DNA of 64,000 bases, from NCBI GenBank assembly GCA_009840005.1, contig VXOR01000033.1:3134-67133 (forward strand), in the 5' to 3' direction. Positions 1-64,000 of the stretch are shown here, one piece after another (positions within the stretch are counted from its first letter, which is position 1; each line of letters opens with the position of its first letter). Below the pieces are notes generated by a model, which made no database searches, was not told the DNA's origin, and worked only from the letters and a program-made list of their open reading frames with translations. Source of the stretch: Gemmatimonadota bacterium (GTDB lineage Bacteria; Latescibacterota; UBA2968; UBA8231). Position numbers and translations under genes: made by a program.

Positions 1-600
1 CAGTGAGTCCGGCACGGTCGCCAGGGTTATTGCGCGGTCGCTTTGGGCCGCATCGGTAGCGTACACTAGACCAGCGGCGCACTCTCCGCGCTCGACGTAC
101 ACCAAGGCGGCGCGGACGTCGGGCGCGGGTGCAATGCGGCTTTTGAGCGCCGGCCACCAGCCCAATTTTTTAAGGGCTTGACGGGCGTACTGGCCAGCCG
201 GTACGTGATCGGGGTCGCCGAGGGCCAAGCGGCCAGCGAAAGCACCGGCAAAGGCGAAATCCCTTGCAAAGCGGATGGCGAAAGGCGCTCCCTTGGGTGC
301 AATGACCACGAGGGCGTTGCCGAGGAGATTGACGCGGGTGTCTTGCTCGATGTGCTGCCGCGCTTGGAGATAGTCCATCCACTCGGCGTTGGCGGAAAAA
401 TAAATATCGGCTGGCGCACCGGCGGCAATTTGTTTGGCCAAGGTCGAAGAGCTGGCAACGGACAGGCGCATCCCCTCGTAGTGGGTCGTTAGCTCTGAGA
501 GTGCAGAGTTTAAGCTGGCGGCGGCGAAGACGCTTTGGGCTGCTACTAGCGTAGGGTAGAGCAAGAGCAGGACGATGCTAACGGACGTTACGCACGAGCA
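1..600 (-). CDS. modA: Molybdate ABC transporter substrate-binding protein (ModA), partial
   Basis: The minus-strand frame is open from the window edge to at least base 600, so the C-terminus lies outside. It encodes a hydrophobic leader (SIVLLLLYPTLVA) and then ModA-type sequence: VASSSTLAKQIAAGAPADIY, FSANAEWMDYL, NLLGNALVVIAPKG, GDPDHVPAGQYA and CAAGLVYATDA. ModA is the periplasmic protein that captures molybdate or tungstate for ModBC. No ATG or GTG precedes the leader in unique sequence; the codons before it (reading CVTS) already lie in repeat element A1. The first in-frame ATG is at 699-697, inside the element. The natural start was probably displaced by the insertion, so expression is doubtful. 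Confidence 0.8.
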
Positions 601-750
601 TCTAGGTATTAGATGCTTCGACTCCGCTTCGCGGAGTTTATCTTGAGCGAAGCCGAAAGGCTCAGCATGACAGCAGTGGGCGCGTTCCTTCCTTGTCATG
701 CCGAGCGAAGCGAAGCATCCCATGCCTAGTGGCCTTTGCGTAAACATCAG
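583..750. mobile_element. MITE-like element A1 (family A)
   Basis: Begins GGACGTTACGCA and ends TGCGTAAACATCAG, the inverted ends of family A. The core has the family's long hairpin arms (ATGCTTCGACTCCGCTTCG and its partner CGAAGCGAAGCATC, with CAGCATGACA / TGTCATGC inside). It fills the space between the helicase stop (754) and the modA leader. It looks non-autonomous because it has no transposase frame. Confidence 0.75.
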
Positions 751-753
751 ATG

Positions 754-3225
754 CTAAGTGCTCGCGGGGTCATGGTGCCAAAACTCGGTCAGCGATTGGG
801 CGATATGGGCTGGGTTGCGGACGGAATGCACTGGGTGCCAAGAGGAGGGAAAGAGCTGACGGTAGCGGCTTTGCGCAAAGCGGCGATCGACGAGGAGGAT
901 CGCGCCGCGGTCGCTCGCGGTGCGGATGACGCGGCCGGCAGCCTGCAACACGCGGTTCATGCCCGGATAGACGTAAGCGTACGCAAAGCCGGGAATCTCG
1001 CGCTCGTCGAAATAGTGGCGAATCAGGTCGCGCTCCAAGCACAGTTGCGGCAAGCCAACGCCGACGACCACCGCCCCGACCAGCCGCTCGCCAACTAAAT
1101 CGATTCCCTCGCCGAAGACGCCGCCCATCACCGCGAAACCCACTGTGTACTGTTCGGCCTGCAATGGCTCTGCGTCGAATGCGGAGAGAAACGCCTCACG
1201 CTGACGGTCGGACATGCCGCTTTCTTGGACGAGCAGGTCGATGTCTGGGTGCGCCTCGGCAAAGCGCGTCGCCACCTCCTCCATGTATTTGTACGAAGGG
1301 AAAAAGGCGAGGTAGTTGCCCGCGCGCTGGCTGACGAGGGCGGCGATGGACTCGGCGATGTCGTCGTAGCTCTCGCCGCGCTTTTTGTACGTGGTCTCAA
1401 TGTGGTCGGCCAGCAACAGGCGCAGGTGCTCGGGTGGGAAGGGCGAACCAAGGCTCAACAGGGTATCTCCTTCCTCGCCGCCGAGCAGGTCGCGGAAATA
1501 CGCCAGCGGCGAGAGCGTGGCTGAGAAGAATACGGCCGCGCAGCCGCGCTCTAGGGCTTGGCGGATATTGTGCGCTGGATCGAGACAGAAGATTCGGAAG
1601 CGAATATCCCGCCCTTCGGCTGAGCTCAGGCGTTCGGCGAGCTCAGCCGAGCCGTCGAAGCCCTGTTTTTCGGTGTATGTGGTGTAGTGCTCGTCGAAAA
1701 GCTCGCCGATGCGCTCGAAGCCCAGCACCCGGAAGTAGCATTCGATCAATTCGTCCCAAAAGGGCAAGGCCGCGCCCTGCTCTAGGACCTTCTCGGCGGC
1801 GCGGAGGACATTGTGAACCAGCGCCATCAGATCCGTTGGCAACTGCGGGCTGACCCAGCACTCGCCGTCGCCTTCCTGCTCGACCTTCTTGCCGAGCTTG
1901 GCAAAGTAGCGGTTGAGGGCGTTGAGCTGTTGGGTCAAGTCGGGATGCGTCTTGCCGACTAAGCGCTTGAGCCCAGAGATCTCGGACTTGCACAGATCGG
2001 CTGAAAACATCTCGCGCGCCCGATCGACGAGATTGTGCGCCTCGTCAATCAGAAAGGCGTATTGCCCTCTGGTGTCTTGGAAGAAGCGCTTGAGGAAAGC
2101 GCGCGGATCAAAGACGTAGTTGTAATCGCAGATGATGACGTCGCACCACGGCGCAAGGTCGAGCGAGAATTCAAACGGACAGACGCGGTGCTTTTGTGCG
2201 CACTCCTCGATGAGGGTGCGGGTGAAGGCGTCGTGGGTGAAGATATCTTCAAGCGCGTCGTTGATGCGGTCGTAGTAGCCGCGGGCGAATTCGCATTGAT
2301 CGGGATCGCAGGTGCTGCCGCCGTTGGGCTTCGACGGCTCGGCTGAGCTCGCCGAACGCCTGAGCTCAGCCGAAGGTTTGAAGCAAATTTTGTCGCGGGC
2401 CGTCAGCGTCAAGCTCTTGAGGCGTGCGCCGCCCCCGCGCAGGTCGTCGATGGCCTTTTCGGCGACTCTGCGTCCGCTGGTTTTGGCCGTCAGGTAGAAG
2501 ATTTTTTCGGCATGGCCTAAGCCGAGGGCCTTGGCGGCCGGGAATAGGGTCGAGATGGTCTTGCCGATGCCGGTGGGTGCTTGGGCAAAGGCGCGACCGC
2601 GGCCGTCGATGGTGCGATAGGTGGCCGCGGCTAGGTCGCGCTGGCCGGGCCGAAACTCGGCGAAGGGGAATTTGAACTCCTCAAGCGCAAGATCGCGCTC
2701 GGCGCACCACTGTTGGTAGATGCGCACCCAATGCAGGTAGCGCTCGATGAGATCGGCGCAAAACGCCGCCAGTTCGTCGGACGCAAAGGTGCGGCAGTCC
2801 TCGCGGCGCTCGTAGGTTTCCAATTGAAGGTAGGTTAGCTGGACGTCGATGGCGTCGAGGCCACTCTGCTCGGCGACCATAAAGGCGTAGAGCTTGGCCT
2901 GTGCCCAATGCGCTGGGTTTTCAGGGATCTCGTCGAGGTCGGTTTCGGTGGTCTTGATTTCCTCGACGAGTACTGCGTCTTCTGCGACGAGCAGGCCGTC
3001 GATGCGGCCGCTTATTTCAAGGGCAATCTCGTCGGTCTCGACTAGGTAGGAAATGGGCACTTCCGCCTGATAGTCGGCGGGGCGGGCGCGCTGGATTTTC
3101 TGGTGGCCGCGCGTGCCTTCCACTAAGCGGTCGGGGCGGGAAAAGCCGCCGGAAACTAGATCGCCGGAGCGCAGCACGAAGCCGACAAGTTCGCGGACCG
3201 AGGTTTTGAGCAGACGCGGGGGCAT
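754..3225 (-). CDS. XPD/DinG-type Fe-S DNA helicase with N-terminal PD-(D/E)XK nuclease domain
   Basis: An 823-residue superfamily 2 helicase. Residues about 50-135 resemble a PD-(D/E)XK nuclease (Asp76, Glu89, Lys91 in GRIDG and VEEIK). Then come Walker A APTGIGKT (216-223), an Fe-S region with Cys281, Cys306, Cys311 and Cys349, the DEAH box at 394, the motif VFFSATLSP, GVFGEGIDL and the QAAGRVIR motif VI. Known relatives unwind DNA 5' to 3' in repair. Two 17-residue inserts, 284-300 and 522-538, are encoded by inverted copies of one 50 bp repeat. The first lies between Fe-S Cys281 and Cys306. The frame is open throughout, so both inserts are tolerated at sequence level. It appears to be a single-gene unit. 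Confidence 0.93.
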   Translation of the reverse strand: MPPRLLKTSVRELVGFVLRSGDLVSGGFSRPDRLVEGTRGHQKIQRARPADYQAEVPISYLVETDEIALEISGRIDGLLVAEDAVLVEEIKTTETDLDEIPENPAHWAQAKLYAFMVAEQSGLDAIDVQLTYLQLETYERREDCRTFASDELAAFCADLIERYLHWVRIYQQWCAERDLALEEFKFPFAEFRPGQRDLAAATYRTIDGRGRAFAQAPTGIGKTISTLFPAAKALGLGHAEKIFYLTAKTSGRRVAEKAIDDLRGGGARLKSLTLTARDKICFKPSAELRRSASSAEPSKPNGGSTCDPDQCEFARGYYDRINDALEDIFTHDAFTRTLIEECAQKHRVCPFEFSLDLAPWCDVIICDYNYVFDPRAFLKRFFQDTRGQYAFLIDEAHNLVDRAREMFSADLCKSEISGLKRLVGKTHPDLTQQLNALNRYFAKLGKKVEQEGDGECWVSPQLPTDLMALVHNVLRAAEKVLEQGAALPFWDELIECYFRVLGFERIGELFDEHYTTYTEKQGFDGSAELAERLSSAEGRDIRFRIFCLDPAHNIRQALERGCAAVFFSATLSPLAYFRDLLGGEEGDTLLSLGSPFPPEHLRLLLADHIETTYKKRGESYDDIAESIAALVSQRAGNYLAFFPSYKYMEEVATRFAEAHPDIDLLVQESGMSDRQREAFLSAFDAEPLQAEQYTVGFAVMGGVFGEGIDLVGERLVGAVVVGVGLPQLCLERDLIRHYFDEREIPGFAYAYVYPGMNRVLQAAGRVIRTASDRGAILLVDRRFAQSRYRQLFPSSWHPVHSVRNPAHIAQSLTEFWHHDPAST
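1613..1662 (-). repeat. Palindromic element C, copy 1 (in frame inside helicase)
   Basis: This 50 bp segment is the exact reverse complement of 2327-2376. It contains nested inverted motifs (GGCTGAGCTC and GAGCTCAGCC). On the gene strand it reads as residues 522-538 (GFDGSAELAERLSSAEG), just before the RDIRFRIF segment that leads to the SAT motif. Confidence 0.95.
2327..2376 (+). repeat. Palindromic element C, copy 2 (in frame inside helicase)
   Basis: Identical over 50 bases to the reverse complement of copy 1, so on the helicase strand it is read in the opposite sense and gives a different peptide, residues 284-300 (PSAELRRSASSAEPSKP). It sits in the Fe-S cluster domain between the first and second cluster cysteines. 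Both orientations lack stops in the frame used. Confidence 0.95.
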
Positions 3226-3245
3226 GGTGTTATAATATAGGGCCG

Positions 3246-3363
3246 CTATGAGAATCCTACATCATGTACAAGGTGATCCGCAGAAGGACGCAGAAGGACG
3301 CAGAATAGGATACACGAGACGGTCCACCGCTCGGATCGTTCAAATCGTACCGCATTGCTATAT
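3246..3363. repeat. Inverted-repeat element B1
   Basis: Family B element: a left end like CTATGAGAATCCTAC, tandem GGACGCAGAA units, GATCCGC / CGGATCG arms and a right end GCATTGCTATA. Related copies are at 43918-44003 and 55928-56033. It fills most of the gap between the helicase start and the MTA phosphorylase gene. Confidence 0.7.
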
Positions 3364-3390
3364 CAGACACTTGCATTTTCACAGGAGACG

Positions 3391-4266
3391 ATGATGAGTC
3401 AATCCGTAATTTTGGGCGTCATCGGTGGATCGGGGTTGTACCAAATAGAAGGAGTCGAAACGGTCGCCGAGCACCGGTTAGATACGCCCTTTGGTGCGCC
3501 TTCAGACGCTATTGTCGAGACGCGCATCGGCGGGCGCACAGTCCACTTCCTGCCGCGACATGGCCGGGGGCATCGGCTGCTGCCGAGCGAAGTGCCCTCG
3601 CGCGCCAATATCCACGCGCTCAAGCAATTAGGTGTGAACCACGTTTTGGCCATAAGCGCCTGCGGCATTATGCAGGAGGATATACGGCCTGGGGACATGA
3701 TCGTGCCCGACCAGATTTTCGACCGCACGCGCGGACAACGCCCATCGACGTTTTTCGGCGACGGGATCGTCGGACACGTGATGTTTGCCGACCCTTTCTG
3801 TGAGACGTTGCGGACCGAGGTCATCGCGGCGGCACGGGCGGCGGACGCCAACGTCCACGAAGGCGGCACGTACCTCTGCATGGAGGGGCCGGCCTTTTCC
3901 ACCCGCGCTGAGTCGCATTTCTACCGCAGTGCCGTGGGCGCGGCTGTGATCGGCATGACCGCTCTGCCCGAGGCCAAGCTGGCGCGCGAAGCGGAGATGT
4001 GTTACGCGCTGCTAGCGACGGGCACGGACTACGACTGCTGGCACGAGGAGGAGGAAGATGTGAGCATTGAGCAAGTGCTAGCGGTGCTGCGAGCCAACAG
4101 CGACTTGGCTAAGCAGATCGTCTCCGAGGTTGCCACGCGCCTGCCAAGCGAGGCCGCTTGCCCTTGTTTGCGCGCTGCTGAAAGCGCCATCGTTACCGAC
4201 CCAGCGGTGATTCCCTTAGAGGCGAAGGAGCGGCTCCGCGCACTTTACGGAAAGTACCTAGACTGA
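3391..4266 (+). CDS. mtnP: S-methyl-5'-thioadenosine phosphorylase
   Basis: A 291-residue PNP/MTAP family 2 phosphorylase, cleaving methylthioadenosine (a polyamine and SAM by-product) with phosphate to adenine and 5-methylthioribose-1-phosphate. Seen: the phosphate loop GVIGGSGLY, FLPRHGRGH, AISACGIM, YLCMEGPAFSTRAES, GMTALPEAKLAREAEMCY and GTDYDCW. The last matches true MTAPs rather than guanosine or inosine phosphorylases. The start at 3391 (or 3394) follows AGGAGA; an upstream in-frame start at 3355 lies in repeat B1 and is unlikely. It overlaps the next gene by one base (TGATG), so the three genes to 6499 should be one operon. Confidence 0.92.
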   Translation: MMSQSVILGVIGGSGLYQIEGVETVAEHRLDTPFGAPSDAIVETRIGGRTVHFLPRHGRGHRLLPSEVPSRANIHALKQLGVNHVLAISACGIMQEDIRPGDMIVPDQIFDRTRGQRPSTFFGDGIVGHVMFADPFCETLRTEVIAAARAADANVHEGGTYLCMEGPAFSTRAESHFYRSAVGAAVIGMTALPEAKLAREAEMCYALLATGTDYDCWHEEEEDVSIEQVLAVLRANSDLAKQIVSEVATRLPSEAACPCLRAAESAIVTDPAVIPLEAKERLRALYGKYLD

Positions 4267-5342
4267 TGAATAATCCCTTTAAAATAGCAGTCGTCGGCGT
4301 CGGTCGGATTGGCGCATTTCACGCCCGCCACGTCCAAGAGTTGGCCAGCGAGCGAGGCGATTGCGCGTTGACAGCGGTCGTGGACGGCTACGGCGACTTG
4401 GCCGCCGAGGTCGCGGCTCAGCTACAGGCGGGTCAAGAAACGGCGATTAGTGTTTTCAAAGACGTGGAGGAACTGGTCGCGGCTGATGCGGCCGATGGCG
4501 CGTTCATTGCCTCGCGCACTGAAAACCACTACCGCGAGGCCCAGACTTTGATTGACGCGGGCTGGCGGGTGTTGATGGAAAAACCGCTGACGCACTCGCT
4601 GGCCACCGCGCGGGAGTTTGCCGCCTATCTAGACGCCGACGATTTTCGCCGCACGGCGCTGATGCAGGCTTTTATGCGCCGCTTCGACGCGCCGCTGCTA
4701 TGGGCCAAAGCCCTGTTGGATCGAGGCGCTATCGGCGCGCCGTTCAAGATCGTCTCAATCCTCGAAGATCCAGTGCCGCCGCCCGAGGGGTACAATAGCT
4801 CTGGCATACTCTCGGACATGGCGGTGCACAATATCGACGAGATCCTCTGGCTCAGCGGGCAGCAGCCCGAGCGGCTGGCGGGTTTTGGCAGTCTGCTCTA
4901 CAACCAGCAGCACACGGACGTCAAAGAGGATTTCGACGACGCCCTCTTGCAGATGTACTTTCCCGAGAACTTGATCGGCCAAGTGACCGTGAGCCGCAAC
5001 CACGTGGCTGGGTATCGCAATGAGACGTGGGTTTACGGGACGGAGGGGTTGGTGCATGTGGGGGCCTTTAGTGAGGACTCGCTCTCGGTGGAAGTGGAGG
5101 CCTTTGGGCGGCGTGGCTCAATCGAGCGGCGGGAATTCGCCCTGCGCGATTACGGCGCAGAAGTACCGTTTTTTATCGAGCGCTTCGGGTCAGCGTACAA
5201 GGCCGAGGTAGCCCATTATATCGACCAGAGCCGCGCTGGAGCGCCCTTTGCGGTTGATTACCGCGATGGGCTGAGGGCGTTGGAGATTGCGATGGTGGGG
5301 AGTGGGGCGTTGCGGGGACGAGAGGGAGGTGTGGTGATATGA
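4266..5342 (+). CDS. Gfo/Idh/MocA family NAD(P)-dependent oxidoreductase
   Basis: 358 residues. The N-terminal Rossmann motif VGVGRIGAFHARH is followed by the family signature MEKPLTHSL, where the Lys is the usual catalytic residue, and a C-terminal alpha/beta domain containing SDMAVHNIDEILWLSG. Members oxidise or reduce sugars, inositols or their derivatives; its proportions resemble inositol 2-dehydrogenases. It is translationally coupled on both sides: start at the mtnP stop and a four-base ATGA overlap with the following enolase-superfamily gene. The substrate is not deducible, but it should share a pathway with its neighbours. Confidence 0.88.
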   Translation: MNNPFKIAVVGVGRIGAFHARHVQELASERGDCALTAVVDGYGDLAAEVAAQLQAGQETAISVFKDVEELVAADAADGAFIASRTENHYREAQTLIDAGWRVLMEKPLTHSLATAREFAAYLDADDFRRTALMQAFMRRFDAPLLWAKALLDRGAIGAPFKIVSILEDPVPPPEGYNSSGILSDMAVHNIDEILWLSGQQPERLAGFGSLLYNQQHTDVKEDFDDALLQMYFPENLIGQVTVSRNHVAGYRNETWVYGTEGLVHVGAFSEDSLSVEVEAFGRRGSIERREFALRDYGAEVPFFIERFGSAYKAEVAHYIDQSRAGAPFAVDYRDGLRALEIAMVGSGALRGREGGVVI

Positions 5343-6499
5343 AAGTCGCGAAGGTCGAGACCTTGCGGGCCAGCCGCTTTATGTACGTGCGGGTGCACAC
5401 CGACGAAGGCATATCGGGTGTCGGCGAGTTGCACCCCGCAAGCGGCACCAGCGGCACGCCGTTTGCGCCCATTGCGGCGGTGGAGTACTGCGCCGAGTAC
5501 CTAATCGGCAAGGATCCTCTCCACATTGAGCGCAACTGGCAGCACATGTTCCGCCGCTGCGTGTTTCGCGGCGGCGCAGACAGCATGGCCGCGATCGGGG
5601 CAATCGACATTGCGCTGTGGGACATCAAGGGTAAGGTTGCCGAGTTACCCGTCCATTCGCTGCTGGGCGGTCCCACGCGAGAGCGCGTACGCGTCTATTC
5701 GCATCTACAGGGCAATTCCCCTGCGGAGTTGGCCGAAGACGCCCGGCGCATGGTCGAGGCCGGCTACACCGCTTTGCGCCTCTATCCGTTTGGCGGCTTT
5801 GCGTCTGGCGAGGACACAAGCTTAGACCAACTGTCGTTCCGCGGCATGGCTAAGCACGCCGCGGCTACCTTGCAGGCGGTGCGCGACGCCGTGGGTGACG
5901 AGATCGATCTCATGGTCGATGTGGTCAACCGCCTCACGCCGCCGGAGGCCATTGAGGTGGCCAAGGCGCTTGAGCCTTACGGCTTGTTTTTTTTCGAGGA
6001 TCCCATCGAGCCTGAGAACATGGATGCGTGGGGCCATGTTGCGGCCAATATGCCGGTGCCCGTGGCCATGGGCGAGCGGCTCTACACCACCTACCAGTTC
6101 CGCGAGTTGCTGGCCCACAAGGGGGCCTCGTACATCCGACCGGACCTGTCGCTTGCCGGTGGAATTACGAATTGCAAAAAGATCGCGGCACTGGCCGAAG
6201 CAAGCTACGTGGGAGTCGCTCCGCACAACCCGCTGAGTTGCATATTGACCGCAGCGTGTGTGCAACTCGACGCCGCCATTCATAACGTCGCTATCCAAGA
6301 GTACCCGAGGGACGAGTACGATGCCCCGAAACGGGATCTGGTCGAGACGCCGCTGCAACGCGAGGGCGGCTTCCTGATTGTTCCGCAGACTCCCGGCATT
6401 GGCATTGAACTGAACGACGAAGCATTCCCGCACTACCCGCCTGAGCCTTATACCCGGGAGCCGGTGATTGGACCCGACGGCGCTCTGCGGGACTACTGA
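5339..6499 (+). CDS. Mandelate racemase/muconate lactonizing enzyme family protein (dehydratase-like)
   Basis: A 386-residue enolase-superfamily enzyme, resembling galactonate or mannonate-type dehydratases. Seen: capping-domain start ETLRASRFMYVRVHTDEG, AAIGAIDIALWDIKGK, and metal ligands in MVDVVNR (Asp), FEDPIEPEN (Glu) and MGERLYT (Glu), followed by RPDLSLAGGIT and VAPHNPLS. The second-strand position that usually carries KxK reads ALRLYPF, and the VDFHGR His of galactonate dehydratases is replaced in VDVVNR. A dehydratase using the barrel His (PHNP) is plausible. It starts within the stop of the Gfo/Idh gene and ends the mtnP operon. Confidence 0.88.
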   Translation: MKVAKVETLRASRFMYVRVHTDEGISGVGELHPASGTSGTPFAPIAAVEYCAEYLIGKDPLHIERNWQHMFRRCVFRGGADSMAAIGAIDIALWDIKGKVAELPVHSLLGGPTRERVRVYSHLQGNSPAELAEDARRMVEAGYTALRLYPFGGFASGEDTSLDQLSFRGMAKHAAATLQAVRDAVGDEIDLMVDVVNRLTPPEAIEVAKALEPYGLFFFEDPIEPENMDAWGHVAANMPVPVAMGERLYTTYQFRELLAHKGASYIRPDLSLAGGITNCKKIAALAEASYVGVAPHNPLSCILTAACVQLDAAIHNVAIQEYPRDEYDAPKRDLVETPLQREGGFLIVPQTPGIGIELNDEAFPHYPPEPYTREPVIGPDGALRDY

Positions 6500-6534
6500 T
6501 TAGAGCACCTCTGAACGGACTCTTAGGCAGACGA

Positions 6535-7509
6535 CTAGCGCACTGTTAGCTCGGCGAGGTAGATGGATGTGCTGCCTTCATGGCTCGAGTAATAAGACAG
6601 CAGTCCTCGTTCTTCGCTCAGCGCCACAAACCCGGGATAAGAGCAGTCGCCAGCGCTCGGCAGCTCTGCTGCTTCGTGCAGCGCGTCTTCGTGCAGCCAG
6701 TAGAGCGAGGTCGTCCGGGTGTCGTCTGCCTTGATTTTGCGCCCTCCTACGAGGTAGCGGTCGCCCCAGTGCGCCAGCAAGGGGCCACCGACATTGCGGT
6801 CGAGGGATACGGATGTCCAGACCGTCCAGGGAGGCGCTGACCGACAGACGCGAGTCGGCGCTTCGCCGCCGCCGCGAACCAGTGCCACCGCGGAATCATC
6901 TGCGTCGAACAGGAACGCGGTTTCATCGCCGAAATCCCCGACGAAGAGCGAGCGGAAAGACCACACCAAGCCGTCAGCACTTTCGAGCATTGCCGACTCG
7001 ATTGATTCGGGCTCCTGTTCGTCCGCTATGCCGGACGCGTACGCGCGGCGGCGGCGACCGCATAAAAACGCGCGATCGCCGTGCGCCACCGCCCGCCAGA
7101 CGTAATGGGCGTGCGTGCCCTCCATCTGCGTTGGTCCGCTCCACTCGGATCCGTCCGCGGTCCACGCAGCGTACCCGATAGCTTCGTTGAGGTTCAGGGG
7201 GAGGCCCTCCTCGGGCAGCAGCCAGGTACCGGTATAGACGAACAACGATCCCTTGAAGACGAGGAAGTGGGGGTCGCGCGTGTCGCGGCCTGGGACGCAA
7301 AAGGTGAATGCCTCGGACCAACTGCGACCGTCGTAGCTCTCGAGGATGACGACGCTGCCAGAGCTCGCGACGCCGTGGCCGTCGGGAGAGCTCCGGAAGG
7401 TCAGGTAGAATCTGCCCGAGTACGAGCAGAGATCCGTGAAGGCGTTGTGGTTGGCATCCTGGCGAATGGTTGTCAAGGTTTCGATCTGAATGGCCGGCAA
7501 ATGAGACAT
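6535..7509 (-). CDS. Sialidase/BNR-like beta-propeller protein
   Basis: 324 residues. The reading frame extends further upstream, but the start at 7509 follows GAGAAAGG and begins MSHLPAIQIETL. Repeated blades such as SSGSVVILESYDGRSWSEA, RDTRDPHFLVFKGSLFVY and ALSEERGLLSYYSSHEGS, with Asp-boxes, are typical of six-bladed sialidase-like propellers and related glycan phosphorylase folds. No signal peptide is obvious, so it may be cytoplasmic. It is convergent with the upstream operon. Substrate unknown; it may process a glycan or a released oligosaccharide. Confidence 0.6.
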   Translation of the reverse strand: MSHLPAIQIETLTTIRQDANHNAFTDLCSYSGRFYLTFRSSPDGHGVASSGSVVILESYDGRSWSEAFTFCVPGRDTRDPHFLVFKGSLFVYTGTWLLPEEGLPLNLNEAIGYAAWTADGSEWSGPTQMEGTHAHYVWRAVAHGDRAFLCGRRRRAYASGIADEQEPESIESAMLESADGLVWSFRSLFVGDFGDETAFLFDADDSAVALVRGGGEAPTRVCRSAPPWTVWTSVSLDRNVGGPLLAHWGDRYLVGGRKIKADDTRTTSLYWLHEDALHEAAELPSAGDCSYPGFVALSEERGLLSYYSSHEGSTSIYLAELTVR

Positions 7510-7633
7510 TGTCGTTGTGCCTTTCTCGGAAGCGATTGTAGATTTCTTTCGCAGGGCGCAAAAAAAGCTCGATATTCGTCCCGAGACAAGTACCCTATCG
7601 GCCCTCTTGGAGAACCGATCGATGCTATAGAGA

Positions 7634-8390
7634 ATGCAGAAATATATGACCAACTACAAAACAGATCCTAAATACGTCCTCCCAAGTCCAGAGTGGTTCT
7701 ACCGGCAATTTGGCATCCAATGGGACGGACAGTATACCACTTTGGGTAGCAACACTGCTCAGGTGGTGAAAATCCAGCGGATGGATCCGGATGAGACGCT
7801 CGTAATTCGGATTTCCGACCCTAGTAGGATTTCTCAAGATCGAATTTCACAGATCCATAGATTTCAGACCTATTTAAAGACTCAAGGAGTATTCACAGCC
7901 CTCCCATACGAAACACCACAAGGTGAAACCTTCTCAACTACGGAGTCGGGGTTTACTATCGAGGTTTATCCTTTCATCCACGGAAAATCACCTCAGAGGG
8001 GCGATTTTGAAGATGTCCGTCTCGTCGCCCGTGCTATTGCCAGACTGCACCATGCTGGGGTGGACTATCTGGACCTACCGGGCGAAGAAAGCCTCTTTCA
8101 GAATCATGTTGCTCTTGAACAATTGCGCGAGGATGTCCGTAGGGCGAAGGAACTGTCCAAGGGGAAGGTATTCTACAACTTGTATATGGAATACACGAAG
8201 GAAGCAGAGCGCTGAGGAGTTATGTGAGCCCCCATGGACACCGGAGGAAAATCAGGCACTCAACATTGAGCGAATGCTAATGTTGATTCACGGAGCCACC
8301 TACTGGACATCGAGGTGGGATGAGAACACGGTCAGAGAAGAGCTAATCCGTTTTGGCGATTACCGACAGGCTCTCAGGGCCAACATCTGA
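7634..8390 (+). pseudogene. Aminoglycoside phosphotransferase-family kinase, frameshifted remnant
   Basis: The first 193 residues (7634-8215; a start at 7646 is also possible) look like the N-lobe of an APH/choline-kinase-fold protein: TLVIRISDPSRIS, then TIEVYPFIHGKSP and VARAIARLHHAGVDYLDLPG. The frame then stops. A +1-shifted frame continues to 8390 with a plausible C-terminal piece (EENQALNIERMLMLIHGATY, ending FGDYRQALRANI). The catalytic HGDxxxxN loop and the metal-binding DxD are absent from both, so an internal deletion plus a frameshift has inactivated it. By eye this patch is more AT-rich than the flanks, suggesting acquisition. Confidence 0.6.
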
Positions 8391-8482
8391 TTGCGGAACA
8401 CCGCGAGCCCGATAGCGCCGTCCGGACCGGTTCCAACTCTTGGCTCCGACGGACAACGCCACGCTGGGACAAGTGGAGACGT

Positions 8483-8929
8483 ATGATTAGGCTGACTCAA
8501 ATAACCTCAGAGCAGTTGGAGTGGTACAAGGAAAAAACTGGGGGTTTCTATGGAATGGATTTCAATTTTGGAGGACCGTCGGGATTTTTTGGCTTCTATG
8601 GTGAGTTTGATATCTCCAGCGAAGGTCAGGTTGACTTGGCAAACTTCCTAGTAGCCCATTCCTGTGAACACGAGCAGGAGAAGATGATTGACGAGATTAG
8701 TGCTATGCGACAGACGATCATGGATGGTCTATGGTCTGTTACATTGCGCCAAGAAAATCGACTCGAAGCTGTCTGGGAGGAGTTTAAGTTGGAGTTTTTC
8801 TCCCAACCAACGCGCGATGGAACGGTCGCAACTCATTTGTTACTCTCACACGACGATCCCGCCATTTTTAGAGAGCCTTATTTCAATGATTACTTTGAAC
8901 TGCGATCTGACCGTGCCCGCAAGAAGTAA
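8483..8929 (+). CDS. Hypothetical protein
   Basis: 148 residues, beginning MIRLTQITSEQLEWYKEKTG, with a Gly/Phe-rich stretch FNFGGPSGFFGFYGEFDI, a central acidic helix region and a charged tail. I recognise no family, signal peptide or membrane segment. It lies in the same AT-rich patch as the broken kinase, with a remnant directly after it. It may be a cargo gene of an old insertion. Confidence 0.45.
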   Translation: MIRLTQITSEQLEWYKEKTGGFYGMDFNFGGPSGFFGFYGEFDISSEGQVDLANFLVAHSCEHEQEKMIDEISAMRQTIMDGLWSVTLRQENRLEAVWEEFKLEFFSQPTRDGTVATHLLLSHDDPAIFREPYFNDYFELRSDRARKK

Positions 8930-9081
8930 ATAACGGCCTGCTGGACTATGCCCGTGACAACGCCCTCCAAATCGTCGTTGTGGCTCCAGAACGACCGGAC
9001 TTCATGCATGCACAGGACTGGTTTGTTGAGGGTCTTGCCGAGGATGTCTTGCCCGAACTGACAAAGCTGCTCACCACCTGA
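8929..9081 (+). pseudogene. C-terminal gene remnant, unrecognised
   Basis: A stop-free stretch in a different frame from the previous gene ends in TGA at 9079-9081. It reads NNGLLDYARDNALQIVVVAP followed by ERPDFMHAQDWFVEGLAEDV and LPELTKLLTT. The hydrophobic strand, the amphipathic helix and the missing start suggest the tail of a lost alpha/beta enzyme. The family cannot be named. Confidence 0.35.
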
Positions 9082-10227
9082 TCATGCACCTCCCTCGACC
9101 TGGCGCGCCATCTGCGCCATATAGGCGGCTCGACCTATGAGGTCTTTCTTATAGTTCCAGCGGCTCTTTTCCGGGTACATCACCAAGGAGCGATCCGCCA
9201 AGGGCAGGGACACCCTGCCACCGCCCTGCCGATGCGACTCGCGCAGGGCCACGGCCAACTCCAGGGCATGGCGCAAATCGTCGCCGCTGGTGATTGCCAA
9301 GTCTCCGCCTTCTTCGAGGACGCGGACTATATCCTCTACAATGGCCCGCATCACCGGCCCGGGATCTTGCCAGCCCTCGTCGTCGTACCCCCTCTCCTCC
9401 TCGGTGTATTGCTCGAACACCCCTTCCTCCTCGACCAAAGGCCTCCCTCGACCGCTGGGCTTGAACAGGCGCAAACCTAGGCCCGTATTGTTCCAATTGC
9501 AGATGAGTCCCTCGCTGCCCATCACCTCGAGGCCGCGCCAAGTCGGGCCTGGGAAGCTGCTGAAACACTCTATGCCATTGCCAAAGCGAATGTACCCACC
9601 CACTCCGCCGAAACCAGTGGCTCCTTCCTCGTAGGGTTCCTCGTGATCGCTGTGGGGATCGCCGCCGACCCGGCCGACGACCCACTCCGCTGGTGCCTTG
9701 GCGGCGAACTTGCGCGTCAGGTTCAAACCGTGGCAGCCACCCTGGCCGTTGCCGCCGTACAGATTGATGCGTTCCACTTGACCAATCTCTCCCCCCGCGG
9801 CCAACTCGTAGGCCCGGCGATAATCTGGATGGCTCGACACCATGACGCCGGAGCCCAAATACACGCCCCGCCGCTGGCAGCTCTCCACCATGCGGTCGGC
9901 TTCGGACAACTGGGCCGTCAGCGGTTTTTCGCAAAAGATGGCCTTGGCCCCGGCCTCGGCTGCAGCCACTACTGCTCCGGCGTTGGCTCGCACCGGCAGC
10001 ACTGGCATGGCGATATCGATCGACTCGCGTGCCAACATCTCCTCGTAGGCGGCGTAGCCGGGCACCCCGAAGCGGCGGCAACCCAGCGCCAGATTTTCCG
10101 CATCCGTATCGGCAATGGCCACCACCTTGCACAAGGGGTGCACATCAAAGGCCCGGGCCCGGCTGGTGCCAGCTCGTCCGCAGCCAATGACGCCGACCCG
10201 GTATTTGGCTTCTCGCTTTTCTCGCAT
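9082..10227 (-). CDS. Gfo/Idh/MocA family oxidoreductase
   Basis: 381 residues. Rossmann motif VGVIGCGRAGTSRARAF, then ADTDAENLALGCRRFGVPGY and the signature CEKPLTAQLSEADRMVE with the catalytic Lys. The C-terminal domain has GFGGVGGYIRFGNG and a Trp/Tyr-rich tail. These enzymes act on sugars or sugar acids with NAD(P). It lies 23 bases downstream of the GAPDH-like gene on the same strand, so they are probably co-transcribed. The C-terminus is longer than in the 4266-5342 paralogue and similarity to it is limited, so they likely have different substrates. Confidence 0.87.
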   Translation of the reverse strand: MREKREAKYRVGVIGCGRAGTSRARAFDVHPLCKVVAIADTDAENLALGCRRFGVPGYAAYEEMLARESIDIAMPVLPVRANAGAVVAAAEAGAKAIFCEKPLTAQLSEADRMVESCQRRGVYLGSGVMVSSHPDYRRAYELAAGGEIGQVERINLYGGNGQGGCHGLNLTRKFAAKAPAEWVVGRVGGDPHSDHEEPYEEGATGFGGVGGYIRFGNGIECFSSFPGPTWRGLEVMGSEGLICNWNNTGLGLRLFKPSGRGRPLVEEEGVFEQYTEEERGYDDEGWQDPGPVMRAIVEDIVRVLEEGGDLAITSGDDLRHALELAVALRESHRQGGGRVSLPLADRSLVMYPEKSRWNYKKDLIGRAAYMAQMARQVEGGA

Positions 10228-10250
10228 AGAGATCTGTCCTCGCTATTGGA

Positions 10251-11693
10251 TTACTTGGGAAAATAGGGCAGTTCGAGACCGGATATGTGCTGCAGGATGC
10301 GGATTACCTGGGCGCTGTAGCCGTACTCGTTGTCGTACCAAACGTATAGCACGCAGCGCTTGCCCTGGGTAATGGTCGCTCCCGAGTCGACAATGCCGGC
10401 TTTCTCATTGCCGACGAAGTCGCTCGACACCACCTCGGGCGAACTCGTGTAATCGATCTGGCCCCCGAGGGGCACATCGAGGGAGATATCCCGCAGATAG
10501 GTGTTGATTTCCTCTGTGCCGACTTCCCGTTCTAGGTTCAAATTCAAAATGGCGAGGGAGACATTGGGGGTGGGCACGCGAATGGCATTGGCCGAGAGCC
10601 TGCCTTTTAATTCCGGCAGGACCTTGGACACGGCGCTGGCCGCTCCGGTGTCGGTTATGACCATGTTCAGCGGTGCCCCGCGCCCCCGCCGCTCGTGCTT
10701 GTGATAGTTGTCGATGAGATTCTGGTCGTTGGTGTAGGAATGGCAGGTCTCGATGTGGCCGCTGGCGATACCGTAGCGGTCGTGCACGACCTTGAGCACC
10801 GGCGCGATGGCATTGGTAGTATAGCTGCCGGCGGAGAGGATCTGTTCTTCCTCCACAATGCAATCGTTGTTGATGCCGTAGACTATATTGGGAACATCGC
10901 CCTTGCCGGGTGCGGTCAGGACGACCTTGGCAACCCCTGGAGCACATAGGTGGCGCTCGAGGCCCTCACGGTCTCGCCAGACGCCGGTGTTGTCGAGCAC
11001 AATGGCGTTTTCAATGCCGTAGGCGCTGTAATCCACGTCCTCTGGGGTGTCCGAGTAGAGGAGGCGGATCATGTTGCCATTGGCGACGATGGCGTTTTCT
11101 TCCTGGTCTATGACAATGGTCCCCTTGAAGGGGCCGTGAATGGAGTCTCGCCTCAGCAGACTGGCCCGTTTCACCAAGTCGCCCTCCGAGCCCGTCCGCA
11201 CCACCACAGCCCGCAGCCGCCACTTATCGCCCCCGCCGCTGCGGGCGATCAGAATCCGCGCCAGGATGCGTCCGACCCGGCCAAAGCCGTAGAGCACCAC
11301 GTCCTGCGGCCTGTCCAGTAGCGTCTTCCCGCCATTGATCTCAGCCAGTTCCCGGCGCACAAAAGCGTCCACATCCCCGTTCGCTTTACTTCTCTGGAAC
11401 CTAGTAGTCAACTTGCCGATATCTATCCGCGTCGGGGCCAGATCCAGCCGGGACAGGGCTTGGAGGACCGCAAAGCTCGAAAACATGCAGAGTTCGTCCT
11501 TGATCACCTGGCGAGCAAAGCGATGGGCCTTGAGGATGTCGATCGTGGAGTTGTGTACCAGAGAGCGGCCGTAGATCGTGGTGACCACGCCGTAATCCCG
11601 GTAGAGTTTGCCGATGAGCGGGACCATGGACTCGGCGACCTCCTCCCGCTTGGCCCAATCGGCAAAGTAGCGTTCCATCTTATGGTCGATCAT
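10251..11693 (-). CDS. Glyceraldehyde-3-phosphate dehydrogenase family, catalytic Cys replaced by Tyr
   Basis: 480 residues, the long GAPDH form with an N-terminal extension of roughly 125 residues. Seen: NAD fold VLYGFGRVGRILARILI, DNTGVWRDREGLERHL, the active-site segment SAGSYTTNAIAPV, the catalytic-base His in ETCHSYTNDQN, RVPTPNVSLAILNLNLE and VWYDNEYGYSAQVIRIL. The canonical motif is S-x-x-S-C-T-T-N; here codon 291 is TAT (10821-10823), giving Tyr where the thiohemiacetal-forming Cys belongs. TGT to TAT is a single transition. The rest of the enzyme is well preserved. Either it no longer has GAPDH activity or the base is an error. It starts after GAGGAA and leads into a Gfo/Idh gene. 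Confidence 0.9.
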   Translation of the reverse strand: MIDHKMERYFADWAKREEVAESMVPLIGKLYRDYGVVTTIYGRSLVHNSTIDILKAHRFARQVIKDELCMFSSFAVLQALSRLDLAPTRIDIGKLTTRFQRSKANGDVDAFVRRELAEINGGKTLLDRPQDVVLYGFGRVGRILARILIARSGGGDKWRLRAVVVRTGSEGDLVKRASLLRRDSIHGPFKGTIVIDQEENAIVANGNMIRLLYSDTPEDVDYSAYGIENAIVLDNTGVWRDREGLERHLCAPGVAKVVLTAPGKGDVPNIVYGINNDCIVEEEQILSAGSYTTNAIAPVLKVVHDRYGIASGHIETCHSYTNDQNLIDNYHKHERRGRGAPLNMVITDTGAASAVSKVLPELKGRLSANAIRVPTPNVSLAILNLNLEREVGTEEINTYLRDISLDVPLGGQIDYTSSPEVVSSDFVGNEKAGIVDSGATITQGKRCVLYVWYDNEYGYSAQVIRILQHISGLELPYFPK

Positions 11694-11783
11694 TTCCTCA
11701 ATTCCCTCTCTGCGGAGCCCATCCGACGTCTCGCATCTCGACCGACCCCACGGGTTCGAACGCTGATCGATAAGTTGCTGTAC

Positions 11784-12164
11784 CTATGTTCCTCCCTGTA
11801 CATGTGCGCGAAGCGCCGTTAGGACGTCGTCGCTGGTAAACCCCTCGGCTTCGGCTTCGGCCAGCAGCCGCGTGACGAACGCACTCAGGCGGCGTTCGCG
11901 TTCGCGTCGTGGCCGGGCCTGCGCCCGGGTGGCGCTGACGAACGAGCCGACTCCTCGCCGGGTTTTGAGCACGCCGGCGCGTTCGAGCTCGCTGTACACG
12001 CGCGCGACCGTGTTCGCATTGACGCGGAGGTCGCCTGCGAGTTGCCGAACCGTCGGTAGCTGATCACCAGCACGGAGGCGTCCTGCGGCAATCGCCGCTC
12101 TCAACCCCCGCTCCAGTTGGATGTAAATGGGAGTGCGGTCACGCAAGTTGATGCTAACCTGCAT
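11784..12164 (-). CDS. GntR-family transcriptional regulator, YtrA subfamily
   Basis: 126 residues. The winged helix-turn-helix is at about residues 10-75: PIYIQLERGLRAAIAAGRL, GDQLPTVRQLAGDLRVNANT and VARVYSELERAGVLKTRRGV. The short Arg-rich C-terminus, without a ligand-binding domain, is typical of YtrA-type repressors, which usually control ABC transporters. Here it stands alone, divergent from 12336 and upstream of the GAPDH-like operon. A perfect inverted repeat lies 11 bases before its start, so it probably represses itself. Confidence 0.9.
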   Translation of the reverse strand: MQVSINLRDRTPIYIQLERGLRAAIAAGRLRAGDQLPTVRQLAGDLRVNANTVARVYSELERAGVLKTRRGVGSFVSATRAQARPRRERERRLSAFVTRLLAEAEAEGFTSDDVLTALRAHVQGGT

Positions 12165-12175
12165 GTGACCTAATG

Positions 12176-12191
12176 TACTAGTTTATTAGTA
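12176..12191. promoter_or_regulatory. Candidate operator of the GntR/YtrA regulator
   Basis: TACTA-GTTTAT-TAGTA is a perfect inverted repeat with a six-base spacer, in an AT-rich stretch just upstream of the regulator's start. A TATACT hexamer lies next to it on the minus strand. Size and position fit a YtrA-type dimer site for autoregulation; binding is inferred. Confidence 0.55.
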
Positions 12192-12255
12192 TAATTGTTA
12201 TAAAAAATTGCTAGCGCCCAACGCGAAGCCTCGCAATTCGCTGCTGGATCCTCCA

Positions 12256-12330
12256 CTGTGCCCTTTGCAATGGAGAGAAGGATGGGGTTATAATAGTCGC
12301 GGTGGATGGACGAGACTTGACCCTAGGAGG
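12256..12330 (+). pseudogene. Diverged duplicate of the 15231-15335 segment
   Basis: CTTTGCAATGG and GGATGGACGAGAC recur here in the same order and spacing class as at 15231-15335, the tail of a zinc-ribbon gene plus the following spacer; about 35 internal bases are missing. With 12764-12840 this marks an old duplication of the zinc-ribbon/NAD(P)H-binding region. Confidence 0.55.
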
Positions 12331-12335
12331 TTGTT

Positions 12336-12749
12336 ATGGTACCAGCCTGCGCCCTGTTTATTTTCTTCGTGGATATCTTCCTGTTTCTCGGATGGAGAGT
12401 AGAGATACCAGCCTATTTCGTCCTGTTTCTCGCCTTCTTTCCCGCCCTGTATTTCGGAGGAATCGAAGAAAAGAATCGCGAACGGCTGGAACAGCTAGCC
12501 GACCGGCTGCGCCGGCTCTACAAGCGCACTGGTCAGCCGGGCCTGCGGGTACGCCGTCCCAGACGACTCCACTTTGAGACGCATCGGGCCCTCCGAGAAT
12601 TGGAAAAGAGCCTCAAGACCTTGGAGCGTCACCACCAGATCCACAGCCGTCGGCTGCGCTCTCCCCGGATGTTCATCGATGATCCTAAACCCGCCCTCGA
12701 CAATATGGATCAGCGCCTCTCGCGGCTGGAAGAGATCGACGTAAAATAA
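12336..12749 (+). CDS. Small membrane protein with cytoplasmic coiled region
   Basis: 137 residues starting after TAGGAGGTTGTT, a strong ribosome site. The first 45 residues are two short hydrophobic segments (ALFIFFVDIFLFLGW and YFVLFLAFFPALYFGG). The rest is highly charged and predicted helical, with heptad-like stretches (NRERLEQLADRLRRLYKRTG; RALRELEKSLKTLERHH; MDQRLSRLEEIDVK). It resembles generic small inner-membrane proteins with a coiled-coil tail; no family is recognised. Its gene lies between the two duplicate remnants at 12256-12330 and 12764-12840, in the position held by unique sequence in the parent locus. Confidence 0.6.
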   Translation: MVPACALFIFFVDIFLFLGWRVEIPAYFVLFLAFFPALYFGGIEEKNRERLEQLADRLRRLYKRTGQPGLRVRRPRRLHFETHRALRELEKSLKTLERHHQIHSRRLRSPRMFIDDPKPALDNMDQRLSRLEEIDVK

Positions 12750-13086
12750 AGGGCTCGAGCCGTGGTCCACTCCATGGGTTAAAGGGCGATTTCGAGGAAC
12801 AGGATCGCCGGGTCGCTCACAACTTTGGCGCAGAGGTGCTGATCCTTCGGGTCCTCATTTTATTAGAACCATCTTCTGCACCCGCGAGATCTGATCAGCC
12901 CCTGTCAGCCTGCTAGCCACGCACGGACGGCGGCTGTCTTTGCCCTAATCTTCTCGTTCCTCGTCTCCATCGCTCGCCATACCTTGCCTGAAAGTTCGTT
13001 GTAGGAATGTCGCATATGGCCCTTATTAGGACAATTGATATAAGAAGCCGCAACATCGCTATCTAGGAGTAGAGGAATAAACGAAA
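12750..13086 (+). other. Intergenic region with NAD(P)H-binding gene remnant
   Basis: Bases 12764-12840 match 15643-15719 of the NAD(P)H-binding gene with about ten mismatches (shared CCACTCCATGGGTT and GGCGATTTCGAGGAACAGGA). The remnant has an indel in the GGTTAAAGGG region that breaks the frame. The remaining 245 bases hold no frame or hairpin I can support. A purine-rich ribosome site (GGAGTAGAGGAATAA) precedes the next gene. Confidence 0.6.
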
Positions 13087-15090
13087 ATGACGAGGCAAAA
13101 AAAGAAAACCACTAAGAAGCAAAAGTCTTCCGACCCATTCTCGAAACTCACTTGGGAAGACCTAGAGGAATGGGCGGGCAACGTCATCGTCGGGCGAGGA
13201 CGCCCTTATCAGAGAAACGGAGCGGTTGAAAACTTGGCGCGCACCAAAGGCGGGACGTTGGTAGCCTGGGTGAGGGGAACGCGGCGCTATGCTACCTCGG
13301 TGCGCCTTACCGAGAGGAACGGCTTGGAATCCGCCTGCACCTGTCCCTATTGGGCCACCTGCAAACACGCGGTAGCTGTGGTGCTGGAATACTTGGAATG
13401 CCTCAAGACTGATAGTGGTGTTGGCGAAATTGACGAGGACGATCCGCGCTTGTTGAAACTAGAAGCGATAGGGGATGAAGGCGACGAATACGAGGAATTC
13501 GCCGAGGAAGAGGAGGAAGAAAACGTCAAGGTGCGTTCCGGGCGGTCAAAATCCAAGAAATCCAAAGCGGCTTCCCTGCGTCCGTACCTCCAAGAGCAGA
13601 CCAAAGCCGAACTCGTGGCGCTGGTGATTGAACTCGCGGACGCGCAAGACGAGGTGCCCCAATGGCTTGCAGACCGCCGCGCCTTAGCCTCGGGGCAGAC
13701 GCAAAAAATTCTCCAGACGATCCGCCGCGAGATCAGTGCCTTAGAAGAGCCAGTATGGGACGGCTATGGCTACGGAGCCTCTGCGGTTAGTACGGATCGC
13801 CTCAAAGCAGCCCTCAAAGGGCTAATACAAGCCGGACAGGCCGACGCGGCGTTGCGACTGGGGCCGGAACTGCTGGACGCAGCCCACCAAGTGCTACAGT
13901 ACGATAGCGAAGGCGAATCCGGCGCGGCGTTCGCCGACTGCCTCGATGTCCTTTTTCAAGACCTAGAAAAATCGTCTCTATCGCCAGCAGATCAAGTAGA
14001 ATGGGCCCTAGATATGGCACTGGCCGACGAATACGGACTGTGCGCCTCCGGGCTGGACCACTTGTGGAAGAAACGCTACGCCAAAAGCGATTGGTCCGCG
14101 GTGTGCGACCGGTTAGCGCAGCGTCTCGAAGCCATTGAACCTGTTGCGGAAGAGGACTCCTTATTGCCTAATTTCAAACGGCGCCAAATGGCCGACTGGC
14201 TGACGCTTTCCTTGGAAAAGGCTGGTCGCCAAGACGAGATTATCCCGCTGTGGGAGCGCGAAGCGCCCATCACCAACACCTATGCTCACTTGGTGGACCT
14301 CCTGATAGCCAAACGCCGATGGGAAGAGGCGCGGCACTGGTGTTACCAAGGGATAGAGGCGACTGCCCCCATCTATCCGGGCATTAAAGCGACCCTGCAC
14401 AAGAAGCTACAGACGATTAACGAGCGCAGTGGCAATCCGCTCGCTGGGTTGGCCCTTCAGGCCGAGGAGTTTTTTGCTGCGCCTGGTCTATTCGGTTTTC
14501 AGGAGTTGTGCAAGGCCGCTCGCAAGGTGCGCCTCGGCCAAGGCGTCGAGGCTTGGGCGCGGCACTATCTGGAAACGGGTCGGTGGCCCGGTGTCGGTCG
14601 AAAACGCAAGAGCGATCCGGCGGTAGCCTGGCCCCTGCCAGCCCCTGAAGTCGAGGTGCGTACTCGTCACCAAGCAGCGGAGGCACCGATGACCGGGATA
14701 CTAATCCAGTTGGCTATTGCCGAGAAGAAGCCGGACGAGGTACTCAAGTGGTACGATTATGCTGGCCGCAAAAAGGGTGGCATGAGGCTGTCTGATTTCC
14801 TCGTCGATGCCACCGAGGTGGCCGAGGCCATCAAGTCGGCCCACCCGGACCGGGCCTTAGATATTTGGCAGGAAACAGCCGAGGAGCAGATCGCCCGGGT
14901 CAGTACGAGTGGGTACGAGGCGGCGGTTCCCTATTTGCGAAAAATGAAAAATGCGCTCACGCGGGCTGGTCGCAAGCAGGAATGGGAAGCGTATTTGGCT
15001 TCCTTGCGAGAGGAAAACCATCGTCGGCCGCGGTGTTTGGAGGTACTGGACCGATTAAAAGGTGGTCGGCGGCGAATTATCAACACGTAA
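13087..15090 (+). CDS. SWIM zinc finger protein
   Basis: 667 residues. A Lys-rich N-terminus is followed by a SWIM domain (about residues 30-112) with the zinc signature CTCPYWATCKHAVAVVLEY (CxC...CxH). An acidic linker (EYEEFAEEEEEENVKV) and a Lys/Ser patch come next. The rest is helical and repeat-like, similar to TPR solenoids. SWIM domains bind DNA or proteins and often accompany SNF2 helicases; none is adjacent here. It is the first gene of a short plus-strand run. Function unknown beyond a likely chromatin or protein-interaction role. Confidence 0.82.
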   Translation: MTRQKKKTTKKQKSSDPFSKLTWEDLEEWAGNVIVGRGRPYQRNGAVENLARTKGGTLVAWVRGTRRYATSVRLTERNGLESACTCPYWATCKHAVAVVLEYLECLKTDSGVGEIDEDDPRLLKLEAIGDEGDEYEEFAEEEEEENVKVRSGRSKSKKSKAASLRPYLQEQTKAELVALVIELADAQDEVPQWLADRRALASGQTQKILQTIRREISALEEPVWDGYGYGASAVSTDRLKAALKGLIQAGQADAALRLGPELLDAAHQVLQYDSEGESGAAFADCLDVLFQDLEKSSLSPADQVEWALDMALADEYGLCASGLDHLWKKRYAKSDWSAVCDRLAQRLEAIEPVAEEDSLLPNFKRRQMADWLTLSLEKAGRQDEIIPLWEREAPITNTYAHLVDLLIAKRRWEEARHWCYQGIEATAPIYPGIKATLHKKLQTINERSGNPLAGLALQAEEFFAAPGLFGFQELCKAARKVRLGQGVEAWARHYLETGRWPGVGRKRKSDPAVAWPLPAPEVEVRTRHQAAEAPMTGILIQLAIAEKKPDEVLKWYDYAGRKKGGMRLSDFLVDATEVAEAIKSAHPDRALDIWQETAEEQIARVSTSGYEAAVPYLRKMKNALTRAGRKQEWEAYLASLREENHRRPRCLEVLDRLKGGRRRIINT

Positions 15091-15121
15091 TCCCATTGGC
15101 AACTTTTGCGGAGGATTTTCC

Positions 15122-15302
15122 ATGTCCACTACCTATTGCCCCCACTGTCGCCGCGTCACCAACACGCGCGGTCCTCGAGCCCCCGCGCCGTACGCCCAAA
15201 GGGAAGGAACTAGCCCTGCGGGTCATTCATTGTACCCTTTGCAATGGTTTCATTCGCAGCGAGGAAGTGCCCCGCGCCAAAAAGAAGGATAGTGTACCGT
15301 AG
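15122..15302 (+). pseudogene. Small zinc-ribbon protein, frameshifted
   Basis: An ATG at 15122 follows a strong GGAGGATTTTCC site. It begins MSTTYCPHCRRVTNTRG, the first zinc knuckle. The second knuckle, ELALRVIHCTLCNGFIRSEE, is in another frame that ends at 15302. The shift lies in the C-rich run near 15180. Joined, the two halves give a protein of about 60 residues with two CxxC pairs. It is 31 bases after the SWIM gene. A real frameshift or a base-call error in the homopolymer would look the same. Confidence 0.55.
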
Positions 15303-15426
15303 CGGCGGCGGATGGACGAGACCTGACTGTAGGATGAATGAAAAATGTATATGTTATCGTCAAATTGTTGTGAAAAATGACGATACGCAGTCAAATTCGC
15401 GGAAAAAACCATTGCCTACACCGCCA

Positions 15427-16335
15427 ATGACTTCGCCCATTCTCTTGACGGGCGCAACCGGCTATATCGGCGGGCGGCTGTTGCGCGTGTTGCAAAATGC
15501 CGGCCATCGGGTGCGCTGTGTAACTCGGCGTCCCGAGGCACTCCAATGTTGCGTCGCGCCAACGACGGAAGTAGTCAGCGCCAACATCCTCGACCGCGAA
15601 AGCCTAAAAGGGACGATGGACGGCGTCGAGATTGCCTACTACATGATCCACTCCATGGGTTCAAGGGGCGATTTCGAGGAACAGGACCGCCGGGCCGCGC
15701 ACAACTTCGGTGCAGAAGCGCGGCGAGCAGGTGTTGGGCGGATTATCTATCTCGGCGGTCTCGGCGAGACGAGTGAGGAACTGTCCCCGCATCTTAGAAG
15801 CCGACAGGAGGTTGCCGAGGTCTTGCGAGCGTCGGGGGTGCAGGTAGTAGAGTTTCGCGCCTCCATTGTTATTGGTTCTGGCAGTTTGTCGTTTGAGATG
15901 ATTCGCTCGCTGGTGGAGCGGCTTCCCGTGATGGTCACTCCGCGTTGGGTAAACGTCACGGCACAGCCGATGGCGATTGACGATCTGCTGCAATATCTCT
16001 CGGCTGCACTCGACCTAAAAACCGATGACCATGCGATCTTTGAAATCGGCGGTCCTGATGCGGTTTCTTATGGCGATCTGATGCGGGAGTACGCGCGGCA
16101 GCGTGGGCTCAAGCGGCTGATGATTCCCGTGCCATTGCTGACGCCGCGCCTCTCTAGCCTCTGGCTCGGTCTAGTGACGCCCTTGTACTCCCGAATTGGG
16201 CGGAAGCTGATCGACAGCATTCGCCACCCGACGGTCGTCCGCGACAACGCCGCTCGACAAACTTTCCCGCACATTCGGCCCCAAGGGGTGCGCGAGGCCA
16301 TCGCCAGTGCGCTTGGCAACGAAGGTCGCGAATGA
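15427..16335 (+). CDS. NAD(P)H-binding protein (NmrA/NDUFA9-like atypical SDR)
   Basis: 302 residues from the ATG at 15427; the frame is open further upstream but that part is not protein-like. The Rossmann motif is LLTGATGYIGGRLLRVLQ, followed by VRCVTRRPEAL, AYYMIHSMGS, IIYLGGLGE and a C-terminal region with RPQGVREAIASAL. Related proteins often continue into a DUF2867 domain of about 150 residues; this one stops before it. Likely an NAD(P)-binding oxidoreductase or regulator of unknown substrate. A 72-base degraded copy of its early coding region lies at 12764-12840. Confidence 0.8.
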   Translation: MTSPILLTGATGYIGGRLLRVLQNAGHRVRCVTRRPEALQCCVAPTTEVVSANILDRESLKGTMDGVEIAYYMIHSMGSRGDFEEQDRRAAHNFGAEARRAGVGRIIYLGGLGETSEELSPHLRSRQEVAEVLRASGVQVVEFRASIVIGSGSLSFEMIRSLVERLPVMVTPRWVNVTAQPMAIDDLLQYLSAALDLKTDDHAIFEIGGPDAVSYGDLMREYARQRGLKRLMIPVPLLTPRLSSLWLGLVTPLYSRIGRKLIDSIRHPTVVRDNAARQTFPHIRPQGVREAIASALGNEGRE

Positions 16336-16442
16336 GCCGCAACGCACTGGGCCGATGCGTATCAACGGGAGTCTGCGAAGGAACGGGGCGTGGGAAGTCG
16401 TGCTAGCCGACCAAGATCAAGCGATGGTGGGGAGAATTCTTT

Positions 16443-16754
16443 ATGACGGCCAAAATCAACCAAAGGTCCCTCGCTCTAGTGCGTGGAGATATTACAAGGG
16501 AACGAGTCGATGCGATTGCCAACGCTGCTAACGAGCGGCTCATGGGCGGCGGTGGCGTCGATGGTGCCATTCACCGCGCTGGGGGATCGGCCATCGCGGC
16601 GGAATGCAGCGCAATCCGCGCCAAGCAGGGCGGTTGTCCCACGGGTCAAGCTGTTATCACGACAGGAGGAAATCTTCCCGCGAAGCATGTCATCCACACT
16701 GTGGGGCCGATCTGGCGAGGTGGAGACGCTGGTGAAGCCGAACTTCTCGCATAG
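16443..16754 (+). pseudogene. Macro-domain (ADP-ribose-binding) protein, 3' truncated
   Basis: 103 residues of a YmdB-like macro domain: [56 protein letters not shown] and [10 protein letters not shown]. These include the ADP-ribose loop ([13 protein letters not shown]). Macro domains are about 170 residues; the second half, including the conserved ISTG loop, is missing. The break falls where antisense acyltransferase sequence begins (about 16740), so a deletion has joined two convergent genes. Confidence 0.8.
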
Positions 16755-17196
16755 AGTGCGAAGACGAGGACCAACCAGCAGAGGAACCACAAAAACCAAA
16801 GGTGGTGAAAAAGTGGCACGGCAAAGATCGGCGATGCCATCGCTTTGAGGAACCCGGCCGATTTCTCTTCTGCCTTGTCGATTTTTTCTCGACGGTCGCC
16901 AGCCCGAGTAGGAACGGCAGCAACACGCGGCGAAAACGGTGGGAGAGCAATGGTTTCAAGCCGCGACCGCGCCAAAGCATGGCCGTGAAAAAGCCGCTCA
17001 GCACAAAGAACACCGGCATGCGGAAGCCGTGGATTGTAGCGAATAAAAACCAAAAGAAACCGCTTTGCCGCTCATCTTGGACTGCCCAGGGAAACGGCGT
17101 GAAGGACAACCCCGCGTGCAATACGATGCCAAGCAGCATCGCCGTGGCGCGTAGGGCGTCGAGGTCGTAGCGGCGCGGGTAAGAGCTTCTGTTCAC
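16745..17196 (-). pseudogene. Acyltransferase-3 family membrane protein, truncated and frameshifted
   Basis: Starts MNRSSYPRRYDLDALRATAM and continues LLGIVLHAGLSFT, RMPVFFVLSGFFTAM and HRFRRVLLPFLLGLATV, the N-terminal three helices of acyltransferase-3/OafA/MdoC proteins that acylate glycans. After LGLAT the frame is lost, but membrane sequence [20 protein letters not shown] resumes in another frame. The gene ends abruptly at the truncated macro-domain gene. Most of the usual 10-helix protein (about 380 residues) is gone. Confidence 0.75.
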
Positions 17197-17204
17197 GGGT
17201 TGAT

Positions 17205-18455
17205 CTACTCAACCCTTCTAAACGTCCCTCCGTCCTGCACGGCTTCGTAAATCTGGGCGAACTCACGGCTGCCGTCATCTTCGACGGGGAGGCATTCGGA
17301 CCCGCTTTCGCAGACGGGCATGGCGTCGCGGGGGTACTCGTTGTGGAGGTCTTGCTTGGAGCAGCCGTAGTAGGTGACTTCGCCGTTGGCGCGGGCGTAG
17401 CGATAGACGTGGTGGGGCGGATCGACCCAACTGTAATCCACGCGATATTGCTCTATGGCTTGGAGGTCAATCTCGATGCCGAGGCCGGGTTGTTCTGGAA
17501 CTCGGTAGTAGCCGCCGCGCAGCTCGATGGGATCGGCCAAAAGCTGGCTCTCCCAGATGTTCATGCAGGTAATGGCCGGCCACTTGCTCTGGGGGCAGAC
17601 TGCGCCCAAGTGGGCGGCCCACGTGGTGGTGATGCCCGTGCCGACGAGCTGGAGCCAAAAGGGTTTGTTGGCCACGTCGGCGACCGCGGACTGCTGCGCG
17701 ATGCCGTGGGCACCAGCGCAGACGACAAAGCCATCGGCGACATCTTCTTGCAGGGTGGTGAGAATCGGCGGCGAGCCGTAGTGCATGGCCAGCGGGCGGC
17801 GGATGTGGTTGCGGATCTGGGCGTTGCCGGCCACATCGGATTGGGGGATCGGCGTCTCAATCATGGCCACCTGTGGGTATTGCTCCAAGGTTGATAAAAA
17901 CTCGACCGCACTGGCGGCGTTGGCGAGCGTGCCATTGAAGTCCAAGTCGAGCTTGAACTGCGGGGGAACGACCTCGACGATAGCTTGGATGCAGGCGTGC
18001 AGGTCGTACCATGTTCGCGCCTTGAGCTTGGCGGTGGTATAGCCTTGGGCGACGGCGTCGGCGCACTGACGCGCCCAGTCGGCGGCTGGCATGTCCATCG
18101 CCCACCACGACAGCGGGCACCAGGTGCGGACCTTGGTGCCCAAAAGGCGATACGCGGGGGCACCTAAGACCTTGCCCACTGCGTCGAAAAGTGCCTGCTG
18201 GACCCCGGCCCCCAGCGCATCTTCCCACAGCAAATCGCCGACAGCGCGGCCGACGATGCGGTCTTCGATGTCTTCGGGGACTTTGGCCCATGTGTAGTTG
18301 GGGATGGTCTCGCCCCAGCCGATGGTGCCGTCGGCGAGGGTGATCTTGCAGAGTTGGACGATGCGCTAATGCGGCAGCCAGTACTGCATGTGCTGATTGG
18401 TGTGGTCGGTAAACGGAACGTCTAAGTGGATTAGCTCGACGGATTGGACTTGCAT
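17205..18455 (-). pseudogene. Mandelate racemase/muconate lactonizing enzyme family gene with in-frame amber
   Basis: A strong site (AAAAGGAGCCCCCA) precedes an ATG at 18455; the frame MQVQSVELIHLDVPFTDHTN runs to QYWLPH and meets TAG at 18366-18368 (codon 30). The same frame then continues without a stop to 17205: RIVQLCKITLADGTIGWGET, the KLK motif of the second strand in TTAKLKAR, metal-site regions LDLDFNG and MIETPIPQ, and NIWESQLLADP. Intact length would be 416 residues. TAG could be a mutated Trp codon (TGG), as Trp would fit PH-x-RIV. A TTG at codon 75 is the next possible start but would lose the capping domain. Probably a recent nonsense mutation. Confidence 0.75.
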
Positions 18456-18514
18456 TGGGGGCTCCTTTTGGAAGTGGTGGGGTGGCGCACTTAAACCACA
18501 ACTTACTTATTGTA

Positions 18515-18660
18515 CTGATGTTACGCACAGGCTCCTAGGTATGGGATGCTTCGCTGCGCTCAGCATGACAAGGGCTGGTTTGCTGCTTGACTGTGTCATG
18601 CTGAGCGCAGCGAAGCGGAGTCGAAGCATCTATTACCTCGATGCCTATGCGTAACATCAG
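18515..18660. mobile_element. MITE element A2 with perfect inverted ends and target duplication
   Basis: 146 bp bounded by CTGATGTTACGCA and TGCGTAACATCAG, a perfect 13 bp inverted pair. It is flanked by TTATTGTA on both sides (18507-18514 and 18661-18668), an 8 bp target duplication. The core has the family A hairpin (GATGCTTCGCTGCGCTCAGC / GCTGAGCGCAGCGAAGC with a CATGACA/TGTCATG pair). No coding capacity. Confidence 0.9.
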
Positions 18661-18697
18661 TTATTGTACCTAAATCAACTCATCTAAGGAAATTCTT

Positions 18698-18916
18698 ATG
18701 ACTTCATATACGGACCAACAAGCACTCATTCAACAGGTGCTTTACAAGCTCCAATTACTGCCGCCGGAACGCCTTGCCACGGTTGAGGATTTCATCGATT
18801 TCCTCTACCAAAAAGATCGGGAGCGGGAACTAATTCAGGCTACATTAAGAACCGCTGAGGCCAGCTTTAATAGAGTCTGGGATAATTTAGAAGATGCAGA
18901 CTACGACAACCTATAG
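18698..18916 (+). CDS. Antitoxin of a type II toxin-antitoxin pair
   Basis: 72 residues after AAGGAAATTCTT. The N-terminal part reads QQVLYKLQLLPPERLATVED and FIDFLYQKDRERE, a short helical domain like DUF2281-type antitoxins; the C-terminal tail (NRVWDNLEDADYDNL) is acidic, suited to wrapping a basic toxin. It overlaps the toxin start by 23 bases. The pair sits directly after MITE A2, so its promoter must lie in or next to the element. Confidence 0.75.
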   Translation: MTSYTDQQALIQQVLYKLQLLPPERLATVEDFIDFLYQKDRERELIQATLRTAEASFNRVWDNLEDADYDNL

Positions 18917-19241
18917 CTTCGGCGACATCGTCTTGGTGCCGTTCCCTTTTACCGATCAAACTAGCCATAAAAAACGCCCAGCAACTATTATCAGTACATC
19001 TGCTTATAATGCCGCCAAACCGGATGTTGTCATTATGGCCGTTACAAGCCGAGTTGAATCCGTGCAAACACTGGGAGAATGCTCGATAGGCGACTGGCGG
19101 CAAGCCGGACTGCTCAAACCTTCGGTCGTAAAGCCGGTAATCACTACCATCGAAAAAGGGTTGGTCATTAAAAAGTTGGGTCAACTTCAACCGGCAGACC
19201 AAGACCAACTCCGGCAGATAGTCAAAACTATTATTGGCTAA
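18894..19241 (+). CDS. MazF/PemK-family endoribonuclease toxin
   Basis: 115 residues: FGDIVLVPFPFTDQTSHKKR, PATIISTSAYNAAKPDVVIM and the ending KLGQLQPADQDQLRQIVKTI. This is the PemK/MazF beta-barrel family, which cleaves mRNA at short motifs and halts growth when its antitoxin decays. The conserved GDIV, F(T/S)D and K-R-P elements are intact. Translationally coupled to the preceding antitoxin. Confidence 0.87.
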   Translation: MQTTTTYSFGDIVLVPFPFTDQTSHKKRPATIISTSAYNAAKPDVVIMAVTSRVESVQTLGECSIGDWRQAGLLKPSVVKPVITTIEKGLVIKKLGQLQPADQDQLRQIVKTIIG

Positions 19242-19321
19242 TTTTTTGCCAAGAGCTACTGGGCGAGAAGTATCGCTCGGGCAGGCTCCTAAGCACAACG
19301 TCAGTGCATTATATTTCCCGC

Positions 19322-21448
19322 ATGGAAATTCGCCAATTCGCCGAGCGGGTGCTCTTCGGCACGCGCTGGGAAGACAAGCTGGTTGTCCTCGACCGCTACG
19401 AGGACCGTGCGCCCGGTGCGGGGATTGCGACCCCTAGTGCGCCGGGCCGTCCGCCCGGTTTGGGGCTGGACGAGTGGCACCACCGGGAAAAGCTCCGCTT
19501 CCGCGACGTGCGCCACTTCCACAGCGAAAAAGAGCGCGGGCTGGTCTTGCACTTTTTTGCCAACCACGAGTTGCTCGCCTTGGAGCTGATGGCACTGGCC
19601 TTGCTCAAGTTCCCACAGGCCCCGGAGAAGTTTCGCCGCGGCTTGGTGCAGACGCTCAGAGACGAGCAGGAGCACGTGCGGCTCTACCAGCAGCGGATGC
19701 AGGAGATTGGGGTGCAATTTGGCGAGATCCCGGTCGGCGATTTTTTCTGGAAGGCCATCGGGCCGATGGAGACCCCGATGGATTTTGTAACGGGCTTGAG
19801 CCTGACCCTCGAACAGGCCAATCTCGACTACGCGCGGCACTACGCCGAGGTCTATCGGCAATTGGACGACCCGGAGACTGCGGCGATTCTGGAGCGGATC
19901 TACCGCGACGAAATCGGCCACGTCAAACACGGGCTAACTTGGTTTAGGCGCTGGCAGGAGGCCGAACTGAGCGAGTGGGACGCCTATCGTCAGGCGCTGC
20001 GCTTTCCGCTGGGGCCGGCGCGGGCCAAGGGCATTGGCTTCAATCGCGCGGGTCGGCTTCAGGCGGGGCTTTCTGCGGACTATATCGACGAAATGGAGCT
20101 GTTCTCGCAGTCGCGGGGGCGCTGTCCGGCTGTGTACTGGTTCAATGCCAATTGCGAGGAGCAGGTGGCGTTGGGGCGGCCGGGTTTAACGCCATCGCAG
20201 CGGGTGGCTGAGTTGGAAGCTGACTTCCAGGCGCTGCCCTTGCTGCTGTGCGTCCGCGACGACGTGGTGCTTTTGCGCGAGAAGCCTTCGCCGACTTTTC
20301 TGCGGCGGATGCAGGGGTTGGGCTTTGCGATTCCGGAGTTCGTCGAATGTAGTGCGGACGGCCTCGCGGCGCTTGCCGAGCGCAAGGTCAACGCGCTCAG
20401 GCCCTGGGGCTGGAGTCCTGACAGCGCCGAGTTGTTTGCGCCGTTGGTCGCGGGCTTGCCTCGCGGTGGAGAAGGGCCTTGCTGGAACGCGGCGGTTCGG
20501 CAGCTCTACGCCAAGTCGTGGAGCGCGGCGCGGCTGGGCGAATTTCTCGCGGCGCACGAGGTCGATTATCTCTGCGGGACGGATGTAGTCGGCACGGCTT
20601 GCGAGGCGACAGACCAAGTCTTGGCGGAGATGGAGCGCTTGGCGGAGGCGGGTTTTGACGCGGTAGTCGTCAAGGCCATCTACGGCTCTTCGGGGCGCGG
20701 GCAAATCCATTGCCGTGGAGGACAACTGCGCGCAGAGCAGCGCGGTCGCTTGGAGAATATTTTGCGGCAGCAAGGCCAAGTCGTAGTAGAGCCGTGGCTC
20801 GACAAGGTGGTGGATCTGTCGCTGCATTTTGACGTGGGAGTCGAGGGTACGGCGGTGGCTGGCTGGACGCGATTTTTCACTGATGGACGTGGACGAGGGC
20901 AGTATCGCGGCTCGTTTGTCGGCTCGCTTACCGCTGGACTCGACGAGGAAGTGAAGCGGTTTCTCTACGGCGATGGACGCGATGCCCGCCGCTTGCCGAA
21001 GTTGGGCGAACAGCTTGCCGAATGGCTCGCCGAGCCGTTGCGCGCTGCTGGTTATCAGGGGCCGGTCGGCGTGGATGCCATGGTGTACCGCGACCGCGAC
21101 CGTTTGCGGCTAAAGCCGATTGTGGAGGTCAATCCGCGCACGACGATGGGGCGGGTGGCGCTCAAGTTGCAACAGGCAGTTAATTCAGCGCGCACGGCCC
21201 TGTGGCTGGTGCTTAGTCGCCGCGAGGTGGTAGCGGCTGGGTTTGCCGACTTGGCTGAATGTGCCGCTGCGCTGGAGGCCGCGCATCCGGCCCGGCTGAT
21301 GCCTGATGGCAAGCAGTTGAGCGGTGGGGTGCTTTTCACGACTGATCCGGCGCAGGCCCGTTCTTTCGCCACCGTGCTGCTGGTCGGTGAGTCGCTGGCT
21401 GAGTGTGAGGGGTACTTGCGAGAAGTGGGGCTGGAGTTGGCGCGTTAG
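19322..21448 (+). CDS. DUF455 ferritin-like domain fused to ATP-grasp domain
   Basis: 708 residues from the ATG at 19322 (a GTG lies six codons upstream). Residues about 1-255 are a DUF455-type ferritin-like domain with helix ligands FFANHELLALELMALAL, RDEQEHVRLYQQRM and YRDEIGHVKHGL (ExxH pairs), expected to hold a di-metal centre. Residues about 400-620 form an ATP-grasp domain: AGFDAVVVKAIYGSSGRGQI, VVVEPWLDKVVDLS and the metal-binding end IVEVNPRTTMGRVALKL. DUF455 proteins usually stand alone. ATP-grasp enzymes ligate carboxylates to amines through acyl phosphates. A coupled oxidation and ligation on one substrate, such as a peptide or natural product, is inferred. It converges with 21445-23205, overlapping by a few bases. 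Confidence 0.82.
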   Translation: MEIRQFAERVLFGTRWEDKLVVLDRYEDRAPGAGIATPSAPGRPPGLGLDEWHHREKLRFRDVRHFHSEKERGLVLHFFANHELLALELMALALLKFPQAPEKFRRGLVQTLRDEQEHVRLYQQRMQEIGVQFGEIPVGDFFWKAIGPMETPMDFVTGLSLTLEQANLDYARHYAEVYRQLDDPETAAILERIYRDEIGHVKHGLTWFRRWQEAELSEWDAYRQALRFPLGPARAKGIGFNRAGRLQAGLSADYIDEMELFSQSRGRCPAVYWFNANCEEQVALGRPGLTPSQRVAELEADFQALPLLLCVRDDVVLLREKPSPTFLRRMQGLGFAIPEFVECSADGLAALAERKVNALRPWGWSPDSAELFAPLVAGLPRGGEGPCWNAAVRQLYAKSWSAARLGEFLAAHEVDYLCGTDVVGTACEATDQVLAEMERLAEAGFDAVVVKAIYGSSGRGQIHCRGGQLRAEQRGRLENILRQQGQVVVEPWLDKVVDLSLHFDVGVEGTAVAGWTRFFTDGRGRGQYRGSFVGSLTAGLDEEVKRFLYGDGRDARRLPKLGEQLAEWLAEPLRAAGYQGPVGVDAMVYRDRDRLRLKPIVEVNPRTTMGRVALKLQQAVNSARTALWLVLSRREVVAAGFADLAECAAALEAAHPARLMPDGKQLSGGVLFTTDPAQARSFATVLLVGESLAECEGYLREVGLELAR

Positions 21449-23205
21449 CCCTCAGCGTCGCCCACTGCCTCGTAAGCCACCAGCTCCCAACCGTGAAACA
21501 CCATCGCCAAGCCAAGGTGCTGCACCGACGGGTAGCGGCGCGGCAAGGACGAGTCCGCTAAGTAGGAGCGCAACTGAAGCACGGCCTCTTGCACCTTGTC
21601 CGCCACTAGGGATTCGTCGAGGGCCTCGCTTCGTTTCAGGTACTTGAGTTCGAGTACGTAGCCGTACCTCATGTCGGAGTATTGGGCGACGAATGGCTCT
21701 AGGTAGAGATCGGCGTAGCCCTTGTTCAGTTCGTATTCCGAGTGCAGCAGAAACTGATCGATCATGCTGAAGTGAGCCGCGACAAAGCCGTGGACCACCT
21801 TTTCGCCGTCAATGTAGTCGCGGATCCCGGTTTGTTCAGCGAGGGCATCGCGCAAAAAGTCCAACACGGGTTGCCAAGCCCCCTCATAGGCCATCTGCCG
21901 CATCAGGCGAGAGAAGGTGTACACATCGACGGAAAACACCCCTACATCATCGTACGCATCGCGCAGGTAGCCGTACATCAGTCGCTTGACTGTTTGATTG
22001 GGAATGCCCAACCGGGGGACGCCGTATGACACGTCGCGAATGCTGAGTAGGCCGAAGTAATGCAGCAGCGACAGGAAGTTTTCGCGCCGGTCCAGCCGGT
22101 CCAAGGGGAAACTGAGTTGGATGTTGCTTTCGGCGGTCTGCTCGCCGATGATGTGACGCAGCAGGTCGAAGTTGCCGTTGAGTTGTCGGTTGACCGTCAG
22201 CAGGTGGCGCAACTTGCCGTAGTCGATGCGGACATTGGTGTCGATCAATTCGTCCGGCATCCCTCTGTTAGGTATGGACTCATCGAGGAAATAGAGCACC
22301 ATGTCGGTGTTGTAGAGATCGCCTTGGGCACTCTTGGCGAACCGATAGCCGTTGTACCACTCCCGCATCACCGCCAGCGCGGCTTCGACCTCCTGATTGA
22401 ACACGCCGTAGTCGCGGTACATCTCTAGCAGATTGCGCACCTCCTCCTCGGTGAAGCCGAGCATGTCGTTGAACTCCGAGTGCAAGCTAATGTTCTTGCC
22501 GATGTTGAAGCCGCTGGTGACGTCGTCCATGGTGATCGGCGATACGCCGGTGATGAACATGCGCTCCAAGCCACCGCCGCTCTGTCCGGCTCCGTCCTTG
22601 AGCGTGGCGAAAAAGTTGCGATAAAAGCCGCCGCCGTGAGTGAAGGACTGATACGCTTCTGTCCCGTGATAGGCCAGCACCGTGTTGGCGAAGTTGTCGT
22701 ACTCGTCGATGAGCACGTACAGCGGAATGCCTTGATCGCCCGCATACAAGAACAACTCGCTGAGCTTGGCGTCGATGGAGGGCAGGGAGAGGATGCGCTC
22801 CACTTGCTTTTCGGGAAACAGATCCCGATTGCGCTCTAGCGCGTGGCGGACAATCAAGTGGCAGTAGGTTTCAAAACGCTCCCGCAGGGTTTCCAAGGTG
22901 TCGTCAAACGCCGAAAAGTTGAAGCGCAACACGACGTAGCGATGGCGGTTGTCGGTCGGCTGCCGCCCCAAGTGGGTGCCGCCGAAGACGGCCTCAAAAG
23001 CGTCGGCGCGGTTGCGTTCATAGTAGTTGTCCAGCAGGGACACCCAGCAGGATTTGCCAAAGCGACGCGGGCGAATCAGAAATACGTAGCGCTCCTCTTC
23101 GAGTGCGTGAACAAATCGAGTTTTATCGACGTAGAGGCGGTTTTCTAACCGAATGGCCTTGAAATCGGCCCAACCGTAGGGGATGCGGGGGTAGGATGCC
23201 GGCAT
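21445..23205 (-). CDS. AAA-ATPase-like protein with PD-(D/E)XK nuclease domain (PF09820/PF08011 type)
   Basis: 586 residues starting MPASYPRIPYGWADFKAIR after AGGAG; the frame extends 16 codons further upstream. Residues about 20-290 are the AAA-ATPase-like domain: YVDKTRFVHALE, a degenerate P-loop IRPRRFGKSCWVSLLDNYYE, a Walker B-like YVLIDEYDNFANT and FITGVSPITMDD. The C-terminus has a nuclease-like core, EYELNKGYADLYLEPFV and YGYVLELKYLK (D...ExK). This family is expanded in Bacteroidetes and some other phyla; function is unknown, and a role in DNA defence or mobility has been suggested by its domains. It overlaps the convergent stop of the DUF455 gene. Confidence 0.85.
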   Translation of the reverse strand: MPASYPRIPYGWADFKAIRLENRLYVDKTRFVHALEEERYVFLIRPRRFGKSCWVSLLDNYYERNRADAFEAVFGGTHLGRQPTDNRHRYVVLRFNFSAFDDTLETLRERFETYCHLIVRHALERNRDLFPEKQVERILSLPSIDAKLSELFLYAGDQGIPLYVLIDEYDNFANTVLAYHGTEAYQSFTHGGGFYRNFFATLKDGAGQSGGGLERMFITGVSPITMDDVTSGFNIGKNISLHSEFNDMLGFTEEEVRNLLEMYRDYGVFNQEVEAALAVMREWYNGYRFAKSAQGDLYNTDMVLYFLDESIPNRGMPDELIDTNVRIDYGKLRHLLTVNRQLNGNFDLLRHIIGEQTAESNIQLSFPLDRLDRRENFLSLLHYFGLLSIRDVSYGVPRLGIPNQTVKRLMYGYLRDAYDDVGVFSVDVYTFSRLMRQMAYEGAWQPVLDFLRDALAEQTGIRDYIDGEKVVHGFVAAHFSMIDQFLLHSEYELNKGYADLYLEPFVAQYSDMRYGYVLELKYLKRSEALDESLVADKVQEAVLQLRSYLADSSLPRRYPSVQHLGLAMVFHGWELVAYEAVGDAEG

Positions 23206-23297
23206 GACGACTCCTAAAGCGAAGGAACAAGACTGAGCGTAACGATTGAGCAAAACAAGCGCAACGCGCTCACGTGTACTGACATATCTGACAAAAA

Positions 23298-23708
23298 TCA
23301 GCGATCCGCCAACAGTTCCTCTATCTCAGGCGGAAAGCCGCGCTGTCCGTCGCGGTTGAGGCTGGTGCCGATGAGGCGACCGTGCAGTACGTGTGCGCCG
23401 TCGGCTTCTCTGAAGATATCTTGGACAAAGCAAAAGCGCAGGCGGCTCTCCCGCTCTACGCGCAGCTCGACTGTGAAGCGGTCTCCGCTGCGGAGGGGAG
23501 TCTTGTAGTCGATTTCGGCGCGGGTGAGGACCAAGTCGTGGCCCTGTTCGTGGAAGCGGGCAAAGCTGAGGCCGAGGCTTTGCAGATACTGGTGGCGGGC
23601 GTGTTCGAGGTAGTGTTGGTAGATCGCGTTGTTGACAATGCCTTGGAGGTCGCATTCGTAGTCGCGGACGTCTAGGGTGAGCGTGAAGTCGGGAGGTTGT
23701 GCTGGCAT
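23298..23708 (-). CDS. Acyl-CoA thioesterase (4-hydroxybenzoyl-CoA thioesterase/YbgC family)
   Basis: 136 residues, a single hot-dog domain. The active-site segment is VRDYECDLQGIVNNAIYQHY, with Asp (position of the catalytic DxxG in YbgC) and the helix LEHARHQYLQSLGLS; then YKTPLRSGDRFTVELRV. Hydrolyses short acyl-CoA or acyl-ACP thioesters in the cytoplasm. It precedes, divergently, the UxuA-like gene. No operon partner. Confidence 0.88.
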   Translation of the reverse strand: MPAQPPDFTLTLDVRDYECDLQGIVNNAIYQHYLEHARHQYLQSLGLSFARFHEQGHDLVLTRAEIDYKTPLRSGDRFTVELRVERESRLRFCFVQDIFREADGAHVLHGRLIGTSLNRDGQRGFPPEIEELLADR

Positions 23709-23798
23709 GTTTTATGATCCTATGGGCAAGAGTGGCGGCGCTGCTTGTTGGATTGAGGGGACTTGGCTATTTTGTGCCCCGCAAAAGGAGGGCAAACG

Positions 23799-24761
23799 AT
23801 GTTCAAAATATCCGTTTGGCACGGCGATCTGTCGGAATCGTACCTGCGCTACGTCACCCAACTTGGGGTCGATTGCTTGGACTTTGGCGCGGGCGATTAC
23901 TTCCCCGGGGTCAAAGAGCAGGGCTATCCCGACTTGGACGCCGTGATAAAAATAAGAAAAAAAATTCGTTCTTGGGGGCTGGACTTCAACCGCGTGACTC
24001 TGCCGGACATAACTGAAAAGTTCATGTCTGGGGAGGACGGCTGCGAGAAGGAGTTGGAAAACGCAGCCGCGGCGCTGGAAGTTTTTGCTGAGGCCGGTGC
24101 GCCCATTGCGCGGCAGCGATTCCACGGGGATGTGTTCCCCTGGATGCTCCACCGCTGGAACTCGCCAAGGCGCGGTGGCTATCACTACCGGGCCGAGAGC
24201 CGCAGCTTGGCCAAGAGCGACGAGGGGCCGCCTTCGCTAGAACAGCTCGATGCTTGGTGGGTGCGCTTTTGCACGGTGTACGAGCGCTTGGTGCCCATTG
24301 CCGAAGATCGCGACATCAAGCTGGCGATCCATCCGTCGGACTCGCCGCTGCCGGATACGCCGCTGGGTGGCTTGGGTTTTCACAAGGTCATCGACGCCTT
24401 CCCCAGCCGCCAAGTTGGATACCTCTACTGCTGTGGCACCCGCGCCGAGGCCGGGGGTTTGCCCTTAGTGCTCGACGAGGTTCACAACTACGGGCGCAAA
24501 GGCCGAATCTTCATGGTGCATTTGCGCAATGTGCGCGGGAGCTTGGCCACGGCCGGGGGATTTGAGGAAACCCTGCTCGACGACGGCGACATGAACATGG
24601 CCAAAATTTTGCTGGAACTGGACCGGGTGGGTTTCGACGGGTGTATTAATCCCGACCACATACCGGCGCTAGAAGGGGACGAAGGGGCATTGACGCGGGG
24701 GTTGGCGTACTCGGTGGGGTACATCAAGGCGTTGTTTGCCGCGTTGGCGGCGGTTAAGTAG
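23799..24761 (+). CDS. UxuA-like mannonate dehydratase/TIM-barrel sugar isomerase
   Basis: 320 residues from the ATG after AAAAGGAGGGCAAACG. TIM barrel of the mannonate dehydratase/xylose isomerase-like class: ISVWHGDLSESYLRYVTQLG, LAIHPSDSPLPDTPLGGLGF, the Cys-containing YLYCCGTRAEAGG, IFMVHLRNVRGSL, LLDDGDMNMAKIL and INPDHIPAL. The HPSDSP, Cys, HLRNV and DxDM positions match the metal and substrate ligands of UxuA, which dehydrates D-mannonate to 2-keto-3-deoxygluconate. It is shorter than E. coli UxuA (about 390) and may act on another sugar acid. Confidence 0.72.
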   Translation: MFKISVWHGDLSESYLRYVTQLGVDCLDFGAGDYFPGVKEQGYPDLDAVIKIRKKIRSWGLDFNRVTLPDITEKFMSGEDGCEKELENAAAALEVFAEAGAPIARQRFHGDVFPWMLHRWNSPRRGGYHYRAESRSLAKSDEGPPSLEQLDAWWVRFCTVYERLVPIAEDRDIKLAIHPSDSPLPDTPLGGLGFHKVIDAFPSRQVGYLYCCGTRAEAGGLPLVLDEVHNYGRKGRIFMVHLRNVRGSLATAGGFEETLLDDGDMNMAKILLELDRVGFDGCINPDHIPALEGDEGALTRGLAYSVGYIKALFAALAAVK

Positions 24762-24765
24762 TGGG

Positions 24766-24914
24766 CTAAGTACACGGGTGGTTTGAGATGCTTCGCTTCG
24801 CTCAGCATGACAAGTGGGCGCGTTGTTTCACCGTGTCATGCTGAGCGGAGCGAAGCGGAGTCGAAGCATCTTAGACCTCGATGTCCATGTATAACGTTAC
24901 TGTCGCGTACTAAG
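24766..24914. mobile_element. MITE-like element A3
   Basis: Starts CTAAGTACACGGG and ends TTACTGTCGCGTACTAAG, the second end type of family A. The core is the common hairpin (GAGATGCTTCGCTTCGCTCA and GTCGAAGCATC with CAGCATGACA / TGTCATGCTG). No convincing target duplication. It separates the UxuA-like gene from 24928. Confidence 0.75.
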
Positions 24915-24927
24915 GTAGGAAAATAAA

Positions 24928-26121
24928 ATGAGCAAAAAGAAAATCGCGGCGATCATCACCGAATACCGCCCCAGGTCGCACGCCGACGTGATCGTCTCCA
25001 AATTCCTCAAGGGATTTCCCACGGACGAGGGCTTGTGCGCGCCGAGGGTCGAGATCGCGTCTATGTACATTGACCAGTTTCCCGAAAACGACATGGGACG
25101 GGCGATGGCCCAAGAGCACGAGGTGCCGATTTTTAACAGCATCTCAGCGGCGCTGTGTCTGGGGGGACGGGAGTTGGCGGTGGATGGGGTGCTGTCCATT
25201 GGCGAGCACGGGGATTACGCTTGGAACGAGAAGGAGCAGCAACTCTATCCGCGGCGCTACTTTATGGAGCAAATATGCGGGGTGATGGCGACGTCGAAGC
25301 GGGGGGTGCCGGTGTTCAATGACAAGCACTTGTCCTATAGCTGGACCGATGCGCTGTGGATGTACCAGCGGGCACAGGCGGTGGGAGCGGCGTTTATGGG
25401 CGGGTCTTCGCTGCCCGTGTGTTGGCGGCAGCCCTGGGTCGAGCACGAGTTGGGGGCCCCGGTGGAGGAGGCGGTGGCGATTGGGTTTTCCGGGTTGGAT
25501 ATCTACGGGTTCCACACGCTCGAAGTGCTCCAGTGCATGGTCGAGCGGCGGCGAGGCGGTGAGACAGGGGTGGCGGCGGTGACTTGTCTGGAGGGAGAGG
25601 CTGTGTGGCGGGCCGCGGATGAGGGGTTGTGGTCACGGGAACTAGCAGAGGCCGCCTGCGCGACTATTGTCGATAAGCCCGAGGGGACGATGGAGGAGCA
25701 CTGCCAAAATCCGGCGCTCTTTGCGGTGGAATACAAAGACGGCTTGCGAGGGGCCGTGCTGATGCTCAACGGCTATGTCCACGATTTGGCGTACGCGGCG
25801 CGGGTCGGCGGCCAAGTGCAAGCCTGCGAGTTCCACGCCCAAGGACACGGCGGGCTGGAAGGGGCGTACGCGCATTTTAGCTATCTGTCGCTCAATGTCG
25901 AAGAGATGTTCCTGAGCGGCGAGGCCCAGTATCCGGTCGAGCGCACCCTGTTGACCAGCGGCGTTCTTGAAGCGGCGCTGACGTCGCGCTACGAGGGGTA
26001 CAAGCGGCTGGAGACGCCGTGGTTGGACTTGGAATACCAGTCGTACGATGCGTTCCGCTGGCGACCGACTGGACCGCGGCCGACTGGAGCCTGTCTGGAC
26101 CCGTGGCCGCCGAGGGCGTGA
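24928..26121 (+). CDS. Conserved hypothetical protein of sugar-catabolic clusters
   Basis: 397 residues, start after AGGTAGGAAAATAAA. Opening KKKIAAIITEYRPRSHADVI, then VSKFLKGFPTDEGLCAPRVE, GRAMAQEHEVPIFNSISAAL and LCLGGRELAVDGVLSIGEHG look like a Rossmann-type fold without a clear GxGxxG. Later EHELGAPVEEAVAIGFSGLD and HFSYLSLNVEEMFLSGEAQY. I recognise no named family, though its length, Rossmann-like order and neighbours suggest a Gfo/Idh-related or substrate-binding enzyme. Seven bases between its stop and the Shine-Dalgarno of the GlnE-like gene suggest co-transcription. Confidence 0.6.
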   Translation: MSKKKIAAIITEYRPRSHADVIVSKFLKGFPTDEGLCAPRVEIASMYIDQFPENDMGRAMAQEHEVPIFNSISAALCLGGRELAVDGVLSIGEHGDYAWNEKEQQLYPRRYFMEQICGVMATSKRGVPVFNDKHLSYSWTDALWMYQRAQAVGAAFMGGSSLPVCWRQPWVEHELGAPVEEAVAIGFSGLDIYGFHTLEVLQCMVERRRGGETGVAAVTCLEGEAVWRAADEGLWSRELAEAACATIVDKPEGTMEEHCQNPALFAVEYKDGLRGAVLMLNGYVHDLAYAARVGGQVQACEFHAQGHGGLEGAYAHFSYLSLNVEEMFLSGEAQYPVERTLLTSGVLEAALTSRYEGYKRLETPWLDLEYQSYDAFRWRPTGPRPTGACLDPWPPRA

Positions 26122-26140
26122 GCATTAAAGGAGGCTCTTG

Positions 26141-27664
26141 ATGCCTGCGTTCCAAGAGAGTCTGCGTCTAGCCCATCGGGTCTATGAAGAAGCGACCGGG
26201 CCAGCGTGCCATACCCTAGCTCAATTGGGCTTTGACCAGCCCTATCAAGCCCTGCGGCGGTTGGACCTGTTGGTCGATTTGGCGGGGCCAGTTTACGCAT
26301 TAGATCCCCCAGTGTCGCTGCTGGCGGCGGTGAGCCGGTCCGTCCAGCCCGACCAAGCCCTGCGGCGGTTGGAGCGGTTTTTGCAGAGAGGGGGCGGGAT
26401 CACGGCGCTACATCACCGGACCAACGACACTCCCATCTTGGGGCAGCAATTGGCGCAGATTTTGAGTTACAGCGGCTTTTTGACCGATGCCTTGATGCGC
26501 GACCCGGCGCACCTCTATTGGCTGCTGGCCGAGACGACCTACCTGAGCCAGCCGCTGGCCCTGTCTGCCCTGCGCCGCGCCCTAATCGAAGAGACGAATA
26601 GTGACGATCCCCTCGCGGACTTGTACCGATTCCAGCGGCGCGAGTTGCTGCGGTTGGGCGCGGCCCAAGTGCTGGGAATGAAAGACGTGCGGCAGGTCGG
26701 CCGCGAATTGGCCGACTTGGCCGACGGGATAGTCGATCAGGCCCTGAAGTGGGCTTGGGAGGAGTTGCTGCCGCGCTGGGGCCGGCCGCTGGACCAGTAC
26801 GGTCGGCCGGCCAAGTTTTGCGTGGTGGGCTTGGGCAAGTACGGCGGCCAAGAGCTCAACTATAGCTCGGATGTCGATTTGTTGTTCATCTACGACGAGG
26901 AAGGCGAAACGCGCGCCCCGCGCGGTGGCTATTCAGTAGATAACGGCCAGTTTTTTCGGCGTTTGGGCGAGCGGCTCATCCAGTTGTTGACTGCGATGAC
27001 CGGGGAGGGATTTTTTTATCGCGTTGACATGCGGCTGCGGCCCGACGGAATTGATGGAGCCTTAGTTCGACCCTTGGCCAGCTACTTGAGTTATTACGAG
27101 GAACGGGGCGAGTTGTGGGAGCGCCAGATGCTGATTAAGGCCCGCCGCGCCGCTGGTTCAACCCAAGTGTGGCAGCGCTTTCGCCAAATGCTGATTCCTT
27201 TTGTCTTTCCGGGCCATTTCGCGGACGACCCGCGCCAAGAGATTGCCCGCGTCAAGCAGCGCATCGAAGCCGAAATAGCGAGTAGAGCCGGCGACAACAA
27301 TATCAAGCTACAGCCTGGCGGCATCCGCGACATCGAATTCATCGTCCAGTGCTTGCAGCTACTCAACGGCCATACCCATCCGCAGATTCGCGCCCACAAT
27401 ACCCTGACGGCGATAGAGCGCCTGCGCCGGGCCGAATTGCTCGCGCCGGTGGACGCCCAGACCCTAAAGGAGGCCTATCGCTTTTTGCGGCAGCTAGAGA
27501 ACTTGCTGCAAATTCAGGAGGCTCAGCCGGTGTACGCGGTGCCCGAAGAGGAAGAGGACCGCCAAATCCTAACGGAACTGATGGAACTGGACGAGCCGCT
27601 AGCGGCTGTCTTGGAGGGGCATTGCCAAGGCGTCCGGCGGCTGTACGATGCGGTTTTTTTTTAA
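26141..27664 (+). CDS. Half-length GlnE (glutamine synthetase adenylyltransferase/adenylyl-removase N-terminal half)
   Basis: 507 residues, starting seven bases after AAAGGAGG (a TTG one codon earlier is less likely). It has the nucleotidyltransferase signature GLGKYGGQELNYSSDVDLLF of GlnE, RVDMRLRPDGIDGALVRPL and, after it, the helical domain NIKLQPGGIRDIEFIVQCLQ and HTHPQIRAHNTLTAIERL. Full GlnE has two such halves (about 950 residues) for removal and addition of AMP on glutamine synthetase. Only one is present here and the gene ends in GTTTTTTTTTAA, directly followed by family A sequence. It may be a single-activity enzyme or a truncated gene. Confidence 0.85.
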   Translation: MPAFQESLRLAHRVYEEATGPACHTLAQLGFDQPYQALRRLDLLVDLAGPVYALDPPVSLLAAVSRSVQPDQALRRLERFLQRGGGITALHHRTNDTPILGQQLAQILSYSGFLTDALMRDPAHLYWLLAETTYLSQPLALSALRRALIEETNSDDPLADLYRFQRRELLRLGAAQVLGMKDVRQVGRELADLADGIVDQALKWAWEELLPRWGRPLDQYGRPAKFCVVGLGKYGGQELNYSSDVDLLFIYDEEGETRAPRGGYSVDNGQFFRRLGERLIQLLTAMTGEGFFYRVDMRLRPDGIDGALVRPLASYLSYYEERGELWERQMLIKARRAAGSTQVWQRFRQMLIPFVFPGHFADDPRQEIARVKQRIEAEIASRAGDNNIKLQPGGIRDIEFIVQCLQLLNGHTHPQIRAHNTLTAIERLRRAELLAPVDAQTLKEAYRFLRQLENLLQIQEAQPVYAVPEEEEDRQILTELMELDEPLAAVLEGHCQGVRRLYDAVFF

Positions 27665-27794
27665 CTGAACCCCCTAGGTATGGGATGCTTCGCTTCGCTC
27701 AGCATGACAGTACGGGCGTTATCGCCTGTCATGCTGAGCGGAGCAAAGCGGAGTCGAAGCATCTTATACCTTGATGCCCATACGTAACGTCCAT
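27665..27794. mobile_element. MITE-like element A4
   Basis: Starts CTGAACCCCCTAGG directly after the GlnE stop and ends CATACGTAACGTCCA. The core has GGATGCTTCGCTTCGCTCAG / CTGAGCGGAGCAAAGC arms and CATGACA/TGTCATG. The left end lacks the full TTACGCA. It is the boundary at which the GlnE reading frame stops. Confidence 0.7.
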
Positions 27795-27844
27795 TGGATT
27801 ACTGACGTGTAGTTGGGCTTTCACATAATCCAAGGAGAGATACC

Positions 27845-28882
27845 ATGATGCAACGTCTCGCTACAATCGCGCTGGCCTTGGTCGCCAGCACGGCCTTCGC
27901 CCAAGAGCCAACGGGCGATCCGTCGATTATACCCCCGGGTGCCAAGCTCGAAGTGCTCTTCGATGGCGCGTTCTTTTCCGAGGGGCCAGCCGTGGCCTTC
28001 GATGGCTCGGTTTACTTTAGCGATATTACCTTTTCCATGGAATCGGGGATGCAGGCCGGGCACATCTGGCGCTACGATCCCAAGACCGGCAAAACTGCGA
28101 TCTTCCGCTCGCCCAGCGGCATGTCCAACGGCCTCAAGTTCGACGCGATGGGCCGGCTGATTGCCGCGGAGGGCGCTGATTTTGGGGGGCGGCGCGTGAC
28201 GCGCACGGACCTTACAACCGGCAAGACCGAGATCATCGCCGGGCTGTACGAGGGCCGCCCCTTTAACGCCCCCAACGACATTTCCATCGACGAAAAGGGC
28301 CGCATCTACTTCAGCGATCCGCGCTACCTCGGTCACGAGCCGATCGACCAGCCGGTGATGGCGGTCTATCGCATTGACCCGGACGGCACCATTGAGCGGA
28401 TCATCTCCGACGCGGGCAAGCCCAACGGCGTCTGCGTGTCCCCGGACCAGCAGTCGCTCTACGTGGTGAGCAATGACAACGGCAATACGGGGATCTTCCA
28501 ACTGCTAGACATGCCGGCGCACAAGGGCCGGATGGCGCTGTTGGCGTACGATCTACATCCCGACGGCACGGCCACCTTCCGCGAGGTGCTAGTCGATTAC
28601 TATCCCGAAGACGGACCGGACGGCCTAGTCGTCGATGTCGAGGGCAACCTGTACGTAGCGGTGCGCGACGTGACGCGCCCAGGCATTGTCGTGTATGCGC
28701 CCAGTGGTGAGGAACTGGCTTATATCCCCACGCCCGTGGTTCCGACCAATGTGGCGTTTGGCCGCGGCGAGGAGAGCAAGACGCTCTACGTCACCTACGG
28801 CGGGGGCGCACCGCCGGAAAACCCCGGCATCTTGGCGAAGATAACAGTCGGCAAGGACGGGTACCACCTACCAGCCCCGTGA
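27845..28882 (+). CDS. SMP-30/gluconolactonase family lactonase, exported
   Basis: 345 residues after AAGGAGAGATACC; ATGATG gives an optional second Met. Signal peptide MMQRLATIALALVASTAFA before QEPTG. Six-bladed propeller with the metal and catalytic residues of the family: FFSEGPAVAFDGSVYFSD (Glu), NAPNDISIDEKGRIYFSD (Asn), GKPNGVCVSPDQQSLYVV (Asn) and DGPDGLVVDVEGNLYVAV (Asp). Hydrolyses sugar lactones to acids in the periplasm. Four bases separate it from the SSS symporter gene. Confidence 0.9.
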   Translation: MMQRLATIALALVASTAFAQEPTGDPSIIPPGAKLEVLFDGAFFSEGPAVAFDGSVYFSDITFSMESGMQAGHIWRYDPKTGKTAIFRSPSGMSNGLKFDAMGRLIAAEGADFGGRRVTRTDLTTGKTEIIAGLYEGRPFNAPNDISIDEKGRIYFSDPRYLGHEPIDQPVMAVYRIDPDGTIERIISDAGKPNGVCVSPDQQSLYVVSNDNGNTGIFQLLDMPAHKGRMALLAYDLHPDGTATFREVLVDYYPEDGPDGLVVDVEGNLYVAVRDVTRPGIVVYAPSGEELAYIPTPVVPTNVAFGRGEESKTLYVTYGGGAPPENPGILAKITVGKDGYHLPAP

Positions 28883-28886
28883 TGCG

Positions 28887-30596
28887 ATGACCGCTTTAGA
28901 CTGGGCCGTCGTGGTAGTGCTCAACGGCGGCATCGTCGCCTATAGCCTGATTGCCTTCCGCAACAAGGGCGAGAGCTTCGATTGGTACCTTGCGGCCAAG
29001 TCCATGCCTTGGTGGGTGATCGGGCTGTCGGCGTTTGGTACGGCTGTTGATAGCGGCGATTACGTCGGCATTGTCGGCGGGTCCTACAACCTCGGGCTGT
29101 CGCAGTTGGCGCAGTGGTGGCTGGGCATTGCCGTGGGGTGGACCGTGCTCAGCTTCTTCGTCATCGTGCCGATGTACCGCTCGGGGGTTTTTACCAACGC
29201 CGAGTGGCTGGAGTTCCGCTTTGGGCCGTCCGTGCGGCTGCTGGCGGTCTTGATCAACATCCAGTCGCGGACCAACGTGCTGGGCAACATTTTCTTTTCT
29301 ATGTTTCTGGTGCTCAACATCATCGCCGGAATCGAGGGTACGACTTGCTGGTTGGTGGTGGTGGGCGTGGCGCTCAGCTCGGTGCTCTACATCGTGCGCG
29401 GCGGCTTGCGGGCTGGGGTGCTGACCGATGCGCTGCAAAGCGCGACGATGATCGTGGCCTCTTTTGTGCTGTGGGGATTTGTCTATTCGGGTTTGGGCGG
29501 CTGGGATGGAGTGACGGCGCGGCTGGAGGCCGTGGAAGAAGGACTGGCGGATACGCTGTTGCACGTGGGAGGCTATTCGCCGCCCGGTGTGCCTCCCTTC
29601 ATAGTGATCTTCGGCTTCTTGGTGGTGTTGACTACGTACGCGGTCATCAATCAGTACGAGGCCATCCGCTTCTTAGGTGCGCGCTCGGAGTGGGACTTCA
29701 AAATGGCCGCGCTGGTGGCCAGCATCGCCACGGCGATCTGCCTGTTTTTTAACGTCAGCTTGGGGCCGATGGCGCGGGCGCAGTTCCCCGGCTTGGAAAT
29801 CGTCGATCAGGCCTATCCGCTGATGATCGAAGCGTACTTGCCCGCTGGGTTGGTCGGCTTAGTGGTCGCCGGACTAGTGGCGGCTGGGTATTCGACTTTT
29901 GATTCGATTGGCATTGGCATTTCCTCGCTTTTTGTGCGCGATGTGTACGCGCGCTTCATCGTCAAAAACGGTACGGACGCGCACTATACCAAGGTGGGCC
30001 GGATCTCGGTGCCGGTTATTCTGGCGCTGGGTTTTGTGTACGTGCCCTTTTTGGGCGAGAAGGGCATGTTGCTGTTCTACCTGCGGCTGGCTGGGGCCAT
30101 TGCCGTGCCGCTGATGACGGTGATGTTGATGGGGGTCTTTACGCGCGTACACCGCGAGACCGGGATCGTCGGTTTGCTGGTGGGGCTTGGCTATGGGATG
30201 TCGGCGATTTTGGCCGATTTTAACGAGTGGCCGCTGCCGGTGTGGTACCAGAATACTTGGTGGACCTACTTGTGGAACTTGGTGCTGCCTGCGCTGAGTA
30301 TGCTCATCGCTTCAAAGGTGATCGACTGGCGGCGCGGTCCGGTGCGCGACGAAGAATTGCGCGGGCTGATTTACGTTCGTCACGAAGACCCGGCTGCACT
30401 GCGCCCGCTCATGGCCCGGCGGCTCGCGGCGCTGGAAGGCACTTGGTTGCAGAAGACCCTGACGGAAGCACCCATTCGACCAGAGTATCCCTTTGCGGTC
30501 GGCGCGGACGGTCCGCGCTGGTATTTGCGGCCAGGGGTGTGGATCGGGATTTATCTAGCGGTTGCGAGCATCCTACTCTTTGTGATATTGTGGTAG
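28887..30596 (+). CDS. Sodium:solute symporter (SSS family)
   Basis: 569 residues with about 13-14 hydrophobic segments. Typical SSS features: DWYLAAKSMPWWVIGLSAFG, GTAVDSGDYVGIVGGSYN, WLEFRFGPSVRLLAVL, NQYEAIRFLGARSEWDFKMA and VVAGLVAAGYSTFDSIGIGI, the last matching the sodium-site helix. It imports a sugar, sugar acid or amino acid with sodium. It follows SMP-30 by four bases; the product of lactone hydrolysis could be its cargo. A C-terminal hydrophilic domain and a last helix (WIGIYLAVASILLFVILW) end the protein. Confidence 0.9.
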   Translation: MTALDWAVVVVLNGGIVAYSLIAFRNKGESFDWYLAAKSMPWWVIGLSAFGTAVDSGDYVGIVGGSYNLGLSQLAQWWLGIAVGWTVLSFFVIVPMYRSGVFTNAEWLEFRFGPSVRLLAVLINIQSRTNVLGNIFFSMFLVLNIIAGIEGTTCWLVVVGVALSSVLYIVRGGLRAGVLTDALQSATMIVASFVLWGFVYSGLGGWDGVTARLEAVEEGLADTLLHVGGYSPPGVPPFIVIFGFLVVLTTYAVINQYEAIRFLGARSEWDFKMAALVASIATAICLFFNVSLGPMARAQFPGLEIVDQAYPLMIEAYLPAGLVGLVVAGLVAAGYSTFDSIGIGISSLFVRDVYARFIVKNGTDAHYTKVGRISVPVILALGFVYVPFLGEKGMLLFYLRLAGAIAVPLMTVMLMGVFTRVHRETGIVGLLVGLGYGMSAILADFNEWPLPVWYQNTWWTYLWNLVLPALSMLIASKVIDWRRGPVRDEELRGLIYVRHEDPAALRPLMARRLAALEGTWLQKTLTEAPIRPEYPFAVGADGPRWYLRPGVWIGIYLAVASILLFVILW

Positions 30597-30635
30597 TACT
30601 TTAGACTCTATCCCCTCTCACTCCCACTCCCCAAA

Positions 30636-33032
30636 ATGGCACACACCGGAGACCTCACCCCTGTCGAGCGCCGCGCCGTAGCCACTTCTCCCTTCGACGC
30701 GCTCTATCCGCCGACTGAGAAGATCAAAACCATTGTGGTGGAGAACTTCCCGGGGCTGGGCAAGCTGGCGGCGATGCGCTTCATCGAATGGGTGCAGGAG
30801 CATCCCGAAGGCGTGATCTCGCTGCCGACGGGCAAGACTCCGCAGTATTTCATCCGCTGGGTCGAGCGGCTGGTGCAGCGTTGGGATGAGGCCGAGATCC
30901 AAAGCACGCTCGCAGAGGCCGGCGTTGATCCGGCGCGCAAACCGGATTTGCGCGGTTTGCACTTCGTGCAGATCGACGAGTTCTATCCAATAGACCCCCA
31001 GCAGGACAATAGCTTCTACAGCTATGTAAACCGCTTCTACATCGACGGCTTTGGGCTCGACCCGGCCAAAGCACTGCTGATCAACTGCGCTGAGATTGGC
31101 TTGCGGACCGACCAGAGTCTCGCCGAGGTGTGGCCCGATGGCGCGGTTGACTTGTCGCTGCGCCACCGGCCCGCGCGCACCCTGTTGGAGCAAGTGCAGC
31201 AAGACGCGCTGCAAAGGATCGATCAGTGGTGCTTGGAATACGAGGAGCGGATCCGCGCCCTTGGCGGCATTGGCTTCTTTTTGGGCGGCATTGGCCCGGA
31301 CGGGCACATTGGCTTCAACGTGCGCGGCTCAGACCACTTCTCGACCACGCGGCTAACTGAGGTCAACTACGAGACGCAAGCGGCCGCGGCCGCCGATCTC
31401 GGCGGCATGGAGGTGGCGCGCAAGCGGTTGGTCATTACCATCGGCCTCGGCACCATCGCCGCCCGTCCCGATGCCTGCGCCGTGATTATTGCCGCGGGCG
31501 AGGCTAAGGCGGGGATTGTCGCCGCCGCCATTGAGGAAGTAGCTGATGTGCGCTATCCGGCTTCGGTCCTGCATCGCCTGCCATGCGCGCGGTTTTACAT
31601 CACGTGCGGCGCAGCTAAATTGCTGCGGGTGCGGCAGCGGGTGCTTTTGCAACAGCAGGAGGCCATTGACGACGAAGCGGTGGAAAAAATCACCGTTGAT
31701 CTCGCCGACAGATTGGGCAAGAAGGTCGTCGATTTGACTGAGGACGAATTGGCGCAGGACGAGCTAGGTGCGGTGCTTTTGCAGCGGCGCGGCGAGCCGG
31801 TCGAGGCCCTGATGTGCATGGTGCGCGACCGCTTGATCGGCAAGATCGAGCGGGGCTGCCAGACCCTTTCCGGCACGCGCTTCCTCCACACCGAGCCGCA
31901 CCACGACGACCTGATGTTGGGCTATTTGCCCTATATCGTCCGCCACGTGCGCGACGCCACCAATGTGCATTACTTCGTCTGTTTCACTGGCGGCTTTACC
32001 GCGGTGACTAACCGCTTTATCGAGGATCACATTGAGCGGCTGCGGCGCTTCTTGCCTAGGTGCGCCGCGCTGCTGGCTGAAGGCTACTTTGCGCCGAGCT
32101 ATGAGCACGGCCGCAACCGCGATGTTTGGCTGTATCTCGACGGAGTGGCAGCCGACGATTCGCGGATGTGCGACGAGGGGATGGCGCGGCGCTTTTTGCG
32201 GAACCTCGTCGAGCTGTATGGCGTCGAGGACCGAGAGGGCATTGAGGCGCTGCTAACCGAGTTGGAGGCCTATTTTGCTAGCCGCTATCCCGGGCAAAAG
32301 GACGCGCCCCAAGTCCAGACCCTCAAGGGCTTGTGTAGGGAATGGGAGGCCGAATGCACATGGGGTTATCTCGGGTGGGACTGCACCAGCGTCAAGCACT
32401 TGCGACTTGAGTTTTACACGGGCGACCTCTTCACTAAAGAGCCGACGGTGGAAGGCGATGTGCTGCCCGTGCTCGCGCTCCTCGAAGAGGTCGCGCCCGA
32501 TGTGGTTAGCGTGGCGCTGGACCCGGAGGCCAGCGGCCCGGACACTCACTACAAGGTGTTGCAGGCCGTCACCGAGGCCCTGCGCCGCTACGAGCGGCAG
32601 CGCAAAGACGCGCCCATCAAGGTTTGGGGTTATCGCAATGTGTGGTACCGCTTCGATCCGAGTGAGGCCAACATTTTCGTGCCGGTCTCGCTCAACATGC
32701 TCTCGGTGATGCAGAGCGCGTTTATGAGCAATTTTATTTCTCAGCGCGACGCTTCGTTCCCCAGCTACGAGCACGATGGCCCGTTTTCCGAGCTGGCGCG
32801 CCGGGTGCAGGTGGAGCAGTACCAAAAAATCAAGACGTGCCTCGGCCGCGAGTGGTTTCAAGAGCACCCTAGCCCTCTGATTCGCGCCACGCGGGGCTTG
32901 GTGTTTCTCAGAGAGATGGACTTAGCCGAATTGTACGAGCGCAGCCGAGTACTCAAGCAGGCAACTGAGCAGTCTGGCCACAGTGGCCGTCCGACCGCAG
33001 AATTGCGGTCGCTTGTGGCCGCAAATCGCTAA
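30636..33032 (+). CDS. Glucosamine-6-phosphate deaminase (NagB) fused to PIG-L deacetylase
   Basis: 798 residues. N-terminal NagB-like half (about 30-390): ISLPTGKTPQYFIRW, LHFVQIDEFYPI, FFLGGIGPDGHIGFNVRGSD and RLVITIGLGTIAA. The C-terminal half (about 415-770) is a PIG-L/LmbE hydrolase with FLHTEPHHDDLMLGYLPY (metal HDD) and HYKVLQAVTEALRRYE. Such fusions occur in Bacteroidetes and suggest deacetylation of N-acetylglucosamine conjugates followed by deamination. The NagB active-site FNEP Glu is Val-Arg here (FNVR), so deamination may differ. It follows the SSS gene by 39 bases and ends 14 bases before ferritin. Confidence 0.85.
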   Translation: MAHTGDLTPVERRAVATSPFDALYPPTEKIKTIVVENFPGLGKLAAMRFIEWVQEHPEGVISLPTGKTPQYFIRWVERLVQRWDEAEIQSTLAEAGVDPARKPDLRGLHFVQIDEFYPIDPQQDNSFYSYVNRFYIDGFGLDPAKALLINCAEIGLRTDQSLAEVWPDGAVDLSLRHRPARTLLEQVQQDALQRIDQWCLEYEERIRALGGIGFFLGGIGPDGHIGFNVRGSDHFSTTRLTEVNYETQAAAAADLGGMEVARKRLVITIGLGTIAARPDACAVIIAAGEAKAGIVAAAIEEVADVRYPASVLHRLPCARFYITCGAAKLLRVRQRVLLQQQEAIDDEAVEKITVDLADRLGKKVVDLTEDELAQDELGAVLLQRRGEPVEALMCMVRDRLIGKIERGCQTLSGTRFLHTEPHHDDLMLGYLPYIVRHVRDATNVHYFVCFTGGFTAVTNRFIEDHIERLRRFLPRCAALLAEGYFAPSYEHGRNRDVWLYLDGVAADDSRMCDEGMARRFLRNLVELYGVEDREGIEALLTELEAYFASRYPGQKDAPQVQTLKGLCREWEAECTWGYLGWDCTSVKHLRLEFYTGDLFTKEPTVEGDVLPVLALLEEVAPDVVSVALDPEASGPDTHYKVLQAVTEALRRYERQRKDAPIKVWGYRNVWYRFDPSEANIFVPVSLNMLSVMQSAFMSNFISQRDASFPSYEHDGPFSELARRVQVEQYQKIKTCLGREWFQEHPSPLIRATRGLVFLREMDLAELYERSRVLKQATEQSGHSGRPTAELRSLVAANR
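32976..33020. repeat. Nested hairpin in the 3' end of the NagB/PIG-L gene
   Basis: GGCCACA ... TGTGGCC encloses a perfect eight-base stem CGACCGCA-GAAT-TGCGGTCG. It is inside the coding sequence, ten codons before the stop. It could slow decay or ribosomes ahead of the ferritin gene; no U-tract follows, so it is not a terminator. Confidence 0.6.
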
Positions 33033-33046
33033 TTAAGGAGGAGAAA

Positions 33047-33550
33047 ATGCTTAACGAAAAATTGCAACAGGCACTCAACGATCAACTCAATTCCGAGTTT
33101 TCCTCGGCCTATACGTACCTGTCGCTAGCGGCTTATTTCGAGGACCTTGAGCTCAATGGTTTTGCCCACTGGATGAAGATCCAATACCAAGAGGAGTTGA
33201 TGCACGCGGAAAGGGTCTATGCCTTCATCAACGACCGCGACGGCCGCGTGCGCTTGCAGGCCATAGCTGAGCCACACAGCGAGTGGGACTCGCCGCTGGA
33301 CGCCTTCAAGTTCGCCTTAGAAGGCGAGCGGGCTTTGAGTAAGAAAATCTACGCGGTAGTAAATGAGGCCCTCGCCGAGGGCGACCACGCAACCCATGCC
33401 TTCATGCAGTGGTTCGTCAACGAGCAGGTGGAGGAGGAGGCCATCGTCCGCAATATCGTCAGCGACATGGAACTGATTATCGAAAGCCGCGATGGACTCT
33501 TTCTGATGGATCGGGATCTGGCGGGCAGGAGGCCGCAGGGCGAGGAATAA
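33047..33550 (+). CDS. ftnA: Ferritin
   Basis: 167 residues starting after GGAGGAGAAA. Ferroxidase-site residues are visible in LNSEFSSAYTYLSLAAYFED (Glu17-type), YQEELMHAERVYAFINDRDG (ExxH), EGERALSKKIYAVVNEALAE and VNEQVEEEAIVRNIV (ExxE). It stores iron as a 24-subunit shell in the cytoplasm. The length and helix pattern match bacterial FtnA rather than bacterioferritin; no haem Met is required. It ends the 27.8-33.5 kb plus-strand run. Confidence 0.93.
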   Translation: MLNEKLQQALNDQLNSEFSSAYTYLSLAAYFEDLELNGFAHWMKIQYQEELMHAERVYAFINDRDGRVRLQAIAEPHSEWDSPLDAFKFALEGERALSKKIYAVVNEALAEGDHATHAFMQWFVNEQVEEEAIVRNIVSDMELIIESRDGLFLMDRDLAGRRPQGEE

Positions 33551-33624
33551 ATTTCAGGCGCGTTGGAGGGATTTCCAGCGGTAAGGACAGGATCGATTAC
33601 CCCTGAATGTTGAAGAGTTGCTGG

Positions 33625-34482
33625 TTACTTAATAGTACGCGATTTATACGTGGTAACCCAACCTTCTACGATCTCCGGCAGTCGCTCAACTGTCTCGTAG
33701 CCGAAAAGCACTTCATCTACATAGCCCATGTGAAGCATGTCGATGATCCTGCAAAGGTATGATCTCCCCAAGTCCCACCACGTACCGTAGGCGTCCACTA
33801 TCAAAAGATGCTGAACGTCAACCCCTAGATTCTCACGAGCCTCCGCAATCTCGTATCCATCAAGCAGGGTTTCATAGACTCCGTCTGCAACTCGACTGCC
33901 GAACGTGGTTGTGTAGTAGTATTCCTTGATCTCCCACACAGCGATCGGATTGACTGTCCTAGGGAAGCAGCCATCGAGGCGGCGGGATAGGGTACGGGCT
34001 GGCTTTGCTGCTCGCGTCAGTGTCGTGAGTCGTCTAGGATCATAGTCGCAAGGCAGACCTTTGATCCCAGCCTCGACGAGCATATTCACGATACACGTCA
34101 AGAAGTTGTGCGCCCTCATGGAACCCTTCTGCTTGTTCATTGGTAATGGACATTTTGGAGAGAGCTGCGATCGGAGTTGCTCGAACGTGTTGCGAGCCCG
34201 GTTGGCATCCATCAGCCGTGGTTCGACGTATGTATTCAGGACCTCAGCACGGTGTTTGAAATAGTCTTGGAGTTGCTCCGCGAATGCAGTAATATTGCCG
34301 CTTTGATCGGCCAAATGCCCCCACTCCAATCCAAGAGTCTCCATAACATGGAGCATGTCGCCCAGCGAATAGACACGAATCTTCTTTGTTGGCCTCTCAG
34401 TATAGCGCATTGTCTCACTGATGGACCGCACGTTTGCCCAGAAAACGGGATCCAAGCCGCTGAATCGAGCGTCTGCCTTCAA
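33625..34482 (-). CDS. Putative type II restriction endonuclease
   Basis: 285 residues, translated from an ATGA overlap with the regulator gene. No catalogue match is evident to me, but the nuclease-like signature VWEIKEYYYTTTFGSRVADG (E-I-K after NPIA) is of the PD-(D/E)XK kind, and the arrangement with an HTH gene and a divergent adenine methylase is that of a type II restriction-modification locus. The locus looks less GC-rich than its flanks, as expected of a mobile gene set. It begins 74 bases after the ferritin gene ends. Recognition sequence unknown. Confidence 0.6.
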   Translation of the reverse strand: MKADARFSGLDPVFWANVRSISETMRYTERPTKKIRVYSLGDMLHVMETLGLEWGHLADQSGNITAFAEQLQDYFKHRAEVLNTYVEPRLMDANRARNTFEQLRSQLSPKCPLPMNKQKGSMRAHNFLTCIVNMLVEAGIKGLPCDYDPRRLTTLTRAAKPARTLSRRLDGCFPRTVNPIAVWEIKEYYYTTTFGSRVADGVYETLLDGYEIAEARENLGVDVQHLLIVDAYGTWWDLGRSYLCRIIDMLHMGYVDEVLFGYETVERLPEIVEGWVTTYKSRTIK

Positions 34483-34742
34483 TTCGTCTCCTTTACCTCA
34501 TTGAGATTCCGTTCAAACAACGCAATCACATGCTCAAGCGAGCACTCTAGAGCAACACATATTCTGCGCAATTCGACGATGTCAATGCGACGCTCGCCGG
34601 ATTCGACCTTGCTGACAAATGACTGAGGTACCCCCAAACGTGTCGCCAATTCAGTCTGACTTACCCCAGCCTCCTTGCGAATCGCTCGGAGTAATGAACG
34701 CAAGGCTATATATTCGCGGTTTCGTTCTTTCTGCTCCCCCAT
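34479..34742 (-). CDS. XRE-family controller (C-protein-like) regulator of the restriction-modification locus
   Basis: 87 residues. Classic HTH_3 domain: LLRAIRKEAGVSQTELATRL, GVPQSFVSKVESGERRIDIV and LRRICVALECSLEHVIALF. Size and place, directly upstream of and overlapping the endonuclease, match C proteins that delay endonuclease expression until the methylase has acted. An inverted repeat sits in the 120-base divergent spacer between it and the methylase. Confidence 0.83.
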   Translation of the reverse strand: MGEQKERNREYIALRSLLRAIRKEAGVSQTELATRLGVPQSFVSKVESGERRIDIVELRRICVALECSLEHVIALFERNLNEVKETN

Positions 34743-34797
34743 CGCGTTGGCTCATCGAGTTAGGAGTAGCAATTTTCTTGATAGGGTGGTGTTCATC

Positions 34798-34825
34798 TTG
34801 ACAATATCCCAAAATAGGATATATT
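34798..34825 (+). promoter_or_regulatory. Methylase promoter overlapped by C-protein operator
   Basis: TTGACA (34798-34803), a 16-base spacer and TATATT (34820-34825) form a good sigma-70 promoter for the methylase at 34864. ATATCC-CAAAATA-GGATAT (34804-34822) is a perfect inverted repeat lying between and on these boxes, so a bound controller would block it. On the other strand the site lies upstream of the controller's own start and could activate it. Confidence 0.65.
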
Positions 34826-34863
34826 TATCATCCATCCTTTTACCTTTCGGAAGACGGCAGTAG

Positions 34864-35754
34864 ATGCAGTTGGGGCTATTCCACAAAGCAGTCGGTCAAG
34901 TGAGCCGCTCGCACCCATTCAAGACGCAACTCCTGAAGTGGGTCGGAAATAAGCAACGGTTCGCACATGAGATAATCGGGTATTTTCCGAATCAGTTCGG
35001 CACCTATTTCGAGCCGTTTCTCGGTACGGGTAGTGTCCTTGCGACGCTAGCTCCAGAGGATGCAGTGGCCTCCGACGCGCTTGCCCCTTTGATCGGAATT
35101 TTCGAAGCACTCAAGAGTGATCCTGAACGACTAAAGCAGTGGTACAAGACGCGATGGTATCGCTGTGCTGAAAGTAAAAAGGTCGAAGGCTACGAGGCCA
35201 TCAAAGCGTCTTACAATAGGAATCCGAATGCAGCGGATCTTGTTTTTCTCAGCCGTGCGTGCTACGGTGGTGTCGTCCGCTTCACAACAAACGGCCACAT
35301 GAGCACTCCCTGCGGTGTCCACGCTCCCATCACCCCCGACTCCTTTTCGACGAGGGTGGACCTTTGGAGACCCAGAGTTCGAAATACCCAGTTCCTTAAT
35401 TTAGACTTTGAAGAAGCTATGGAGCAAGCCAGACCGGGCGACCTAGTCTACTGCGATCCTCCATACCGACATACCCAAGCCATCCTCTACGGTGCTCAGA
35501 CATTCACCCTTGAGCGCCTCCTAAAAGCTATCGAGAGATGCAAACATAGATCAGTCTATGTTGCTCTCTCCATTGATGGATCGAAGAAGACCGGAGCACA
35601 AGAATGTGCATTACCTATACCTGAAGGTCTCTTTGAACAGGAGGCTTTTGTCAACTGCGGCCGCTCTATGCTCCGACGCTTTCAGATGTCGGGCCAGACA
35701 CTTGAGTCGGAGGTCGTAGAGGACCGACTTTTGCTAACATATTCAGTAATGTGA
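34864..35754 (+). CDS. D12-class DNA adenine N6-methyltransferase
   Basis: 296 residues. N-terminal LLKWVGNKQRFAHEIIGYFP (the Dam-family entry), motif I FEPFLGTGSVLATLAPE (SAM), the helical target-recognition region with FLSRACYGGVVRFT, and motif IV LVYCDPPYRHTQAI. The alpha-type order groups it with Dam, DpnIIA and related MTases that methylate A in short palindromes such as GATC; the exact target is inferred only. It protects host DNA from the endonuclease encoded divergently. Start after GGAAGACGGCAGTAG. Its stop abuts a truncated vapC. Confidence 0.9.
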   Translation: MQLGLFHKAVGQVSRSHPFKTQLLKWVGNKQRFAHEIIGYFPNQFGTYFEPFLGTGSVLATLAPEDAVASDALAPLIGIFEALKSDPERLKQWYKTRWYRCAESKKVEGYEAIKASYNRNPNAADLVFLSRACYGGVVRFTTNGHMSTPCGVHAPITPDSFSTRVDLWRPRVRNTQFLNLDFEEAMEQARPGDLVYCDPPYRHTQAILYGAQTFTLERLLKAIERCKHRSVYVALSIDGSKKTGAQECALPIPEGLFEQEAFVNCGRSMLRRFQMSGQTLESEVVEDRLLLTYSVM

Positions 35755-35756
35755 AG

Positions 35757-35815
35757 GCAAGAGGCGTCTTGATGAAGTAGATGCAGGTATCGGTGTCGAG
35801 CAGGAAATCTATCAC
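35757..35815 (-). pseudogene. VapC toxin fragment (PIN domain N-terminus)
   Basis: A GTG at 35815-35813 overlaps the vapB stop as GTGA, the usual vapBC coupling. It reads VIDFLLDTDTCIYFIK, the PIN-domain first strand with its Asp, and then runs into methylase sequence. About 115 residues are missing and no matching piece is seen on the far side of the restriction-modification locus. Confidence 0.7.
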
Positions 35816-36039
35816 AGAGACGCTCTCTCCTGCTGATCGGGCTGATTCCTCTCGTTCATAAAATCGCTGGAGAAGCGGTCTAGGCTGTCCACGAGTGAGG
35901 TCTAGGGGGATTCCTTGGGCAAGAGCATGACAATGCCTTGGTATTTCTTGATATAGACATCGTCTCCGCTGAAACGAAACTCCTCCGGCAGCTTCACTGC
36001 TTGGCTGCGCCCGATGTTGAACAGTTTCGCCGTCTGCAT
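35812..36039 (-). pseudogene. VapB antitoxin with in-frame amber at codon 46
   Basis: Starts [40 protein letters not shown], the AbrB-type swapped-hairpin DNA-binding domain of VapB. TAG at 35902-35904 follows LLPKESP. The same frame continues TSLVDSLDRFSSDFMNERNQ and PDQQERASL to TGA. VapBs normally have Trp at this position (PW-x-SL), so TGG to TAG is likely. The truncated 45-residue product keeps DNA binding but loses the toxin-binding tail. Confidence 0.78.
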
Positions 36040-36055
36040 AGAGGTACCTCGCTAG

Positions 36056-36985
36056 TCAATCAGACGATTCGGCCTGTCGCGGCAAAACGACAAACCCCAC
36101 TGAATCCACCGATGCCGAACCGAACAGCCCGATGCCGCCCTCCACCTGAAAGAACGGCCGATCGAAATTGTCGCCGGCCATCCCCCCAAAGCCGCCCTGT
36201 TCCTGCTGTTCGGGGCTAGAGCGGGCGTACTCGAACCAGTTGTGATCGACGGCGTACACCTTTATTAGCGAACGTCCGGTATAAACCACGGCGAACCACG
36301 GCCAGCGCACGATTCCGTCGCTGGCGGCGAAGGGCGGCGATTGGTTGGCGCGCAAGTCTTCTGGGGTCCGGTCGTATATCTCTATGAAATCCTCGTCGAG
36401 CAATTGCGCGTCCTCTTCCAAGGTGAAGAGCGCCGCTTGGTACGCTTCCCCTGCCTTTTCCAAGTGGATCTCGATAAGGCCCTCCAGATGCGTAAGCTGA
36501 TTCTCTGGTGCCGTGTACACCTCGTCCCCCACCTCGGCAAATGACTTGAGAGTCCGCACAATTTCTTGGGTGTCTTCGTCCAATAAGACCATCTGCTGCA
36601 CCCGCATTCGCTCTGGCGTGGTGGTGCTCGCCCGGACCGTCTTGCCCTCGACTTCTACTTCTAGCCGGTACTCGGTCGTGGTTTGCACGAGAGGGGCCTC
36701 TGGCGGTGGCAAATAGCGGCCGGGTGCTGGATCAGATGCATACTCAAAGACCTGATCCCCTTGGAAGACGCGCACTTGGGCATCGGGCACCCCTGCCGCA
36801 TCCCGACTATAGGTTTGGCCGGGAGGCAGGATGCGCCGCACGAACAATTCGGGTAGGGGCCGATCGACTATCAGCACCCCGTCCACCACCAACTCGCTGC
36901 CTTCCTCTACCGAGCCGAAGAGCTCACCCGGCTGGCGCTCAGCCGCGCAGGCTATTAGGCATAGGATGATAAAAACGTAGCGCAC
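36056..36985 (-). CDS. DUF4249-like lipoprotein
   Basis: 309 residues from a GTG after GAGGAGGAAATT. Signal with lipobox IILCLIACAAERQ (Cys13). Then a beta-rich domain with VVDGVLIVDRPLPELFVRRI, TTTEYRLEVEVEGKTVRAST and the ending GGIGLFGSASVDSVGFVVL. It resembles DUF4249 lipoproteins, which sit in the outer membrane with a TonB-dependent receptor. The receptor (37564-39804) lies upstream on the same strand, with a hicBA module between. A 60-base copy of the receptor's 3' end precedes this gene. Confidence 0.78.
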   Translation of the reverse strand: MRYVFIILCLIACAAERQPGELFGSVEEGSELVVDGVLIVDRPLPELFVRRILPPGQTYSRDAAGVPDAQVRVFQGDQVFEYASDPAPGRYLPPPEAPLVQTTTEYRLEVEVEGKTVRASTTTPERMRVQQMVLLDEDTQEIVRTLKSFAEVGDEVYTAPENQLTHLEGLIEIHLEKAGEAYQAALFTLEEDAQLLDEDFIEIYDRTPEDLRANQSPPFAASDGIVRWPWFAVVYTGRSLIKVYAVDHNWFEYARSSPEQQEQGGFGGMAGDNFDRPFFQVEGGIGLFGSASVDSVGFVVLPRQAESSD

Positions 36986-36990
36986 AATTT

Positions 36991-37050
36991 CCTCCTCAAA
37001 ACGAAAAACTGAAACCCAGCGTCGGCACGATAGGCAACTGTTTGACCACC
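36991..37050 (-). repeat. Duplicate of TonB receptor 3' end (copy D1)
   Basis: Reads VVKQLPIVPTLGFSFSF then stop on the minus strand, 55 of 60 bases identical to 37559-37618 at the true receptor end. It leads with GAGGAGG into the DUF4249 gene. Together the two copies flank the hicBA module. Confidence 0.9.
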
Positions 37051-37070
37051 GCTGACCGGATTCCCAGCCG

Positions 37071-37301
37071 CTATAGACGACTCCATTCGTCTAAAGTTAT
37101 CCTGCGTTCAATTATTCCTTCCACTTCGCGAATCATCATACGAAGCTGAGGAACTGAGTATTCCTCATTCGACGGAAGAGATAGTCGATAGTTTCCACGG
37201 AGCATGAACTGATGTCGTGAACCCGAGAAGGGTCCGTCGAAGCCAAGGCCACGCAAGCGCCGAATAAAAAGAATGCGCTTACATGGTACCCAACGACTCA
37301 C
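37071..37301 (-). CDS. hicA: HicA-family mRNA interferase toxin
   Basis: 76 residues from a GTG that overlaps the antitoxin by 23 bases. It has the dsRNA-binding-like fold pattern RILFIRRLRGLGFDGPFSGS, RHQFMLRGNYRLSLPSNEEY, with the catalytic His after the GS-x-H motif. The C-terminal helix reads VEGIIERRITLDEWSRL. It is second in the hicBA pair. Confidence 0.85.
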   Translation of the reverse strand: MSRWVPCKRILFIRRLRGLGFDGPFSGSRHQFMLRGNYRLSLPSNEEYSVPQLRMMIREVEGIIERRITLDEWSRL

Positions 37302-37551
37302 GAGCTGGTTCCTTATTTAAATTGATCCCCGAAAGAACTGGTAGAGTATGCCCGAGTCTCAAACCGAGGAGCAACCAGTCCTCCAAAGTAGAGCGCAATA
37401 AACGTTCACACTCCCTCAGCGTGGTTCCGAAAGCGAGAACACCCTTGCATGGTGGAATCCGTCCCGCGAAGGTGCCGTCATCCAACTTGTCGTAAACCGC
37501 AACTTCCATGGCCTGTTCAAGGTAGTCGCTGAGAATGCATTCTGTCTCCAT
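37279..37551 (-). CDS. hicB: HicB-family antitoxin
   Basis: 90 residues, start after GAGGAGC. HicB core: AVYDKLDDGTFAGRIPPCKG, VLAFGTTLRECERLLRSTLE, DWLLLGLRLGHTLPVL. The usual C-terminal HTH or RHH domain is not evident, so it may rely on HicA for DNA contact. It lies 12 bases after the receptor stop, so the receptor's transcript may include it. Confidence 0.85.
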   Translation of the reverse strand: METECILSDYLEQAMEVAVYDKLDDGTFAGRIPPCKGVLAFGTTLRECERLLRSTLEDWLLLGLRLGHTLPVLSGINLNKEPARESLGTM

Positions 37552-37558
37552 TTTTGCT

Positions 37559-37618
37559 CCTCCTCAAAACGAAAAATTGAAACCCAGCGTCGGCACGATG
37601 GGCAATTGCTTGATCACC
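37559..37618 (-). repeat. TonB receptor 3' end (copy D2, inside the receptor)
   Basis: The original of the 60-base duplication: VIKQLPIVPTLGFNFSF, stop and the following GAGGAGG. Five mismatches separate it from D1. Confidence 0.9.
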
Positions 37619-39804
37619 TCTGGCTCGGTCTCGGGATTGTTCGTGTTGAACTGCACGAACCACTCGTTGCGCCGACTGTAGATATTGAAAATTTGCAAGT
37701 AGAACTCGACATCGGTACCCCACAGCCCAAACTCGCGGCTGGCACTGGCATCGAGGCGGTGATAGGGCAGCAGACGGGCGCTGTTGCGGTTGGCTGGTAG
37801 TACGTAATCTTCTACCTCCCCAGTGGTTGGCTGACGCAGCGAATAGCGGGCCGAGGCCGGGGTGAATGCCTGTCCAGTGGCGTACACTAAGTTTGAGCCT
37901 AAGCGCCATTTTCCCAAGTTGTAAGAGAGTACGAAAGACAGATCGTGGCGGCGGTCGTACTTGGGAGGGAAGGCGAGTCCACGGTTTAGTTCGGAGAAGG
38001 TACGCCGCGTCCAGCCTAGGGTGTAGCCCACCCAGCCGGTGAGCGCACCCGTGCGCCGCTGCAAAAAGACTTCGACCCCGCTGGCCCAGCCGCTACCCCC
38101 GCTTTTGAATATGTCCTCCGAGCGCGTGCTTTCGCTATCAACGGCCACTGCGTTATCTAGCACCACCAGATTGGCCAAATCGGTGTAGTATGCCTCTACT
38201 GAGAGTTGGTAGCGCCGCGAGGGGTTCCACTCGGTTCCTACGACTCCTTGATACGAGCGGCCCGGCTCGACGCTGCTGTCCAGCGGCACCCAGAAATCGC
38301 CGCCGCTGAAGGCTTCGGAGGTGATCAATTGTAGGTACTGGCGGTACATCCCGGCGGCGGCCTTGACGCGGATGTTTTCGCTGAGGGCGCGGCTGAGGGA
38401 CAGCCTCGGCGCAAAGTGCAGGCGATCCCCGACGCTGAAATAAGTGCCTCGTCCCCCGAGCCGCAGCCGCGTGGTGGGCCCGGCTTGCCACTCGTCTTGG
38501 ATGTAGGCCGAGGCCAACACCGACTTCTGGTACAAGGTCTCTTCCTCCCGATTGAAGGATTGGGAATAGTCGAACTCGAACAGGGTGGCCAGAAAGCCGA
38601 GGGTGAGGGTGTGATTGCGGTTGGCGAAGTAATCCACATCGCCTTTGAGCGACCAATCGCGGATGCTGTTGGCAATGCCGAACTCCGTGCCGAAGAAGCT
38701 GAACAAGAGGATGCTTTCGTACGCCGAGCCGGCGGCCATGAAGTGGCCGAACAGGGTCGGCGAAAACACTCGCGTCCAGCGCGCGGTCACGGCGCGGTTG
38801 CCCCAGCGCAAATCGGCGAAGGATTCATCCTCATCTTCTGCATCTACTCGCAGATCGTCTTGGCCCCAGTACGTACTCACGGTAAAGGTGTCGTCGCCCC
38901 ACCGCTGGTTGACTTTGCCGTTGAAGTCGTAGAAGTAATAGTTCAAGGGGATGTCTATATCGAAAGAGCGGACGGCGCTGAGCACGGGTTCTAAGTAGGT
39001 GCGGCGGCCGGCCATCATCCACGAGCCTTGGCCCACCGGCCCTTCGGCCAGCAAGCGACTCGCGATTAAGCTGATGCCGCCCCGACCGCTGAAGCGCTGT
39101 CGGTTGCCCTCGCGGTTGCTCACGTCGAGTACCGCCCCGAGCGTGCGGCCATACGCCGCCGGGTAGGCCCCTTTGTAGAGTTGGACGTCCTTGATGGCGT
39201 CGGGATTGAAGGTCGAGAAGAAGCCGAAAAGGTGCGAGGGATTGTACAGGGGGATGTGGTCGAGGAGGATGGCCGTTTGGTCGGGGCCGCCGCCGCGCAC
39301 GTACAGGCCGCTGCTGATATCGGACGCCGACTGGATGCCCGGCAGCAGTTGCAAGCTGCGGAGGAGGTCGGCTTCGCCAACGGCCGGCATTCGCTGCAAC
39401 GGCTCGACCTGCAGGGCGATAAAACTGCTCTGGGTGGCCTGCTCCAGCTCTTCGCTGCGCTCGGCTTGGATCACAATTTCCTCTAGGTCCACCGACTCGA
39501 CCTGCAAGGCCACATCCAAGCGCACGTCTTGGTCGCTGAACGCTAGCGTATCGCGCCAGCTTTTGTAGCCTATATACGAAATCACCACCTCGTACGTCCC
39601 TGCTGGGACCTCTTTGACGGCGTAGTAGCCGCTGCTATTGCTCGCCGCGCCCAACTGTACCTGCGTTAGGACAATGGAGGCCAGCGGCAGAGATTCGCCA
39701 TTGTCGGCGTCGGTGACAAAACCGCTCAAAGTGGCTCCTGGGGTCTGGGCCGCCACGGGCATAGCCACCAAGAGAGCCACCATCCAATACCTAATAATTG
39801 CCAT
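37564..39804 (-). CDS. TonB-dependent outer-membrane receptor with carboxypeptidase-regulatory-like domain
   Basis: 746 residues, start after GGAGAAAGA. Signal peptide (MAIIRYWMVALLVAMPVAAQ), then a CarboxypepD_reg-like domain (GFVTDADNGESLPLASIVL; SSGYYAVKEVPAGTYEVVIS), a TonB plug (LLRSLQLLPGIQSASDISSG, LYVRGGGPDQTAILLDHIPL) and a 22-strand barrel ending in the aromatic C-terminus GFNFSF. It imports a large or scarce substrate across the outer membrane. It is a paralogue of 48394-50559. The 52-base gap after the CFA gene and the downstream DUF4249 lipoprotein suggest one long minus-strand transcript. Confidence 0.92.
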   Translation of the reverse strand: MAIIRYWMVALLVAMPVAAQTPGATLSGFVTDADNGESLPLASIVLTQVQLGAASNSSGYYAVKEVPAGTYEVVISYIGYKSWRDTLAFSDQDVRLDVALQVESVDLEEIVIQAERSEELEQATQSSFIALQVEPLQRMPAVGEADLLRSLQLLPGIQSASDISSGLYVRGGGPDQTAILLDHIPLYNPSHLFGFFSTFNPDAIKDVQLYKGAYPAAYGRTLGAVLDVSNREGNRQRFSGRGGISLIASRLLAEGPVGQGSWMMAGRRTYLEPVLSAVRSFDIDIPLNYYFYDFNGKVNQRWGDDTFTVSTYWGQDDLRVDAEDEDESFADLRWGNRAVTARWTRVFSPTLFGHFMAAGSAYESILLFSFFGTEFGIANSIRDWSLKGDVDYFANRNHTLTLGFLATLFEFDYSQSFNREEETLYQKSVLASAYIQDEWQAGPTTRLRLGGRGTYFSVGDRLHFAPRLSLSRALSENIRVKAAAGMYRQYLQLITSEAFSGGDFWVPLDSSVEPGRSYQGVVGTEWNPSRRYQLSVEAYYTDLANLVVLDNAVAVDSESTRSEDIFKSGGSGWASGVEVFLQRRTGALTGWVGYTLGWTRRTFSELNRGLAFPPKYDRRHDLSFVLSYNLGKWRLGSNLVYATGQAFTPASARYSLRQPTTGEVEDYVLPANRNSARLLPYHRLDASASREFGLWGTDVEFYLQIFNIYSRRNEWFVQFNTNNPETEPEVIKQLPIVPTLGFNFSF

Positions 39805-39856
39805 TCTTTCTCCGTCTAAAGTGCTGATGTGAAACTCACCACTCCCTTTGAAACCC

Positions 39857-40903
39857 CTAAACCTGCCCTACCGTTACTCTCCGCTTAAAACGATAGTGCG
39901 ACACCCACCACTCCTGCCCGCCATTGTAGCCCCACAATTCGGCGCAGGTCATAAAGAAAATACGCCAGCGCTGTAACCATCGCCGCTTTGCGGCTGCTCC
40001 GTACTGGTGTTCCAAAATGGCGAGGGCCTCCGAGCGCCGGGCGTCGAGATTGGCCAGCCAATGCTCGGCCGTGCGGGCGTAGTGTCGGCCATTGACTCGC
40101 CATTGCGCCTCTAGGACTAGATTCTCCTGGAAGTAGTGCAGCAAATCGTCGGAGGGCATGATGCCGCCGGTAAAAAAGTAACGCCCCATCCAGTTTTCTT
40201 CACCTTCCGCGGCAAAGGTGTATGCGTAGAGGCGATGGACGAAGATGTGGATGAATAGCGAGCCAGCCGGTTTGAGCCAGCCGGCGATGCGCCGCATTAA
40301 TTCGCGGTAATTGCGCATGTGCTCGAACATCTCCACCGATACCACCCGGTCGTAGCGTCCCGGTGCCGCGAATTGGTTCATGTCCGAGGTGATCACCTCG
40401 ACGTTGTCTAGCTCCAAGGCATTGCAGCGCTCTTCGATAAAGTTGCGCTGCAAGGTTGAATTGGACACGGCGGTGATGCGGCTGCCGGGATAATGTTGCG
40501 CCATCCACAAGGTCAGCGACCCCCAGCCGCAACCCAATTCCAGCACGTCTTGGCCGTCTTGTAGGTCGGCGCGCTGACAGGTTAGTTTTAGCATGGCCGC
40601 TTCGGCTTGGTCTAGGCTGGCCGTATTTTCGGGGAAATAACAGCCGCTGTACTTAAGATGGCGGCCCAGAACCAGTTGGAAAAAATCGGGCGGCAGTTCG
40701 TAGTGCTGCTCGTTGGCGCTCTGCGTATGTAGGGCGATGGGTGCCTGATTCATTGAGGCGATGAAGCGGCATTTGGCCGCTTGCTCGGCCTCGCAGTCGG
40801 TGCCTCGCTCTTGCCGCAGGCGCCCGCGATTGAGGCGGCGGATGCCCCAGCGGATCAGGGCATCGGGCAACAGGCCCCGCTCGGCCCAATCAATCGCGTT
40901 CAA
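39857..40903 (-). CDS. Cyclopropane-fatty-acyl-phospholipid synthase family methyltransferase (second copy)
   Basis: 348 residues, TTG start inside the 3' end of the DUF1295 gene (14-base overlap). SAM motif [20 protein letters not shown], then [40 protein letters not shown] and [16 protein letters not shown]. Domain order is that of CFA-type SAM methyltransferases, but the N-terminal lipid-binding domain is short. Such proteins transfer a methyl to acyl chains (10-methyl, methylated or furan fatty acids). It ends the lipid operon. Confidence 0.85.
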
Positions 40904-41687
40904 GGTTTTCTCTGCGGGGAATCCACGGAATAAAGGGACTGGTGGTGCGCTGATAGCGGCGGTAGGACTCGCCGCGGCTGACCAGTGCTCGCTTTTCAGT
41001 GTAGGGAATGCCGGTCACGCGGTACAGCAGAAACAACATCAGCGCCGGGCCGACCCAGGCCAACCATCCATTCGCCGACCCGACCGCCATGACTACATAG
41101 GCCCACCAGTGAATCCATTCAAAAAAATAGTTGGGATGGCGCGAATAGCGCCACAGGCCGCGATCGCAGGTGCGCCCTTGGTTAGCAGCTTGGCGGCGGA
41201 AGGAGGCCAGTTGGCGGTCGGCTATCCATTCGCCGACCACGGCCACTACCCACACCAGCAGACCGGCGACATCCCAAGCGGTCCAGCCCACGTGAGCTTT
41301 GGCCGCCACGGCGACAAAAGGCAGACCGAATAAAACCACCAGCAGGGCCTGCGCTTGGAATAAATAGAAAAAGCGGCGCTGGGCCTGGGCACCCCATTGG
41401 GCACGCAGCATTTGGTAGCGGCCGTCCTCTTCTCTGGCTCTTACTAGCCGATCAATCACTAGGTAAGCGGTCAGGCGGAAGGACCACGCCGCGCCCATCA
41501 GACCGAGCAACAGCCGCCTCGGCTCCCAGCCGTCGCCGCTGTAGGCTGCGACCACGGCCACCAGCCCAATGCCACCGGCCCAGCCCACGTCAACGACGCC
41601 GGCGTCGCCCCGACGCCGTTGCAGCCAATACAGCGCGGCCATACCGACCATGGCCACCGGCAAACTATAGGCTAACAAGTTTAACAT
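40890..41687 (-). CDS. DUF1295 membrane protein (steroid 5-alpha-reductase/ICMT-like)
   Basis: 265 residues with six or seven membrane segments (e.g. [30 protein letters not shown]-type stretches). The C-terminal signature [20 protein letters not shown] and [14 protein letters not shown] is that of DUF1295 and of the ICMT/steroid-reductase fold, which binds NADPH or SAM near the membrane. It is part of the CFA/DUF1365/FAD operon, between the two methyltransferases, and probably reduces or modifies an acyl chain. Confidence 0.88.
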
Positions 41688-41693
41688 GGATCC

Positions 41694-41850
41694 CTAAGTA
41701 CACGACAGTAGCGGTGGTTTGAGATGCTTCGCTTCGCTCAGCATGACAAGTGGATGCACTGCTTTTCAGTGTCATGCTGAGCGGAGCAAAACGGAGTCGA
41801 AGCATCTGATACCTCGATGGCCATGTATAACGGTACTGTCGTGTACTTAG
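41694..41850. mobile_element. MITE-like element A5, perfect 17 bp inverted ends
   Basis: Starts CTAAGTACACGACAGTA and ends with its exact reverse complement. Flanks CATGGATCC (41685-41693) and CATGGCTCC (41851-41859) form a 9 bp target duplication with one mismatch. The core is the common family A hairpin. It is inserted inside the lipid operon between DUF1295 and the first CFA gene. Confidence 0.88.
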
Positions 41851-41859
41851 CATGGCTCC

Positions 41860-43146
41860 TTAAACCTCGCCGTGACCAATCTCGGGCAACTGCGCCGAGC
41901 GCCGGTTGGCCGGACGGGCTAAGAGCATTTGCACATCGGATATGTAGCACTCTTCAAAGCCGCCGATGCAGTAAGCAAAATAGAAGTCCCACATGCGGAT
42001 GAATTCCTCGGTAAAGCCTAGCTGACGCACTTGTTCCTCTGCGTCCCAAAAACGCGCCCGCCAAGCCCGCAAGGTGCGAGCGTAGTGGGGGCCAATATCC
42101 TCCAAATGCACCAAGCGCATATCCGTGGCCGCTGCCAGCGAGCGGCTGATGGTCGCCACCGACGGAATGCAACTGCCCGGAAAGATGTATGCCTTGATGA
42201 AATCGACCGAGCGGAGCGCCCGCTCGTAGGCCCAATCGCCGATGACGATGGCCTGCAATAGCATCAGTCCCTCGGGTTTGAGCAGGCGGGCGCAGCAGCC
42301 GAAATAGGTGTCGAAGTAGTGGTGTCCCACGGCTTCGATCATCTCTATGGAGACCAGTTTGTCGTACTGTCCCTGTAGATCGCGGTAGTCGGCCAACACT
42401 ACCTCCACCCGGCCATCTAAGCCGGCTGCGCGCACTCGTTGACGAGCCAGTTCGCACTGTTGCTGCGAAATGGTTGCCGTGGTCACTCGGCAGCCGTACT
42501 TGCGGGCCGCGTGCAAGGCGAAACCGCCCCACCCGGTACCAATTTCCAACAGGTGGTCCTCGGGCACTAGGGCGAGCTTTTTGCAGATGCGATCCACCTT
42601 GTAGCGAGAGGCCTCTTCCAGCGAACTGTCCGGGTGCGGGAATACGGCGCTGGAATACATCATGTTGTCGTCGAGAAAGAGGCGGAAAAAGTCGTTGCTC
42701 AAATCGTAGTGGGCGGCGATGTTGCGCCGGCTGCCCCGGAGCGTATTGCGTTTGAGGGCGTGTCCCAACATGCGGGCTGGCGCGGCCAACCGGGCCCAGC
42801 CCCGCTCGCGCTGCTGCATCCACTCCATATTGGCCACTGCCAAGCGGCACATAGCCGGCAGGTCGTCGCAACTCCACCACCCCTGCATGTAGGCTTCGGC
42901 CGCGCCGATGGTGCCCCCGAGGGCCAAGGCGCGGAAAAACCGAGGATGGTGGACCTGCAAAACCACTTCGGGACCGTCTGCGCCCTGCCCAAAGGTGCGG
43001 CGCTGTTCACCTTCGACTAGGCAAATCGTCCCGCGTTGCAAGCGCTGCAATTGCCCCAACACCAGCCGCCGCGCCCAGCGATCCAGCCAGCCGCCGAGGC
43101 CGATGGGCCGTTTTTTAACTGCGCGGGAGAGAGCTAGTTGCGACAT
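41860..43146 (-). CDS. cfa: Cyclopropane-fatty-acyl-phospholipid synthase
   Basis: 428 residues. N-terminal lipid-interaction domain (WLDRWARRLVLGQLQRLQRG; VHHPRFFRALALGGTIGAAE), then the core: NIAAHYDLSNDFFRLFLDDN, MYSSAVFPHPDSSLEEA, LLEIGTGWGGFALHAARKYG (SAM), SIEMIEAVGHHYFDTYF and YIFPGSCIPS. CFA synthases methylate the cis double bond of membrane phospholipid acyl chains. The position of the E. coli active-site Cys (YSC) is Ser here, as in some homologues. It overlaps DUF1365 by 32 bases. Confidence 0.92.
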   Translation of the reverse strand: MSQLALSRAVKKRPIGLGGWLDRWARRLVLGQLQRLQRGTICLVEGEQRRTFGQGADGPEVVLQVHHPRFFRALALGGTIGAAEAYMQGWWSCDDLPAMCRLAVANMEWMQQRERGWARLAAPARMLGHALKRNTLRGSRRNIAAHYDLSNDFFRLFLDDNMMYSSAVFPHPDSSLEEASRYKVDRICKKLALVPEDHLLEIGTGWGGFALHAARKYGCRVTTATISQQQCELARQRVRAAGLDGRVEVVLADYRDLQGQYDKLVSIEMIEAVGHHYFDTYFGCCARLLKPEGLMLLQAIVIGDWAYERALRSVDFIKAYIFPGSCIPSVATISRSLAAATDMRLVHLEDIGPHYARTLRAWRARFWDAEEQVRQLGFTEEFIRMWDFYFAYCIGGFEECYISDVQMLLARPANRRSAQLPEIGHGEV

Positions 43147-43918
43147 AGTCTTTTTCCTTTGCCAATGACTTGGGATGCGGGTAGAACGGACAGCGCTTGA
43201 GCCACAGTTTTAGCGCCTGCCAGTGAATGGCACCAATGACTTTTGTCGTTATCAGCGGATACTGCACCAGCACTCGCGTCAGCGCCGTTGCGCTTATTTC
43301 TCGCCGCCGCAGCACTAGGGTCGCGTCGAATAAATGGCTGCCATCCTGCCAATTGTCCATATGCACTGCCAGCGTGCGCCTCGGCGTCGTAAAGCGCCAC
43401 GTGTAGGCCTGCTGCATGGCCATGAAAGGCGAAACGTGGAAAGCCTTGGAGAATTGGTAGCACTTGTGCGCTCCGCAGCCGCGGTCGAGACCTTGGTGTA
43501 AGACGTAGCAGTGCTGTTCGCCCCAAGGGGTATTATTTACCTCTCCTACCACGGTCTCGACGCTCCTATCGGTTCGGTCGAAGCAGTAGTAAAAGCTGAC
43601 CGGGTTGAAGCCGTAGCCGCCGTAGCGCAGGTGGGTCAGCAGGCGGATTGGCCCGTCGGGATAGCGTCCGCTCTCGTCTTTGACCAATTGCCGCACGCAA
43701 TCCGCTAGGGGATGCTGAGGATCGCCCAGGTGGTCGGCACGGCGGAAATAGGCCACATTGGGCCGCGCCGCCGACCACAGCCAACGCCCGTCGAACAAGC
43801 TGGGCAATTCGGCTAAATCGAGGTACATCATAAAGAGCCGGTACTCAAAGATGTGGGCCACCGGCGCAAAGCGGCGATGCCGCACTCGTCCTTCGTATAT
43901 GCAGCTATGATGGTTCAT
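43115..43918 (-). CDS. DUF1365 domain protein
   Basis: 267 residues from MNHHSCIYEGRVRHRRFAPV; the frame continues upstream through repeat B2 but that part is not protein-like. Conserved family pieces: FEYRLFMMYLDLAELPSLFD, LLTHLRYGGYGFNPVSFYYC, AFHVSPFMAMQQAYTWRF. DUF1365 proteins occur next to FAD oxidoreductases and CFA-type methyltransferases in light- or singlet-oxygen-induced gene sets; the biochemical role is not settled. Overlaps cfa by 32 bases. Confidence 0.9.
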   Translation of the reverse strand: MNHHSCIYEGRVRHRRFAPVAHIFEYRLFMMYLDLAELPSLFDGRWLWSAARPNVAYFRRADHLGDPQHPLADCVRQLVKDESGRYPDGPIRLLTHLRYGGYGFNPVSFYYCFDRTDRSVETVVGEVNNTPWGEQHCYVLHQGLDRGCGAHKCYQFSKAFHVSPFMAMQQAYTWRFTTPRRTLAVHMDNWQDGSHLFDATLVLRRREISATALTRVLVQYPLITTKVIGAIHWQALKLWLKRCPFYPHPKSLAKEKDYVATSSLPRS

Positions 43919-44003
43919 ATAGCAATCTCGTCTTATTTCTACTCTTCTGCGTCCATCTGCGTCCATCTGCGGATTATCGTATGAAAGATGTAGGATTGCT
44001 ATA
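43918..44003. repeat. Inverted-repeat element B2
   Basis: Begins TATAGCAATC and ends GATTGCTATA, a perfect 10 bp inverted pair. Inside are two TGCGTCCATC units, the family's GGACGCAGA sequence read in reverse. It fills the space between FAD oxidoreductase and DUF1365 genes and starts at the DUF1365 ATG. Confidence 0.88.
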
Positions 44004-45261
44004 GCGTCTTGCCAAAGCGCCGCGTCACTTCCAAGGCGCTGACCACCCCGTCCTCGTGAAAACCAAAGCCCCAATAGGCCCCACAGTAGTGGATGCGATC
44101 GACCCCGTCGATACGCGACCGCTGCTTTTGCGCGGCTACTGAGGCCGGCGAATAGACTGGATGGTGATAGGTCATGCGGGCGATGATTCGCTCTGGAGCA
44201 ATGTCGGAGGTGCGATTGAGGCTGACGCAGAAAGGTCGGCGGCTCTCCAGACTTTGGAGGATATTCATGTTGTAGGTGACGGTAGCGGGGCATCCCTTGT
44301 CGGGCGGGATGTAGTAATTCCAGCTAGCCCAAGCGCGCTGGCGCTCGGGCAGCACGGACGCGTCGGTGTGCAATGCGACATCGTTGGCCTGATATCGCAT
44401 GGATCCTAGAATTTGGTGCTCGGCTGGGGTAGGATCGGCCAATAGCCGCAGTGCTTGGTCGCTGTGTACGGCGAGGATGACCTCGTCGAAGCGCTCGGAC
44501 TCTCCGGCCTGGGTGCACACTTCCACTCCTTGGGCCAAACGCCGCACGGAAGCCACGGGGCAATTGACGCGGATGCGATCTCTAAAGGGACGAATCAGCG
44601 CCTCGACGTAGCGCTGCGAGCCTCCTTTGATGACGCGCCAAGGCGTCCGCCCGCGCACTTGTAAAAAAGCGTGATTGGCGAAAAACTGGACGAAATAGTG
44701 CGCTGGGAACTCGTACATGCGGTCGGGCAAGGCCGACCACAGCGCCGACCCCAAGGGGATGATATGGTGTTGGACAAAAGCCTTGGAATAGCCGTTGTCG
44801 GCTAGATAGTCTCCGAGGGTAGTAGCGTCATTGGGATCGCGCAATAACTCCGGTGCTGTGCGGTTGAAGCGCAAGATGTCGGCCAACATGCGGTAGAACG
44901 ACGGCCGCAGCGCATTGCGTCGTTGGGCCAACAGACTGCTCAGCGGCGTGCTGGCGTATTCGAGGCCGGTGTGGCCGCACTTGACGCTGAACCCCATTTG
45001 AGTCGGCTGAGAAGCTACTTCCAAATGCTGCAATAGGCGATTGAATTGCGGGTAGTTGGGTTCGTTGAAGACGATAAAGCCGGTATCCACCGCATAGGAG
45101 CGCCCTTCCTGCTCGACTTCCAAGGTATGGGTATGCCCGCCGATATAATCGTTGGCTTCAAACAGCGTGACGTGGTGAGCTGGGTGCAGCAGATAAGCCG
45201 ATACCAAGCCGGAAATACCGCCTCCCACCACGGCGATGCGCCGCCCCTGTGCCGGCTTCAT
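43999..45261 (-). CDS. FAD-dependent oxidoreductase (NAD(P)-binding amine-oxidase-like)
   Basis: 420 residues, start MKPAQGRRIAVVGGGISGLV at 45261. FAD motif VVGGGISGLVSAYLLHPAHH, ANDYIGGHTHTLEVEQEGRS, VIKGGSQRYVEALIRPFRDR and the C-terminal IHYCGAYWGFGFHEDGVVSA. Related proteins act on acyl chains with CFA-type methyltransferases, for example in 10-methylstearate and furan fatty acid synthesis. It overlaps the desaturase stop by four bases, so the two are coupled. Confidence 0.9.
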   Translation of the reverse strand: MKPAQGRRIAVVGGGISGLVSAYLLHPAHHVTLFEANDYIGGHTHTLEVEQEGRSYAVDTGFIVFNEPNYPQFNRLLQHLEVASQPTQMGFSVKCGHTGLEYASTPLSSLLAQRRNALRPSFYRMLADILRFNRTAPELLRDPNDATTLGDYLADNGYSKAFVQHHIIPLGSALWSALPDRMYEFPAHYFVQFFANHAFLQVRGRTPWRVIKGGSQRYVEALIRPFRDRIRVNCPVASVRRLAQGVEVCTQAGESERFDEVILAVHSDQALRLLADPTPAEHQILGSMRYQANDVALHTDASVLPERQRAWASWNYYIPPDKGCPATVTYNMNILQSLESRRPFCVSLNRTSDIAPERIIARMTYHHPVYSPASVAAQKQRSRIDGVDRIHYCGAYWGFGFHEDGVVSALEVTRRFGKTL

Positions 45262-46223
45262 GGCCCGCTGACGGCTCGGTCGTAAACCCGCTCGGGCACG
45301 GGCCTGAGGTCGCGCACCAGACCGATCCAAGACAGCACTTTGAGCAGGTAATAGGTCGGATCGAACTCCCACCAGTAAAACCCCTGCCGCGCCGCCCCTG
45401 GATAGTAGTGGTGATTGTTGTGCCAGCCTTCGCCCATAGTGATGAGCGCTAGCCAAAAATTATTACGGCTATGGTCTTGGGTGGCAAAGCGGCGGCGACC
45501 AAAAAGATGGGAAAGCGAGTTGATGGTACAGGTGCCGTGGAACAGGACGATGGTGGAGATGGAGAAGCCCCACACGAGCATCTGCCAGCCGCTGGTTTCC
45601 AACGCTGGAAAGCGGCTGCCGCAATACTCCCCCAAGGCGTACATCGCCGCTGCTAGCAAGACGGGCACGATGATGTCGAAGCGGTCGAGAAAGCGCAGTT
45701 CGGGGAAACGGGCTAGGTCGCGCACATTGTACAGACGGGTGGGAAAATTAGACCGCGAGGTAATCCACAGGACGTGGCTCCACCAAAAACCGTGCTCCTT
45801 GGGCGAATGCACGTCGCTGGCGGCATCGGAGTGGCGATGGTGGTGGCGGTGGTGCCCGGCCCACCACAACGGCCCGCGCTGCACGGCCGTATTGCCCAAC
45901 ACGGCAAAGAGGAACTGCACGGGCCGCGAGGTCTTGAAGGTGCGGTGCGAAAAGTAGCGGTGGTAAAACCCGGTTATGGCGAACATCCGCACCCAGTAGG
46001 ACGCGACGGCCACGCCCACGGCTACGGGACTCCAGCCGACCCACAAAACCCCGAGGCAACTCAAGTGCAGCGCCGCAAAAGGCAGCAGGCGCACCCAATC
46101 GATCTGCCGCTCGTCTGCGGCGACCGCGGCGACCACGGCTTCATCGCCCTTAAACCAGCGCAGACAAGCCAGCCGCCAACCTTTGAGTGGCCGCGCATTG
46201 CCCACGACGTTTGTATGTTCCAT
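45258..46223 (-). CDS. Membrane fatty acid desaturase (acyl-CoA/delta-9 type)
   Basis: 321 residues from MEHTNVVGNARPLKGWRLAC; the frame extends upstream but through a repeat. The three histidine boxes are HRYFSH, HRHHHRHSD and HNNHHYYPG, expected to bind the di-iron centre, between hydrophobic helices. It introduces a cis double bond in acyl chains, which supplies the substrate that CFA-type methyltransferases act on. First of the lipid genes after carH, coupled to the FAD oxidoreductase. Confidence 0.93.
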   Translation of the reverse strand: MEHTNVVGNARPLKGWRLACLRWFKGDEAVVAAVAADERQIDWVRLLPFAALHLSCLGVLWVGWSPVAVGVAVASYWVRMFAITGFYHRYFSHRTFKTSRPVQFLFAVLGNTAVQRGPLWWAGHHRHHHRHSDAASDVHSPKEHGFWWSHVLWITSRSNFPTRLYNVRDLARFPELRFLDRFDIIVPVLLAAAMYALGEYCGSRFPALETSGWQMLVWGFSISTIVLFHGTCTINSLSHLFGRRRFATQDHSRNNFWLALITMGEGWHNNHHYYPGAARQGFYWWEFDPTYYLLKVLSWIGLVRDLRPVPERVYDRAVSGP

Positions 46224-46255
46224 TCGATTACTAGCGGTCAATTGTTTTATCCTCA

Positions 46256-46350
46256 GTGATGTTACGCCACGCCGCGTCCTCAGTAGTATCGGATCGCGGG
46301 CGGGAATCGGGCCAAAAACCAACCACTGAACACTTGATGTGTAACGTCAG
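46256..46350. mobile_element. Family A-end element with a different core
   Basis: Starts GTGATGTTACGCC and ends TGTGTAACGTCAG. Flanked by ATCCTCAGTG (46249-46258; 46351-46360), so at least a 7 bp target duplication. Its core (GCGGGCGGGAATCGG) has none of the usual hairpin, showing that the same ends can carry other sequence. It lies between carH and the desaturase. Confidence 0.8.
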
Positions 46351-46397
46351 ATCCTCAGTGTAAGACATCCACCCCAGTGTGCGTCTTTTGGTGTTCC

Positions 46398-47342
46398 CTA
46401 CGAGCGCAAAGCATTCAAGGAATCGCGCAAATTGTTCAGGTCGGTTAGGGTAACGGCCCCGGCCTGATTGAGAAAACGCTGGTAATGCGGGGCGGCCCGT
46501 CCACCGGCTAGCAGGGCCATGTCGCCTCCTATCAGCCGGCGCAATTTGAGCAACTCGCCGCCCAGATGGGGATCGTCGCCCGGATAGATGATGCTGAGGA
46601 GGACGGCCTTGGCACCCTTTTGCGCGGCGGCTCCGGCGATTTCCTCGGCCGGTAGGTTGGGTCCTAGGAAAGTCGAGTTCCAACCCTCTGACGTGGCTAC
46701 GACTGAAGCGAGCAAGGCACCGATCTCGTGCAATTGCCCCGCAGGCGTGGTGGCGACGACGTGGGGAGCAGTCGCCGATACTTGGAAACTGGCGCGTAGG
46801 TTGCCGATAAAGCTGCACACGACGGCCGAAGCCATGTGTTCGTCGGATACTCTCAAGGTGCCTTCCTGCCACATCTGGCCAATGCGCTCCATCAGCGGCT
46901 GTACCACTTCTTCGAGCAGATGCCGCTGGCTCAATGCTATAGAGGCACGGACCAATTGCTCTTCAAGCGAGACCGCGTCTAGCCCTTGCACTGCGACTAA
47001 GGCTTGTGCGAGGAATTCGCCGGGGTCGGCGGTGTCTTTTTTCTCGACCTCTCCATCGGTCGGCCTCTGAGTCAACGGCGCGGCTGCTTGCTCAGCGCGG
47101 ACCAGCTTCATCAGCTCGGGCGTGGAGAGATGGGCGATGCGGCCAATGCTCTGTCCGGCCTGCACCGCCTGCTGCAACCACTGTAGGTGCGCGATGTCTT
47201 CGTCCGAATAAAGCCGTCTATTGGTCGTCGTCCGCTCAGGCACCACGGCTTGATAGCGCTTTTCCCAAACGCGGATGACATGGGCCGAAAGGCCGGTCCG
47301 CCGCACTACTACTTTGATGGGGTGTCCCAGCGTCGGTTCCAT
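46398..47342 (-). CDS. carH: MerR-family B12-binding photoreceptor regulator (CarH/LitR)
   Basis: 314 residues. N-terminal MerR helix-turn-helix (VVVRRTGLSAHVIRVWEKRY; TTTNRRLYSDEDIAHL), then a helical cap and a B12-binding domain. The CarH signature W-x9-EH is exact: Trp158, Glu168, His169 in MWQEGTLRVSDEH. The lower axial ligand is His205 in AGQLHEIGALL, and FLGPNLPAEEI follows. In Thermus CarH, AdoCbl in the dark gives a DNA-binding tetramer; light breaks it. The residue after Trp, His132 in Thermus, is Gln159 here. Its gene is second in an operon with lipid enzymes, and an 11-base-phased operator array precedes the operon. Confidence 0.9.
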   Translation of the reverse strand: MEPTLGHPIKVVVRRTGLSAHVIRVWEKRYQAVVPERTTTNRRLYSDEDIAHLQWLQQAVQAGQSIGRIAHLSTPELMKLVRAEQAAAPLTQRPTDGEVEKKDTADPGEFLAQALVAVQGLDAVSLEEQLVRASIALSQRHLLEEVVQPLMERIGQMWQEGTLRVSDEHMASAVVCSFIGNLRASFQVSATAPHVVATTPAGQLHEIGALLASVVATSEGWNSTFLGPNLPAEEIAGAAAQKGAKAVLLSIIYPGDDPHLGGELLKLRRLIGGDMALLAGGRAAPHYQRFLNQAGAVTLTDLNNLRDSLNALRS

Positions 47343-47436
47343 AACACAGCAAACAAGCGATTTCTGCCCATTTCCACAATCTTCCAAGCAAAGCAGGCCG
47401 CATTTGCTGCGGCCTGCTCCGGCGCAGTTTACGGGC

Positions 47437-47973
47437 CTAGCGAGCTTGCTGCTTGACCGTACCCCAAGTACTGCTCTCGACAGCGGTGGCAGGCGGAGGC
47501 AGGAGCACCGCATCAATGATGTGGATTACGCCATTGCTGGCGGTCACGTCCGCTTGGACGACATTGGCATTGTTGATCATCACGCCGCTGTCGCTGACGC
47601 TGATATCGATCGAGTCGCCACTGAGGGTGGTAGCCGAACTTAGTTCCACTACGTCGGCGGCCATGACCGAACCCGCGACGACGTGATAAAGCAGGATCGC
47701 GGTCAGCAGTTCCTTATTCTCGGGCAACAGCAGCGACTCGACGGTGCCCTCTGGCAAAGCGGCGAATGCCTCGTCCGTGGGGGCAAAGACGGTTAAGGGG
47801 CCTTCGCCTTGGAGCGCATCGACGAGGTCGGCGGCCTGCACCGCGGCGACCAGCGTGTTAAAGGTGCCAGCCCCGATGGCAACATCGACGATATCCTCGT
47901 CTTGGGCTTGGGCTGGGCCTGCCCAAGACGCGAGGGCTAGCGCCATGAGTGTGGCAATACGGGTGAGGTTCAT
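47437..47973 (-). CDS. Fasciclin (FAS1) domain protein, exported
   Basis: 178 residues after AAGGAGGAAATTGC. Signal peptide [20 protein letters not shown], cleavage near AQAQ. One FAS1 domain: [53 protein letters not shown] and [13 protein letters not shown]. Exported FAS1 proteins mediate adhesion or bind lipids. It is the first gene under the phased promoter and may be light-induced with the lipid genes. The spacing to carH is 94 bases. Confidence 0.92.
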
Positions 47974-48019
47974 GCAATTTCCTCCTTGTAAAGGTGTATG
48001 GAGCCTCTTTTGGCTTCCA

Positions 48020-48096
48020 TTGTCTAATTGAGTGTACTTATTTGTCTATTATTTGTCAAGATATTTTCTGAAATTATTTAGACAAAAATTAGACAA
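48020..48096 (-). promoter_or_regulatory. Sigma-70 promoter inside an 11-base-phased operator array
   Basis: On the minus strand TTGACA (48059-48054), a 17-base spacer and TACACT (48036-48031) form the promoter for fasciclin-carH. Heptamers TTGTCTA/TTGTCAA start at 48020, 48042 and 48053 on the plus strand, in an 11-base register with the weaker AGTGTAC at 48031. Two more, inverted, end at 48085 and 48096, again 11 apart. Four subunits binding 11-base direct repeats over the -35 is the known CarH mode. The assignment is inferred. Confidence 0.75.
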
Positions 48097-48136
48097 TCGG
48101 TTAATTCACTATATTATGCAGGGATTATACAGGGGC

Positions 48137-48282
48137 CTTAGTACGTAGTTATACATGGTCATCGGGGTATCAGATGCTTCGACTCCGCTTCGCTCCGCTC
48201 AGCATGACAAGTGGGTGCGCTGCTTCACCGTGTCATGCTGAGCGAAGCGAAGCATCTCATACCACCTCTACTGTCGTCTTAG
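48137..48282. mobile_element. MITE element A6 with exact 9 bp target duplication
   Basis: 146 bp, the same length as A2. Bounded by TACAGGGGC on both sides (48128-48136 and 48283-48291). Ends are of the CTTAGTACG type; core hairpin as in the family (CTTCGCTCCGCTCAGCATGA; TCATGCTGAGCGAAGCGAAG). The rest of 47974-48393 holds the promoter array and a GC-rich stretch with no gene. Confidence 0.9.
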
Positions 48283-48393
48283 TACAGGGGCTTTTAATGC
48301 GATGGAATTGTGAACTGATACGTATCCGGCGCGACGCGAAGGGTCCCTCTTCGGGTGCATCCGCGTCGTGCTGGACGACTTTGGATCTCGCTG

Positions 48394-50559
48394 CTAAAAA
48401 GAGAAGTTGAAGCCCAGCGTGGGGATTATGGGCAATTGTTTGATCTTGCGCGGCTCGACTTCGGGATCGACCGAATCAAGCTGCACAAACCACTCGTTGC
48501 GGCGGCTGTACACATTGAATATCTGCACGTAGAACTCGCTGGCGGCTCCCCGCAGTGCGAACGACCGGCTGGCGCTGACATCGAGGCGGTGATAGGGCTG
48601 TAGGCGGGCGCTGTTGCGCTGGACAGGTGACTCGGAAGCCGGTGTAAATGCTTGCCCGGTGGCATACGCTAGGTTCGCGCCGAGCCGCCATGCGCCCACC
48701 TCGTAGGAGGCGGCAAAAGACAGGTCGTGGCGGCGGTCGTGTTTGGGGGGAAAGGGCTGACCGTCGTTGAGTTCGGGGAAGGTGCGCCGCGTCCAAGCGA
48801 GCGCGTAGCCGATCCACCCGGTGAGTGCGCCGGTGCGCCGCTGTAAAAAGACCTCGACCCCGCTGGCCCAGCCCGTGCCGCCGCTTTTGAACACTGCTTC
48901 TGAGTGCGTGGCCTCGTTGTCGTCGGGCAGTTCGGTATCCACGGTCACTAGGTTGGCGAGGTCCGTGTAATAGGCCTCCACGGAAAACAGGTAGCGCGGC
49001 GAAGGAGACCACTCGATGCCGGTGACGGCCTGATAGGATCGCCCCGGCTCGACGGTGTCGTCCAAAGGAACCCAGAAATCGCCGCCGCTGAAGGCTTCGG
49101 TGGTGATCAGTTGCAGGTGTTGGCGATACACTCCGCCGCCGGCTTTGACGCGGATTTTGTCGCTCAACGCTTGGCTCAGGGACAGCCTCGGCGTGAAGTG
49201 CCAGCGATTTCCTTCGCTGAAGTACGTCCCTCGTCCGCCCAATCGCACTTGTGTGGTCGGCCCGAGCTGCCACTCGTCCTGCACGTAGCCTTCCAACAGC
49301 ACCGGCTCTTGGCGCAAGTCGAGCTGGGTCCGCTCGTTGAAAGACCGGACAAAGTGGAACTCGAACAGGGTGGCCAAGAAGCCCAAAGAAAGTGTGTGAT
49401 GGTGGTTGGCGAAGTAATCCAAGTCGCCTTTGAGCGACAGGTCGCGGATGCTGTTGGCGATGCAGACGGGCGCGTCGAGGAAACGGAGTGCGACAATGCT
49501 TTCGTACGACGAGCCAGCGGCCGTGAAGTGGCCGAACAGGGCCGGTGAAAACGCGCGCGTCCAGCGCGCAGTCAGGGCGCGGTTGCCCCAGCGCATGGCG
49601 ACGAAAGACTCCCGGTCGTCTTCTAGGTCAATCCGCAGGTCGTCTTGTCCCCAGTACGCGGTCGCGGTATAGGTGTCGTCGCCCCGCCGCTGGTTAATGC
49701 CGCCGTTGAGGTCGTAGAAGTAATAGTCCAACGGGATGTCCTCTCCGCGCGTGCGGAGGGCGCTGAACACGCCGTCTAAGTAGGTGCGGCGACCAGCCAA
49801 CATCCACGAGCCTTGGCCGACGGGTCCTTCGGTGAGCAAGCGGCCTGAGATCAGGCTCACGCCGCCGCGCCCGCTAGTCCTCTTATGATTGCCCTCGCGA
49901 TTGCTCACGTCGAGCACTGCCCCGAGCGTGCGGCCGTACGGAGCGGGATAGGCTCCCTTGTACAGATTGACCTCCTTGATGGCGTCTGGGTTGAAGGTCG
50001 AGAAAAGCCCGAACAGGTGGGAGGGATTGTACAGGGGAATATGGTCGAGGAGAATGGCCGTTTGGTCGGGGCCGCCGCCGCGCACGTATAAGCCGCTGCT
50101 GATATCCGCAACCGCTTGGACGCCCGGCAGTAGCTGTAAGCCGCGCAAGAGGTCGGCCTCGCCGAGGGCGGGCAACTGCTGCAACGGCTTGGCGCGGAGG
50201 CTAATGCGATCGGTCTCCACCGAGACCTGCTCGCCTAGGTCCACCGGCTTGGGTACCAGCGTCAAGTCGAGCCGCACGGACTCGTCGGCATCAAAGCGTA
50301 GCGTGTCCCACCGGGTCTGATAGCCTAGATGCGACGTGCTCACCATGTGCGTGCCAGCCGGTACTTGCACGACCGCGTAGTAGCCGCTGGAGTTGCTGAT
50401 CGCCGCGAGCGGAAGTCCCTGCACCGCGACAGTGACGCGGGGCAGGGATTCGCCGCTGTCGGCGTCGGTGACAAAGCCGCTCAGGGTCGCCGCCTGTGCC
50501 GTCCCTGCCGATAGCAGCCACGCCGCTAGCACTCGCTTACAATTTTTTTGCAAACTCAC
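48394..50559 (-). CDS. TonB-dependent outer-membrane receptor, paralogue of 37564-39804
   Basis: 721 residues from a GTG (MSLQKNCKRVLAAWLLSAGT). Signal peptide, CarboxypepD_reg-like domain (GFVTDADSGESLPRVTVAVQ), plug (LLRGLQLLPGVQAVADISSG; LYVRGGGPDQTAILLDHIPL) and barrel ending IPTLGFNFSF. Plug and barrel landmarks match the first receptor closely; the N-terminal domain and loops differ, so the ligands may differ. No lipoprotein partner is directly adjacent. It is the upstream-most gene of the minus-strand block. Confidence 0.92.
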   Translation of the reverse strand: MSLQKNCKRVLAAWLLSAGTAQAATLSGFVTDADSGESLPRVTVAVQGLPLAAISNSSGYYAVVQVPAGTHMVSTSHLGYQTRWDTLRFDADESVRLDLTLVPKPVDLGEQVSVETDRISLRAKPLQQLPALGEADLLRGLQLLPGVQAVADISSGLYVRGGGPDQTAILLDHIPLYNPSHLFGLFSTFNPDAIKEVNLYKGAYPAPYGRTLGAVLDVSNREGNHKRTSGRGGVSLISGRLLTEGPVGQGSWMLAGRRTYLDGVFSALRTRGEDIPLDYYFYDLNGGINQRRGDDTYTATAYWGQDDLRIDLEDDRESFVAMRWGNRALTARWTRAFSPALFGHFTAAGSSYESIVALRFLDAPVCIANSIRDLSLKGDLDYFANHHHTLSLGFLATLFEFHFVRSFNERTQLDLRQEPVLLEGYVQDEWQLGPTTQVRLGGRGTYFSEGNRWHFTPRLSLSQALSDKIRVKAGGGVYRQHLQLITTEAFSGGDFWVPLDDTVEPGRSYQAVTGIEWSPSPRYLFSVEAYYTDLANLVTVDTELPDDNEATHSEAVFKSGGTGWASGVEVFLQRRTGALTGWIGYALAWTRRTFPELNDGQPFPPKHDRRHDLSFAASYEVGAWRLGANLAYATGQAFTPASESPVQRNSARLQPYHRLDVSASRSFALRGAASEFYVQIFNVYSRRNEWFVQLDSVDPEVEPRKIKQLPIIPTLGFNFSF

Positions 50560-50574
50560 CTGTTTGTTATCTCA

Positions 50575-50712
50575 CTGACGTTTTGCATGGGTCTCTAGGT
50601 ATGAGATGCTTCGACTCCGCTCCGCTGCGCTCAGCATGACAAGTGCTAGCACTTCGCTTCTCAGTGTCATGCTGAGCGCAGCGAAGCATCCCATACCGAA
50701 TTGTGCCTGTCT
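50575..50712. mobile_element. MITE-like element A7, degenerate
   Basis: Starts CTGACGTTTTGCATGGG; core has GATGCTTCGACTCCGCTCCG and CTGAGCGCAGCGAAGCATCC arms with TCAGCATGACA/TGTCATGCTGA. The right end (ATTGTGCCTGTC) is degenerate and no target duplication is seen. The remaining 157 bases before the aminotransferase hold no frame; a TTGAGA hexamer occurs near 50815 and AAAGGACGGATAT is the ribosome site. Confidence 0.65.
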
Positions 50713-50869
50713 AGGAATTTGTCCCATAAATGCTATCCATCGGTTACGAGATGGCTAGTAGAGAAACATATCGACATATTGAGCGAGTTGCACCCTGCGC
50801 CCTATGCTGGCCTCTTGAGACTTTGTATCTTTCAGGGCCTTTTCACTACTACATACAAAGGACGGATAT

Positions 50870-52204
50870 ATGACCACCGACCGCATTTTCCACCGCGTCA
50901 TTACCGACAACTGGCCGCAGATTTCCCACGGCAAGGACTGCTACCTCTACGCCGAAGACGGCCGCGCGTACCTCGATGCCTGCGCTGGCGTCCACGTGGT
51001 CTCCATCGGCCACGGCGTCCCAGAGATAGCTGAGGTCATGCGGGAGCAGGCGAACAAGGTCAGCTTTACCTACGCCCGCTTCCTCACCCAACCGCAAATC
51101 GACCTCGCCGACAAAATCGCCGCCATAGCCCCTGGCGACCTCAATCGCGTGTTCTTCATCTCCGGCGGGTCCGAGGCCACGGAATCCGCGCTCAAGATCG
51201 CCCGCAAGTACCACATCGAGACCGGCAACCCGAAGAAGTACAAAGTCATCACCCGCTGGCAGAGCTGGCACGGCAACACCATCGGCGCGCTTTCCATGTC
51301 GGGCCGCACCACTTGGCGCGACGACTACGTGCCCTATTTGCACGACTTCCCGCACATCACCTTCCCCCACCCGGATCACTGTCCGTACTGCCAAGACCGA
51401 CCCGCCTGTACGCTGGCCTGCGCCGAAGAGCTGGAAAGGGTCGTCAAACAGGAGGGCAGCGAGTACATCTCCGCCTTTATCGCCGAGCCGATTTCGGGCA
51501 CTTCTTGCTGCGGCCTGATGCCACCGCCCGACTACTTCCCCACCATCCGCGCGATCTGCGACCGCTACAACATCCTGATGATCATTGACGAAGTGGTCAC
51601 TGGCTACGGACGCACGGGCCTCAATTTCGGCATTGAGCACTGGGACGCCATTCCAGACATCATAGCCACTGGCAAGGGCCTCGCCAGCGGGTACACGCCC
51701 ATTGCCGCCACCTTGGTCCGCGACGAGATCTACGACGGGATCTACAAAAAGCAGAACCACTACGTCCACGGCCACACCTACGGCGGCAATCCGCTCTCCT
51801 GCGCCATTGCCCTCGCCGTGCAGAACTACATTCAAGACCACGACTTGGTCGATCGCTGCGCGCAGATGGGCGACCTGATGCTGGAGAAGATGCAGCCCTT
51901 AATGGACTCGCCCATAGTCAGCGCGGTGCGCGGCAAGGGCCTGCTCACTGGCGTGGAGTTTGCAAAGGACAAGGAGAGCCACACGCCCTTTGACCCCGCT
52001 CAGGGCGTGTCCGCCGCGATCGTCAACCGCGCCTTTGCCAAAGGCGTGCTCATCATGCCCGGCTCGCCTGGGTTGATCGACGGCGTCGCCGGCGACCACA
52101 TCGCCATCAGCCCGCCCTTTACCATTAGCGAGGAACAGGTCGAGGAAGTCGCGCAGGTGATCGCGGAGGTAGTTGGAGACATGGAGCGGGAATTGGGATA
52201 TTGA
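50870..52204 (+). CDS. Class III PLP-dependent aminotransferase (GABA/omega-amino acid type)
   Basis: 444 residues. CAGVHVVSIGHGVPEIAEVM, FFISGGSEATESALKIARKY, ITRWQSWHGNTIGALSMSGR, AFIAEPISGTSCCGLMPPPD, LMIIDEVVTGYGRTG and the PLP lysine in ATGKGLASGYTPIAA. It transfers an amino group from omega-amino acids or amino alcohols to a 2-oxo acid. A Cys-rich insert (PDHCPYCQDRPACTLACAEE) is not universal in the family and may bind metal. It is followed 48 bases later by an LLM oxidoreductase gene on the same strand. Confidence 0.9.
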   Translation: MTTDRIFHRVITDNWPQISHGKDCYLYAEDGRAYLDACAGVHVVSIGHGVPEIAEVMREQANKVSFTYARFLTQPQIDLADKIAAIAPGDLNRVFFISGGSEATESALKIARKYHIETGNPKKYKVITRWQSWHGNTIGALSMSGRTTWRDDYVPYLHDFPHITFPHPDHCPYCQDRPACTLACAEELERVVKQEGSEYISAFIAEPISGTSCCGLMPPPDYFPTIRAICDRYNILMIIDEVVTGYGRTGLNFGIEHWDAIPDIIATGKGLASGYTPIAATLVRDEIYDGIYKKQNHYVHGHTYGGNPLSCAIALAVQNYIQDHDLVDRCAQMGDLMLEKMQPLMDSPIVSAVRGKGLLTGVEFAKDKESHTPFDPAQGVSAAIVNRAFAKGVLIMPGSPGLIDGVAGDHIAISPPFTISEEQVEEVAQVIAEVVGDMERELGY

Positions 52205-52225
52205 GGGGCGGTTTCAAACCGCCCC
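52205..52225. repeat. GC-rich perfect inverted repeat after the aminotransferase
   Basis: GGGGCGGTTT-C-AAACCGCCCC just after the stop. It has no T-run and lies 48 bases before a co-directional gene, so it more likely protects mRNA or is a relic of a GGGGCGGTTTCAAACCGCCC-type repeat than a terminator. Confidence 0.6.
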
Positions 52226-52252
52226 CTACATTGCCTTTAGAGGAGGATTACT

Positions 52253-53335
52253 ATGAAACTCGGCACCTTTATGATGCCCTTGCATCCCCCGGAAAAAGAC
52301 CGCACCGAATGCTTTGCCGAGGACGTCGATTTCGTCGTCCGCGCCGACCGGCTCGGCTTCACCGAGGCTTGGGTCGGCCAGCACCACACTGTCGCTTGGG
52401 AGCCGATTCCGTCCAACGATCTCTTCATCGCCCACGTCCTGCCCCTGACGCAAAACATCCGCTTGGGCACGGGCGTTTCCATCATGCCGCAGCACCACCC
52501 GGTCAACGTCGCGGTGCGCTTAGCCTTTCTCGACCACCTGTCCAAGGGCCGCTTCAACTGCGGTTTCGGCCAAGGCGGCGTCGCCACCGACTGGGGCCTT
52601 TTTGACCTGCCCGATCCCAAGACGCAAGGGCTGATGACCGTCGAGAGCATCGACATGGTCCTCAAGCTCTGGCAGGCGGACGCCCCGTTTGACTTTGCCG
52701 GGGATTTCTACCGCATCAAAATTGAGGAGGCGAACTCCGAACTCGGCATCGGCGAATTGCTTAAGCCCTACCAGCAGCCGCACCCGCCCATTGGTATGAG
52801 CGTGATAAGAGGCGACTCCATGGCCGCAACCATGGCCGGCCAGCGGGGCTATCTGCCCATCAGCACCAATCTCGTCGCTCCTTCGATCTTGACTCAGCAC
52901 TGGCAGACCTACAGCGCCGGGGCCACCGAGGCCGGTCTGCCCGCGCCCGAGCGCACCCGCTGGCGCATCTCGCGCAGCATCCTCGTCGCCGATGACGAAG
53001 CGCGCGCTTGGGACTACGCCCTCGACGAGAAGAGCGCTTTCTGTCGCTCCTTTGAATACCTGATCGCCGTACTCAGCGGTGCCCAGATGCTCCACATTAC
53101 GAAGCATGACCCGGAGGTGCCCGACGAGGAGGTCACGCCCGAGTATCTGATCAGGAACCTGTGCATAATAGGCGACGCGAAGTCGTGCGTAGATCAGCTA
53201 CAGGGCTTGTGGGAGACGACCGGGGGCTTTGACACGCTGCTGATGATCGCCCACGACTGGGACGACCGGCCGCTGTGGGAGCGCTCGATGGACTTGCTCG
53301 CCAACCAGGTTGTGCCGCAATTGCCGTCGGTATAG
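52253..53335 (+). CDS. LLM-class flavin-dependent oxidoreductase
   Basis: 360 residues after AGAGGAGGATTACT. Bacterial-luciferase-like barrel: MKLGTFMMPLHPPEKDRTEC, DRLGFTEAWVGQHHTVAWEP, IRLGTGVSIMPQHHPVNVAV, HLSKGRFNCGFGQGGVATDW. The HH pair in GQHHTV and the flavin contacts match F420- or FMN-dependent monooxygenases. It may oxidise the product of the aminotransferase or an alkane-like substrate; this is inference. Members need reduced flavin from a separate reductase, not seen nearby. Confidence 0.87.
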   Translation: MKLGTFMMPLHPPEKDRTECFAEDVDFVVRADRLGFTEAWVGQHHTVAWEPIPSNDLFIAHVLPLTQNIRLGTGVSIMPQHHPVNVAVRLAFLDHLSKGRFNCGFGQGGVATDWGLFDLPDPKTQGLMTVESIDMVLKLWQADAPFDFAGDFYRIKIEEANSELGIGELLKPYQQPHPPIGMSVIRGDSMAATMAGQRGYLPISTNLVAPSILTQHWQTYSAGATEAGLPAPERTRWRISRSILVADDEARAWDYALDEKSAFCRSFEYLIAVLSGAQMLHITKHDPEVPDEEVTPEYLIRNLCIIGDAKSCVDQLQGLWETTGGFDTLLMIAHDWDDRPLWERSMDLLANQVVPQLPSV

Positions 53336-53378
53336 GGAATGCAAGAACGCTCGCGATGGCGACGATAAGGTGCGTTTT

Positions 53379-53407
53379 TTGACAACTGCATTTTAGGGTC
53401 GTACCCT
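53379..53407 (+). promoter_or_regulatory. Promoter with overlapping inverted repeat, hicBA-like operon
   Basis: TTGACA (53379-53384) with a 17-base spacer to TACCCT (53402-53407). AGGGT-CGT-ACCCT (53395-53407) is a perfect five-base inverted pair over the -10 box, a plausible autoregulatory site for the HicB-like protein. Confidence 0.5.
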
Positions 53408-53460
53408 TATTTTTTCTTATATGAGAGCTGATTGTGGAAACGCCTTCCGAAAGAGACGGC

Positions 53461-53808
53461 ATGAACAGAACACTGGAATATGACGCGAGCGACCAGAATG
53501 TATCCGTCGCTTGGGACGAGAAGGTTGGAGCTTTTCAAGTGACGAGCGATCTAGGTACCTTCCGCGTGGAGCCTGCTTGGCACGAGAAGGCGCAGGTTTT
53601 TTATACGGCGTACACCGAAGTCGAGGGCCTGTTTATCGAGGCCGCGACGCTCGACGAGTTCAAGGAAGTCATACTCGACATGGTGCCCGACCTGTTGCGG
53701 GACAACCACATAGACGCCACCGGCCAAGTCCGGCCGATGCCCGACATCCCTGTTGCGGAGCCGGTGCGAGTAGAGAGAGGCAGCAGTCAGGACAGGGCAC
53801 TAGCCTAG
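53461..53808 (+). CDS. HicB-like antitoxin (DUF1902-type)
   Basis: 115 residues from MNRTLEYDASDQNVSVAWDE; a GTG at 53434 would add nine. Beta-strand pattern SVAWDEKVGAFQVTSDL with a partial repeat VEPAWHEKAQVFYTAYTEVE and then LFIEAATLDEFKEVILDMVP. This is the DUF1902/HicB-like fold of antitoxins, here with an apparent doubled strand. The C-terminal tail is Pro/Arg-rich. It lies one base before the toxin-like gene. Confidence 0.65.
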   Translation: MNRTLEYDASDQNVSVAWDEKVGAFQVTSDLGTFRVEPAWHEKAQVFYTAYTEVEGLFIEAATLDEFKEVILDMVPDLLRDNHIDATGQVRPMPDIPVAEPVRVERGSSQDRALA

Positions 53809-53809
53809 C

Positions 53810-53965
53810 GTGGGCGAGGACTACTATCGCTGGCTTACGAGCCGGCTAACAGCCTTGGGCTATACTTGGGTAAGCACCGGCAAGCACCAGAAATGGAAGC
53901 ACGGTACGACAGGGGCCTCAGTGGCGGTTTGTCTTCGCCAAGAACTCGGACCTTCCCACGTCTAG
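53810..53965 (+). CDS. HicA-like toxin, small
   Basis: 51 residues from a GTG, one base after the antitoxin stop: VGEDYYRWLTSRLTALGYTW, VSTGKHQKWKHGTTGASVAV. The ALGYTWVSTGKHQKW segment fits the beta-turn and catalytic His of HicA. It is shorter than a normal HicA (about 60-80), so the C-terminus may be lost. Confidence 0.5.
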   Translation: MGEDYYRWLTSRLTALGYTWVSTGKHQKWKHGTTGASVAVCLRQELGPSHV

Positions 53966-54082
53966 CTATAAGAAGTACACCCCATACCAGCGCCAGCACC
54001 TTTTAGCGACCCTTGTAACCGTCCATTGGCCCCCGAGACCGCCATTCAGCGACGAGCCTTTCACGCTTATGAATGGGATTAT

Positions 54083-54841
54083 TCAGGAGCGCATCTGATT
54101 CGCGGTTTTGCCTTTTGGGATCTTCACGAATACAAGAAAATAGGAGTGATTTTTTCTTGCGTGGACCTGTTTGAGAACGCGGCTCATTCCAGGTTTGTTT
54201 GGGCGAACGACAACAAATAGATCTTTACAGAAAAATCCAAGCTCGGCGTAGGAGTTGATGATCTCAACGTGGGTTAAGTTCTGGCGATTCGCGCTGACCT
54301 CATCTTGGCACTTCACGATCAATACGCCTCGGTCGCGCAGCACTCGGTGAGCCTCGCGACCGCTATCCTCATAGAGTTCTACAACCGCAGCGTGCCACTT
54401 CCCGCCGCCTCGCCTCGGTGCTTCATGTCCGTTGGAATAGTGGTCTCGAAAGGCATTGTGTGTCCCCGCACCTGCTTTGGTCGAGTTCCCGCTGCGGAAG
54501 AACCCTTCCATGTAGGGCGGGTCAAGGACGATCGCATCGAATGATTCACTTTCATACGGGAGATTGCGACAGTCTGTACCGTCCGCGATATCTGACGGAT
54601 GCAAGTCGTACTTTGAAGTATCGACGTTGCGCCAGAAGACGCCCTTGCCAAATGTCACATCGGCAATTTTGGCCCCCTCCTCAATGTGCAGCTTTAAGAT
54701 AGCCGGGAATACATCCGCGTTGTTTCCGAGGTGGGCGGAGAAAACCAGATTTGTCGTGGCATTTCCATCTGGTTTTTTTCGGCCAGATGGTGTTCTACTT
54801 CTGCTCCCGCCAAAGTCAAGCTCTGACTGACGCGCGTTCAT
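54083..54841 (-). CDS. Orphan SAM-dependent DNA methylase
   Basis: 252 residues. An N-terminal basic stretch precedes [15 protein letters not shown] (motif I-like F-x-G-x-G), [17 protein letters not shown] (motif IV DPPY) and [20 protein letters not shown]. This is the gamma/beta-type order of N4-cytosine or N6-adenine methylases. There is no endonuclease beside it. It may be a phage-type or epigenetic methylase, or an antirestriction enzyme. Target unknown. Confidence 0.7.
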
Positions 54842-54995
54842 GTGTTTTTTCTCACTTCACTTTGTTGGGCAGGCTAATTTCCACGCAGTCTCCTAATTGA
54901 CTGAGCCACATTAGGTTATGTTGGCAATGGACAGCCTTAAGGGATGAATCTGAAGCTAGCGGAATGGGAGAACTCTGTCAACGCCTAAGATGCCT

Positions 54996-55793
54996 CTATT
55001 GACCTGTTAAAGCCTTCGCCTGTTGACCCAATGCGATCAGATCTTCTGCAATGGAGCGCAGCCGGGGCCTTGCTAGGAGTGCCGGATTGACGTCGAAGGC
55101 GTAGGATGCGTAGCGCTGCATGGACCGCAGCTTGGCCTCGGTGTCGGGTCGGGTGACGAACTTGAAGGCAACGTAGCGCCGCTTGGGGAACTTGCCGTAG
55201 GCTGCGTGAAAGAGGCTGTGGTGAAAAAAGACCACGTCGCCGGGCGTGGTCTCCACCGCGCAGGCAGGGATGTCCTCGCCCCGCGCCCCGAAGCTGCCGC
55301 CGATCGTGCCGTCCTTGAAGTGGTGGGACTGTAAGGGCCACAGCCACTCGTGGAAGGGCATGCGGTGCGAACCGGGGATCACGCGCAGGGCGCCCTGTTC
55401 TTTGGTAGTGGGCGTCAGGTAGAGCATCACTTTGAGCCGCGGATACTCGGTCTCTGCGGCGCCTGGCCGATCCGCATGCCAGTTGTGCTCCCCCTTCTCA
55501 GTATGCCCCTCCTTGTTGCCCTCCGATCCCGACCACAGGAAATCGGGTCCTAGGAGATCGGCGGCCACCTGGAAAATGCGGTCGTCCTCGGCTAGGTCTA
55601 AAAGCCGGGGGTTGCGCTCGGCAAAAGGCGCAAGGCCCTGGTGCTGGCCGTCGTCGGGTTGGCCGCCCCGATCTTCGAGCCACACTTGGTCGGCGGCTTG
55701 GGTAATCTCGGCCATCTCGTCTGGGGAAAACGCTTGGCGCAGGCAGAGAAAGCCAAATACGTCAAAGTGCTCTTTTTGTTTGGGCGTCAGCAT
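54996..55793 (-). CDS. Phytanoyl-CoA dioxygenase (PhyH) family protein
   Basis: 265 residues after GGAGGTCTGCCG. Fe(II)/2-oxoglutarate fold: FGFLCLRQAFSPDEMAEITQ, the iron triad NWHADRP (His, Asp) and a distal His in FHHSLFHAAYGKFP, plus an Arg in KRRYVAFKFVTRP for 2-oxoglutarate. Members hydroxylate small molecules, and the family is much expanded in Latescibacterota and Poribacteria. Substrate unknown. Flanked by orphan genes. Confidence 0.9.
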   Translation of the reverse strand: MLTPKQKEHFDVFGFLCLRQAFSPDEMAEITQAADQVWLEDRGGQPDDGQHQGLAPFAERNPRLLDLAEDDRIFQVAADLLGPDFLWSGSEGNKEGHTEKGEHNWHADRPGAAETEYPRLKVMLYLTPTTKEQGALRVIPGSHRMPFHEWLWPLQSHHFKDGTIGGSFGARGEDIPACAVETTPGDVVFFHHSLFHAAYGKFPKRRYVAFKFVTRPDTEAKLRSMQRYASYAFDVNPALLARPRLRSIAEDLIALGQQAKALTGQ

Positions 55794-55927
55794 CGGCAGA
55801 CCTCCTCTTGCATCGAATTGTAAGTCGCCAAAATAGAAAAGAGCCGGGCTGAGGCCAACCGCATCGGTGGCCGTAAATGCCTTTTCAGGTTAGTTTTATA
55901 GGCCATGTACGCACTAATTTTTCGTTT

Positions 55928-56033
55928 TATCGCAATCCTCAATCATTCACAAGACAATCCGCAGATGGACGCAGAATAGTAGAAACAAGACGATCCGCAT
56001 CTCGGATCGTTCAGTCGTTCAGAATTGCTGTAT
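55928..56033. repeat. Inverted-repeat element B3
   Basis: Begins TATCGCAATCCTC and ends GAATTGCTGTATC. Contains GCAGATGGACGCAGAATAG and GACGATCCGCATCTCGGATC. It occupies most of the space before the first yejA-like gene. Confidence 0.72.
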
Positions 56034-56059
56034 CACCCTCATATTAAACGACGATTTTC

Positions 56060-57880
56060 ATGCGTATCATGCGCTCGCTAGTTTTCTGCTTTATCCTCGC
56101 CTCGGTGGCCCATACTGCGGACAGCACTGTTCTCCGCGCCCACGCCTTCACGCTCTACGACGACCCCAAGTACGGGCCTGATTTTACCCACTTCGACTAC
56201 GTCAATCCCAACGCCCCCAAAGGCGGCGAAATCCGCCTTGCCGCCATCGGCACGTACGACAATCTCAATCCCTTTACCCTCAAGGGCGTGGCGGCCGCAG
56301 GTTCGCTGATGCTCTACAACCGGCTCTGCACCAAGTCCAAGGACGAGCCGTTCACGGAATACGGCCAGCTCGCCGCGCGGATGCAGATGCCGGAGGACCG
56401 CTCTTGGATCATCTTCGAGCTCCACCCCGCAGCGCGCTGGCACGATGGCGTCCCCGTGACCGCGGCCGATGTGATCTTCAGCTTCAAAATCCTCACCACT
56501 AAGGGCATTCCGTTCTTTCGCACTTTTTACGCCGATGTCGATACGGTCTTCGCGCTCGACGAGCACCAAGTGAAGTTCGAGTTCAAAGAGGGCACTAACC
56601 GCGAAATGCCGCTGATCATCGGCCAGTTGCGCGTATTGCCCAAGCACTATTGGGAGGGACGCGAATTCGCCGCCACTACGCTTGAGCCGCCTTTGGGCAG
56701 CGGCCCGTACAAGATCGCCGAGTTCGAGCCGGGGCGCTCGATTACCTACGAGCGCGTCGATGACTACTGGGCGCGCGACCTGCCCGTGCACAAGGGCCGC
56801 CACAACTTCGACCGCATCCGCTACGAGTACTACCGCGACCAGACCGTGGCCATCGAAGCCTTCAAGACGGGAGAGTACGACTATCGCCTATTGAGCAATT
56901 CCAAGGAGTGGGCCACTAACTACGAGGACTTCGCGCCGATCGCCGAGGGGCGGATGGTCAAGGTGCAGATCCCGCACCAGCTCATCCGCGGCATGTCGGG
57001 GTTTGCGTTCAACACTCGGCGCGACAAGTTCAAGGATCCCAAGGTGCGGCAGGCGCTCGCCTATGCCTACGACTTTGAATGGACGAATAAGAACCTGTTC
57101 TACGGTCTCCTCACCCGTAGCAGCAGCTATTGGGGCAATTCAGACCTCGGGTCGTCGGGGCTGCCTACGGGGCAGGAGTTGGAAATTTTGGCGGCGTACC
57201 GGGGGCGGATACCGGACGAGGTGTTTACTACTGCTTACGCGCCGCCGGCTACTAACGGCTCGGGCCAGTTGCGCCAAAACTTGCGCACGGCTAAAAAACT
57301 GCTCACCGAAGCTGGTTGGACCGTGGTCGATGGGAAGCTGACTCACGCTGAGAGTGGCGAGGTAATGCGTTTTGAATTCTTGCTCGGCTCCTCGTCGTAC
57401 GAGCGCGTCCTCAGCCCCTTCGTGCAAAACCTCGAACGCCTCGGCATTGAGGCGACCATCCGCACGGTTGACGCGGCCCAGTACCAAAACCGCGTCCAGG
57501 ACTTTGACTTCGACATCATCGTCGCCTCGTGGCGTCAGACCTTGAGCCCGGGCAACGAGCAGCGCAACTTTTGGTCGAGTACGGCGGCGCAATCTGCGGG
57601 CAGCCGCAATTACGTCGGCATCGCCGACCCGGTAATCGACGAGCTGATCGAGCGCCAGATCGCCGCTCCCGACCGTCCAACGCAGGTCGCGATAACCCAT
57701 GCTCTCGACCGCATCTTGCTCTGGAACCACTACGTAATTCCCGACTCGCACAGCCGCTCCTACCGCTTGGCCTACTGGAACAAGTTCGGGCGAATGCCAG
57801 AGCCAGCTCCTAATGGGTTGGGCTTTCCCGATACGTGGTGGTGGGACGCGGAAAAGGCAGCGCGTTTGGAAGCCAAATGA
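56060..57880 (+). CDS. yejA: YejA-like peptide ABC transporter substrate-binding protein (copy 1)
   Basis: 606 residues. Signal peptide MRIMRSLVFCFILASVAHTA; the mature protein has the SBP_bac_5 domain: YGPDFTHFDYVNPNAPKGGE, WHDGVPVTAADVIFSFK, PLGSGPYKIAEFEPGRSITY and KFKDPKVRQALAYAYDFEW. The YGPDFTHF and NPNAPKGG opening is YejA-specific. It binds oligopeptides or microcin-like compounds in the periplasm for YejBEF. A second copy follows after MITE A8. Confidence 0.92.
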   Translation: MRIMRSLVFCFILASVAHTADSTVLRAHAFTLYDDPKYGPDFTHFDYVNPNAPKGGEIRLAAIGTYDNLNPFTLKGVAAAGSLMLYNRLCTKSKDEPFTEYGQLAARMQMPEDRSWIIFELHPAARWHDGVPVTAADVIFSFKILTTKGIPFFRTFYADVDTVFALDEHQVKFEFKEGTNREMPLIIGQLRVLPKHYWEGREFAATTLEPPLGSGPYKIAEFEPGRSITYERVDDYWARDLPVHKGRHNFDRIRYEYYRDQTVAIEAFKTGEYDYRLLSNSKEWATNYEDFAPIAEGRMVKVQIPHQLIRGMSGFAFNTRRDKFKDPKVRQALAYAYDFEWTNKNLFYGLLTRSSSYWGNSDLGSSGLPTGQELEILAAYRGRIPDEVFTTAYAPPATNGSGQLRQNLRTAKKLLTEAGWTVVDGKLTHAESGEVMRFEFLLGSSSYERVLSPFVQNLERLGIEATIRTVDAAQYQNRVQDFDFDIIVASWRQTLSPGNEQRNFWSSTAAQSAGSRNYVGIADPVIDELIERQIAAPDRPTQVAITHALDRILLWNHYVIPDSHSRSYRLAYWNKFGRMPEPAPNGLGFPDTWWWDAEKAARLEAK

Positions 57881-57909
57881 ATGTTGTGGTTTGGATCGTC
57901 AATTACCAA

Positions 57910-58043
57910 CTGCTGTTACGCATTGTAGGGGCAACCCTTGTGGTTGCCCTCCAGAATCCCACCGGCTGAATGCGTCGTGTTGCTTGGGCGCCCACAAGGA
58001 ACGCCCCTACATCGACCGGTTCGGCGCAGATGCGTAACGTCAG
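57910..58043. mobile_element. MITE element A8 with a different core and 7 bp target duplication
   Basis: Starts CTGCTGTTACGCAT and ends ATGCGTAACGTCAG, 12 of 14 matching. Flanked by TTACCAA (57903-57909; 58044-58050). The core is GTAGGGGCAACCCTTGTGGT ... CCACAAGGAACGCCCCTAC, unrelated to the usual family A hairpin. Inserted between the two yejA copies, 26 bases before the second start. Confidence 0.85.
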
Positions 58044-58068
58044 TTACCAATTAACCAGAAAGTTGATT

Positions 58069-59889
58069 ATGCACATCGCACTCGCTCTAATCGCCGTCCT
58101 GACGGCGCTTCCCAGCCGTGCCGACAACTACATCGGCCACGGCATCTCCCTCTACGGCGAACTCAAATACGGTCCTGACTTTACCCATTTTGAATACGCC
58201 AACCCGGATGCTCCGAAGGGTGGTACGCTGCGCTTAGGTTGGATCGGCACCTTCGATAGCCTCAATCCCTATATCCTCAAGGGCCTTGAGCCGCCGCGCC
58301 TAGGTAGCTTGATCTACGACACCCTCACCGAACGCGCCGAAGACGAAATCGCCGTCGGATACGGCTGCCTCGCCGAGCGCATCGAAGTCCCTCCCGACAA
58401 CTCTTGGGTGCTCTATACCTTGAGGCCGGAGGCGCGCTGGCACGACGGCAAGCCCATAACTCCCGAGGACGTGATTTTCACGCTGGAGACCTATAAGACC
58501 AAGGGGAATCCCGGGCTGCGCAACTACTTTGCGGCCATTGAGGGCACCGAGAAAGTCGGAGCGCGTCAGGTCCGGTTGATCTTCAGTGGGGAGGCCAACA
58601 AAGAACTGCCGCTAATCTCCGGCCAGATGTCCATTCTGCCCAAACACTACTGGGAGGGCCGCAACTTCGAGGAGACCACGCTCGACCCGCCGCTGGGCAG
58701 CGGTCCCTACCGAATCGCCGAGGTCGAGGCCGGGCGCTCCATAACCTACGAGCGCGTCGATGACTACTGGGGCCGCGACCTGCCCGTCAACAAAGGTCGC
58801 TTCAACTTCGACCGCATCCACTTCGACTACTACCGCGACCAGACCGTGGCCATCGAAGCGCTCAAGGCCGGTGAATTTGACTACCGCCGCGAAAGCTCGT
58901 CCAAGGACTGGTCAACGGCCTACGAGGGAGAGTCTCTGGCCGCCGGCAGGCTAGTCAAGTATCCACTGCCCCATCGGCGCGCCGCTGGTATGCAGGCTTT
59001 CTGGTTCAACACGCGCCGCGCCAAATTTGCAGATCCCCGGGTGCGGCAGGCCCTTGGCTATGCCTTTGACTTCGAGTGGACTAAAAAGAATCTGTTCTAC
59101 GGCCTCTACACCCGCAGCAACAGCTACTTCGCCAATTCGGAATTGGCGTCTGCGGGGCTGCCTTCGGGCCGGGAGCTGGAAATTTTGGAGGAGTACCGGG
59201 GGCGCATTCCCGATGAACTTTTTACCACTGAGTTTCAGCTACCCACCACCGATGGGTCGGGTCGGCTTCGGCAAAACCTGCGCGCCGCCCAAAAGCTCCT
59301 GCAAGAAGCGGGCTGGGTGGTTGTCGATGATGCCCTGACCCACGGCGAGACCGGCGAGGTCATGGAAATCGAATTTTTGCTCTCCAGCTCGTCGTGGGAA
59401 CGCATTGTCGCGCCGATGATTCCCAACCTCGAACGCCTCGGCGTCAAAGCGACGATCCGCATTGTCGATCGGACCCAGTATCAAAACAGGGTCCAGGCCT
59501 TTGACTACGATATCATCTCACTGGTCCGAGGCCAGAGCCACAGCCCGGGCAATGAGCAACGCAACTACTGGCCTAGCGCCGTTGCGGACGAGCCGGGCAG
59601 TGGCAATGTCGCCGGTATTAAAGACCCGGTCGTCGACGAGTTGGTCGAACGATTGATTCAGGCTCCTAGCCGCGCCGAACTGGTGGCGACGACTCGGGCG
59701 CTGGACCGGGTATTGTTGTGGGGGCACTACACCATTCCGCACTGGTACAGCGACAATTTCCGCGTGGTCCACTGGGATAAATTCGGCAAACCCGCCTTGT
59801 CCGCCCCCTACACCGGCGACTACTTCGTCATGCCCTACACTTGGTGGTACGACGCCGAGAAGGCGGCGCGGCTAGAACAGGACCGTTAG
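58069..59889 (+). CDS. yejA: YejA-like peptide ABC transporter substrate-binding protein (copy 2)
   Basis: 606 residues from the ATG at 58069; an in-frame ATG at 58030 lies in MITE A8. Signal peptide MHIALALIAVLTALPSRA, then YGPDFTHFEYANPDAPKGGT, RWHDGKPITPEDVIFTLETY, PLGSGPYRIAEVEAGRSITY and FADPRVRQALGYAFDFEW. It is a clear paralogue of copy 1, with conserved cores and diverged ligand-facing residues, so a different peptide preference is likely. Ten bases before yejB. Confidence 0.93.
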   Translation: MHIALALIAVLTALPSRADNYIGHGISLYGELKYGPDFTHFEYANPDAPKGGTLRLGWIGTFDSLNPYILKGLEPPRLGSLIYDTLTERAEDEIAVGYGCLAERIEVPPDNSWVLYTLRPEARWHDGKPITPEDVIFTLETYKTKGNPGLRNYFAAIEGTEKVGARQVRLIFSGEANKELPLISGQMSILPKHYWEGRNFEETTLDPPLGSGPYRIAEVEAGRSITYERVDDYWGRDLPVNKGRFNFDRIHFDYYRDQTVAIEALKAGEFDYRRESSSKDWSTAYEGESLAAGRLVKYPLPHRRAAGMQAFWFNTRRAKFADPRVRQALGYAFDFEWTKKNLFYGLYTRSNSYFANSELASAGLPSGRELEILEEYRGRIPDELFTTEFQLPTTDGSGRLRQNLRAAQKLLQEAGWVVVDDALTHGETGEVMEIEFLLSSSSWERIVAPMIPNLERLGVKATIRIVDRTQYQNRVQAFDYDIISLVRGQSHSPGNEQRNYWPSAVADEPGSGNVAGIKDPVVDELVERLIQAPSRAELVATTRALDRVLLWGHYTIPHWYSDNFRVVHWDKFGKPALSAPYTGDYFVMPYTWWYDAEKAARLEQDR

Positions 59890-59898
59890 CCCACTTTT

Positions 59899-61002
59899 AT
59901 GGGCGCTTACATCCTCCGCCGCCTGCTGTTGATGGTGCCGACGCTCTTCGGCATTATGACCATCAACTTCCTCATCATCCAAGCGGCACCAGGCGGCCCG
60001 GTCGAGCGCACCATCGCGGTGATTCAGGGCTTTGGCACGGACGCCACCGAGCGGGTCAGCGGTTCGGGCATGGGCGAGACCCTCGACACGGACGCGACGC
60101 CGGGCGGCGAGATCAGCAGCAAATACCGCGGTGCGCAAGGGCTCGACCCCGAGTTGATCGCCGAGCTCGAACGCATGTACGGCTTCGACAAGCCGGTACA
60201 CGAGCGCTTCTTGCAGATGATCGGCCAGTACGTGCGCTTCGACTTTGGCGAGAGCTTTTACCGCGACCAACGGGTCGTCGACTTGATCAAAGAGAAGATG
60301 CCGGTGTCGATTTCTCTGGGGCTGTGGACCACGCTACTGGTTTATTTCATTTCCATTCCCCTTGGGATCGCCAAGGCCGTGCGCGATGGCTCGCGGTTCG
60401 ATGTCTGGACCTCGGGACTGGTCATCGTCGGCTACGCCATTCCCAGCTTCCTCTTTGCCATCCTGCTGATCGTGGTCTTTGCCGGTGGGCATTACCTCGA
60501 CTGGTTTCCGCTGCGCGGCCTGACCTCGTCTAATTGGGATGAGCTGAGCCTCTTTGCCAAGATCGCCGACTACTTCTGGCACCTAGCGCTGCCGGTCGCG
60601 GCGATGGTCATCGGCGGCTTTGCCGGGCTGACCTTGCTGACTAAAAATTCCTTCCTCGACGAGATCAATAAGCTCTACGTCACTACTGCCCGCGCCAAGG
60701 GCCTGAGCGAAAATCGGGTGCTCTACGGCCACGTTTTCCGCAACGCCATGCTGATCGTCATCGCCGGCTTCCCCAGTGCTTTTGTCGATATCTTCTTCAC
60801 CGGTGCGCTGTTGACGGAAATCATCTTCTCGTTGGACGGGTTGGGCTTGTTGGGCTATGAAGCGGCGATTGGCCGCGATTACCCGGTGATGTTTGCCACG
60901 CTGTATTTCTTCACCTTGCTGGGCCTGCTAATGCAGTTGGTGGGCGATTTGACCTATACGCTGGTTGACCGCCGCATCGACTTTGAAAGCCGTGAGTCAT
61001 GA
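59899..61002 (+). CDS. yejB: Peptide ABC transporter permease YejB
   Basis: 367 residues. [20 protein letters not shown], then a periplasmic loop; the permease core [40 protein letters not shown] and the EAA-type coupling loop around [20 protein letters not shown]. Six membrane helices. It pairs with YejE to form the channel. It ends in an ATGA overlap with yejE. Confidence 0.93.
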
Positions 61003-62087
61003 GCGCTGTATCCGCCCCACCGCCTCCTCCGACGCGCTTTCTGGGCTTGCAGTTGTCGCGGCTCAATCAACGGCGGCTGGCCAATTTTCGCCGCAACCGA
61101 CGCGGCTTTTGGAGTTTCTGGATCTTCTGGATCCTCTTCGCCCTGAGCCTGCCGGCTGAGTTCATCGCCAACGACCGCCCGCTGGTCGTTCGGTTCGACG
61201 GCAGCTATTACTTCCCAGTCCTCGCGACGTATCCCGAAACGACCTTTGGCGGCGATTTCGCGACCGAGGCCGAATACCGCGATCCCTTTGTCAAGGAGCT
61301 TATCGAGGAAAAGGGTTGGATCTTGTGGCCGCTGGTGTCCTATAGCTACGACACGGTCAACTACGACCTCAAGCAGCCGGCTCCTTCCCCGCCCGACGCT
61401 GAAAATTGGCTCGGCACGGACGACCAAGCGCGCGATGTGGTGGCGCGCGTACTCTACGGCTACCGCATCTCCGTGCTCTTCGGCCTGCTGCTGACGCTGT
61501 TCAGCGCTGCGGTCGGCATTGCCGCGGGCGCGGTGCAGGGGTATTTCGGCGGCTGGGTGGACCTGCTCTTCCAGCGCTTTATCGAGATCTGGCAGGGCCT
61601 GCCGCTGCTCTACTTGCTTATCATCCTCGCCAGCGTGGTGGAGCCGAATTTCTGGTGGCTGCTCGGCTTGTTGTTGCTGTTTCGCTGGATGGGCTTGGTC
61701 GGGGTTGTGCGCGCCGAATTTTTGCGGGCGCGCAACTTCGATTTCGTTAAAGCCGCTCGCGCGCTCGGCCAGAGCAATCGCCGCATTATGTGGCGGCACG
61801 TGCTGCCCAATACCATGGTCTCTACCCTGACCTTTTTGCCCTTTGTGCTCACCGGCTCGGTGGCGGTGCTGACCTCGCTCGACTTCCTCGGCTTTGGCCT
61901 GCCGCCCGGCTCGCCGTCGCTGGGCGAACTGCTCAATCAAGGCAAGCGCAACCTCCAGGCACCGTGGCTGGGTTTTACGGCTTTTTTGGCGCTGGCGGTG
62001 ATGTTGTCGCTGTTGGTCTTTATCGGCGAGGCGGTACGCGACGCGTTTGATCCGCGCAAGACCTACGCTGGGGAGGACGGCGCATGA
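60999..62087 (+). CDS. yejE: Peptide ABC transporter permease YejE
   Basis: 362 residues. The N-terminal cytoplasmic stretch is [20 protein letters not shown]; a first helix, then a long periplasmic loop ([20 protein letters not shown]) typical of YejE, then the permease core with [20 protein letters not shown] (EAA loop), [20 protein letters not shown] and [20 protein letters not shown]. It overlaps yejF by four bases (ATGA). Confidence 0.93.
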
Positions 62088-63703
62088 GCCTGCTGACCAT
62101 CGAAGACTTGGGCGTGCGCTTCCACGTCGAGGGAGAAAATGTCGAGGCCGTGCGCAGTGCTTCGCTCAGCATCGAACGCGGCGAGACCGTGGCGCTGGTC
62201 GGCGAATCCGGTTCGGGCAAGTCGGTGACTGCGCTCTCGGTGCTGCAACTGTTGCCCTACCCGCGTGCCAGCCATCCCCACGGCAGCGTCTGCTTTGACG
62301 GTGAAGAGCTGTTGGGCACTGAGTCGGCGCGGATGCAGGCGTTGCGCGGCAACCGCGTGGCGATGGTTTTCCAGGAGCCGATGACCTCGCTCAACCCGCT
62401 GCACTCCATTGAAAAGCAACTGTGCGAAACGCTCATCCTACATCGGGGCCTGAGCCGTGTGGAAGCGCGCGATCGGGCTATGGAGCTTTTAGGACTGGTC
62501 GGCCTCCCGGATGTCGAGGAGCGATTAGACGCATGGCCGCATCAGCTTTCGGGTGGTCAGCGCCAGCGGGTGATGATTGCCATGGCCTTGGCCAACGAGC
62601 CGGATCTGCTCATCGCCGACGAGCCGACCACCGCGCTCGATGTGACCATACAGGCGCAGATCCTCGCGCTACTCAAGGACTTGCAGGCCCGGTTGGGCAT
62701 GGCGATTCTGCTAATCACCCACGATCTGGGTATCGTCCGCCACATGGCCGATCGCGTCTATGTGATGAGCGACGGCGAGATCGTCGAACACAATACCGCC
62801 GAGTCTCTCTTCACCGCTCCGCAACATCCCTATACCCGCACGCTTCTAGCCTCCGAGCCCCAGGGCGAACCGGCTCCGATCGACGAGACCGCACCCGAAG
62901 TCATTCACACCCACAACCTCAAGGTCCACTTTCCCATCAAGCGTGGTCTGCTGCGCCGCACCGTGGGCCATGTAAAAGCAGTCGATGGAATTTCGCTCCG
63001 TATCCGCGCAGGGCAGACCGTCGGCATCGTCGGCGAATCCGGTTCGGGCAAGACGACGCTGGGGCAGGCGCTCTTGCGGCTGGTGGCCAGCGAAGGCCCC
63101 GTCGAATTCGACAACCGCGATATCCAAGGCTGGCACCAGAAGGAGATCCGACCGCTGCGCCGACAGATGCAGATCGTCTTTCAGGACCCCTTCGCTTCGC
63201 TGAGCCCGCGGCTGTCGGCTTTTCAGATTATCGAGGAGGGCCTGCTGATTCACGCAATCGGCGGCGACTACCACCAGCGCCGCCAGCTAGTAGCCGAGGC
63301 CATGGCTGAAGTCAACTTGGACCCGTTGACCATGGACCGCTACCCGCACGAGTTCTCCGGCGGCCAACGCCAGCGCATCGCCATCGCCCGCGCCATGGCC
63401 CTCAAGCCGCGCTTCGTGGTCCTCGACGAGCCGACTAGTGCGTTGGACAAAACAGTGCAGGCGCAAATCGTCGAGCTGTTACTCCAACTTCAGCAGCGCC
63501 ACGGCCTAGCCTATTTATTCATCAGTCACGATTTGAAGGTGGTCCGCGCCTTGGCGAGCGAGCTGATTGTGATGAAGGAGGGGTTGGTTGTCGAGCAGGG
63601 ACCGACGCAGGAGGTTTTCGCCGCGCCACAGGAGCCCTACACGCGGGCGTTGATCGCGGCGGCATTTGACATTGAGGCGATGGAGGACGGAGAGGACGAG
63701 TAG
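62084..63703 (+). CDS. yejF: Peptide ABC transporter ATP-binding protein YejF (two ABC domains)
   Basis: 539 residues, two fused nucleotide-binding domains. First: [19 protein letters not shown] (Walker A), [20 protein letters not shown] (signature), [20 protein letters not shown] (Walker B). Second: [60 protein letters not shown]. OppD/OppF-like C-terminal extensions follow each. It powers import by YejABE. End of the operon. Confidence 0.95.
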
Positions 63704-64000
63704 GATTCGCTTTGCGCCGTATAATTAGCTGGATTTGCTGCCATATCTGCTAGGTCGGTGGATTCACTATGGTAAACCGCCCTTCACTTCTAAAATCATG
63801 CTCTCCAGATTCTCGGGGTGATTGCCGTCAAAGTAGATGCGGCCATCAATCCCGCCGTCTGCCGACCGCCTATTAGTTCCTGATGTTACGCCCGGCCGCT
63901 GCTGTAAATCCGAGGCTGCTCATCGCCTCGGATCGTCATTACATCGTTAAGGAAGCTAGCAGGAAGGTATTGTACGGTGGGTGCTTTTTCGCGGTTTCGG
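63704..64000 (-). other. Window end: possible gene remnant and a family A end
   Basis: On the minus strand, 63881-63767 is open and reads GGIDGRIYFDGNHPENLESM and ILEVKGGLP before a TAG; no start is in view, so it may be a decayed 3' end. A family A end (CTGATGTTACGCC) begins at 63880; its partner is not seen before 64000. A CCGAGGC ... GCCTCGG hairpin lies near 63912-63932. No other gene is supported. Confidence 0.45.

What the first reader, a model, noticed from the sequence alone, without database searches (positions are those of the whole stretch)
48020..48096. Eleven-base-phased operator array on the CarH operon promoter
Heptamers start at 48020, 48042 and 48053 (a weaker one at 48031), an exact 11-base register, and cover both -35 (TTGACA) and -10 (TACACT) boxes with an ideal 17-base spacer. 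Two more, inverted, are again 11 apart just upstream. Thermus CarH is known to bind 11-base direct repeats as a tetramer over the -35. The site is directly upstream of the first gene of the operon that encodes a CarH-like protein. The heptamer TTGTCTA differs from the published Thermus site, so it may define a new CarH half-site class.
Basis: partly seen in the sequence, partly recalled or inferred. Interest (0 to 1): 0.85.

Follow-up and report, generated by a model that had tools for sequence, protein, structure and literature searches.

The report
CarH light-switch operator on lipid operon
A stretch of regularly spaced DNA repeats in an uncultured Latescibacterota-like bacterium is very probably the landing site of a vitamin-B12 light-sensing repressor that controls its own gene and membrane-lipid genes; the repeat is the known CarH type, but it is laid out in two opposed arrays.

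Summary
The array is real. On the promoter (minus) strand it reads TTGACA (-35), TAGACA, a degenerate unit over the -10, and TAGACA, in an 11-bp register; two more TAGACA units, 11 bp apart, point the other way just upstream. Shuffles almost never give this. The carH link is strongly supported: 11-bp TWGACA pairs occur in 27 of 45 regions upstream of carH relatives (15 of 29 representatives), and other spacings are rare. In other Latescibacterota such arrays front carH, a lipid operon, fasciclin, RpoS/RpoD-like sigma genes, folE and photolyase; in a Verrucomicrobium, crtI. The 'new half-site class' is wrong: TTGTCTA read on the other strand is TAGACAA, which fits the published CarH repeat TnnACA. 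What remains new is the layout of two opposed arrays, and the wiring of a CarH-like protein with an intact Wx9EH motif to a putative furan-fatty-acid-type operon. Light and B12 dependence is inferred, not shown; the lower-axial motif deviates (Q for D/E) and the NCBIfam CarH cut-off is not reached.

The parts
48054..48059 (-). DR1 = -35 box TTGACA, fits TnnACA
   Evidence: sequence; promoter scan; invariant 6 of 6 in the window and 3 relatives
48043..48048 (-). DR2 TAGACA, 11 bp downstream of DR1, inside the -35/-10 spacer
   Evidence: sequence; invariant 6 of 6
48032..48037 (-). dr3, degenerate third unit in the 11-bp register, overlapping the -10
   Evidence: sequence; 4 of 6 invariant
48031..48036 (-). 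-10 box TACACT, 17-bp spacer from TTGACA; TACATT and TACAAT in L005 and L004
48021..48026 (-). DR4 TAGACA near the expected transcription start; kept in L001 and L005, lost in L004
   Evidence: 2 of 6 invariant
48079..48084 (+). opposed unit 1, TAGACA; 19 bases from DR1, back to back
   Evidence: 6 of 6 invariant
48090..48095 (+). opposed unit 2, TAGACA; may also be the -35 of a rightward promoter
   Evidence: 6 of 6 invariant
48112..48117 (+). possible rightward -10 TATTAT (16-bp spacer); that spacing is not kept in L004
47437..47973 (-). first gene, fasciclin-domain protein
   Evidence: PF02469 E 5.6e-40
47393..47418 (-). strong hairpin between fasciclin and carH; hairpins at the same place in L001, L004, L005 (T-run behind it in L004): possible leaky terminator or processing site
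   Evidence: the terminator scan found none here
46398..47342 (-). CarH-like regulator, 314 aa: MerR helix (RVWEKRY), Wx9EH, QLHEIG
45258..46322 (-). fatty acid desaturase (start uncertain; homology from about 46240)
   Evidence: PF00487; synteny
43999..45456 (-). FAD amine-oxidase-family protein, UfaD-like by domain only (start uncertain)
   Evidence: PF01593 E 7.2e-27; UfaD description in PMC7380195
43115..44293 (-). DUF1365 protein, UfaO-like by domain (start uncertain)
   Evidence: PF07103 E 2.1e-84; UfaO carries DUF1365
41860..43146 (-). cyclopropane/methyl fatty acid synthase family, UfaM-like by domain only
   Evidence: PF02353 E 1.9e-83
40890..41687 (-). DUF1295 membrane protein, probable operon member
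   Evidence: PF06966 E 3.2e-65
39857..40903 (-). second CMAS-family methyltransferase, probable operon member
   Evidence: PF02353 E 3.5e-43

Best explanation
48020-48096 is the operator of a CarH/LitR-family repressor. [quoted passage not shown] light splits AdoCbl, the oligomer falls apart, and fasciclin, carH and the desaturase-FAD oxidase-DUF1365-CFA lipid genes are made. So it is an autoregulated light switch on membrane-lipid photoprotection. The opposed pair upstream is a second arm, in helical phase, most likely for a second dimer or tetramer that strengthens repression. Shown: the repeats, their conservation, their association with carH and light-response genes, the promoter match, the protein motifs. 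Inferred: binding, AdoCbl and light dependence, repression, co-transcription, lipid product, role of the second arm.
For: 11-bp TWGACA pairs in 27 of 45 upstream regions, 37 pairs; the next spacing (31) has 8, all from one gammaproteobacterial clade; 44 downstream control regions have 4 pairs in 3 regions, which are arrays of neighbouring sigma or fasciclin genes. One region per group: 15 of 29 at spacing 11, at most 2 of 29 at any other (some representatives are related). In the 6 genomes with the closest carH the pattern has 14 sites, 9 at carH-operon promoters; control pattern 5. Across 64 genomes of the phylum: 44 sites in the 20 genomes with carH (E 1e-30) against 22 in the 44 without (Mann-Whitney p 3e-7; control pattern p 0.70). 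Arrays front crtI in L009, sigma genes, fasciclin, folE and photolyase. The repeat fits the published CarH consensus. The protein matches Thermus CarH 5c8d, E 3.9e-24, with Wx9EH.
Against: No binding or light data. 18 of 45 upstream regions have no 11-bp TWGACA pair, among them Acidobacteria L006 and L007, which have the same lipid operon. In L001 and L002 a TonB-receptor gene, not the lipid genes, follows carH; G002 (= L001) has the lipid genes on another contig that begins inside a second carH end, so its promoter is not seen, and G009 (= L002) has no DUF1365 match. DR4 is lost in L004. The lower-axial motif is QLHEIG, not D/ExHxxG; W is followed by Q, not the His of Thermus CarH. NCBIfam CarH scores 108.8 bits against a cut-off of 400. 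Eight gammaproteobacterial relatives keep an array though their protein lacks Wx9EH, so the array alone does not prove B12 or light control. A hairpin lies between fasciclin and carH. In the six genomes with the closest carH, the strict pattern was not found at other light-response genes.
Confidence: 0.8

Rival explanations
1. The opposed pair (48079-48095) is not a second arm for the carH promoter but the operator of a real divergent promoter (TAGACA-16-TATTAT), relic or active, whose transcript runs rightwards, antisense to the TonB receptor gene.
For: Promoter scan finds it with 10 of 12 matches; the conserved block runs to about 48118, covering the -10; in L045 opposed arrays lie between divergent carH and desaturase genes.
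Against: No convincing divergent gene: in the window the only listed rightward ORF before the TonB gene's end is one of 82 aa overlapping that gene; in L001, L004 and L005 the TonB homologue lies upstream on the same strand (ORFs there were not listed); in L003 the upstream gene is on the same strand. The 16-bp spacing is lost in L004; in L003 and L038 the opposed arm has, read by eye, no clear -10.
Confidence: 0.3
2. The array is read by a CarH-like protein that senses neither B12 nor light, as in the class II LitR of Pseudomonas, perhaps with a partner receptor.
For: Q at the lower-axial D/E position in 33 of 45 proteins, the window's included, and no His after the Trp in the window protein; the gammaproteobacterial relatives have arrays without the motifs; class II LitR regulates a similar gene set.
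Against: Wx9EH is intact, as in AdoCbl-binding CarH and unlike CarA; lower-axial His, the x41 and x27 spacings and GG are kept (counted by hand); both B12-binding domains pass Pfam cut-offs.
Confidence: 0.2
3. A different regulator, or chance recurrence of -35-like hexamers, explains the repeats.
For: TTGACA is also the sigma70 -35; three close genomes share an 11-bp TTGACA/TAGACA pair away from carH; 22 sites exist in genomes without carH.
Against: Spacing 11 stands alone; sites are more frequent in genomes with carH while the control pattern is not; they go with carH and light genes across phyla.
Confidence: 0.05

Closest known systems
Thermus thermophilus and Bacillus megaterium CarH operators (PMC9304148 and PMC8156234, passages seen)
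   Same: 11-bp tandem direct repeats nnnnTnnACAn, a unit on the -35 (Thermus), a pseudorepeat in some Bacillus operators; AdoCbl-bound tetramer in the dark
   Different: Known targets are carotenoid genes; no opposed second array is described in the passages seen; here the target is a lipid operon
Myxococcales CarH/CarA operator at Pcrt (PMC9304148, passages seen)
   Same: Three to five 11-bp units, DR and dr mixed, -35 TTGACA inside a DR; divergent operators in some species
   Different: Carotenoid genes; the inverted repeats there were described for CarA; here two opposed DR pairs on a promoter without a clear divergent gene
Class II LitR (PplR1, PmlR2) regulon of Pseudomonas (PMC9758184, passages seen)
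   Same: Light-inducible genes include the regulator, photolyase, UfaM, FolE; an FAD oxidoreductase lies in the cluster
   Different: Thought not to bind B12, LOV partner, site T(G/A)TACA-N12-TGTA(C/T)A instead of 11-bp repeats
Rhodobacter furan fatty acid genes ufaM, ufaD, ufaO (PMC7380195, passages seen)
   Same: Domain set: SAM methylase, FAD/phytoene-desaturase-like, DUF1365
   Different: More product there when chrR is lost (sigmaE-ChrR control is recalled); pathway activity here is only a domain-level guess

Membership tests
CarH 11-bp direct-repeat operator | Tandem 11-bp repeats with TnnACA | tested here: met
   DR1, DR2, DR4 and both opposed units match; dr3 does not, so no three consecutive units match
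CarH 11-bp direct-repeat operator | Overlap with -35 and/or -10 of the target promoter | tested here: met
   DR1 is the -35, dr3 overlaps the -10; no transcript data
CarH 11-bp direct-repeat operator | Conserved in orthologous promoters | tested here: met
   27 of 45 regions, among them the 5 nearest relatives L001-L005
CarH 11-bp direct-repeat operator | AdoCbl-dependent binding lost in light | not testable with these tools
   needs EMSA or footprint
CarH (AdoCbl photoreceptor-repressor) | MerR DNA-binding domain with RxWE(R/K)RY helix plus two B12-binding subdomains | tested here: met
   PF13411, PF02607, PF02310 above cut-off; RVWEKRY
CarH (AdoCbl photoreceptor-repressor) | Wx9EH motif | tested here: met
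   WQEGTLRVSDEH
CarH (AdoCbl photoreceptor-repressor) | D/ExHx2G/P-x41-SxT/V-x22-27-GG | tested here: inconclusive
   QLHEIG-x41-SII-x27-GG: His, spacings and GG kept, Q for D/E and I for T/V (counted by hand)
CarH (AdoCbl photoreceptor-repressor) | NCBIfam CarH equivalog cut-off | tested here: not met
   NF052513 108.8 bits, cut-off 400
CarH (AdoCbl photoreceptor-repressor) | AdoCbl binding and light-driven oligomer change | not testable with these tools
   needs purified protein
   TAGACA and TTGACA are TnnACA

The most novel reading that the evidence does not exclude
Two opposed CarH arrays set back to back in helical phase (inner gaps of about 9 or 17-20, outer about 28-31 bases) form a bidirectional operator in which two CarH oligomers cooperate on one promoter; and in other Latescibacterota the same operator drives an RpoS/RpoD-like sigma factor, so that one B12 light switch can be wired either straight to lipid repair or through a sigma cascade.
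Probability: 0.35. Interest if true: 0.65.

Novelty: new variant of a known kind. Interest (0 to 1): 0.5.

Why it matters
It gives a checkable light regulon in a phylum with few or no cultured members (recalled, not looked up). It extends CarH-type control from carotenoids to a putative furan-fatty-acid-type lipid operon and, in relatives, to RpoS/RpoD-like sigma genes, photolyase and folE, with a simple DNA signature (TWGACA every 11 bp). It also shows orthologues with the same operon using another site geometry (Acidobacteria, a 12-bp dyad), a natural comparison for how related DNA-binding domains read direct and inverted repeats.

Tried and rejected
New half-site class: rejected on the published consensus. 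Chance: rejected by shuffles and by cross-genome controls. Three consecutive TnnACA units in the six genomes with the closest carH: 0 of 6, but this test is blunt, since the window's own array has no three consecutive matching units either. A photolyase in those genomes: one match, 40% identical, in G002, at E 1e-30; its promoter was not examined. A conserved 11-bp pair before a DegT-like ORF in G001, G002 and G009 (the label is by eye, no family scan): GC-rich spacers, no third unit, left open.

Of the 44 pattern sites in carH-positive genomes, by my reading lie in the promoter regions of carH, sigma, fasciclin, lipid, folE or photolyase/PTPS genes; this includes opposite arms in those intergenic stretches that face an ABC transporter or a PAS-cyclase gene. 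Nine do not; I opened the surroundings of five of those and not of the other four. The 22 sites in carH-negative genomes were not examined.

Rows dropped before counting: L026 (N-terminal match only), L027-L031 (the same contigs as L001-L005), L049-L056 (weak matches). L008, with only 63 bases of region, was kept. A first count used loci of minus-strand matches unturned and is superseded. The 29 representatives were chosen by hand and some are related (WIN, L002 and L003; L036 and L045 from one genus; L035 and L090 from one genome).

Literature: searches are capped listings; I saw in them no paper on CarH in Latescibacterota or on opposed CarH arrays, but only open-licence papers are held and I read passages of four (PMC9304148, PMC8156234, PMC9758184, PMC7380195; a term search in PMC11796333 found nothing). 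The original Thermus, Bacillus and P. putida papers were not seen. That a light-induced ECF sigma exists in Streptomyces rests on a reference title.

Full report
OBSERVATION. Between the fasciclin gene (47437-47973, minus) and a TonB-receptor gene (48394-50559, minus) lies an AT-rich patch, 25% GC, with the array. Read on the promoter strand it is TTGTCTA-N4-TTGTCTA, 19 bases, then TTGACAA, TAGACAA, a degenerate unit, TAGACAA, each 11 bases after the last. TTGACA and TACACT with a 17-base spacer form a promoter match of 10 of 12. Shuffles of the intergenic region never gave two 11-bp TWGACA pairs in 20,000 tries.

WHICH MOTIF. The published repeat is nnnnTnnACAn (PMC9304148) or nAnnTnnACAn (PMC8156234). 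The other strand of TTGTCTA is TAGACAA, and T-AG-ACA fits; so does TTGACA. Three repeats and one pseudorepeat overlapping -35 or -10 is among the arrangements that PMC9304148 reports for Bacillus megaterium CarH. This is an ordinary CarH half-site.

THE REGULATOR. The second gene (46398-47342) has a MerR domain and both B12-binding subdomains and matches Thermus CarH (5c8d, E 3.9e-24). It has Wx9EH, the motif that PMC9304148 uses to tell CarH from CarA. Its lower-axial motif is QLHEIG; 33 of 45 proteins, the window's included, have Q where the known ones have D or E (in 10 of the other 12 my pattern found no such motif or a false one). The residue after the Trp is Q, not the His that is the upper ligand in light-exposed Thermus CarH. 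NCBIfam's CarH model scores 108.8 of the required 400 bits. The family is clear; the photochemistry may be tuned differently.

CONSERVATION. Relatives came from genome contigs (26 loci) and from held genomes. After turning every locus, 45 upstream regions hold 37 TWGACA pairs at spacing 11, in 27 regions; the next spacing, 31, has 8, all from one gammaproteobacterial clade; 44 downstream regions hold 4 pairs, in L038, L041 and L043, where they front sigma or fasciclin genes. One representative per group: spacing 11 in 15 of 29, no other spacing in more than 2. In L001, L004 and L005 compared with the window, DR1, DR2 and both opposed units are invariant at 24 of 24 positions; DR4 at 2 of 6; the non-unit bases of the block at 48 of 74; the 41-base leader at 35 of 41; the 42 bases beyond at 2 of 42. 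So most of the promoter block is conserved, and the contrast between units and spacers is modest.

SPECIFICITY AND REGULON. In the six genomes with the closest carH, TWGACA-N5-TWGACA has 14 sites, 9 at carH-operon promoters; the control pattern has 5. Over 64 genomes of the phylum, 20 with carH hold 44 sites and 44 without hold 22 (Mann-Whitney p 3e-7), while the control pattern does not differ (p 0.70). Where the genes are rearranged, arrays front the desaturase-FAD oxidase lipid genes (L036, L040, L045), fasciclin (L041, L013), a sigma70-family gene with regions 2-4 in seven Latescibacterota genomes (L033, cut by the contig end, L034, L038, L041, L042, L043, L086) and one Planctomycete (L018), folE or fasciclin-folE (L151, L152), photolyase and PTPS (L153), fasciclin away from carH (L154), and crtI in a Verrucomicrobium (L009, TIGR02734 E 1.3e-162). 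The sigma proteins hit NCBIfam RpoS and RpoD models best, below the cut-offs. The Pseudomonas class II LitR regulon has PplR1, PhrB, UfaM, FolE and CryB (PMC9758184). This guilt by association is the best evidence that the array belongs to a light regulator.

THE OPERON. Fasciclin, carH, desaturase, FAD oxidase, DUF1365, CMAS, DUF1295, second CMAS. L005 has the fasciclin-to-CMAS order; L003 and the Acidobacteria L006 and L007 have it from carH on. L001 and L002 do not: a TonB-receptor gene follows carH there. The genome of L001 (G002) has the lipid genes on another contig that starts inside the end of a second carH, the genome of L004 (G004) on a contig whose first 200 bases show no array, and for the genome of L002 (G009) no DUF1365 match was found. 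In Rhodobacter, UfaM (SAM methylase), UfaD (FAD, phytoene-dehydrogenase-like) and UfaO (DUF1365) make furan fatty acids (PMC7380195). The domain set suggests a similar lipid product; this is a guess. Co-transcription is also inferred: a strong hairpin sits between fasciclin and carH in the window and in L001, L004 and L005, with a T-run in L004, and may lower read-through.

THE OPPOSED PAIR. Two readings compete. As a divergent operator: TAGACA-16-TATTAT is a promoter match. As a second arm: there is no convincing divergent gene in the window or L003, and in L001, L004 and L005 the TonB homologue lies on the same strand; the promoter spacing is lost in L004; and back-to-back TGTCWA-TWGACA gaps of 17-20 recur in 7 of 29 representatives, where sliding the strands past each other gives 7 or more, in any window of four gaps, in 12 of 5000 trials. 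The dual pattern TGTCWA-N5-TGTCWA-N6..36-TWGACA-N5-TWGACA occurs at one place each in 5 of 64 phylum genomes, each time beside carH or its operon, control 0. In two of these five (G025, G037) the pair also serves another gene. Gaps near 9, 19 and 30 suggest one face of the helix, but this was seen after looking.

CONTRARY RESULTS. 18 of 45 regions lack the strict pair. L006 and L007, 62-65% identical in CarH and with the same operon, have none; instead TTGACA-N12-TGTCTA is kept in both, the geometry of the PplR1 site. Gammaproteobacterial homologues without Wx9EH keep arrays. So the array marks the DNA-binding domain, not B12 sensing. No experiment here shows light control.

VERDICT. Real, well conserved, and a CarH-type operator; not a new half-site. 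Novel points are the opposed layout and the targets in this phylum.

Noticed in passing
L033, L034, L038, L041, L042, L043, L086, L018: Arrays directly before sigma70-family genes (regions 2-4, RpoS/RpoD-like) near carH: a possible CarH-to-sigma light cascade.
   Followed up: partly
L151, L152, L153, L154: Arrays away from carH before folE, fasciclin-folE, photolyase and PTPS, and fasciclin, some with an opposed array facing an ABC transporter or a PAS-cyclase gene.
   Followed up: partly
L006, L007 upstream of carH: Acidobacterial orthologues of the same operon lack 11-bp repeats but share TAGACA-N15-TTGACA-N12-TGTCTA: a change of operator geometry between orthologues.
   Followed up: partly
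L017, L019-L025: Gammaproteobacterial homologues keep 11-bp arrays though their protein lacks Wx9EH, and no lower-axial His motif was found.
   Followed up: partly
46398-47342 and homologues: Q replaces D/E two residues before the lower-axial His in 33 of 45 proteins.
   Followed up: no
47393-47418: Strong hairpin between fasciclin and carH, also in L001, L004, L005; possible attenuator.
   Followed up: partly
about 48170-48256, and near 612: Inverted repeat upstream of the array (by eye), in a stretch absent from L001 and L004 and different in L005; 20 bases of its arm also occur at 612, so probably an inserted repeat element.
   Followed up: no
L060, L067, L069: A conserved TTGACA-N5-TAGACA pair with GC-rich spacer before a DegT-like ORF (by eye) in three close genomes.
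   Followed up: partly
L083 1-80 (G002:C104): The contig with the lipid genes of G002 begins inside the end of what reads as a second carH copy.
   Followed up: no
37564-39804 and 48394-50559: Two TonB-receptor paralogues flank the operon; a TonB-receptor homologue also follows carH in L001, L002 and several other relatives.
   Followed up: no
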